Shown here: positions 1 to 38,122 of the stretch, one piece after another
How the letters are laid out: each line of letters opens with the position of its first letter
How positions within the stretch are numbered: position 1 is the stretch's first letter
Assembly: GCA_913061285.1 (NCBI GenBank)
Contig: CAJXVR010000028.1
Span: forward strand, 1 to 38,122
Reading direction: 5' to 3'
DNA length: 38,122 nt
From: an uncultured Verrucomicrobiota bacterium
Lineage (GTDB): Bacteria > Verrucomicrobiota > Verrucomicrobiia > Limisphaerales > AAA164-E04
Notes under the pieces: generated by a model
Database searches by the model: none
What the model was told of the DNA's origin: nothing
The model's input: only the letters and a program-made list of their open reading frames with translations
Translations under genes and position numbers: made by a program

Positions 1-39
1 GAGAGGTCTCGTGGGCTCGGAGATGTGTATAAGAGACAG
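1..39. other. Nextera transposase adapter (sequencing artefact), reverse complement of the i7-side adapter
   Basis: GTCTCGTGGGCTCGGAGATGTGTATAAGAGACAG at positions 6-39, preceded by part of an index; the same sequence occurs inverted at the other contig end. Confidence 0.97.
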
Positions 40-1734
40 GAATGGTATCCCGACAATCTCCCTGGCACTGTTAACATCGGCCCAGGCTCTCCGACGGGAG
101 TCACCTTCGGCTATGGCTCCAAATTTCCAGAGCAATACCAAAAAGCACTCTATCTCCTGGATTGGAGTTGGGGCAAAATCTACTCGGTCAACCTCCAGCC
201 CGATGGGTCCTCCTATACCGGTGAAAAACAAGAATTCGTCTCGGGCGCTCCACTGCCTGTCACCGATGCAATCATCAATCCCAATGATGGTGCAATGTAC
301 TTTGCCATCGGTGGCCGACGGGTCCAATCTGGACTCTATCGTGTTTCCTACGTTGGCAACGAATCCACTGCTCCCATCGATCCCATTGCCACGAACCAAC
401 GCGGCGCCCGAGAAAGGAAACTCCGCCAACAGCTAGAAGCCTACCACGGCATCCAAGACCCCGAGGCCATTTCTAGCTCCTGGGCCTATCTCGATCACGA
501 AGACCGGTTCATCCGCTGGGCGGCGCGCACAGCGATCGAACACCAGCCAGCGCACACTTGGGCACCAAGAGCCTTGTCTGAACCCGATCATGGTAAACGA
601 GTTGAGGCGCTCCTCGGCCTCGCACGACTGACGGGTGTCGATCCCACCCATCGAAGCGAGCAGGCCGCACCACCAAAGACAGCGGTTCGGGATCAAATAC
701 TCGACTCGCTCCTTGAGGTGCAATGGAATCGCCTCACTGACGAGCAACAATTGACCTTGGTCCGAACCTATCAAATCACGCTCAATCGATTCGGATCGCC
801 ATCAAGCGACGTCATCAAGAGTATCATTGCTCAGCTCGATCCACAGTTCCCAGCCCAATCGTTTCAACACAACTGGCTCCTCTGCGAAACCCTGGCCTAT
901 TTGCAATCGCCAACCGTCGCCGGCAAAGGTGTGAAACTCATTAGAGACGCTGCCACTCAAGAAGAACAAATGGAATATGCTCGGTCCCTCCGCTTTCTTA
1001 AAGCGGGCTGGACAACAGCGCTCCAAACCGAGTACTTCGAATGGTTCCTAACCGCAGCCAACTATCGTGGCGGTGCGAGTTTCTCAAAATTCATCGAATT
1101 CATTCGCAACGATGCCGTTGAGACCCTCTCGGTTCAGGACCGAAGCAGGCTAGCTGGCGTGCTCGCCAAAAAGCCTGTCAGTAAGTCACCACTTGAAGCC
1201 TTGGCCGAAGCGATGGCGGGTCGAAGCTTTGTTAAGGAGTGGGAATTCGAAGAAATTGCCAGCGCCGCCGAGACGAGTCTCAAGCACCGAAACTACAACA
1301 AAGGACGAAAAGCCTTTGGAGCGGCCGGTTGCTTTGCCTGCCACCGCTTTGCCAATGAAGGCGGTATGACCGGACCCGATCTGACCAATGCGGGAGGACG
1401 ATACTCTCCCCGTGATTTCATCGACCAGGTCTTCCACCCGAGCAAAGAGATCAATGAACAATTCGTTCCCATCGTGCTTACCAAGACGGATGGAGAAACA
1501 GTCTCGGGTGTGATTGTAAACCTAAACGGGGACTCCGTGTCGGTAAACACAGATCTCACTGACCCCAACCAACGGGAGCGAGTGGATCGCAAACAGGTTG
1601 CCAGCATCGAGCCCTCAAAAATCTCCACCATGCCAGAGGGCCTCCTCAACATGTTAGAGAAGGAAGAAATTCTAGATCTCATTGCCTACGTCCTTAGTCA
1701 GGGCAAGCCCGATCACCCATTCTTTGGCAATTAA
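40..1734 (+). CDS. PVC-type heme-binding (Planctomycete cytochrome c family) protein, 5' truncated by contig edge
   Basis: C-terminal GCFACHRFANEGGMTGPDLTNAGGRYSPRDFIDQVFHPSKEINEQF (CxxCH plus conserved GPDLT/RYSPRDF motifs); the first codons of the listed ORF are adapter. Confidence 0.88.
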   Translation, partial: EWYPDNLPGTVNIGPGSPTGVTFGYGSKFPEQYQKALYLLDWSWGKIYSVNLQPDGSSYTGEKQEFVSGAPLPVTDAIINPNDGAMYFAIGGRRVQSGLYRVSYVGNESTAPIDPIATNQRGARERKLRQQLEAYHGIQDPEAISSSWAYLDHEDRFIRWAARTAIEHQPAHTWAPRALSEPDHGKRVEALLGLARLTGVDPTHRSEQAAPPKTAVRDQILDSLLEVQWNRLTDEQQLTLVRTYQITLNRFGSPSSDVIKSIIAQLDPQFPAQSFQHNWLLCETLAYLQSPTVAGKGVKLIRDAATQEEQMEYARSLRFLKAGWTTALQTEYFEWFLTAANYRGGASFSKFIEFIRNDAVETLSVQDRSRLAGVLAKKPVSKSPLEALAEAMAGRSFVKEWEFEEIASAAETSLKHRNYNKGRKAFGAAGCFACHRFANEGGMTGPDLTNAGGRYSPRDFIDQVFHPSKEINEQFVPIVLTKTDGETVSGVIVNLNGDSVSVNTDLTDPNQRERVDRKQVASIEPSKISTMPEGLLNMLEKEEILDLIAYVLSQGKPDHPFFGN

Positions 1735-1757
1735 TTCTAACGGGCAAAATTCAAAAC

Positions 1758-1788
1758 GGGGCGAGCAAAGGGCTCGCCCCTTTTTTTT
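1758..1788 (+). terminator. Rho-independent terminator
   Basis: GGGGCGAGC-AAAGG-GCTCGCCCC (9-bp perfect stem) followed by T8, 24 nt after the stop at 1734. Confidence 0.92.
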
Positions 1789-1856
1789 CTTCAAAAACTG
1801 TTGAGAAGCGGCGAAAGAAGAGCCTTCGCTGCCCACCAAACTCAGGGCACTTCAAC

Positions 1857-1890
1857 TTCACAACTGATAAAGGACGTTATCATATGTGAA
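1857..1890 (+). other. Candidate tyrosine-recombinase core site (att-like), copy 1
   Basis: TTCACAACTGATAA-AGGACG-TTATCATATGTGAA: 14-bp arms matching at 12/14 positions around a 6-nt asymmetric spacer, 23 nt upstream of the recombinase ATG. Confidence 0.5.
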
Positions 1891-1913
1891 AACAACCTGA
1901 ATAGGGGACCTAA

Positions 1914-2906
1914 ATGGAACTGACCACAATCGATCAAAGAGGCCTTGAGGTCTCCTCAGCAAACGCCCTCTTCATGGGAAAACCCTTTCCTTCTCCTATT
2001 GCCCAGGCCGGAAAGTCTGCCGTTGAGCGATTTGTGGAATTCTTCTTGGTTCGGATTGAGAATCTTAACACTCGCCGTGCTTATGGTCGGGCTGCGCTTC
2101 GGTTTCTGAATTGGATGGAAGATCACGGACTTGCGCTCGAGGCCGTCAGGCCCGTTCACGTGGCTGCATATATTGAATCGCTGAAAACTGAATTGGCTGC
2201 TCCTTCTGTGAAGCAGCAACTCGCGTCGATACGGGAATTGTTTGATTGGCTCGTCGTTGGCCAGATTGTTCCGATGAATCCGGCATCTTCTGTTCGTGGA
2301 CCGAAGCACAGCACCAATAAAGGTAAGACGATTGATCTGTCTGCTGCCGATACGCGATTGTTGCTGGATTCGATCGATACCTCCCATGTTCGAGGTCTCC
2401 GCGATCGGGCGCTCATCGCGGCCTTGGTTTATTCCTGCGCCCGTGTTGGGGCCGTCGTTAAGATGCGGGTCGAAGACTATTACCCCAAAGGGAAACGCTG
2501 GTGGTTCCGGCTTCACGAAAAAGGCGGTAAGGAACACGAAGTCCCAGCTCATCACTTGGCCGAAGCCTATCTTGATGAATACATCAGGACTACGGGGATA
2601 TCCGAAGACCCGAAGGGTCCCCTCTTCCGGAGCTGTAAAGGACGGTCATCAACGCTTGGGACAGGTGGCCTTGAACAGAGCAATGTTTATCAGATGATCC
2701 GGAAGCGAGCAATCGAGGCCGGGATTGCTGACAAGATTGGATGCCACACTTTTCGTGCGACGGGGATTACGGTGTTTCTGAAGAACGGCGGTGACTTGGA
2801 AACTGCTCAGCACATGGCTAACCATGCTTCAGCTCGGACGACTAAACTCTACGATCGGCGGAGTGATGAGATTTCGTTGGAAGCTGTGGAGAGAATTTGG
2901 ATCTGA
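1914..2906 (+). CDS. Tyrosine recombinase / phage integrase family protein
   Basis: N-terminal SAM-like domain (NTRRAYGRAALRFLNWMEDHG) and catalytic C-terminus HTFRATGITVFLKNGGDLETAQHMANHASARTTKLYDRR (HxxR...H...Y). Confidence 0.95.
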   Translation: MELTTIDQRGLEVSSANALFMGKPFPSPIAQAGKSAVERFVEFFLVRIENLNTRRAYGRAALRFLNWMEDHGLALEAVRPVHVAAYIESLKTELAAPSVKQQLASIRELFDWLVVGQIVPMNPASSVRGPKHSTNKGKTIDLSAADTRLLLDSIDTSHVRGLRDRALIAALVYSCARVGAVVKMRVEDYYPKGKRWWFRLHEKGGKEHEVPAHHLAEAYLDEYIRTTGISEDPKGPLFRSCKGRSSTLGTGGLEQSNVYQMIRKRAIEAGIADKIGCHTFRATGITVFLKNGGDLETAQHMANHASARTTKLYDRRSDEISLEAVERIWI

Positions 2907-3005
2907 TATTCTCTTCGAGAATACTGCGGCCATTGTTCTCAGGACCGATCAAACGAAATGTGAGATCCTCTGTCTAAAAAAGAGGTGTGTGTCTGAAATC
3001 TAATA

Positions 3006-3809
3006 ATGAATAAGAGAGCACAAATTTCTGAAGGCTTCACCCTAGTGGAATTGCTGGTTGTGATAAGTGTAATCGCTCTCCTGGCGACCCTGATCTTCTC
3101 TGGAGTATCGTATGCTCACTTTCGATCCCGAGTCACCGGATGTACGAACAACTACAAGCAGATTACGTTATCGGCGAACATGTATGCATCGGATGATCCC
3201 AATGAGCGGTTGCCATCGTTCGAGTTGCCAACCCAGACCACTCAACTGATTAGGTTTCAGAATCTCTATCCATGGCTGCTAGCTCTCCCCATGTTATCTG
3301 AAATGGATAAGCATGGAGTTTCGTCCCCTAAGCAGTGGTTCTGTCCTCTTCAGCCAAAACTTTCGAAGGCTCTTGAATCCAACTTTCAAATCGTCAAGGG
3401 GCGAACCATGACATCGATTGCAGACCTAACAACAGGATTTGAAGAAATACAAGGTTCTAGGTATGCCTCTGTGGGTTTGTTCTGGTGGGTTCCACGAAAG
3501 TTACAGGGAAGTGATAGTCTGACATATCCAGAGGTTAGTCTCCTCAAGACTAGAGAAAGTAATCCATGGCCTTCAAGACTCAGCGATACAAGCGTTTCAA
3601 GTCGACCGATTGTGACCGATAAGATGGTCGGAGAAAAAGCGATTTCTGGTGACGGATTCCTCAGCGCACACGGTGGTCATACGTTTCGAGGGAAAATTCG
3701 GAACTCCAATTCAGGGTATGCTGATGGTCACGTAGAAACACGCAAAGCAGAATCTCTGAAGTGGGAGCTACAGTTTACCGATGAATTTAGCAACTATGCC
3801 TTCTACTAA
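3006..3809 (+). CDS. Type II secretion-like pseudopilin with prepilin N-terminal methylation motif
   Basis: GFTLVELLVVISVIALLATLIFSG N-terminus; C-terminal HGGHTFRGKIRNSNSGYADGHVE, as in PVC H-X9-DG pseudopilins. Confidence 0.85.
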   Translation: MNKRAQISEGFTLVELLVVISVIALLATLIFSGVSYAHFRSRVTGCTNNYKQITLSANMYASDDPNERLPSFELPTQTTQLIRFQNLYPWLLALPMLSEMDKHGVSSPKQWFCPLQPKLSKALESNFQIVKGRTMTSIADLTTGFEEIQGSRYASVGLFWWVPRKLQGSDSLTYPEVSLLKTRESNPWPSRLSDTSVSSRPIVTDKMVGEKAISGDGFLSAHGGHTFRGKIRNSNSGYADGHVETRKAESLKWELQFTDEFSNYAFY

Positions 3810-4101
3810 GGCTCCGAAAACATACCATAATCTTAAGGCCTAGCAGCAGCAAAGGTCATCCACTTGGTCAGTCCGGAAAGGAACTTCCAGTAAACACTAT
3901 CAACGACTACTGAAAGCGTTTGGCCCTCTCCTGCAGCTTGGGGAGGGATTCTCAACTTTTCCCATATTGCTCTGACATTGAGGGGACCAACTAATTTAGG
4001 CAGCTGATTTTATCATAAATAGTCAAGAATGAGAGGGGAGCCTAAAGATACTTTCCAATCCGGCTACTTTGCTAAGTTTGTGATTCATTAATCCCGTAGT
4101 C

Positions 4102-5268
4102 TTGAATAACCTTACCTACATGCCAGGTGAGGAAGAAAACGACCAAGTGAAGCCCGAAGAATTGCCCAAGCCTATTCGATACGATATTGATCAGTATCTC
4201 AACAAGGCTATCGAGAAACGCGCTAAGGTTCTTGCTGGGATTCTCAGTCTAAAACTCTTTGGCGGCTGGTTCTCGATTCAGGCCTTAGTGAAGGATTTTG
4301 CAACTACAGTTACGACTCAGAAGCTTTCAGACATGTCTGGGGACGTGCAACACCAGTTGCGACACTTTCAATCGTGGTCGGAGGCCCTCCGAGTAAGAGT
4401 CGATAAAAACCAAATCCACATAGCTTCTGGACTAAAACAATCAGTAGCAGCCCAACTACAGTTGAGTAACTCGCAGGCAAGTCTTTCCTTGTTGTTAACC
4501 AATGTGACCCAGGCAGCGGACTCTGCCCTCCGACATGTAGAATCTCAGGAACAATCGGTGGCTACGAAGGTTCGCGAGCTTACTACTAATGCAACGAACG
4601 AAGTGGAATTTCTTAAGAATAATATTAAAAATCGCGTTGCTGACCTTGATCGCAAGGAAAGCGAGATTGTGTCCGGATTGCTGAAAGACAAAGACTTCCA
4701 ATCGAGAATATCCGAGATAAGTAGTAGCGTCGCTCCACTTGGTGAAAAAGTCGAATCGTTGATTCCGGTTGGCACAATATTCCCATACTACGGCACAACA
4801 AATACAGTGCTTGTTGGATATGTGTTCTGCGACAGACGATGGATATCAAAGCGAACCCATAAAAAGCTGTTTGATCATTTGCTAAATCTCAATATCTCTG
4901 GAGAAGAACAGCTCGAACTTGATAAAGATGGAGAGAGAATACGGGTTCCGGATCTTCGGGGGATGTTTCTTAGAGGACTAGATAAACGGATTGAGGGCTC
5001 TCAAGATCCATGGAGTAGCGAGAATAGAAATGAGGCGCGACGCTTGGGGAGCCGTCAGCCTAGCGCCGTTGGCCCACATAAGCATCCTGTTTTGCTTCGA
5101 GGAATTAAGGGAATCGGAGTTGTTGGTGGAGAAAGTGCTGCTGCTGTAGATCCATCTGGAGGGACGACGAACACGAAACTAAATTTAGCAGAGGTATCAG
5201 TCCCTGAACCACAATTTTCAGAGTCTCGACCAAAGAATGCGGCGGTGAACTTCATTATCAAACATTGA
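4102..5268 (+). CDS. Coiled-coil protein with C-terminal phage tail-collar-like domain (start may be ATG 4120)
   Basis: C-terminus VGTIFPYYG...GYVFCDRRW...IRVPDLRGMFLRGLDKR...SAVGPHKHPV...AAVNFIIKH resembles tail collar domains; long heptad-like region before it. TTG start at 4102, ATG at 4120. Confidence 0.72.
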   Translation: MNNLTYMPGEEENDQVKPEELPKPIRYDIDQYLNKAIEKRAKVLAGILSLKLFGGWFSIQALVKDFATTVTTQKLSDMSGDVQHQLRHFQSWSEALRVRVDKNQIHIASGLKQSVAAQLQLSNSQASLSLLLTNVTQAADSALRHVESQEQSVATKVRELTTNATNEVEFLKNNIKNRVADLDRKESEIVSGLLKDKDFQSRISEISSSVAPLGEKVESLIPVGTIFPYYGTTNTVLVGYVFCDRRWISKRTHKKLFDHLLNLNISGEEQLELDKDGERIRVPDLRGMFLRGLDKRIEGSQDPWSSENRNEARRLGSRQPSAVGPHKHPVLLRGIKGIGVVGGESAAAVDPSGGTTNTKLNLAEVSVPEPQFSESRPKNAAVNFIIKH

Positions 5269-5300
5269 GGAGATTTGGTCTTCAGTAGAAAATGTGTGGA

Positions 5301-5327
5301 ATTAACGCCTTTTAAAGAAGCGTTAAT
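5301..5327 (+). repeat. Inverted repeat / stem-loop after the collar gene (possible terminator without U-tract)
   Basis: ATTAACGC - 11 nt - GCGTTAAT perfect 8-bp arms. Confidence 0.5.
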
Positions 5328-5356
5328 CGTCCCACTCTGCTGGCGCGAGATTCCAA

Positions 5357-5384
5357 AAGTAACATAAAGGACGTTATGTTACTT
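5357..5384 (+). other. Candidate tyrosine-recombinase core site (att-like), copy 2
   Basis: AAGTAACATAA-AGGACG-TTATGTTACTT: 11-bp perfect arms around the same spacer AGGACG in the same orientation as copy 1; shared 14-mer ATAAAGGACGTTAT. Confidence 0.5.
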
Positions 5385-5431
5385 AATAACACACAAGAGG
5401 GGGCGCGTAAAGCGGTTGCCGGTTCGGAACT

Positions 5432-5662
5432 TCACGGTTTCTTATTCTCTTTCTGTCGAAGGAATACCTCAAGGTTACTTCGGGTCCCCTTCGTATTTGG
5501 GTCAGTTGGTCCGAGGAGTTTCTCAAACAAATCTAAGGATTGAACAAGCAACGGCTCGGTTTCTTCATATCTCCCTTGAGCGCGATACAATGCCGCCAGG
5601 TTGTTGAGGCTTGAGGCCACATCAGGATGCTCCGTGCCCAAGAGCTTGCGACTCATCTCCAA
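5432..5662 (-). pseudogene. Truncated kinesin-light-chain-type TPR protein (C-terminal remnant)
   Basis: SRKLLGTEHPDVASSLNNLAALYRAQGRYEETEPLLVQSLDLFEKLLGPTDPNTKGTRSNLE; only about 1.5 repeats, and the in-frame sequence upstream no longer looks like TPR. Confidence 0.75.
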
Positions 5663-5922
5663 GCCTTGGAGATGGATTACGCTGATTCGAATCTTGTGGT
5701 CCAGGTCTGTGATATGCCGGTGCCTCGGTGTTCGTTCTCTCCAATCATTGTAAACACTCCGGCTTAGTCCATGTCTCGAACTGGGTGACGCAGCGCATCC
5801 CTAAACTAGCCACTATTGATAACACTGGATATATTCTTGACTTGATACTCTTACCACGCTTTCTTAAGTTAGTTAACAACGAGTTTTTAGCAAACCTTCA
5901 CCGGAGACTGATTTAGGCAATA

Positions 5923-6537
5923 ATGAAAAATACTTTTTTTAAGAACAGATATATTGCAACGCAAGCACGACTACTTAGAGGCACGCTAAAAAATGGAATC
6001 GGCATTCTTTTCATTCTTAGCCTGCTTATCAGCAGCCAAGGATACGGTAACACAGTAGCAGCATATAAAGCGACTTGTGATCTTCGGAGGGATAATCGCG
6101 CTGCCGCAGCAGATAGGGACAATTTAATCGAACATGATAGAGCAACCCGAGATAAAAACCTTGGGCTAGCCAGAATACAAGGGGAGAGAAATCTTGCAGA
6201 GGATTCAGCCGAATCGACATATCTGATTTCCCTCGCGACGATCCTTGCGACCTACGAGGCAGAGGAAGCTGCATGTTACCTTTTGGCGGGTCCTGGAGTT
6301 GGCCCCTGCATTGCGGCAGCCAAAGCACTCAATATTGCACTCACGGCAGCTGCCTACAACATCTACAGGCTAGCAATGGAAGCAGCTGAATTTAATTACA
6401 ACACAGAGAAAGCAAGCATAATGAATGAGTGGCAAGATCGTCTAGAAGATGCAGACAATTTGCTAGCTGATGCCATGTTCCTGATAAATAGCACGCACAC
6501 GGATTGTATAAGCGGCGCAGCTAACCACACTCACTAG
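5923..6537 (+). CDS. Hypothetical secreted or membrane-anchored Ala-rich protein
   Basis: Hydrophobic N-terminal segment (GIGILFILSLLISSQGYG) followed by an Ala/charged helical region; not recognised. Confidence 0.6.
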   Translation: MKNTFFKNRYIATQARLLRGTLKNGIGILFILSLLISSQGYGNTVAAYKATCDLRRDNRAAAADRDNLIEHDRATRDKNLGLARIQGERNLAEDSAESTYLISLATILATYEAEEAACYLLAGPGVGPCIAAAKALNIALTAAAYNIYRLAMEAAEFNYNTEKASIMNEWQDRLEDADNLLADAMFLINSTHTDCISGAANHTH

Positions 6538-6588
6538 CGGGCATCCGTCTAAAGCTTTCCAAATTTTTATTAATGTATTTATTGCTTT

Positions 6589-7005
6589 ATGAAAGGACTC
6601 AATATAGTGCATTGCACCACAGAGGAGCAAAGGAATATTGTGAAAGCGTGCAATAGTGCCCTTAAACAATATTACCATGCCTATCGTTTGAGCTTATTGG
6701 TGTTTCCATTCATTGTTCTCACTCTTGTTGTCGTGGCTGCCGCAATTGGTTTTTTCCCTGAATATATTGCCATCTCATCGTTCGTATTGTTGTTGCTACT
6801 TCGCCTTTTACCAGGTGATGCTTCCGGTGTTTTCAGTTATGCTCTTGTTGGTGTTAACTACGCTAGCTACCAATCGGCAATTCTGAAGATGCTTGGAGAA
6901 ACGCAGATGCAATTGCAGGCCTCAGGCCTGATTATGACACCGGACGAATGGGATGGGGTTGTGCGAGAGGCATGCGGAGAACACTGGTCTACAGTAGAAG
7001 CGTAA
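6589..7005 (+). CDS. Hypothetical protein with about two predicted transmembrane segments
   Basis: LSLLVFPFIVLTLVVVAAAIGFF and YIAISSFVLLLLLRLLPG hydrophobic stretches; not recognised. Confidence 0.55.
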   Translation: MKGLNIVHCTTEEQRNIVKACNSALKQYYHAYRLSLLVFPFIVLTLVVVAAAIGFFPEYIAISSFVLLLLLRLLPGDASGVFSYALVGVNYASYQSAILKMLGETQMQLQASGLIMTPDEWDGVVREACGEHWSTVEA

Positions 7006-7125
7006 GAGCTGGAACACCGTTGCTATTGGCGGATATTGAAGCTGCTTAGAAAACGCCCCTGAACGGCTTGGCGAAAGTATGTCATAGTTGAATAATGACT
7101 TTTAACCTATAAACAGAGAATCCAA

Positions 7126-7791
7126 ATGAATCAGAAATTATTGACCCTAGCCGTTGTTGCAGTGTTGTTTGTCATTGTGCCAGACCGATTGTTCGGGCAG
7201 GCAAAAGAAAACAGTCAAAGTAAGTCCGCTATTCAAGCAATCCTTGACAGTCTTCCGAACGATGCATTTTTGAAATCTATGGCGAACAGTGGTATTTCTC
7301 ATCCTGATGTTCAAGGTGACTCCGAAAGGGGACCACTAAACGCTGAGGTTTTTGATTTAGTAAATACTGCTGTGTCTTCATTGAAGGATGAAGACACGGA
7401 TACATGGCATCGGGCATTACGAAATCAAAGGAAACAATTTGAAGATATTTCGAGCCTTTTAGGTGTAGGTGAACCGCAAACCCGCGATGCTGCACTTATG
7501 AAGGATATGATTCTTGAATTTTCGACGGCAACAATTCTTAAATCCAAAAAGGCCAGTAAGGCTAGCCGGGAAGAGACAGCTACAGAGAACGAACGGTTAG
7601 ATAAAGAGCTGAACGTCAAGAGGACTAAAAGGCTTGCGACGGCTAAAGTGCGAGAAGCTTCGATTCTTAAACACGAGAAATATTTAAGTGAAAAATTTGG
7701 GGTTTCAAAGGCAGAGTTGCGAGGGATGAAAGATGATGCGGACGATTGGTATGCAGAATTTAAACGCAGCCGTAAACGTGTTTCAGAGTAA
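7126..7791 (+). CDS. Hypothetical secreted protein
   Basis: Signal-peptide-like N-terminus MNQKLLTLAVVAVLFVIVPDRLFGQA; Lys-rich helical C-terminus; not recognised. Confidence 0.6.
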   Translation: MNQKLLTLAVVAVLFVIVPDRLFGQAKENSQSKSAIQAILDSLPNDAFLKSMANSGISHPDVQGDSERGPLNAEVFDLVNTAVSSLKDEDTDTWHRALRNQRKQFEDISSLLGVGEPQTRDAALMKDMILEFSTATILKSKKASKASREETATENERLDKELNVKRTKRLATAKVREASILKHEKYLSEKFGVSKAELRGMKDDADDWYAEFKRSRKRVSE

Positions 7792-7843
7792 TCTCTGTCG
7801 CCCCCCGGGGTGCAACAGATTGGTTGTGTTGTGTTTCCGACGA

Positions 7844-8053
7844 TTATAAGGAGATTTCTTTTAGCAAAGTCGCGGTCTTAGCCTGATAGCTGTCGGTCGT
7901 CGTGATTGTAGTATAGGTGAAGCCAAGTGCAGACATGTAAGCCTTGTGAACTTGCTCGGCGGGAATGACTTGGCCATTGAATTCCAGATCGCGCGACGAG
8001 CAGGCATCTTGACCAGAGTCCGACGCTTCTCCTTCAACCGTGAAACAAGGGTA
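7844..8053 (-). pseudogene. Start-less open reading frame remnant of an unidentified protein
   Basis: In-frame translation after a TGA: YPCFTVEGEASDSGQDACSSRDLEFNGQVIPAEQVHKAYMSALGFTYTTITTTDSYQAKTATLLKEISL*. Protein-like composition, no plausible start; differs from the listed 66-aa ORF, which is in another frame. Confidence 0.4.
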
Positions 8054-8259
8054 TCACCCATATTCGTGCGAAATGGACCAATAAGCGGTGCTTATCTGGG
8101 CTCTAAGGTCTGACGAGCCTGGACGGAAGAGAGCTCTGATTAGGTGTGCGTTCCCAGATTTTCTACTAAGGAATCCTCTGTCCATTTTCTCAGAACTTAT
8201 CGGATCGCTTAACACATTTTACGTTCCATTGCTCCATAAATCCGATATACCTTTCGGGT

Positions 8260-8622
8260 ATGATGAAAAAAACACTCTATATTCCAGCTATCCGGGTAGT
8301 ATTTCTCAGCATCCTCCTAATCAACTTGGCTACCGGATGTGGAGGGTCGTCAAAATATGCCTACGCCAGCTCAGACACAACAGAAGGTGAAGCGTTTCTC
8401 AAAGAGGCCTCTGAAAAGTGGGGCGAGGTAAAGCTTATGGCTACAGCAGCTTACTGGAAGGAAAAAGGAGAAGCGTTCGATTCAGCAACCGTTCAAAAAC
8501 ATATTCAGGATATTCAGGCAGCAATTTCAGAGCAATTTCATGCGCTACTAAAGAAGAAGAAACTTTCAAAAAGCCAAGCCGATCGTTACTTAGAAATTCT
8601 TAAACATGCTAGTAGCCAGTAA
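8260..8622 (+). CDS. Small hypothetical lipoprotein
   Basis: MMKKTLYIPAIRVVFLSILLINLATGCGGSS: signal peptide with lipobox-like ATGC. Confidence 0.65.
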   Translation: MMKKTLYIPAIRVVFLSILLINLATGCGGSSKYAYASSDTTEGEAFLKEASEKWGEVKLMATAAYWKEKGEAFDSATVQKHIQDIQAAISEQFHALLKKKKLSKSQADRYLEILKHASSQ

Positions 8623-9046
8623 ATACCTATCTGATACGAGATGATCGGTCCTGAGTAAAGTGGACACGGGATTCCCTTATTTCGCACAAGATCACTTAGA
8701 TTTAATCCCGTCATCGGAAACTGTTGCCGAGACCGATGCTCTCTCACCTGTCCCACAAAGAAGAAGGTTCGCGAAATTACTGACTTCCCTTTTCAACTGA
8801 AACCCGATCATTAGCATCTGAAACATGACGGTCCTCATGTGATGCCAGTCCTGCCGTTTTTCAAATCAATCTAGGGTCCCCTTTTTTCGCTCTCGAATGT
8901 TCCGCGATCCTTGAAAAACGTCGAGAATCTGAATCTCGTTCTCAAGACTTCGGTAGAAAATCAAATACCTTCGAAACTCAGTAACGACAATCTTCCGAAC
9001 ATCATTCAGCTCGGTCTAGGACACTTTATCTCCATAACCGCATGGG

Positions 9047-9757
9047 CTACGGTTTATCGATCACGAGCCGACAAATCACTGTGTTGTGAATCTTTAAATC
9101 AGAGCTCCAGATAAACTTCGCCGAACGATCCCAACGGATCCGATCATAGCCATCTTTGGGACGCACTTCCTGCTTACTAAACTCGGTCACAGCCTCCCAG
9201 GACTGATCGTCAAACCCAGCGGCTTTCCATCCCGCAGGTTCCTCTCGCTCAAGGAAGCCACAAGGACCACTCCCCGCTTGAGGGTTGCGTTCGTGTGCAC
9301 AATCAGGATCCAACGGGGCCTCATGGAGAACAAAACACTTCCAATTTCGATCCGTCACGGCGATCACCTCTCCGGTGTCAACATTGGTGAATTGAGCAAT
9401 CAAGCCTCCATCACCAATCTGTTGACGCCGTGATCCGATATATTCCAGACCGGTATCATTCTGCTTAAAATCCTTCACGACAAAGTTCAGCACCAGCGGA
9501 TAGTCTCCCGAGAATTCAAAACTCTCAGCATTAAACGAGCGCTCAGTCGTGATCGGAACTGAGTCCTCAACAACCAGTTCTTCACCTAAATAGAGCTGGA
9601 ACCAATTATCCGCCCAAACCTCGCCGCGAATAGTGACTGCCCCTTCATTGACCGCCGTCTTTCGGGCCTCAACGGGTGCCCGCCCACAACTCACCAAGAG
9701 CATCGTGAGCAATGTGTATCCGAGGTATTTCATTCTATTCATCGCTACGTTATTCAC
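9047..9757 (-). CDS. Hypothetical lipoprotein
   Basis: MKYLGYTLLTMLLVSCGRA lipobox; GWKAAGFDDQSWEAVTEF motif typical of beta-sandwich modules. Confidence 0.7.
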   Translation of the reverse strand: MNNVAMNRMKYLGYTLLTMLLVSCGRAPVEARKTAVNEGAVTIRGEVWADNWFQLYLGEELVVEDSVPITTERSFNAESFEFSGDYPLVLNFVVKDFKQNDTGLEYIGSRRQQIGDGGLIAQFTNVDTGEVIAVTDRNWKCFVLHEAPLDPDCAHERNPQAGSGPCGFLEREEPAGWKAAGFDDQSWEAVTEFSKQEVRPKDGYDRIRWDRSAKFIWSSDLKIHNTVICRLVIDKP

Positions 9758-9776
9758 GTTTGAAAACAGCTATCAA

Positions 9777-11051
9777 TCAATCTATCAACGCTTGGTAGAC
9801 GAGTGTTCGGAGCTTGCTATGGTCATCAACACGACGAGCAGGAATCAATTGGGTAAAATAGACCACTACCAGTTCATTTTCCGGATCGACCCAGTAGGTA
9901 GAATGATACGCACCGCCCCAACCGAATTCGCCAACGGCACCAGGCGTTCCCCGCGCCCCCAAATCCTTGAGAACAGAAAAACCAAGCCCCATTCCAACCC
10001 CTGATCCTCCAAACTCAATATCCCCTATATGATCGACCGTCATGAGCTTAACACTTGGGGGAGAGAGTATCCGCGCTGACCCCAGTCGGCCTCCATTCAA
10101 TAACATTTGGAGGAATCGACCATAGTCATTCGCGGTCGACAACAATCCAGCCCCCCCAGAGAAGCTTTTCCGTGGCCCCTCAACGTAGGCCCCCTGCCCA
10201 ACCATCCGTCCGGGATTCGGAGCTCGCTCTAGGCCTCCCTCATCCTTACTCGAGTAGACCGTTGCCAATCGATTCGTCTTATCCCGCGGGAGATAAAAGT
10301 GGGTATCATTCATCCCCAAGGGGCGAAGGATTCTATCAGACAAGAACTCGTCCAAGGATTGCTCCGCCACAACCTCAATCAAAGCCCCTAGAATATCTGT
10401 ATTGTAACCATAGACAAATTTCTCCCCCGGTTGAGCATCGAAGGGAAGTGATGGAATCCGAGAGACAGTCTCTCGGATTGGCTCATCACGATCAGCAAAA
10501 TACCATCCCGTGATACCCGCCTCCTCCCATTTTTCTTTTCCTGGACCGCCGCCGTACCCAATGCCAGCCGTATGGGTGAGGAGATCTCGAATCGTGATTT
10601 TGCGTATTGCATCCACCACCTTGAAGCCATCGTCGCTTTTCTCCGCAACGCTTGTCTTCTTAAACTCAGGCAGATACTTGCCTACAGGATCCGAAATCAA
10701 CAACTTGCCTTCCTCCTGCAAGATCATCACTCCCACACTCACTAGGGCCTTTGACTGCGAGGCGATGCGAAAGATGGCATCATTCCCAAGCTTCGACCGT
10801 GATTCGATATCACGATACCCAAAGGACTTGAAGTAAGGGATCTTTCCTTTCCGAGCCACCAGAATCGTCGCTCCCGGAAGCTTTTCATCACTGACATACT
10901 GTTGAAAAACAGTACTCAGTCGTTCAAGCCGCTCAGACGACATTCCTACAGTTTCTGGAAGCGCTGGGGTGAATTCCGCTGCCGCGGGCGAGCTAGTGAG
11001 CAAGAACACACCAAGCCCCAGCAAATTGGCAGATAGTAATAGTTTCTTCAT
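9777..11051 (-). CDS. Serine hydrolase, beta-lactamase class C / esterase family
   Basis: SQSK (SxxK), YGYN (YxN) and DLLTHTAGIGYG motifs; signal peptide if started at ATG 11051 (MKKLLLSANLLGLGVFLL). The listed ORF extends to 11096. Confidence 0.9.
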   Translation of the reverse strand: MKKLLLSANLLGLGVFLLTSSPAAAEFTPALPETVGMSSERLERLSTVFQQYVSDEKLPGATILVARKGKIPYFKSFGYRDIESRSKLGNDAIFRIASQSKALVSVGVMILQEEGKLLISDPVGKYLPEFKKTSVAEKSDDGFKVVDAIRKITIRDLLTHTAGIGYGGGPGKEKWEEAGITGWYFADRDEPIRETVSRIPSLPFDAQPGEKFVYGYNTDILGALIEVVAEQSLDEFLSDRILRPLGMNDTHFYLPRDKTNRLATVYSSKDEGGLERAPNPGRMVGQGAYVEGPRKSFSGGAGLLSTANDYGRFLQMLLNGGRLGSARILSPPSVKLMTVDHIGDIEFGGSGVGMGLGFSVLKDLGARGTPGAVGEFGWGGAYHSTYWVDPENELVVVYFTQLIPARRVDDHSKLRTLVYQALID

Positions 11052-11314
11052 AGATTCACGGATACTGAATGAATGCCTTAGTAAGGCACGAGCCATCCGA
11101 CTAGACCAGACTATTCACGCTCAATGAAGGCGTCGATTAGGAGAGGATGCCTCCGCGAGACAGGTCAAGGAGTAGGCGGTGACCGACCAGTTAAGCTACG
11201 CTTTTTTCCTTTTAGATTCGGCTGAAGTGTATTATCAAATTTCGCAGGTTGGTGATGCGACTCCGTCTTTCGATGGAACACCTCCTGGGACGCTTGGCTA
11301 AAGAAAGGTTTAGT

Positions 11315-12643
11315 ATGTACGTTCCCAGTCACGGGTTGTCCGGTCGCGGTCTTATCTCACGTCAGTTTCTTGTCCTTGCGATGTCCTTGGTATTCGGCGT
11401 CATTTCCGGCTTCTCTCAGTCGCTCATCAATGAATTCGCCAAACTCGCTCCCTCCGATCTCAATGCCTCCGATCAGTTCGGTTGGTCGGTGGGAATCGAC
11501 GGTTCGCAAGCCATCGTAGGATCCATCAATCATGACTCCGTCGCATCCAATGCTGGTGCCGCTTGGGTCTTCAATGCCAGCACCGGTGCCCTTGTCACGA
11601 AATTGGAAGCGGGCGACGGTGAGCTGGGAGACAATTTCGGTTTCTCTACGGCGATCGGCAGTGGTTATGCCTTAGTCGGAGCGACCGGCGAGGACAATGA
11701 GGTGACGAACTTGGCCACCGGATCTGGAGCCGCCTATTTGTTTAATTCCAGCACCGGCAACCAAGTCAACAAGTTCGAACCGGCCGACGGCCAAACCAAT
11801 GATGGATTCGGCCGCTCGGTTGATATCGGTGGAGGCATAGGAGCCATTGGTAATCCGGGGGATGACGATGCGAACAGTGACGCAGGTTCGGTTTTTCTCT
11901 ACAATCTCTCATCCGGCTCGAACCTTCACATCCTGACCGCTGGTGATGCTGGAACCACCGACCAATTGGGAACGGCGGTGGCAACCGATGGAATCCACGT
12001 TGTGGGAGGCGCCCCGGGAGCAGACGCCGACTCAACCGTCGGAACAGGCGCCGCCTATGTCTTTGACGCCAGCACCGGAACTCAGCTTCACAAGCTCGTC
12101 GCCTCGGACGGGGCTCAGAATGATCTCTTTGGCATTTCGGTCGATATCAGCGGCGATCGAATCATCATTGGGGCCTCATCGCACGATGCGGACGGAGCTA
12201 CTGCTGGAGCGGCCTATGTCTTCGGCACATCAGACGGATCTCAACTCTTCAAGCTAACGCCATCGGATATCGCTGCCGGGGATCAGTTCGGAATCTCGGT
12301 AGGAATCAGCGGGAACCTTGCTGTCATCGGATCCGAGTTCGACGACGACGACGGCCTAAGCTCAGGCAGCGCCTACGTTTTTGATCTCACCACGGGCGCG
12401 GAAGTATTCAAATTCACTGCCTCAGACGCAGCGCAGGGAGACTTCCTTGGCGGCGCCTTGGCCTTTGCTGCCGGTAAAGCGATTGTTGGCGCGACGCTCG
12501 ATGACGATCTCGGCAACAGCTCAGGATCGGCCTATTTGGTAGCCGTCCCCGAGCCACGAATCTACGGAATAATCGCCGCCCTTTCTTTGATTGCGTTCGT
12601 CGCCACTCGACGACGTCATCAAGGCCTACAAGACTCAAGATAG
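11315..12643 (+). CDS. FG-GAP repeat protein with PEP-CTERM-like sorting signal
   Basis: Seven repeats of the form D.FG.SV.I.G / GAAYVFD.STG.QL.KL.ASD; C-terminal VPEPRIYGIIAALSLIAFVATRRRH. In-frame ATG 11315 gives a signal peptide; listed ORF starts at 11249. Confidence 0.85.
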   Translation: MYVPSHGLSGRGLISRQFLVLAMSLVFGVISGFSQSLINEFAKLAPSDLNASDQFGWSVGIDGSQAIVGSINHDSVASNAGAAWVFNASTGALVTKLEAGDGELGDNFGFSTAIGSGYALVGATGEDNEVTNLATGSGAAYLFNSSTGNQVNKFEPADGQTNDGFGRSVDIGGGIGAIGNPGDDDANSDAGSVFLYNLSSGSNLHILTAGDAGTTDQLGTAVATDGIHVVGGAPGADADSTVGTGAAYVFDASTGTQLHKLVASDGAQNDLFGISVDISGDRIIIGASSHDADGATAGAAYVFGTSDGSQLFKLTPSDIAAGDQFGISVGISGNLAVIGSEFDDDDGLSSGSAYVFDLTTGAEVFKFTASDAAQGDFLGGALAFAAGKAIVGATLDDDLGNSSGSAYLVAVPEPRIYGIIAALSLIAFVATRRRHQGLQDSR

Positions 12644-12681
12644 GAAGTCAGAGAGAAACGGGACAACCGATCAAATCCAAC

Positions 12682-12715
12682 TGTTCCCTTGACGTTCAGA
12701 AACTTCAAGGGAACA
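12682..12715. terminator. Stem-loop between convergent genes (possible bidirectional terminator)
   Basis: TGTTCCCTTGA - 12 nt - TCAAGGGAACA perfect 11-bp stem; no long U-tract. Confidence 0.6.
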
Positions 12716-12739
12716 AGCTCATCAATTCGTCCCAGCGGA

Positions 12740-13774
12740 CTAAAGATCAATAACGATCTTCAGCGCCTGAAGTTCGCCCTTGGCTAACTTCGTCATGGTT
12801 GCCGGAGCTTCCTCCAAGCTGCAATGACCTTCAATAAATGACGCCAACTTGTCTTGGATCCCAGGAACCATCTCCAGCGCTGAAGCAAACGCCCGTCGAT
12901 CGAATCCATAAGTACCGACAAAGCTCACTTCCTGACTGACAATATCCTGCAAGGGAAAGCTGACTTCCTTCGCCAGATTGCCAATCAAGAGCACCGTTCC
13001 TCCCGGTTTGACCAGAGCAAGGCACTGTTGAAAGGACGAACGACTTCCCACCGCATCCACTACTAAATCGGGCTTGTCACCCATGGCCGTTTCAACCCGG
13101 CTAGCCACCGATTCGGCACTATCATCAGCGGTCACCAAGATCGGATGCGCGCCAAACTCTTGCCCTCGATCAAGTTTCTCCTGAATCGTATCCAAGATCG
13201 CCACCTCTCCAATTCCCGATTCCTTAGCCACCAGAATACCGGACAAGCCGATGGTTCCGGAACCGACGATCGCGGCCCGTTCCGCTTGAATGTTCTTGGC
13301 GGCTAGTCGATGAAATCCGTGGGTCACGACGGCGACCGGTTCGACAAGAATTCCAACCGTAGGATCCACGCCTTCAGGAACAACCAAAGCACTCTCTGCC
13401 GGTAGCGTTAGATAGTCAGCCATCGCGCCTCGTTTTCCGAGGTTCACGCCAATGACCTTTTTTGCCAAAAAGCTAGGATCTCCCTCCTCCGGGGTAGGTG
13501 CCGTTTCAGCAATAATATTAAACACCGTGACAAGGTCTCCCACTGCAGGAGTCGTCACTCCGGCACCGACGGCCTCGACGACGCCAACCGCCTCGTGTCC
13601 CATCACCATCCCAGGAGCACGCCGACCACTCTCGCCGGTAAAGCCATGGACATCGCTGCCGCAAATTCCAACCGTTTTCATTTTCACCAGCACTTCACCC
13701 GCAGCTGGGCTAGGTTTAGGCAGGTCTTCAAGGCTCATGTCCCACGGTCCGTTGTATACGAGTGCTCTCATCAA
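12740..13774 (-). CDS. MDR superfamily (zinc-type alcohol / polyol dehydrogenase-like) protein
   Basis: GICGSDVHGFTG, GHEAVGVVEAVGAGV, AAIVGSGTIGLSGILVAKESG Rossmann motif. Confidence 0.9.
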   Translation of the reverse strand: MMRALVYNGPWDMSLEDLPKPSPAAGEVLVKMKTVGICGSDVHGFTGESGRRAPGMVMGHEAVGVVEAVGAGVTTPAVGDLVTVFNIIAETAPTPEEGDPSFLAKKVIGVNLGKRGAMADYLTLPAESALVVPEGVDPTVGILVEPVAVVTHGFHRLAAKNIQAERAAIVGSGTIGLSGILVAKESGIGEVAILDTIQEKLDRGQEFGAHPILVTADDSAESVASRVETAMGDKPDLVVDAVGSRSSFQQCLALVKPGGTVLLIGNLAKEVSFPLQDIVSQEVSFVGTYGFDRRAFASALEMVPGIQDKLASFIEGHCSLEEAPATMTKLAKGELQALKIVIDL

Positions 13775-13996
13775 TTCGCTTTTCTAGACATTGTATTCAG
13801 ATAGGGATCGGATCTTATAAATTCCGAACTGGAAAACAAGACAATCACCTATGATTCCTGTCGAAGCAATCCCGACGGGGCTAAAAAAGACATCACCACG
13901 AGCAGCAACACCCGTCCAAAAAACAGAACAGCTCCGATGAGCAATACACTCACCGGAGCCGATGGCCCCCACGAAATCCGGAACGGCGGTTCCCTC

Positions 13997-15358
13997 CTAA
14001 GCGCGCATGAAATTGAGATGCTGAAAGTCACTCGGACTATCAAGCTTCGCAAACGTGTAGCCGGGAATGATTGTGTCCATTAGTTTGGCGTCATCCCCAA
14101 AGTGACCCTGAAAGATCTCGGCGAACACACTGCGGAAATCGGTTCTCCGAGCAACGTAACGATCTCGCTTGCTGAACAGATCCCCATCAGCCCAGGTCGA
14201 CTCATCGCAGTTGTAGACACCACCCTGAACCCCGCCTCCACCAACAAACATGACACTCGATTCAGCATGATCCGTTCCCGCACTCCCGTTTTCCTTCGAG
14301 GTTCGTCCGAACTCTGTCATGGTGACGACAATCAGATCTTCCCACTGATCTTGAAGGTCTCGGTAAATCGCCTGAAATCCTTGAGCCACCGTGCCAAGCA
14401 AATTGGGATGTGAGCCATTGAGTTGTCCTTGACTCTTGTGAGTATCCCACCCACCAATTCTCATACCGATCACCCGAACGTCCGTCCGCTTCATCAACAT
14501 CGCAGCTTCTTGAAGCTTGTTCCCCAAACTATTGTTCGGATAGTCGGCCCCGTTCTCGGGTTGATAGGTCCCCTGATCCAAGGCCCCTTTCACTGTCGTC
14601 AAGGCCGCACCGAGAGTCTGACCCGCATTGTGAATCAGATTCCGATAAAGCTTGCCCTCTTGATCCGCCGGCCCTCCATAGAGTCCCAGCAGCCCTTTAC
14701 CACCAACGCCACCTGAGGTCTCCGGACGTTGGCCTAAAAATCTCTCTCCTGCCGGAAGGTCAAAACGATTTGCCCGACTAAAATTCGGAATCGTGTTGGC
14801 CCCTCTTAATGCCAACAACTGAGAACCAGAGAGCCCCGCAGCAACAAACGCGTTTTCCGGAGCATTCAGATTGACCGATGAATTAAGGTAGCGATAAATG
14901 AATCCCTCCTCGGTTTCCGTATCCCCGGGAATCCCGTTCTGCCAATAGTGCTGACTATTGAAATGAGATCGCGATTGTCCCTCGTAGCCGACTCGGTGCA
15001 GCACGGCCAGATTCCCGGGCCCGTCTTGTCCATTGATCCCTGAATGATTGTAGATTTCCATCATCGGAGCCAGGGCCGGATGGAAATCAGCAAACCCGTT
15101 TCCGGAAGCGATCGCTTCGCCCGGCGGGATATACAAAGTTGGTCTCGTTTGCGCATTGTATTCTGAATCCCCCCTGGGGATCACCGTGTTGACCCCGTCA
15201 TTCCCACCTTCTTGAAAGATGAAAATCATCTTCTTGTTTGCGAGGCCTGGTGCCGCTAGCAGCTTCCGTTGGAACAAAATCGGAGAGGCCATATTGAGCC
15301 CCAATGCACTGAGAGCTAAGCTCCCCGATTTTAGAAAATGCCGTCGATTGATATTCAT
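13997..15358 (-). CDS. DUF1501 domain-containing protein
   Basis: RRHFLKSGSLALSALGLN (Tat-like) N-terminus, IFIFQEGGNDGVNTVIP, LIVVTMTEFGRTSKENGSAGTDHAESSVMFVGGGGVQGG. Confidence 0.92.
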   Translation of the reverse strand: MNINRRHFLKSGSLALSALGLNMASPILFQRKLLAAPGLANKKMIFIFQEGGNDGVNTVIPRGDSEYNAQTRPTLYIPPGEAIASGNGFADFHPALAPMMEIYNHSGINGQDGPGNLAVLHRVGYEGQSRSHFNSQHYWQNGIPGDTETEEGFIYRYLNSSVNLNAPENAFVAAGLSGSQLLALRGANTIPNFSRANRFDLPAGERFLGQRPETSGGVGGKGLLGLYGGPADQEGKLYRNLIHNAGQTLGAALTTVKGALDQGTYQPENGADYPNNSLGNKLQEAAMLMKRTDVRVIGMRIGGWDTHKSQGQLNGSHPNLLGTVAQGFQAIYRDLQDQWEDLIVVTMTEFGRTSKENGSAGTDHAESSVMFVGGGGVQGGVYNCDESTWADGDLFSKRDRYVARRTDFRSVFAEIFQGHFGDDAKLMDTIIPGYTFAKLDSPSDFQHLNFMRA

Positions 15359-15410
15359 ACTACTCTTGTAAAATTAAAACGCTTTCAAGCTTCTGAGACA
15401 CCCTGTGACC

Positions 15411-18400
15411 TCATTGATAGTGACACTCGGGCATTGCTAGAATTAATCCAATTAGCTCGCCTGCCCGCCTTTCGTAGTCGCTCCGAGTTCGAGAAAACCG
15501 CACCGTCACTCCGTTGTTGTTCGTGGTGGCATACTCCAAGAGAATCGCTCGGGTATTCTCTGACATCTTTCCGTTGACCAACAATCGATCAAAGTAATCG
15601 ATAATTTCCTCGGCTGTCTCAAGCCGCCGGCTGGAGAGGAAGCGTCCCACGTCCCAGCTCCTCAAAAAGTCATTGGATCCATCCGCAACCAATTCCTCAA
15701 CAAAGTTGATTCGCTCCAATAGTCCACCGGTGCTCACCCAATCGAAACCATATTCCGACCAACCATCCGGCTCATCACGGGTGAACAGATGCATTCCCAT
15801 CTCTTCGCTCACATCTGGAAGCTCTTCCGGATCCAGATTCCAATCAAGGGCCCTCACCATACTGTTAATATACTCAATCGGTGTCTTCACCTTTGATCGA
15901 TAAGCCAATCGCGACCAGAACGCATTGCCCGATCGCTTGGTATCGAGAATGGTCTTCATGACGGTTCGAATATTACCGGGAGGAGAGGTTGAGAACCACG
16001 CTTCAATGGTATCATCCATCAACTCCAGAATCGGTGCCGGGGCACTGCGTTGGTGATAGGAATCAAGGCTGATCTCGTCTGAAACAAATCGATTGATTAG
16101 TTTGAGCGAGATAAACTCAGCGGTCGAAGGATGCCCTACCATCGCATCAATAACATCCGTCGCATCGCGGAGCCCCTCGATTCCTTCCCTGCCTTCAGGG
16201 ATCACCATCTGATGCGGTGTTCCCTCAAAAAGAACCTTCGAATCTCGATCGTGATCGTCTGGATTGAAACGGAAGGTCCAGAACCCGTTCGGATCACTAT
16301 TCTCAATACTCCCCGGAACACTCATCCGCTCAACAAGCCGAGGATGGGCGGAAAGGTCAGAGCTCGTTCGCTCCACATTGTGAACTTGAATAGCCAAGAC
16401 ATTAACCTCAGGGGATGATTTCAGTAGCGGCCGCACCTCACTCAAATTGACGTATTCAGTGCCTAGATCCCACTCATGGGCGGAAGAGGCAGTCCGATTG
16501 AAGGTTGGCGGCGTCCCGCGTCGCTCCATATTGGCACTACGAGCCACTTCGACACCGTTGATGTAGGCGACGTAGCCATCGTCGTAATCCATCGCCAAAA
16601 ACAAGCCCTCGGCGGAGGGGGCATCGAGCGTGAATTTTCGGCGCAAATAGACGGAGGTGTAGCCATCAGTATCCCCCTGCCGTCGCATATCTCTGAGCAC
16701 CGTCGCATCGTCTGAATCTCCATACCCAATGCTCGTTGCCCCATTGATCCAAGATGAATCATCGAATCCGACTTCGGTCCACTGCGTGCTCGCCCGGCGA
16801 CTTACGGGACTCGGTTCTTCCCTTCCTTTGAAATACTTCCATCCGGGGCCGACATCCAGAAGCACACTTTCAACTGAACCCACACTGGAAATCGTCGGTG
16901 GCTGTCTCGCGGACATGGGATATTGAGGCTCGCTATCATGCCGTACTTTTCTCACCTGCCATCCGGTAAAACATTTCGCAAGCTCCTCGATGTCATCCTG
17001 CGAGTATCGATTGTCAACGCCAAACGCGAACAATTCGAGAATCTCCCGGGCATAGTTTTCGTTTGGCTCACCGACCTTGTTCAGCACGTTATCGAGATAG
17101 ATAAGCTGAGATGGGCTTGTCGCGCTGTACAGAAGCAGATCACCAAAGTTACCCAAGGCATTGTCATGGAAAAATTGATACTCCGTGTACTCGACCTGTG
17201 CCGCTTCTTGCTCTGCCTGATCATCATCAATCATGCGTTCTTCATTCGAATCCCTCAGATCTTCAAAATGTTCCGCGACCTTGTCGAAATCGGTCGTAAA
17301 GTGGTTTTCCCAAAACTCGGCGAGTACTGTTTGAAGTTGATTCCTGGCAAACGCCCCTCGAACGTGCACCAGCTGTTGGAGCTCATCGATGCCTTTGATT
17401 CGCTGAAACACCTCGTCCGTCAGCGGTCGACGATCTACCAGCTGCGGAATCATCGACGCATCGGAACTCGTCAATTCCGTATTGTGAAGTTGAATCGCCA
17501 ACACATTCATCCCTGGAACCAATAGGTCCGACGCCGAACCGGCCGTTTCTTCAAATCGCTCAGGATATTCATCAACGTCGCCGGAGGTCTTGGCGTTGAA
17601 TCGCGGAAACCGGCCCTCCATATTCGCTCGACCAATCTCTTTGCCGTTCAGATAGGCCACAAACCCATCATCGTACATCGCCCGCAAGACGATCTGATTC
17701 ATGCTCTCGGGGTCTTGCACCGTGAAACGTTTCCGCATGAAGACCGATAAGTATCCCGGATTGTCGTCGGACATGCGCATGTCTTCCAGCACCGTCGCAT
17801 CGTCATCATCACCATATCCGATTCCAGTGGGACCACGTTCCCAACGACTCGCATCAAAGTCGATCTCTCGCCAATCAGACGGAGGAGCCACCGTCCCTTT
17901 GAAATACTCCCACTCCTCGCCAATGTTAATCAGTATTTCGTCCTCGAATGGTTGGAAATCTTCGAACAAGTCCGCCTCTAGAGATTGTAAGCGATCATTT
18001 CCAAGTTCCGCTTCGCTGCTCGGATGGAGCTGGCGCTCGATATAGGTATCAACACCGATTGATTCCACCAGGGACTTTTCCGACAGTGACGGCCCGTAGG
18101 AAATTCGATTCAAGAGATGATCGATCATTTCGTCGGGATCTAACTCGCTAGGTTCCAGAGGATTTTCCTCTAAATGGAAATGAGCCTCGCCTCCGTATTC
18201 CGAATTCGGAACACCTGCTTCGATTCCGGCCTCAAGCCGCAAAAACGTCACTCCACCTGGATCTGGAATCGTAAACCGAATCTCACTCGGGTGACCATTG
18301 AGGGCACCCGCAGACAAGGCATATTCAAAAGGGTTCGATACATCGCCAGCCGAGCGTAAAACCACATTCCGATACCCCTCCGGCACCGACGCCGCGATCA

Positions 18401-18527
18401 CCAGATTCGATCCAACGGATTGGATCGACTGGATAATCGGTTGGGCTTCAGCTCCGTGAGCCATCGAAATAGCAGCACACAGCCCCACGAGCATCGAGAA
18501 AATTAACGACAAATTCTTCATAACCAC
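15411..18527 (-). CDS. DUF1800 domain-containing protein with two internal copies of a WKYFKG...DDGYVAYLNG module
   Basis: HLLNRISYGPS, FWENHFTTDFDKV, NENYAREILELFAFGVDNRYSQDDIEELAKCFTGWQ; upstream of a DUF1501 gene on the same strand. Confidence 0.9.
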   Translation of the reverse strand: MVMKNLSLIFSMLVGLCAAISMAHGAEAQPIIQSIQSVGSNLVIAASVPEGYRNVVLRSAGDVSNPFEYALSAGALNGHPSEIRFTIPDPGGVTFLRLEAGIEAGVPNSEYGGEAHFHLEENPLEPSELDPDEMIDHLLNRISYGPSLSEKSLVESIGVDTYIERQLHPSSEAELGNDRLQSLEADLFEDFQPFEDEILINIGEEWEYFKGTVAPPSDWREIDFDASRWERGPTGIGYGDDDDATVLEDMRMSDDNPGYLSVFMRKRFTVQDPESMNQIVLRAMYDDGFVAYLNGKEIGRANMEGRFPRFNAKTSGDVDEYPERFEETAGSASDLLVPGMNVLAIQLHNTELTSSDASMIPQLVDRRPLTDEVFQRIKGIDELQQLVHVRGAFARNQLQTVLAEFWENHFTTDFDKVAEHFEDLRDSNEERMIDDDQAEQEAAQVEYTEYQFFHDNALGNFGDLLLYSATSPSQLIYLDNVLNKVGEPNENYAREILELFAFGVDNRYSQDDIEELAKCFTGWQVRKVRHDSEPQYPMSARQPPTISSVGSVESVLLDVGPGWKYFKGREEPSPVSRRASTQWTEVGFDDSSWINGATSIGYGDSDDATVLRDMRRQGDTDGYTSVYLRRKFTLDAPSAEGLFLAMDYDDGYVAYINGVEVARSANMERRGTPPTFNRTASSAHEWDLGTEYVNLSEVRPLLKSSPEVNVLAIQVHNVERTSSDLSAHPRLVERMSVPGSIENSDPNGFWTFRFNPDDHDRDSKVLFEGTPHQMVIPEGREGIEGLRDATDVIDAMVGHPSTAEFISLKLINRFVSDEISLDSYHQRSAPAPILELMDDTIEAWFSTSPPGNIRTVMKTILDTKRSGNAFWSRLAYRSKVKTPIEYINSMVRALDWNLDPEELPDVSEEMGMHLFTRDEPDGWSEYGFDWVSTGGLLERINFVEELVADGSNDFLRSWDVGRFLSSRRLETAEEIIDYFDRLLVNGKMSENTRAILLEYATTNNNGVTVRFSRTRSDYERRAGELIGLILAMPECHYQ

Positions 18528-18780
18528 AGGTCCATGAACTTCAGCAAGACATGGGCCAATTCAGTAAATAGAGACTTTCCAGTCCCGCAAAAAGCCAAAT
18601 TTTTCTGAACTTCAATGCATTAATCGGACACAACGCTCCTGAACCCGAAATTTCTTATCGATGTCTCAAGATAGTGGAGATTCGGGTAAACGGAGCCATG
18701 CACCGCTTTCGCCGGGAAGGCGTTGTTCTTCGCTCCCCTTCTCACTTGAGCGACGAGGACGGTTTTGCTAACGATTCCCT

Positions 18781-19002
18781 GTGAATCAAAGCCAAGCCGA
18801 GCAGGATCCCGGTGCCAAGGGCCTGCAGGAGAGGTCGGCGGACACGACCGTCTCTCCCTCAAACGCTGAATGCCAGATCGTCGCCAATCCTGGCGAATAT
18901 TGGCGATGGTGTCCTCGCTGCAGCCAAGAGCTCGAAAATCACAAATGCAAGCTCGTTTGTCGGCGTTGTGGCTACTTCATGAGCTGCTCCGATTTCGACT
19001 AG
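18781..19002 (+). CDS. Small zinc-ribbon-like protein (GTG start)
   Basis: WRWCPRCSQELENHKCKLVCRRCGYFMSCSDFD: paired CxxC/CxxC knuckles. Confidence 0.7.
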   Translation: MNQSQAEQDPGAKGLQERSADTTVSPSNAECQIVANPGEYWRWCPRCSQELENHKCKLVCRRCGYFMSCSDFD

Positions 19003-19086
19003 CCAACAGATTTAATCGAGATGAATCGCAATCGACGACGACTCTCTATTGATTTCGCACCGAAGGCCACGCAAGATGGCGCCTCA

Positions 19087-20364
19087 ATGACCGGGATTCT
19101 GGAAGAGTTAAGTTGGCGTGGGTTAGTTGACAACACCACTGATGAAGAAGCGTTAGGGAAACGGCTGGAAACCCCGACAACCCTCTATTGTGGCTTTGAT
19201 CCAACCGCAGATAGCCTCCACGTTGGCAATCTCGTTCCCCTTCTCGCTCTGAGACGCTTTCAGTTGCTGGGACATTCTCCCATTGCCCTTGCCGGAGGCG
19301 CCACGGGATCCATCGGCGATCCAAGCGGTAAATCTGCAGAGCGACAACTCCTGACCCGCGACATCCTCAACGCCAACATCGCCAAGGTTAAAACGCAGCT
19401 CGCCCGGCTCCTTGACTTCGAAACCGAGGTGAATCCCGCTCGCCTTCTCGACAATGCCGATTGGACCGCTGGGATCAGCTACCTCGACTTTCTCCGAGAC
19501 GTCGGCAAGCATTTTTCCGTCAACATGATGGTTTCAAAAGAAAGCGTCCGGGCCCGAATGGAGGACCGCGAGACCGGAATCAGCTACACAGAGTTCAGCT
19601 ACATGTTACTTCAGGCCTTCGATTTCTATCACCTAAGGAACGAGTTCAATTGCGAAATCCAAATCGGCGGGAGTGACCAGTGGGGCAACATTACCGCAGG
19701 AATCGAGCTGAGTAGAAAGAAACTATCCCAGACCGTCTACGGGATCACGCTCCCTCTGATCACGAACTCCGACGGTTCGAAGTTTGGGAAAACCGCTGCG
19801 GGTGCCATTTGGCTAGATCCCAACAAGACGAGTGTCTACCGATTCTACCAATTCTGGATCCGGACAGACGACCGAGACGTCCTTCGTTATCTCAAATACT
19901 TTACCTTTCTTTCGCAGGAAGAAATCGCCGATCTAGAACAGCAACACGCAGAGGCCCCAGAACGCCGAACGGCTCAAAAGGCTCTCGCGATTGCCATGAC
20001 AACAATGATTCACGGACAGGAAGCGACCGACGAAGCGCTGAAGGCCAGCCAAATACTCTTTGGCGGCGATCTCCAGGGCATCACCGAAGCGACCTTCAAC
20101 GATATCATCAATGAGATCCCTTCCGTGGTCATCCCAAAGGAAAATCTTGAAAACGACTACACCCTTGTCGATCTGGTGGTCGAAGCAAAACTCTGTCCGT
20201 CAAAAGGCCAGGCGCGAAAGGACATCGCAGGCGGTGGGATCAATCTCAACAACAACCGACAGCAAGATCCCTTGACGAACATCAATTCTGAACAGCTGTT
20301 GTTTGGTCGGTTTATCCTCCTCCGAAAGGGAAAGAAAAACTACCTGCTTGCGAGTTTCGAATAA
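19087..20364 (+). CDS. tyrS: Tyrosyl-tRNA synthetase
   Basis: YCGFDPTADSLHVGNLVPLL (HIGH-like), QIGGSDQWGNITAGIEL, SDGSKFGKTAAGAIWLD (KMSKS-like KFGKT), C-terminal S4-like domain. Start at ATG 19087 preferred over 19021. Confidence 0.96.
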   Translation: MTGILEELSWRGLVDNTTDEEALGKRLETPTTLYCGFDPTADSLHVGNLVPLLALRRFQLLGHSPIALAGGATGSIGDPSGKSAERQLLTRDILNANIAKVKTQLARLLDFETEVNPARLLDNADWTAGISYLDFLRDVGKHFSVNMMVSKESVRARMEDRETGISYTEFSYMLLQAFDFYHLRNEFNCEIQIGGSDQWGNITAGIELSRKKLSQTVYGITLPLITNSDGSKFGKTAAGAIWLDPNKTSVYRFYQFWIRTDDRDVLRYLKYFTFLSQEEIADLEQQHAEAPERRTAQKALAIAMTTMIHGQEATDEALKASQILFGGDLQGITEATFNDIINEIPSVVIPKENLENDYTLVDLVVEAKLCPSKGQARKDIAGGGINLNNNRQQDPLTNINSEQLLFGRFILLRKGKKNYLLASFE

Positions 20365-20432
20365 GCAGCGAGTCGAAGAAAGAGCAAGAGCAATCGGGTA
20401 GGAGGTGCGGGATAGCCTCACCGTCCTCCCAC

Positions 20433-20467
20433 ACCACCGGACGTACGGTTCCGTATCACGGTGGTTC
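20433..20467 (-). ncRNA. Group II intron domain V
   Basis: GAACCACCG-TGA-TACG-GAAC-CGTA-CG-TCCGGTGGT: about 35-nt hairpin with terminal tetraloop and the 2-nt CG bulge typical of domain V. Confidence 0.8.
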
Positions 20468-20585
20468 ACACAGATCGCTGCTGACGCAGCAGGGTTCGCC
20501 AGTTGACTTCTCCTATTATCGAGATTAACCCTCGCTGCCGAGAATATGAGGTTGGAAGTGCGCGATTCATGTGCGAGGCCCCGGC

Positions 20586-20715
20586 ATTCCACCCCGGCGG
20601 CCCCTCGGTTCGCGATCACGGCTTGCATCGCCTTGAGCAAATTCCTTCGCTCAAGCAGTCTTTCGAGTAGCTCTGGTTCCCTGGAGTTGGTGTCTTCCTC
20701 ATCTACCGGAAAGTT
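20586..20715 (-). pseudogene. N-terminal fragment of group II intron reverse transcriptase
   Basis: PVDEEDTNSREPELLERLLERRNLLKAMQAVIANRGAAGVE, like the RT-0 region of intron-encoded proteins; no YADD catalytic motif downstream. Confidence 0.8.
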
Positions 20716-21181
20716 TGAGCCGCCATTCCACGCCGCTTCCGGCTGCCGGCCTTCACCTCACGGATCGGCTTCAGCTCTCTCAAGCTTCTTTTCTGGCTCT
20801 CCTGCTCTCATCGGCAAAGCGGATTCCGCCCCTATCTGTCTGCTCAACCCTTCAGCCGCGAGGCGGACTACTATGGTATCGGCTGACTTCTCCAACCGCA
20901 TCGCCCCCCCTCTCGAGGGTGCTAGCTCAATGGCACGATCCGAGATCTCCCCGGGTAATGCGCACTCTCTTCTCCACTAATATCCGCCAGATCTACGTCT
21001 ATGAGCTCCGGACAAGTTTTGGACTTTGAAGATATTTGCCTCCTCATTCCTCACAAGCGCCTCGTATCTGATTTCTGTTCGTCGGACCGGTGTTTTGCCT
21101 TCAGATTCCACCTCGCGTGGACACCCTTGCCGGGTCTGCAAGGGACTCTAACCCGCTAGAGCGCGCGCCCTGCCGGGCGTA

Positions 21182-21214
21182 GAAACAAAAAGCCATGTCC
21201 CACGACATGGCTTT
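21182..21214 (-). terminator. Rho-independent terminator of the 21275-21646 lipoprotein gene
   Basis: AAAGCCATGTC-CCAC-GACATGGCTTT (11-bp stem) followed on the minus strand by TTTTTGTTT. Confidence 0.9.
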
Positions 21215-21274
21215 GCATGAATCATATTAACGCCATTGAATGGAAACATGGCGACCTGATGAGGAAGATCTCGA

Positions 21275-21646
21275 CTACATATTGATCGGTGGATTCCCAG
21301 CAACAATACCCACCAAGTCACTGAGTTGATTGTAGACATCCATTGAATACGCCCCTTCGTTCTCCACAACAACCCGTTGCATGTCAGAAAGCACTTGGGA
21401 CAATGCGGTCGTCTGCTCCGAAGTCATTTTCCCTTTAGTCGCGACGGCTTTCAAAGGAGCAATGGCAGCTTCAAAGTCGTTTGCCGTCACAGAGGAAACA
21501 ATCGAACTAATCTGCCCTTGGACATCCGCTGAGGCGCCACTAAATGCGGAGGTCAAAGCACTGGGATCGACTTTCGTCTTTCCAGGGCCACAAGCGGTGA
21601 CAAAACACACGAGCAACAAACTACAAATGGACAAATAAACTCTCAT
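21275..21646 (-). CDS. Small lipoprotein
   Basis: MRVYLSICSLLLVCFVTACGPGK lipobox. Confidence 0.75.
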   Translation of the reverse strand: MRVYLSICSLLLVCFVTACGPGKTKVDPSALTSAFSGASADVQGQISSIVSSVTANDFEAAIAPLKAVATKGKMTSEQTTALSQVLSDMQRVVVENEGAYSMDVYNQLSDLVGIVAGNPPINM

Positions 21647-21713
21647 AAGATCCGGAAATAATCGTTCGCAATGGACCGTTTGTCAATCGACTGCACTCGG
21701 AAACCATTGGGCA

Positions 21714-21747
21714 AAAAAGAAATGGGCTCGGAAAACCGAGCCCATTT
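21714..21747 (-). terminator. Rho-independent terminator
   Basis: AAATGGGCTCGG-AAAA-CCGAGCCCATTT with a minus-strand T-tract (TTTTTT after CT). Confidence 0.9.
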
Positions 21748-21797
21748 GCCTTCAAATCGAATCCATTCTCAAACACATCGCTTGAGAATGACTGCCT

Positions 21798-22673
21798 TTA
21801 TCGTCCGTCCAGACGCGCTGCGGTGCGCTCTGACAGCCAGACAATATCTTGATTGTTCTCTTGGTTAGCAATTCGAACATTCCCCTGGAAAACCTTCGTT
21901 CGTGGGTCTCTCCATTTGCGAATTTCAGAGTGACCGTCAAGGAATGCAATGCCAGCAGCCCCGTTGTGGTAAGTTGCAGGCCAGTCAATCATACGAAATG
22001 TGCCAGCTCCAGGTCCGATCACAGCCAAACCACCGTCGTTGATGCTGTTTTCGTCTTCGTCCATGATGACCCACAATTGTGAAGGTCCTGGATCAATGGC
22101 ATCAGACATGCGGCCGTAGGTGCGCCAGGTTTGTCCCGCGCGATGATTGTGTGAACCGTCGAGCCAAGGCCCATCCACGGCTGCTTTCCCATTGTTCTTA
22201 TTAGGATTCGTGCCAACCGCTTGGCTAGCTGACACTGAGCGCGCGTTCTGGACGATCGTGCCCTGAAGGTCCGATCGCGTTCCCTGATAACGCCCGGTAC
22301 GCTTGTCGGCAGGACACCCGAATAGTTGGTCATTAGCACCGTAGGGAACCAATAGCGACCGCGTCGGATCATTTAAAATGTCCGAGTTAAACTCCTGAGC
22401 GCCACCACGGCCGGCTTGCCCAGGAACCCAGTTCTGCCCTGGATTTGTGTTCCCATTGTCAGGGTTAGGCCAAATCCAGTCATCGAAATCACTCGCATAA
22501 ATCGTTGTCGCAAGCATCAACTGCTTGGTGTTATTCATGCAGAAAATACCTTGGGCTTTCGATTTTGCCTTACCAAGCGCTGGAAGAAGCATGCCGGCAA
22601 GAATTGCGATAATAGCAATCACAACCAGAAGCTCAATCAGGGTAAAGCCGTTCTGTCTTAATTTGGCTCTCAT
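21798..22673 (-). CDS. Type II secretion-like pseudopilin (H-X9-DG type)
   Basis: [71 protein letters not shown]-terminal motif. Start ATG 22673 preferred over 22763. Confidence 0.92.
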
Positions 22674-22814
22674 TCTTTTTCTGAAATGCGTTCGTTCGTC
22701 TCTCTCGCAAGCGGGCACAATCGCCCAACAATTCGAGATCCCCCCCTTATAATGACGATTCAAGGATCTGGCAACTGTGCTTTTCGCAGCACATTTCTCG
22801 CCGTCAAGCCGGTT

Positions 22815-25800
22815 CTAGGGACGAATCCTGAAAAACCTCTGATATTCAAATGAAATATCAGTCGTTGATCCCCATTCTCCAACTGAGAGACGCCGCCAGG
22901 GAAACCAACGAATCAGATCTTCCGATTGCTCGATTTCGACCGCTACGCTCGAGGCACCCACTAGACCAATTTCCAGATCCCCTGACTCACTCTTTCGAAG
23001 CGCCAGCGCAAAGGGCTCACGTTCAGGCCTTGGCGAATCGACAACGGTTTCCCACACAAGGTGATTGTTGCCCTCATTGACTTCTTCACTACTGGAAAGG
23101 AGAGTGGCCTCGATCAAGTACCTTCCCGCCTCTTGATAGTCAAATTCCCACGATAGCTGCGCCTCCGCCGCACCCATCATTCTTCCAAGCTCAAATACCA
23201 GCTCACTGCTACGCCGGACTCCAATACCTCGGCTGCTCGAGAGATTTCCAAGGAGGACACCCTCAGGAATCGGAACGCGGACTCGGACTCCAATTCCTTC
23301 GCACTCGCCGCTATGGCGGACGAGAGCCTCGTAGCGAAAACGATCTCCGCTGGTTTGAGCCTCCCCTTCTCTCTCACGGCTCAGTTCGAGGTCCACCGCA
23401 TGGCAGGAGGGACATCGGAGCAACCAACAGACGGTGTTCTGAAAAAGGCGTTGGAGGACACGATTGTGCTCCGAATCAGCCCCAACGCAAATAGGAAAGG
23501 ACTGACTTGCCTGCCGCGTCTGTCCAGAATCGAACTCCGCCGGATCGGGCGCTACCCGCATCATTACGACTCCACTTGCGTCAACGACAGGAACTCCAAG
23601 CTCACCTTCGCCTACTGCCCATTCGCTAGGTAGCATAACCATGGCACCGGCAATACTTCCATAGTTCCCATGAACGATGCCCCTCGGGGCATCTTCAGAC
23701 ACCCTCGCGATGACATCCCCAGTCGAATCGGCCATCGTGATAGGGTTCAGCCCGGGAATCTCCGCACCACTGCCACCTCCAATTAAATAAAAGGGAATGC
23801 CGGAATCAAAACGATCCCTCACTTCCGTTGCTTGCGCTTCCGTCCACAACCAAGACTCCAAAGGAGAGCGATACCAAACAACGAGATCGTAGGAGGACAG
23901 TATTGGAGGATCCAATTCGTCGAACCAAAACACATCGGGGACGAAACCCATTTCAAAAAGGTATTGGGATGTCTTATCAATCTCCTCTCCGTCGTGGTTC
24001 CTCACCACAGCGACCCGCCCCCTCACCGATGAAAGAGCAAGATAAACGGGAAGGCTCTCCGAGAATTGCCCCATTGCATCGTATGCGACCGCAAGCAATT
24101 CATAGTCCCCGGCCTGCTCTTCTCGCCATTGGAACTCACTGACACCTCCGTTCAAGACTCCGATCCGTCGATCATTCGCGAAAAGTTCAACCCGCTCAAC
24201 ACCACGATCATCGAAGGCCTCGATCACTATCCGAATCGGGTCCGCATCCAAGACTCCGTCTATAGACGGTGGGAGAATCTGGTACGACTCCGGTGAAACG
24301 ATTACGACGCTTGGGGGAGCATCACTAAGCATTCCTTCGTAGGACAGCCGGAAGCGTCGGCGGGCCTCATTAAATTCTCTCCCGCCATCACTGACGATTA
24401 CTTCGATCTCAACTTCGCCTCCTGAATCCCTAAGTTCTGGTAAATCCACCCGTAAGCTCCCGAGCGTTTCCGGAGACCGGTAGAACACCTCAGCTCTCAA
24501 GCCCTCCAATGCACCCTCGACATCCACAGAGATTGAAAGGACGTCCGTCTCATTGTCAGCTCCCGATCCGATTCCATTCAACGGGATCGCCACGGAGGAC
24601 AGGGTTGTCGACACTTGAACGTCGCCAATGGGGCCAAGTGTGGGCGAGTCATTGACCGCCGTCACAACGACGGACTGCGTTCGTCGAACAATATTCCCGC
24701 CCTCGTCTTCGAGCTCGATCCGTATCTCCGTAGTTCCAAACCCGTCCTGAACGCTATCTAAAATGACCAGATAACCACCACCTGCGGGGTCGATTCCGAT
24801 GCTTTCGACCGTGATGAGATCCTGGTCTTCTACGGCAACCCGAAGGTCCATACTCGAAAGTGGACTTCGATCGTCAACAACCGCCATTCTCCAAACACCC
24901 CCCCCGCTGTCCTCAGAAAAGGTAATTTCAGGACCGACTGATACTTCTGGAGGACGGTCGCCCCTATCGTCGTTTTCAATCGTCACGATCAACGGTTTAT
25001 TCGGAAGCCGCAGATTGATCGGATCAGAAAACTCGACTCGTATCGTCTCATCTGGTTCGGGTTGGATATCACCAAGAATTTCGACGACTAATTCAGACGC
25101 TGGAGCAACGCGATAAATTGTACCAGCGAAGTAATCAGCGACGAACATGATGGATCCGTCCCGAGAAAACTCAATCACGTCCTTCCCGTTTCCGTGGAAG
25201 AACCCCTGCAAACCTCCCAAGAACACGGAGAACGATCCGCTCGGCTCAACCCTCAGGATCGATCCACTCGCTCCGTCATCTACCGCTACAAACATGTCCC
25301 CATTGAACACACCAGCAGGAGCAAACTTGATGGCGTGCGGATCCCCTGGAAGCGTATCAACCCACGGTTCGATCCTCCCATCTGAGCCCACGACCTTTAG
25401 GCACGAACAGCCCCGGCCAAATTCACCAAAATACATTAACCCGCCGTAGCGACCAGGCTCGGCTATCGCGATGGATCTCGGAGCTAACCCCTGCTCATTG
25501 CCTTCAAACAATCCATCACTCGCAACAACGCTAAGTTCACCAGCCAAACCCAAGCTAAGAATGTCGCCAGGTGATCCAACGGAATTGGCAACAAAGAGCG
25601 TATCTCCAAAAGCGGTGCCCAATCCAAACGCCAACTCACCCGGCTCTCCCGGTCCCAACGGAATCCCGATCGCTGAAAAATCAATCACTTCCCCCTCAGC
25701 GTCCAGACGCTGGATGGTGCCTCCCTGGTCGCCGGGCCGTTGACCGTCCCGATTGTTCGCCGAGACAAATAGGAAATCGCCGTATTGGCTGCCTGCAGGC

Positions 25801-26399
25801 GGGAATTCGAGGCTCGTTGGGTCTGCTTCAGACTCGAGACGGGCAAAGTCTTCCACCTGACCATGATAGTCCACCCGAACGATGTAATCATTCACACCAC
25901 TCCCATTCTGTCCCAGCGACCCGGCATAAAGCGCTTCCCCAAAAGCACTGCCCTCGGGAGCAACGGCCAATCCGAGTGGGCGATCGAGCTCGGCTAAGAC
26001 ATCGATTCCATACTCGGATTCAAGGTCCAGCACACGAATCAAAGGATCATCGGAATCCCCAGGACGAGGCAGCCCAGGAATACGGGCGCCAGGTAAGAAA
26101 ACGAGCCGGCCCGATGCCGAAGTATAATCATCGACACTCGAAGCGGATTCAGGGAAGGTCGTGTAGGAGATCGATGCGGCTTCGGCTTGGTCAAGGGCAC
26201 TGGCAAGCCTCAGCGGCAACACTATCGAGCGACGCCCCTCGTCGCCCTCACGAACAACGATATCGTCAAATTCGAGACTCGCTGTGGATGCCACTAACGG
26301 CACGAGAACACTAGTCAGCCGCAAGAGCCGGCTGAACTGTGCCACGCTCCAGTCTGCTCTTTGACAACACGCTGATCGCTGAATCCCCACTCGTTTCAT
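22815..26399 (-). CDS. Large secreted multidomain protein: Calx-beta domain interrupted by a beta-propeller-like region, cadherin/Ig-like and CARDB-like modules
   Basis: FDDIVVREGDEGRRSIVLPLRL...DDYTSASGRLVFLPG ... VEILGDIQPEPDETIRVEFSDP...VTIENDD; propeller-like repeats DRPLGLAVAPEGSAFGEALYAGSLG between the halves. Start at ATG 26399 (MKRVGIQ...) preferred over 26546. Confidence 0.82.
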   Translation of the reverse strand: MKRVGIQRSACCQRADWSVAQFSRLLRLTSVLVPLVASTASLEFDDIVVREGDEGRRSIVLPLRLASALDQAEAASISYTTFPESASSVDDYTSASGRLVFLPGARIPGLPRPGDSDDPLIRVLDLESEYGIDVLAELDRPLGLAVAPEGSAFGEALYAGSLGQNGSGVNDYIVRVDYHGQVEDFARLESEADPTSLEFPPAGSQYGDFLFVSANNRDGQRPGDQGGTIQRLDAEGEVIDFSAIGIPLGPGEPGELAFGLGTAFGDTLFVANSVGSPGDILSLGLAGELSVVASDGLFEGNEQGLAPRSIAIAEPGRYGGLMYFGEFGRGCSCLKVVGSDGRIEPWVDTLPGDPHAIKFAPAGVFNGDMFVAVDDGASGSILRVEPSGSFSVFLGGLQGFFHGNGKDVIEFSRDGSIMFVADYFAGTIYRVAPASELVVEILGDIQPEPDETIRVEFSDPINLRLPNKPLIVTIENDDRGDRPPEVSVGPEITFSEDSGGGVWRMAVVDDRSPLSSMDLRVAVEDQDLITVESIGIDPAGGGYLVILDSVQDGFGTTEIRIELEDEGGNIVRRTQSVVVTAVNDSPTLGPIGDVQVSTTLSSVAIPLNGIGSGADNETDVLSISVDVEGALEGLRAEVFYRSPETLGSLRVDLPELRDSGGEVEIEVIVSDGGREFNEARRRFRLSYEGMLSDAPPSVVIVSPESYQILPPSIDGVLDADPIRIVIEAFDDRGVERVELFANDRRIGVLNGGVSEFQWREEQAGDYELLAVAYDAMGQFSESLPVYLALSSVRGRVAVVRNHDGEEIDKTSQYLFEMGFVPDVFWFDELDPPILSSYDLVVWYRSPLESWLWTEAQATEVRDRFDSGIPFYLIGGGSGAEIPGLNPITMADSTGDVIARVSEDAPRGIVHGNYGSIAGAMVMLPSEWAVGEGELGVPVVDASGVVMMRVAPDPAEFDSGQTRQASQSFPICVGADSEHNRVLQRLFQNTVCWLLRCPSCHAVDLELSREREGEAQTSGDRFRYEALVRHSGECEGIGVRVRVPIPEGVLLGNLSSSRGIGVRRSSELVFELGRMMGAAEAQLSWEFDYQEAGRYLIEATLLSSSEEVNEGNNHLVWETVVDSPRPEREPFALALRKSESGDLEIGLVGASSVAVEIEQSEDLIRWFPWRRLSVGEWGSTTDISFEYQRFFRIRP

Positions 26400-26670
26400 C
26401 CCCGTTGTCCCGTCATTTTCATTCCAATCAACCCAACCCCTTAGCTCAATCATCAAGACCCATCCCCGATATTCTACTAGCAAAAGCCATTCCAAATGCC
26501 CTGGCCGAACGGCAAACTGAGTCATCAACGCCCCAGTCGAGCCCATGTGACCTATTCGTCACCGTCCCACTATCTCAGGATTTCTAGCCCGAGGGACGCA
26601 TAGAATCATCGAAAATCATTGCCAGCACTCGCATCCATCCCGTTCAATCTTCTTCCGAGACTTGAGTTTT

Positions 26671-27903
26671 ATGGATTCCACAACATTGAACGTAGCGCCC
26701 GAAGACCCCACTGCGAGTTCACCGCCACAGTCGGATCCCGATCTAGAGATTAAGGACGCTCAGCTGATCTTTAACCACGTATGGTCTGATCTTGAATCCA
26801 CATTCGGTCGAGAGAACCTCCGATTTGCCAAGGAGCTGATTCTTCTCGGAGGCGCCCCTGGATCTGGTAAAGGAACCCACACGCGTTTCATTCTCGAATC
26901 TCGAGGCCTGACTTGCGATCCCATTGTCGTCAGTTCACTTCTCGATAGCCCAGAAGCCAAGAGGATCAAAGATCAAGGAGGCATGGTTGGGGACCGAGAA
27001 GTCATGGACCTGGTGTTCCGAAAGCTTCTTGAGGAAGAGTATCGGGACGGAGCCGTTCTCGATGGATTCCCGCGAACAAAAGTTCAGGTGGAATGCTTGA
27101 AACTCTTGGTGGCAAAAATGAACGAACTGCGTCACGAGTTCTACGACACGCCTCTCCGAATTCATTTTCGGCAACCGACCATCCATGTCATGGTTCTCTT
27201 CGTCGACGAGCCCACGAGTATCGAACGACAACTCAGCAGAGGCCGTGAGATCGAGCGCTATAATCAGAAGGTCAAATCCACCGGTATTGGGGAACCCATG
27301 GAATTGCGCCCCACTGACCTTGATACCGAGGCAGCAAAGCACCGTTATCGGGTCTTCAAAGAAAAGACTTGGGATGCGCTCCAATCACTCAAGCAGACCT
27401 ATTTCTACCACTTCATCAACGCCCAAGGGCCTATAAAAGAAGTCGAGAAGAACATCCTCGGTGAGTTAAGCTACCAGAGTTCCTTGGAACTCGATCCACA
27501 GACATTTGATCGACTTCGGACGCTGCCCCTCGCAAGTCATATCATCGTTCATGCTCGACAAGACTTGGTCCGTCGACTCGACAACTATGAACTCAACCAC
27601 GGAGACCTCTTTCACAAAGTCATCGAATTGATTGAGCGGAAAATCATGCCCGTGGTGGTTCGTCACGCCATTTCCGGCGTCGCCTCTGTCAACTCAGAGG
27701 ATCCGATACTGAACGATCCTGAGGCTTTGGTGATGCTGATCGATATCTTCAGCGAACGTGGTTTCCATGCGATGATCGATCTTCACCGCATTGAGATACC
27801 AGAGCAGGTCGATCTAAAAACCGGAAAAATCAGCTGCCGAACCAAGCAAGTGTATCGCATCACAATTCGATTTATCGGGTCCGAGATCAGACGCGAGCGA
27901 TAA
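26671..27903 (+). CDS. Adenylate kinase-like nucleoside monophosphate kinase with C-terminal extension
   Basis: LLGGAPGSGKGTHTRFI P-loop, GAVLDGFPRTKVQVE, RIHFRQP...VLFVDEPTSIERQLSRGRE; about 150 extra residues after the kinase-like core. Listed ORF starts at TTG 26662. Confidence 0.85.
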   Translation: MDSTTLNVAPEDPTASSPPQSDPDLEIKDAQLIFNHVWSDLESTFGRENLRFAKELILLGGAPGSGKGTHTRFILESRGLTCDPIVVSSLLDSPEAKRIKDQGGMVGDREVMDLVFRKLLEEEYRDGAVLDGFPRTKVQVECLKLLVAKMNELRHEFYDTPLRIHFRQPTIHVMVLFVDEPTSIERQLSRGREIERYNQKVKSTGIGEPMELRPTDLDTEAAKHRYRVFKEKTWDALQSLKQTYFYHFINAQGPIKEVEKNILGELSYQSSLELDPQTFDRLRTLPLASHIIVHARQDLVRRLDNYELNHGDLFHKVIELIERKIMPVVVRHAISGVASVNSEDPILNDPEALVMLIDIFSERGFHAMIDLHRIEIPEQVDLKTGKISCRTKQVYRITIRFIGSEIRRER

Positions 27904-27971
27904 GCGTCCCTTGATTCTACTCGCCGACGTGGCAAACTCCCTCCACTGACGGAAGAGCCTCTTCCGTTTCG

Positions 27972-28205
27972 ATGATGAACGCCGACGTATTTCAAGATCT
28001 CGATCAACTCAAAGACCACCTCGAAGAGCTGATTCAACGGACCCATCCTGACGAGCAAAGCATTCCGGGAGCCACCCTGCATCAACGGCTCAAGACCATC
28101 CGGCAAAAGATCGTCAAAATTGAAACAGCCATGTTTCTCAGCTTTCCGAGAGAGCTCAAGGACGACCTTCTGGCGGCTCGAAAGACGCAGCGACCCAGCA
28201 AATAA
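27972..28205 (+). CDS. Small hypothetical protein
   Basis: 77-aa ORF with helical, charged composition, in the same orientation as the flanking genes. Confidence 0.45.
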   Translation: MMNADVFQDLDQLKDHLEELIQRTHPDEQSIPGATLHQRLKTIRQKIVKIETAMFLSFPRELKDDLLAARKTQRPSK

Positions 28206-28337
28206 GCGAGGAAGCCGCCTCAAGCCGCCCTTCTCACATTCAATTTTATCCCAAACGCCTAGAAAATGGGCTCGATCCACCCCAAAACGAGGGACAGGCT
28301 CTTATTTTAGGGTCAGAAGGCAAAATTCCTATTGATC

Positions 28338-28354
28338 TTGAGACCTAATCTCAA
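28338..28354 (+). promoter_or_regulatory. Dyad-symmetric candidate operator upstream of feoA
   Basis: TTGAGA-CCTAA-TCTCAA perfect 6-bp arms, about 45 nt upstream of the feoA start. Confidence 0.4.
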
Positions 28355-28399
28355 TAAGCTTCCATCGTCGTAAGTAAGTCAAAGCGCAGTAATCCACCG

Positions 28400-28648
28400 A
28401 TGGAAAACCAAAATACCGAAAGACTAATCTCCCTTCACGAGGTCAAACCCGGTCAACGGGTCCGCGTGCAACGGCTTTCGGGACAACCGGGGCTCTGCCA
28501 CCGGCTGCGTGAGATGGGCTTCTGCGAGTTTGCTGAAGTTAAGATTCTAAATTCGGGTGGTGCGATGCTCTGCCAGGTCTGTAACTCCAAGGTTTGTCTT
28601 AGTCGTCAACTTGCAGAGACGATCCTAGTCGATACCGCAGTCGCCTAA
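28400..28648 (+). CDS. feoA: FeoA-domain ferrous iron transport protein (Cys-rich copy)
   Basis: LHEVKPGQRVRVQRLSGQPGLCHRLREMGFCEFAEVKIL SH3-like FeoA domain; precedes feoB. Confidence 0.9.
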   Translation: MENQNTERLISLHEVKPGQRVRVQRLSGQPGLCHRLREMGFCEFAEVKILNSGGAMLCQVCNSKVCLSRQLAETILVDTAVA

Positions 28649-28762
28649 CCTTTGATGAGGTCATGAGCGCAGAAGGTCGAATCGCCTTCAATTTCACACT
28701 CTCCCAAGTGTTTCAACAATCCCAGTCCGGATCTCTCTGCTTGGGACTCATTCACAAGATCC

Positions 28763-29002
28763 ATGACCGATACCTCAAAACTTTCTGATCTCGCGACGGG
28801 AAACTTCGCCACGATCGCTGCTCTCCCACACGGAGCGCCGGGATTAACCCGTCTTCGGGAAATGGGAGTCCTACCCGGAACTAGGATCCAACTAATCCGC
28901 AGAGCGCCTCTCGGTGATCCGATTGAAATCTCGGTTCGGGGTTCGCTTCTTTCAATTCGCCAACAGGAGGCCGAACTGATCGAAGTTCGAGCAGAAGACT
29001 AG
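28763..29002 (+). CDS. feoA: FeoA-domain protein, second copy
   Basis: LPHGAPGLTRLREMGVLPGTRIQLIRRAPLGDPIEISVRGSLLSIRQQEAELIEV. Confidence 0.92.
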   Translation: MTDTSKLSDLATGNFATIAALPHGAPGLTRLREMGVLPGTRIQLIRRAPLGDPIEISVRGSLLSIRQQEAELIEVRAED

Positions 29003-29026
29003 GGCGAACAGCGCCTTTCGACGAAC

Positions 29027-31120
29027 ATGTCATCTAACGAATCGCTTTCATCTGACCGTTTGACCTACGCACTCGTTGGCAATCCCAACTGCGGAAAGAC
29101 CACCGTCTTTAACGCACTCACCGGGCTACGCCAAAAAGTCGGGAACTATCCGGGCGTCACCGTAGAACGAAAGGAAGGCGAGTGCACGTCGCCACGGGGA
29201 GAACGGATCCGACTCATCGACCTTCCGGGGTCCTACTCGCTCAACGCTCGCTCCCCGGACGAAGCCGTCTTGCGAGACGTTCTCCTGGGTCGTCGCGCCG
29301 ATACCCCACGGCCCGATCGGATCATCTGTGTCATCGACTCTAGCAACCTGGAGCGAAATCTCTACCTCGCCACTCAGATTCTCGAGCTCGGATTGCCAAC
29401 GATTCTCGTCCTCAACATGATTGACGTCGCCGAGGAAAAAGAGCTGAAGATCGATTTCACCGCTCTCGAGAAACGTTTTGAGTGCCCCGTCGTCCCAATG
29501 CAAGCTAGCACTCAGAAGGGACTGGTAGAGCTCAAGTTCGCTATCGGCAAAGAAGAGTTAGCGGCACCAGGAAACATCGATCTAAAGCTCTCCCCAGCCT
29601 TATCGACCGGCCTCCAAAGCGGGCATCAAAGCCTCGTTGAGGCGGGCGTCGTCAAGAAGGACGCCCTCGTCGCGGAATCTCTCTATCTACTCTCCCAACA
29701 TGATCCAGGCCATCATGGCATCACTGACGAACAATGGCCGGTGATTGACGCGGCCCGTCTCCAATTTGAGCAAGACGTTGCGGCCTGGGAAGATCAGATC
29801 GTATCCGCCCGATACGACTGGATTCACGAGAATTGCGAGACCATTGTCCGCCGCCCAGGCACGGCGCAGGCCTCTCTTACCGATCGCCTGGACGGGTTTC
29901 TCCTCCATCCGGTCTGGGGCTGGGCCTCGGTCGTCGGTATCATGGCGGTTCTCTTTTATCTGATTTTCAGCATCGCCAATGGCCCAATGGGATGGATCGA
30001 ATCCGTATTCGCCGCCGCCAGCAACGGCGTTCAAGGCATCATGCCCCCCGGAGACCTCCGAGATCTCATCACCGATGGGGTTATCGCTGGAGTAGGAGGT
30101 GTCGTTATCTTTTTACCACAGATTCTCATTCTCTTTTTCTTTATCGGTCTCATGGAAGACACCGGCTACATGGCCCGAGTCGCTTTCATTATGGATCGGC
30201 TGATGAGCAAGGTTGGCTTGAATGGAAAGTCGTTTCTACCGCTACTGAGTTCCTACGCATGTGCTGTTCCAGGAGTGATGGCCACCCGTACGATCGATAG
30301 CCCAAAAGATCGCCTGATCACCATTCTCGTCATTCCGCTAGCTAGCTGCTCCGCCCGTCTCCCGGTCTACCTGCTAATGATCGCTACGATGATCCCATCA
30401 GAGCAAATCCCCGTTGTCACCAAAGTAGGCTTAATGGTTAGCATGTATTTCCTCGGAACGATCGGCGCCTTCGTTTTCGCCTGGCTCTTCAACCGTGGCC
30501 TGATGAAAGGGGAATCCTCACCTATGATTTTGGAACTACCCTCTTACAAAGCACCCTCACTCAAAGGAATCTTCCTCCAATTGTGGGAACGCACTCGTAT
30601 CTTCATTCGGCGGGCGGGCACTATTATTCTAGGTATATCGATTCTCCTTTGGGCGGCTGCAACCTACCCTAAATCCGATTCCGATGATCCCTCCGTCCGA
30701 CTCTCAGAAAGTATTGCCGGCAAGATCGGCCATGGCATGGAACCGCTAATCGCTCCGTTGGGATACGATTGGAAAATGGGGATTGGTCTGCTCGCTTCCT
30801 TTGCCGCACGCGAAGTATTCGTCAGCACCATGTCGATTGTCTATTCCGTTGAAGAATCAGATGATGACATTCTCCCGCTACGAGATCGCTTGCTGGCAGA
30901 GATGCGACCCGACGGAAAGCCAAGATATACCCCTCTTGTATGCTTGAGTTTGATGGTGTTCTACGTCTTTGCCATGCAGTGTATGAGCACTGTAGCAATT
31001 GTGAAACGAGAGACCAATGGGTGGAAGTGGCCGATATTTCAGGTCGGTTACATGACCGCCACCGCCTACATCGCCGCCCTTCTCGTATATCAAGCCGGCA
31101 CAGCACTCGGCTATCAGTAA
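29027..31120 (+). CDS. feoB: Ferrous iron transporter B
   Basis: ALVGNPNCGKTTVFNALTGLRQKVGNYPGVTVERKEG G1 motif, DLPGSYSL G3, CAVPGVMATRTIDSPKDRLITILVIPLASCSARLPVY core. Confidence 0.97.
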   Translation: MSSNESLSSDRLTYALVGNPNCGKTTVFNALTGLRQKVGNYPGVTVERKEGECTSPRGERIRLIDLPGSYSLNARSPDEAVLRDVLLGRRADTPRPDRIICVIDSSNLERNLYLATQILELGLPTILVLNMIDVAEEKELKIDFTALEKRFECPVVPMQASTQKGLVELKFAIGKEELAAPGNIDLKLSPALSTGLQSGHQSLVEAGVVKKDALVAESLYLLSQHDPGHHGITDEQWPVIDAARLQFEQDVAAWEDQIVSARYDWIHENCETIVRRPGTAQASLTDRLDGFLLHPVWGWASVVGIMAVLFYLIFSIANGPMGWIESVFAAASNGVQGIMPPGDLRDLITDGVIAGVGGVVIFLPQILILFFFIGLMEDTGYMARVAFIMDRLMSKVGLNGKSFLPLLSSYACAVPGVMATRTIDSPKDRLITILVIPLASCSARLPVYLLMIATMIPSEQIPVVTKVGLMVSMYFLGTIGAFVFAWLFNRGLMKGESSPMILELPSYKAPSLKGIFLQLWERTRIFIRRAGTIILGISILLWAAATYPKSDSDDPSVRLSESIAGKIGHGMEPLIAPLGYDWKMGIGLLASFAAREVFVSTMSIVYSVEESDDDILPLRDRLLAEMRPDGKPRYTPLVCLSLMVFYVFAMQCMSTVAIVKRETNGWKWPIFQVGYMTATAYIAALLVYQAGTALGYQ

Positions 31121-31126
31121 ACAAGC

Positions 31127-31270
31127 ATGTTCGCCGTGGACTGGCAGAGCTCTCTTGCACTGCTCATCGTCTTGATGACAGCAGGCATTTTTATCGGGCG
31201 CGCTCTGCGACCGAAGGGTCCGGGATGCAACGAGGGCTGTGGTTGCACCCCGACAAAACCCAAGTCGTAG
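31127..31270 (+). CDS. FeoB-associated Cys-rich small membrane protein (47 aa; not in the supplied ORF track)
   Basis: MFAVDWQSSLALLIVLMTAGIFIGRALRPKGPGCNEGCGCTPTKPKS: one TM plus C-terminal Cys cluster, 6 nt after feoB. Confidence 0.75.
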   Translation: MFAVDWQSSLALLIVLMTAGIFIGRALRPKGPGCNEGCGCTPTKPKS

Positions 31271-31282
31271 GCCGAGCAACGT

Positions 31283-31300
31283 TGAGCCGACATCGGCTCA
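31283..31300. terminator. Stem-loop between convergent genes (possible terminator)
   Basis: TGAGCCG-ACAT-CGGCTCA followed by CGCTCTTT. Confidence 0.45.
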
Positions 31301-31306
31301 CGCTCT

Positions 31307-32713
31307 TTAGGGCAGATTCGCCCGGTTGAGATTCTCAGCGTGGATCATCTTCAAGAGCCGCACCGCTGTCCCTACAATTTTCTCTCCGGAACCGGCCGCA
31401 CAGCGCGCACTAACAACTTCGTAGTTCCCTTGTGGATAGGCCCGAATATTGGGAATATAGCCAATCGAGCCATTCGCCAATTCCGCGATCATCGTCTGCT
31501 CGAACGGTGAATCCAACTTGAGATCTAGGCCAAGCTGCACAAACACCTCACCGGGCAAGGCCACCCATGCCAAGGTATTTCCGAGCGAGAATACTTGGAC
31601 CTCAACCGAAAAGGGCTCGCCCTGCCGATCGGCTACATCCAAGACCTGATGAGCCTTAACCAACTTCATAAAAGCCTCTCTCCCTCGATCATTGCCCTCT
31701 CGCACCAGAATCTTTGACGGCGCAATCTCCTCCTGCGAAATAGGCGCAAGTTCAAGAGAAACCGTCTCACTTGCTACCCGCAATGGACCGCTCACATCAC
31801 GCAAGTCTGGCCAAGCCCTCAGAACACTACCTGCCAAAACAACTCCCATACGAGCGGCATTCTCATGGCCCTTCTGAGGAGCCCGCCATTCGACGTTCAC
31901 ATGATTCACATCTCCGCAGGCCCCAGTCACATACATCGTTAGAAAGTCTTTTCCGTGCACCTGAGCCATGGCATTGGACAAGGCAAAGGGAAGGTCTGCC
32001 GAAAGACTCGGTCCTCCAACATTGTCCAAGTGAACCGCGTGATTCACGTAAGCGCCCAATGGATCAGACGCCGCCGTCTGAAAAAAAACAATGCCGACGT
32101 CAGGATCGATCGGACCGGCAGACTTGATAATTCTGGGATTGAGTTTCCCTGGATTCCACCCCACAGAGCCATCGCTCATATGGAAACGGCGATTGAAAGC
32201 AAGGGCGTCTTCAAATCCGATTGCGGCCGACACCGCTCCGTCCACCAAGTTCGCGTTGGCCTCCACAACCGCGTCAGCAATGAGATCTGGCAAAGACTCC
32301 GAGTAGCTCTCTACTAAGGGGTTTGACTTCTCTTGTCCAATACGGCGATTCGACAAAGTAGCCAAAATCGGCCCCGTATGAGCATGCGTCGCAGAGATCA
32401 TCACCTTGCCCCCCGCAATGCCACAACGACGCTGAATCGCTCGACGCGCTGCCACAACATGATGACGGCGAGTGGTGATCAGATCGACACTCACCATCGC
32501 AACCTTCTCAAGACCATCACTAACCACAATCGCGCGAGCATACAACTCATCGTGAATCTTCGTGGCGCCACGCTCATGATAGTAGCCGGCCATGGGGATT
32601 CCAAGGGGTGGCGTGATGTTGACTTGGGCTAGACCGACCTGAATGGCCGCCATCGCAATCGAGCCACTGAGCATGGTCCCCAGACCCAAACTGATTACTA
32701 AATATCGCATCAC
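31307..32713 (-). CDS. Neutral/alkaline ceramidase-like secreted protein
   Basis: AAIQVGLAQVNITPPLGIPMAGYYHERGATKIHDELYARAIVVSDG, ISATHAHTGPI, VTGACGDVNHVNVEW. Confidence 0.85.
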   Translation of the reverse strand: MMRYLVISLGLGTMLSGSIAMAAIQVGLAQVNITPPLGIPMAGYYHERGATKIHDELYARAIVVSDGLEKVAMVSVDLITTRRHHVVAARRAIQRRCGIAGGKVMISATHAHTGPILATLSNRRIGQEKSNPLVESYSESLPDLIADAVVEANANLVDGAVSAAIGFEDALAFNRRFHMSDGSVGWNPGKLNPRIIKSAGPIDPDVGIVFFQTAASDPLGAYVNHAVHLDNVGGPSLSADLPFALSNAMAQVHGKDFLTMYVTGACGDVNHVNVEWRAPQKGHENAARMGVVLAGSVLRAWPDLRDVSGPLRVASETVSLELAPISQEEIAPSKILVREGNDRGREAFMKLVKAHQVLDVADRQGEPFSVEVQVFSLGNTLAWVALPGEVFVQLGLDLKLDSPFEQTMIAELANGSIGYIPNIRAYPQGNYEVVSARCAAGSGEKIVGTAVRLLKMIHAENLNRANLP

Positions 32714-32730
32714 AAAAATAGCCTTTCTCT

Positions 32731-34293
32731 CTAAGGATCTAATCGAGCTTGAAGGGGAACTCCGGGAACAGCCCGCTTAAGGCCCCCATCAAAGCCTTTC
32801 TCGCGATATGCCCGACGCCCCAGAGACAGCTCCTCAGCATCTAAGCGCCCGTTCCCATCCCGATCATACTTCTTCAACACCTCGATAGCGATCCGCCGTT
32901 CCCGTCGATCCACTGATTTTAACCCATCGGCAAGCGCCTTAGTTCGTGACAACAAGAGATTCTCGAGGGTCGCTGTTCGATAGTCTCTCAAAGCACGCTT
33001 GAGTTGACGCTCATCTCTTTGATCGAATGCGACGACGTCCAAGATGATACTCCCCATCTCATCCTCGCTATAGGGTCCCCAATTGATCTGCTTCGGGGGA
33101 TCAAAGGGGTTAAAGGGATTGCTCGCAGAATTGTCCCATCGAATCACCGCCTCCAAGCGCGTGCCTTTCGGAAGCACAAAGGGCTCAGCAAAGCGATAGA
33201 GGTGTTGCCAGGCAAAATCCCAGTCGTCAACCCGCAACAATGCGTGCGTTTCTCCACCTGGCAAAAAGGCATTGAGCTCAAACTCCTTACCTATGTAGTG
33301 AGCATGAGGCATTGTCGCATACGCTTTGACCGGCACCGGAAGCAAGAAGGATTCACGTAGGGTATAATCTGCCACACCGGCAGGAATCTCGATTCCCGAT
33401 AAGCTTCCGAAGCTCTGGGGCACCTGGATCTCGATCGACTCCTGCTCCGGCTTCTCATCTGAAAAGTAAATCCCGATGGACGAAATCTCATCTTCCGCCG
33501 CGCCACTCGGATGAAAATGTGCTTGGAGAACTAAATCTTCACCCTTCTTAATAAGGAGCCCGACCCCCTTCGGAAAAACTCGAGCATTCGTGCCAAGCGC
33601 CCAACTCAAGATTCGTCGAGCCCCTCGTCGTTGCCCAGTCCACTTCTCAAATCCTATCGCCCGTTCCTCTTTGTCCAAGGCCTTCCATTCCTTATCGTCG
33701 GTAGCAAAGACGAGCGCATGATGGGCCACTGACCGACGCCCGGGAAGATACTCAAGCGCTCTCACCCAACGGTCCTCAGGAAGGCTTAAAGAGAATCCAA
33801 AATAGCGATAGATATCAGGCCCATCGGCAGGGATGGTATAGGCGCGATCCATCTTGAGCACCACATCCGGCGGGCCCAATTCCCAACCGTCACCATAGGT
33901 AGGCAACTCGGGCAACAAAGCAGGATCCCCCTCAGGTGTCCCACCATCAACCCACGATTGAATGAGCCGAATCTCATCGTTGCTCAAACTCGGATCATTC
34001 GCGAACGGATGCCGCGTTTGGACAGCATGCCACGGTGGCATGAAACGAGTTTCCACCACATCTTTGATCTGGCGAGCCCGCTTCCGAACATGCTCGAACG
34101 CTGTCAGTTCAAAGGGTCCGCCACCACCAGCCCGATGACAGGAAGTGCAATGCTCAAAGACAATCGGAGCTATGTCCTTAGAATACGTCGCACGGTTTCC
34201 ATCCCCCCTACATTGAGGAACCATGATCAGCGCCAGAAGCGTCCAACCAACCGTGCTACGATACCAAGTCTTCAATAGTCTCATCATACCCAC
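32731..34293 (-). CDS. Cytochrome c-like / copper monooxygenase-fold secreted protein with C-terminal EF-hand
   Basis: YSKDIAPIVFEHCTSCHRAGGGGPFELTAFEHVRKRARQIKDVVETRFMPPW; MPHAHYIGKEFELNAFLPGG; DRDGNGRLDAEEL EF-hand. Confidence 0.82.
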   Translation of the reverse strand: MGMMRLLKTWYRSTVGWTLLALIMVPQCRGDGNRATYSKDIAPIVFEHCTSCHRAGGGGPFELTAFEHVRKRARQIKDVVETRFMPPWHAVQTRHPFANDPSLSNDEIRLIQSWVDGGTPEGDPALLPELPTYGDGWELGPPDVVLKMDRAYTIPADGPDIYRYFGFSLSLPEDRWVRALEYLPGRRSVAHHALVFATDDKEWKALDKEERAIGFEKWTGQRRGARRILSWALGTNARVFPKGVGLLIKKGEDLVLQAHFHPSGAAEDEISSIGIYFSDEKPEQESIEIQVPQSFGSLSGIEIPAGVADYTLRESFLLPVPVKAYATMPHAHYIGKEFELNAFLPGGETHALLRVDDWDFAWQHLYRFAEPFVLPKGTRLEAVIRWDNSASNPFNPFDPPKQINWGPYSEDEMGSIILDVVAFDQRDERQLKRALRDYRTATLENLLLSRTKALADGLKSVDRRERRIAIEVLKKYDRDGNGRLDAEELSLGRRAYREKGFDGGLKRAVPGVPLQARLDP

Positions 34294-34469
34294 CCCTTAA
34301 CTACTCCCCCTCGCTTCAGGGAGCAAGTTCAATAGGGCTAGCACGATCGGCACTGGTGTTTCTCAGTTACGACGCTAAGCTTTTGAAGGCACTCGTGAGA
34401 ATCGTTCCCTATTCGATCAGACACAGCCCTTTTTCGTAAACAAACCAGAATCGATCCAATATCAAAACG

Positions 34470-35150
34470 ATGCGCGTCTCTCGAAATGCAACAAGAAGAG
34501 GCTTCACCCTCATTGAGCTATTGGTTGTGATTGCCATCATCGCCATTCTGGCAGGGATGCTCCTGCCAGCTCTATCAAAAGCCAAGGAACGAGCCCGTCG
34601 CACAAAATGTCTGAGCAACCTACGGCAAGTGGGCTTGGCTTTCGAAATGTACGGTCTCGATAACAATAACAAACTTCCGTCCCACGAAGCAGGTGGCAAC
34701 GGATGGCTTTGGGATCTCCCGCTGCCAACCGCAGATATTATTACAGACGCCGGTGCCAATCGCTCCATTCTCTATTGTCCCTCCTCAAGTGTTAAAGATG
34801 TCGATCTGTGGTGGGAATTCAGCCCGGTCAATCGCGTGACGGGATACATCTGGTTGATCAAGAGAAAAGGCCCTCCTCCTCTCACCGATCCTGACTACCG
34901 CTACTTGGAGAGCATGACTCATCCCAGTCCTTCGAATACCGAAGTCACCTTCGATTGGATCCTATCAGAAAAAGACACCAACTTCACCAAGGTGCCGGCC
35001 TCAACAGTCCCTCATATCCGAACAAGTCATCTCAATCAACAGCGCCCTTCTGGGGGAAACTTTCTTTTTCTGGACGGCAGCGTCCGCTGGCGACCTTTCG
35101 CCGAAATGGAGTATCGATTCGGAAACACAAGCCGTCAGCTATGGTGGTAG
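34470..35150 (+). CDS. Type II secretion-like pseudopilin
   Basis: [64 protein letters not shown]. Confidence 0.92.
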
Positions 35151-35291
35151 CATTTCCGAGATTTCTTATCGTCGCCTAGACAAGATCGCGAGCCCTCCCG
35201 GGATCCCTTGCATTTCACCTCACAGCAGGCAATCCGGTTAACTCATTTCTTTCGATCTCATTAGCCAAAGAACAGCTTTTGCTCTATCAGT

Positions 35292-36647
35292 ATGCCACGT
35301 ATGAATGATCACAGCTTTGATGCCATTGTCGTCGGTTCCGGCACTTCCGCCTATTATGCTATCAGCACGCTCAACGATGCGGGAAAGAAAGTTGCCATGG
35401 TTGATGAACGCCCTTACGGAGGCACCTGTGCTCTCAGAGGATGCCAGCCGAAAAAGTACCTGGTCTGCAACGCCGAGACAATCGCTTCAACGAGAGATCT
35501 CCAAAGCCGAGGCATCGATGGCCAAGTAACCACCAACTGGAAGGCACTTCAATCCCTCAAGGGTGCCTTTCTAGAAGGCCGCTCTGAAGGCGAAGTCAAT
35601 GATTGGAAAGAAGCAGGCGTGGCCACCTTCCACGGACATGCCTCGATGACTGGGGAGACTGAAGTCACGGTGGGCGATGATCGATTAAACGCAGCGCACA
35701 TTATCCTAGCCACCGGTGCCACACCCCGTCGCGCGGACATTCCGGGCTTAGAAAACATTCACGATAGTGAACATTTTCTAAACCTCCCTGAACTACCCAA
35801 ACGAATTACTTTTATCGGCGGAGGCTATATCTCTTTCGAATTCGCGCACGTCGCGATCCATGCCGGCGTGGAAGAAGTCACCATTCTTCATCGATCCGCT
35901 CAGCCGCTCAAGGCCTTTGACGCCGATATTGTCGATGTGGTCCTCGCAGCCAGTCGAGCGCACGGCATCAAGGTGATCATCAACGAATCGCCCCTCGCCG
36001 TCGAACGCACCGAGACAGGGCTTTGCATTCAAGGTTCGTCCGGGGACTCGTATGAAACCGACCTCATCATTGAAGCCACCGGACGAGTCCCTAACATCAG
36101 TGTCCTCGCAGCCAATCAAGGAGCTGTCGATCACTCTCCCAAAGGGGTTACGGTCAACGAGTTCATGCAGAGCGTTTCGAATCCCAAGGTCTACGCCATA
36201 GGGGATTGTGCAGCCACGCCCTACATGTTAGCTACAGTAGCGGACGAGGAAGGGAAGGTCGCAGCCCAGAACATCCTTCATGGCAATACCAAGACGGTCG
36301 ACTATGAAGGGATTCCCAGCGCCGTCTTCACCATCCCAAGTATCGGATCGGTCGGCTTAACGGAATCTCAGGCAAAGGCCAAAGGCCTCGACTTTAGAGT
36401 CAACAAGGGGACCACTAAAAACTGGCCCTCGTCCAAACGAATTGGTGAGCTTCATTCTGGCTACAAGGTGCTCATCGACAATCAAACGAACACAATCATC
36501 GGAGCTCATCTCGCTCGGCATCATTCGTCGGAAGTGATCAACGTATTCGCCCTTGCCATGAAGCACGGCATCACCGCGTCAGCCCTCGGAGACTTCATGT
36601 GGGCCTACCCCACCCTCACTTCCGATCTTAAATATATGGTGAAATAA
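35292..36647 (+). CDS. Pyridine nucleotide-disulfide oxidoreductase family (FAD/NAD(P)) protein
   Basis: FDAIVVGSGTSAYYAISTLNDAGKKVAMVDERPYGGTCALRGCQPKKYLV; HIILATGATPRR; VYAIGDCAATPYMLATVADEEG. Confidence 0.92.
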   Translation: MPRMNDHSFDAIVVGSGTSAYYAISTLNDAGKKVAMVDERPYGGTCALRGCQPKKYLVCNAETIASTRDLQSRGIDGQVTTNWKALQSLKGAFLEGRSEGEVNDWKEAGVATFHGHASMTGETEVTVGDDRLNAAHIILATGATPRRADIPGLENIHDSEHFLNLPELPKRITFIGGGYISFEFAHVAIHAGVEEVTILHRSAQPLKAFDADIVDVVLAASRAHGIKVIINESPLAVERTETGLCIQGSSGDSYETDLIIEATGRVPNISVLAANQGAVDHSPKGVTVNEFMQSVSNPKVYAIGDCAATPYMLATVADEEGKVAAQNILHGNTKTVDYEGIPSAVFTIPSIGSVGLTESQAKAKGLDFRVNKGTTKNWPSSKRIGELHSGYKVLIDNQTNTIIGAHLARHHSSEVINVFALAMKHGITASALGDFMWAYPTLTSDLKYMVK

Positions 36648-36685
36648 GGCCGGTCCCGATTCCGCTGAACCAAGAGCTCTGAAGC

Positions 36686-38072
36686 CTATTTCACCAGAAA
36701 CGTTCCCTCGTCGCATTCCACACGGATCGATTCTGGAAGCGTTCTTGGGTTAAGTTTCAGCACAATGTCATGAACACCAGCCTCTAACTCTACTCGGCTG
36801 AGATCGGCAAAGTCCCGTGGCTCCCCGTCGATCCACAGTCGTGTATCTTTGGGCGCGGTAAATCGCAGTGTGACGAGGCCTTTGCGGGCTACCTGTAATT
36901 GAGTCGCTGAGAAGAGCCCGATCAAACTCGTCACCTGATTGATGTTCCTCAAATTCAGAGCCTCACGCATCGTATCTTGCATTAAACGCCCATCTACTAA
37001 AGTCATCGCTGGTCGCCATTGATTGCCAGACGGATCAGCAATGATTCGATCAATGCCAAATTGTTCATCTGTATGTCGGCCCGCACGCAAGCGCCAACGT
37101 CGCGCCACATTACCCCGCGCTGCATCGAACCGACCTTGTTTGCCAAGCTCCGAGAGGAACCGGAACAAATCCAATTGATCACCCTCTTCTAAACCGTCAA
37201 TCAATCCTGCCGGCATCAACGATCCGCCAGCGATTCGATTCGCGACATTCTGCTTAGCAATGGATACCGTCTGATTCGCTGTGTTTCGCAACACCAATTC
37301 CGAGTTATCTTCTCTCACCAAAATACCGCTGTACTCTTCGCCATCGTTGGTCTCGACAATGATAGAATGGTAACCCTCTTTGATCTTATCATTCGGAGCC
37401 AGCAGCGACTCAACCAAGTAATCAAGAGGAGCACTGGCACCAATGGATGTTAAGTCCGGTCCAACTTGCCCTCCAACACCGCCGATGGCGTGACACATCA
37501 CACAACCTAATTCCAATCTGCGATAGACAGCCTCGCCTCGGTCAGGATTGCCTCTTCTGAAAGCAGCTTGAGCGAGCTGTCCAATTCGCACGCTTCCAAC
37601 TTCCCCTTCAGAGGGAGCCAGGTCAGCGGCTCGCTCTAAACTCAAGAGCAACTCGGAGAGATTCTTCCCGGTTTCTCGAGCAACCCGCATCCCACTCTTG
37701 GCCGCAATCTCCGTCAGCGGCACCTCCCGCAGGGCCTTGACGACAACCGGCCCCGATCCCTTTTGACGCAATATCGTCTCCCAGGTCGCCCGCAGGTCGG
37801 CTTCCTCGGTCAGTTGATTGAGCACGCCCAAGATCGGCTGGATAGCGTCCCCTAAATTCATCGCCGCCATGGCCTGGGCAAGCTGAGGGCGAATCGACGC
37901 AGAATCTGAATTTGCGAGCAAGGCCTTCAGCTTCTCATACGAGGAGCCAGAGCCAAGACTTCGCAAAGCGTCAATGGCTGCGTCGCGCGCTGAGCGAGGT
38001 GACTGAACGCTCCCCGCTTTCGTCTGAAATTCCGACTCAAAGGCGTGCAACTTCCAGGCGCCAGCCAACCTC
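36686..38072 (-). CDS. PVC-type heme-binding domain protein, 5' truncated by contig edge
   Basis: LELGCVMCHAIGGVGGQVGPDLTSIGASAPLDYLVESLLAPNDKIKEGYHSIIVETNDGEEYSGILVRED; the first listed residues (MGSEMCIRDR) are adapter. Confidence 0.88.
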
Positions 38073-38122
38073 CTGTCTCTTATACACATCTCCGAGCCCA
38101 CGAGACCTCTCTACATCTCGTA
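38073..38122. other. Nextera i7 adapter plus index (sequencing artefact)
   Basis: CTGTCTCTTATACACATCTCCGAGCCCACGAGAC + CTCTCTAC + ATCTCGTA. Confidence 0.98.

Follow-up and report, generated by a model that had tools for sequence, protein, structure and literature searches.

Does the segment between positions 1857 and 5384 of the window, by which we mean the whole 38,122-nucleotide stretch of DNA that was analysed, move as a unit of its own? The question is raised by a tyrosine recombinase gene lying between two inverted repeats with the same centre, which the initial annotation read as a minimal integrative element. Both dyads were confirmed, as were their common AGGACG spacer and their identical orientation. 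The first, S1 (1857–1890, forward strand), has the form TTCACAACTGATAA-AGGACG-TTATCATATGTGAA, with 11/14-bp arms, a core at 1867–1880 and arms of the GATAA..TTATC class, and its end is separated by 23 nt from the recombinase ATG at 1914. The second, S2 (5357–5384, forward strand), is a perfect 11/11 dyad, AAGTAACATAA-AGGACG-TTATGTTACTT, with arms of the CATAA..TTATG class. The two sites have the 14-mer ATAAAGGACGTTAT in common and lie 3,497 bp apart from core to core. The pattern ATAA-N6-TTAT was observed twice in the window, against 0.21 expected. A check for genome-wide recurrence of the dyad, run on the 8-Mb genome of the window (a draft of 570 contigs), returned ATAA-N6-TTAT at 38 places, with the AGGACG spacer only in S1 and S2.

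The recombinase (1914–2906, forward strand, 330 aa) combines a SAM-like N-terminal core-binding domain with a catalytic domain (PF00589, 2.9e-17) in which the catalytic residues are complete (R177, K203 or K206, H278, R281, H304 and Y313 in alignment numbering). The domain scan found no arm-binding domain. The nearest solved structures were XerD (best, 1a0p, 3.6e-14) and XerA, and there was no Cre chain among the structure matches. Membership of the curated XerC/XerD, XerA or XerS families was rejected, as the protein missed their cut-offs by far (123.8 against 329.6 bits for XerD, with XerC, XerA and XerS likewise below). The integron integrase IntI was rejected on the same grounds (45.8 against 265 bits). 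A Tn3-family TnpI or TnpS/T resolution system was also dismissed, with no Tn3 transposase among the scanned window ORFs or beside the recombinase in the plasmid neighbourhoods L064–L067 and L213–L226. A viral origin was rejected: no relative was found in IMG/VR, and 14-mer matches on viral contigs look like chance, since essentially none was arm-symmetric. The gene content given for the interval by the initial annotation held up: the recombinase is followed on the forward strand by a pseudopilin-like protein with an N-terminal methylation motif (3006–3809; PF07963, 1.9e-4, at threshold), for which no plasmid match was found, and by a coiled-coil or tail-collar-like protein (4102–5268; phrog_523, 1.3e-18). 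Just right of S2 sits a pseudogene on the reverse strand, the C-terminal fragment of a tetratricopeptide-type protein (5433–5690, approximate ends), assigned by eye from its translation.

Homologues of the recombinase, mostly 42–60% identical, occur in Planctomycetota, Acidobacteriota, Armatimonadota, Gemmatimonadota and Pseudomonadota. Those in GTDB (MAGs and genomes from the first four phyla and Alphaproteobacteria) were 55–60% identical, most plasmid-borne and MAG homologues fell at 53–60%, and 117 PLSDB plasmids carried the recombinase at E<1e-60. Identities of 55–60%, and of 56–57% to Int1 and Int2 of plasmid pPDL2, place the window recombinase within the AGGACR-dyad (pPDL2 Int type) family, for which we took at least 45% identity over the protein's length, and S1 supplies the 11-6-11 dyad with an AGGAC[A/G] spacer upstream. 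The initial annotation had proposed looking for an upstream dyad near homologous recombinases. The search linked the two: of 35 recombinase loci, counting that of the window, 28 had an exact ATAA-AGGAC[A/G]-TTAT no more than 2.5 kb upstream. The spacer was also recovered blind. Here arm symmetry alone decided which 11-6-11 dyad within 900 nt was best, its centre being ignored; that centre was AGGACR in 22/35 loci, compared with 1/350 shuffled sequences. Four further loci kept the ATAA/TTAT inner arms around an altered spacer (AGGGGA, AAGGCG, AGGGTG and, in G200, GTCATG). Because the dyad and spacer recur upstream of homologues, S1 can be assigned to the 1914–2906 recombinase as its predicted cognate site. 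Recombinase and core site make up a widely distributed family.

Within this family, the distance from dyad to gene ranged from ~50 nt to 2.3 kb, and orientation varied as well. The two arm classes, CATAA..TTATG and GATAA..TTATC, clustered on the recombinase tree; the window protein fell clearly in neither cluster, and assigning it an arm class from the tree was rejected for this reason. A conserved small accessory partner gene was considered and rejected, as the upstream ORFs of plasmid members were mostly unrelated. Close relatives of the recombinase were rare phylum-wide (2 of 388 genomes, including the window's own). A phylum-wide search for CATAAAGGACRTTATG returned only the window's genome and one asymmetric, chance-level place, and there is therefore no second two-site case phylum-wide.

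Most of the plasmid records showed one site per replicon. Among 18 plasmid records searched whole, 15 contained exactly one exact core site and three contained none, while the reversed control pattern had no match in any of the 18. The coreless records were two Singulisphaera plasmids, which have a dyad with an altered spacer, and a Thiothrix plasmid with no recognised site. The plasmid modules have replication, partition and toxin-antitoxin genes around them. A plasmid-encoded recombinase and a single symmetric site on each replicon, its spacer asymmetric, likewise characterise Cre/loxP of P1 and other plasmid multimer-resolution systems, although the spacer is 6 bp here and 8 bp in loxP. A single symmetric site on each replicon, with the recombinase close by, is how plasmid multimer resolution is organised. 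The window departs from this norm with two sites 3.5 kb apart, and the loci and records examined gave no further case of a recombinase flanked by two sites. Where some MAGs have an additional symmetric site, it usually adjoins a second recombinase of its own (G444, G451 and G457). No recombinase or recombinase remnant was found beside S2. A 22-bp stretch of S2 was nevertheless matched exactly on Skermanella and Rhodovastum plasmids, ~100 nt or less from homologous recombinases; S2 is a genuine orphan site, too exact for chance. A point against a plasmid-type module is that several of the contigs bearing it are long, perhaps chromosomal.

A natural crossover at the dyad was visible in Sphingobium plasmids. 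Plasmid pPDL2 of Sphingobium fuliginis ATCC 27551 encodes two recombinases, Int1 and Int2, and has one ATAA-AGGACA-TTAT dyad between the two Int units (30.6 of 37.3 kb examined). Along 3,023 bp it is 100% identical to pSF4, a plasmid of the same strain; this identity stops inside the dyad, and past that point the two are unrelated. On the side shared with pSF4, plasmid pCFD-2-6 is 99.9% identical to pPDL2. The S. yanoikuyae plasmid NZ_CP139982 is 100% identical to pPDL2 over 1 kb on the other side, with the first side unmatched. Taken together, the four Sphingobium plasmids are 99.9–100% identical on one side as far as the dyad, and ~27% identical past it. The pCFD-2-6 site is self-symmetric, ATGTATGATAA-AGGACA-TTATCATACAT, and the pPDL2 site joins the pCFD-2-6 left arm to an S. 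yanoikuyae-type right arm (TTATCACATAT). This hybrid site is what strand exchange within the spacer is expected to produce. The dyad edge is likewise where homology starts in Pseudomonas plasmids. The four-plasmid crossover therefore argues for an Xer/Cre-like plasmid recombination module. With the dyad and spacer conserved across phyla and strand exchange visible in plasmid chimeras, the proposal that the dyads are tyrosine-recombinase core sites was borne out.

The extent of the variable segment was taken from an empty-locus comparison with one draft genome of the same genus (G003). There, a cytochrome gene and a beta-lactamase gene lie ~88 bp apart; in the window, the cytochrome gene is to the left of S1 and the beta-lactamase gene is at 9777. 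The segment absent from the congener therefore spans ~1735–9768 (~8 kb), which takes in S1, the recombinase, S2 and further genes, and no empty site bounded at S1 and S2 was obtained. The genes flanking the segment match the congener's locus, which suggests that the window locus is chromosomal. By their type, the flanking genes would fit a Verrucomicrobiota-like host. Low GC extends from ~2.9 to 9.0 kb with no change at S2. The gene at 9047–9757, within the insertion, has native-like GC, so the insertion may comprise several events. An imperfect 22-nt copy of the S1 right half (1874–1894) lies at 9747–9768 on the forward strand (18/22, one gap, score 22) and abuts the right edge of the insertion; one unrelated stretch elsewhere in the window reaches the same score, and the copy is only a lead and may be chance. 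Neither a tRNA in the window nor a replication or partition gene among its scanned ORFs, including 1.7–9.8 kb, was found. An IS-like inverted repeat (2919–2951/8642–8674) was set aside, as it is not repeated in the genome.

These extents bear directly on the integrative-element reading, in which S1 x S2 recombination would release 1857–5384 as a circle that integrates at a matching single site. The sites agree in spacer and orientation, the recombinase lies inside, S2 is a genuine site, and a member plasmid has been reported to integrate at a cloned attB (PMC3516476). However, the related empty locus is short by ~8 kb rather than 3.5 kb, the relatives have one site per replicon, and arm symmetry is the opposite of what integration would leave. 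S1 and S2 are each self-symmetric (9/11 and 11/11) and cross-symmetric at just 5/11 and 7/11, and for this reason they are not integration hybrids; in the Sphingobium case, recombinants of differently armed sites were indeed hybrid. We regard the minimal element as improbable. Of the initial annotation, the core sites were retained and a 3.5-kb element ending at S1 and S2 was not. Since spacer and orientation agree, excision of 3.5 kb by S1 x S2 recombination is possible, and its junctions would read ACAACTGATAA-AGGACG-TTATGTTACTT for the deletion and AAGTAACATAA-AGGACG-TTATCATATGT for the circle. Alternatively, the recombinase could be the integrase of the whole ~8-kb insertion, ending at S1 and a degenerate half-site at 9747–9768, with S2 incidental. 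The repeat adjoining the right edge would fit, as would the published account of pPDL2 Int as an integrase with a tRNA-like attB, for which cointegrates with cloned attB were demonstrated (PMC3516476). These cointegrates make integrase activity of pPDL2 Int possible. For the window, we consider a whole-segment integrase unlikely, given the equal-scoring repeat elsewhere, a spacer that is not conserved at 9747, a window without tRNA and the native-like GC of 9047–9757, which points to possibly several events.

The presence of S1 and S2 together could also go back to two plasmids that fused at their sites into a cointegrate, which later inserted in the chromosome and decayed. Such fusions in the family are shown by pPDL2, where different modules are joined at one site, and the arms of S1 and S2 are of different classes. 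Direct fusion products would, however, have hybrid arms, which S1 and S2 do not, and 1.7–9.8 kb contains no recognised replication or partition gene, leaving this origin conceivable but doubtful. That the dyad is an operator only, a CopG-type repressor site or promoter palindrome rather than a recombination site, is very unlikely. The dyad does precede either the recombinase or a small gene adjoining it, and the authors of the pPDL2 study interpreted the inverted repeats upstream of the copG genes as CopG repressor sites (PMC3516476). Against this reading, gene distance and orientation are variable, the small adjoining genes are largely unrelated, the geometry is 11-6-11 with an asymmetric, nearly invariant spacer, and natural crossovers fall within the dyad.

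The explanation that we favour, and consider probable, is that the 1914–2906 recombinase and S1 form a horizontally acquired, plasmid-type single-recombinase site-specific module of the Xer/Cre-like kind. In this model, recombinase monomers would occupy both 11-bp arms of a dyad, and strand exchange would run across the 6-bp spacer AGGACG. On plasmids, the module would most likely resolve multimers, judging from its context, and the common spacer would allow fusion of unrelated plasmids at that site as well. In the window, the module lies in a chromosome-like locus as part of the ~8-kb insertion. S2 is a second member of this site family with arms of another class, most likely a remnant of another module or replicon, and removal of the 3.5 kb that separate it from S1 would in principle be possible for the recombinase.

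Spacers of tyrosine-recombinase core sites are usually lineage-specific. Between Planctomycetota and Pseudomonadota the AGGACR spacer hardly varied, and it is exactly there that real plasmid chimeras break. Tentatively, the AGGACR dyad may be a common crossover currency of plasmids in at least five phyla, through which plasmids fuse and half-replicons are traded without other homology, and whose modules reach chromosomes and pair up. Crossover at the dyad offers a concrete, testable account of the assembly of catabolic plasmids, pPDL2 (opd, organophosphate degradation) among them, and the dyad would permit automatic marking of plasmid fusion points. The literature search found no paper on the site sequence, and we could not find the family's nearly invariant spacer or its part in plasmid chimerism described in the literature searched.

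The closest described system is the 'integration module' of pPDL2, built of CopG-Int-Pgm units, which resembles the window in its recombinases (56–57% identical) and in the ATAA-AGGACA-TTAT dyad between its units. The window differs in having no CopG and phosphoglycerate mutase partners. The recombination site indicated here also differs from the one published for pPDL2 Int: attP was placed at the int1 3' end by similarity to a seryl-tRNA gene (PMC3516476), whereas the natural crossover falls at the dyad; the published placement speaks against the favoured explanation. Single-recombinase Xer systems (XerS/difSL, XerH/difH and XerA/dif) use two ~11-bp arms around a short centre (PMC5357621). 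The window module resembles them in its lone recombinase adjoining a two-armed site and in XerD as the best structure match. Unlike them, the AGGACR family is plasmid-borne and patchy rather than chromosomal, and its spacer is AGGACR.

In many proteobacterial plasmids, a small ORF is located immediately upstream of the recombinase start, often overlapping it (plasmid neighbourhoods L064, L065, L067, and L214-L222). These small ORFs mostly lack any relationship to one another (DUF2513, DUF6650, PaaA2-like, and others), and the slot separating the dyad site from the recombinase on these plasmids appears as if it exchanges genes. On the Sphingobium fuliginis plasmid pPDL2 (L255), a single dyad at position 8832 is common to two divergent recombinase modules. 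The attP published for pPDL2 is elsewhere on the plasmid, away from this dyad (PMC3516476).

A recombinase family member with a dyad of spacer AGGGTG was also found in L212 (ON073792.1), a record titled 'Aphanizomenon phage Yong-DA'. O-antigen and sugar-nucleotide genes surround this recombinase, and the viewed stretch of the record looks bacterial or plasmid-like, not phage. The Acidobacteriaceae MAG G446 holds a fairly symmetric AGGACG site at about position 6326 of L250 (G446:C98:13325), with no close recombinase adjoining. The recombinase nearest to it is 30% identical and about 3 kb away, while the G446 recombinase and its own site are located on a different contig. This site is a possible second orphan, in addition to S2, the orphan dyad at 5357-5384 of the window.

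Within the window, the low-GC stretch at 2.9-8.7 kb is bracketed by an inverted repeat at 2919-2951 and 8642-8674, with 26 of 33 positions matching and the 14 inner nucleotides perfect (CTCAGGACCGATCA). This pair looks like the terminal repeats of a transposon that lacks a transposase. When the genome was checked for further copies, the repeat motif was not multicopy. The 8-kb insertion has at its right edge (9747-9768) a 22-nt stretch that imperfectly copies the right-hand half of S1, the dyad upstream of the recombinase.

The contig begins with a stretch (8-41, GTCTCGTGGGCTCGGAGATGTGTATAAGAGACAG) resembling the Nextera transposase adapter. It looks like an untrimmed assembly artefact, and the bases preceding about position 42 probably do not belong to the genome.
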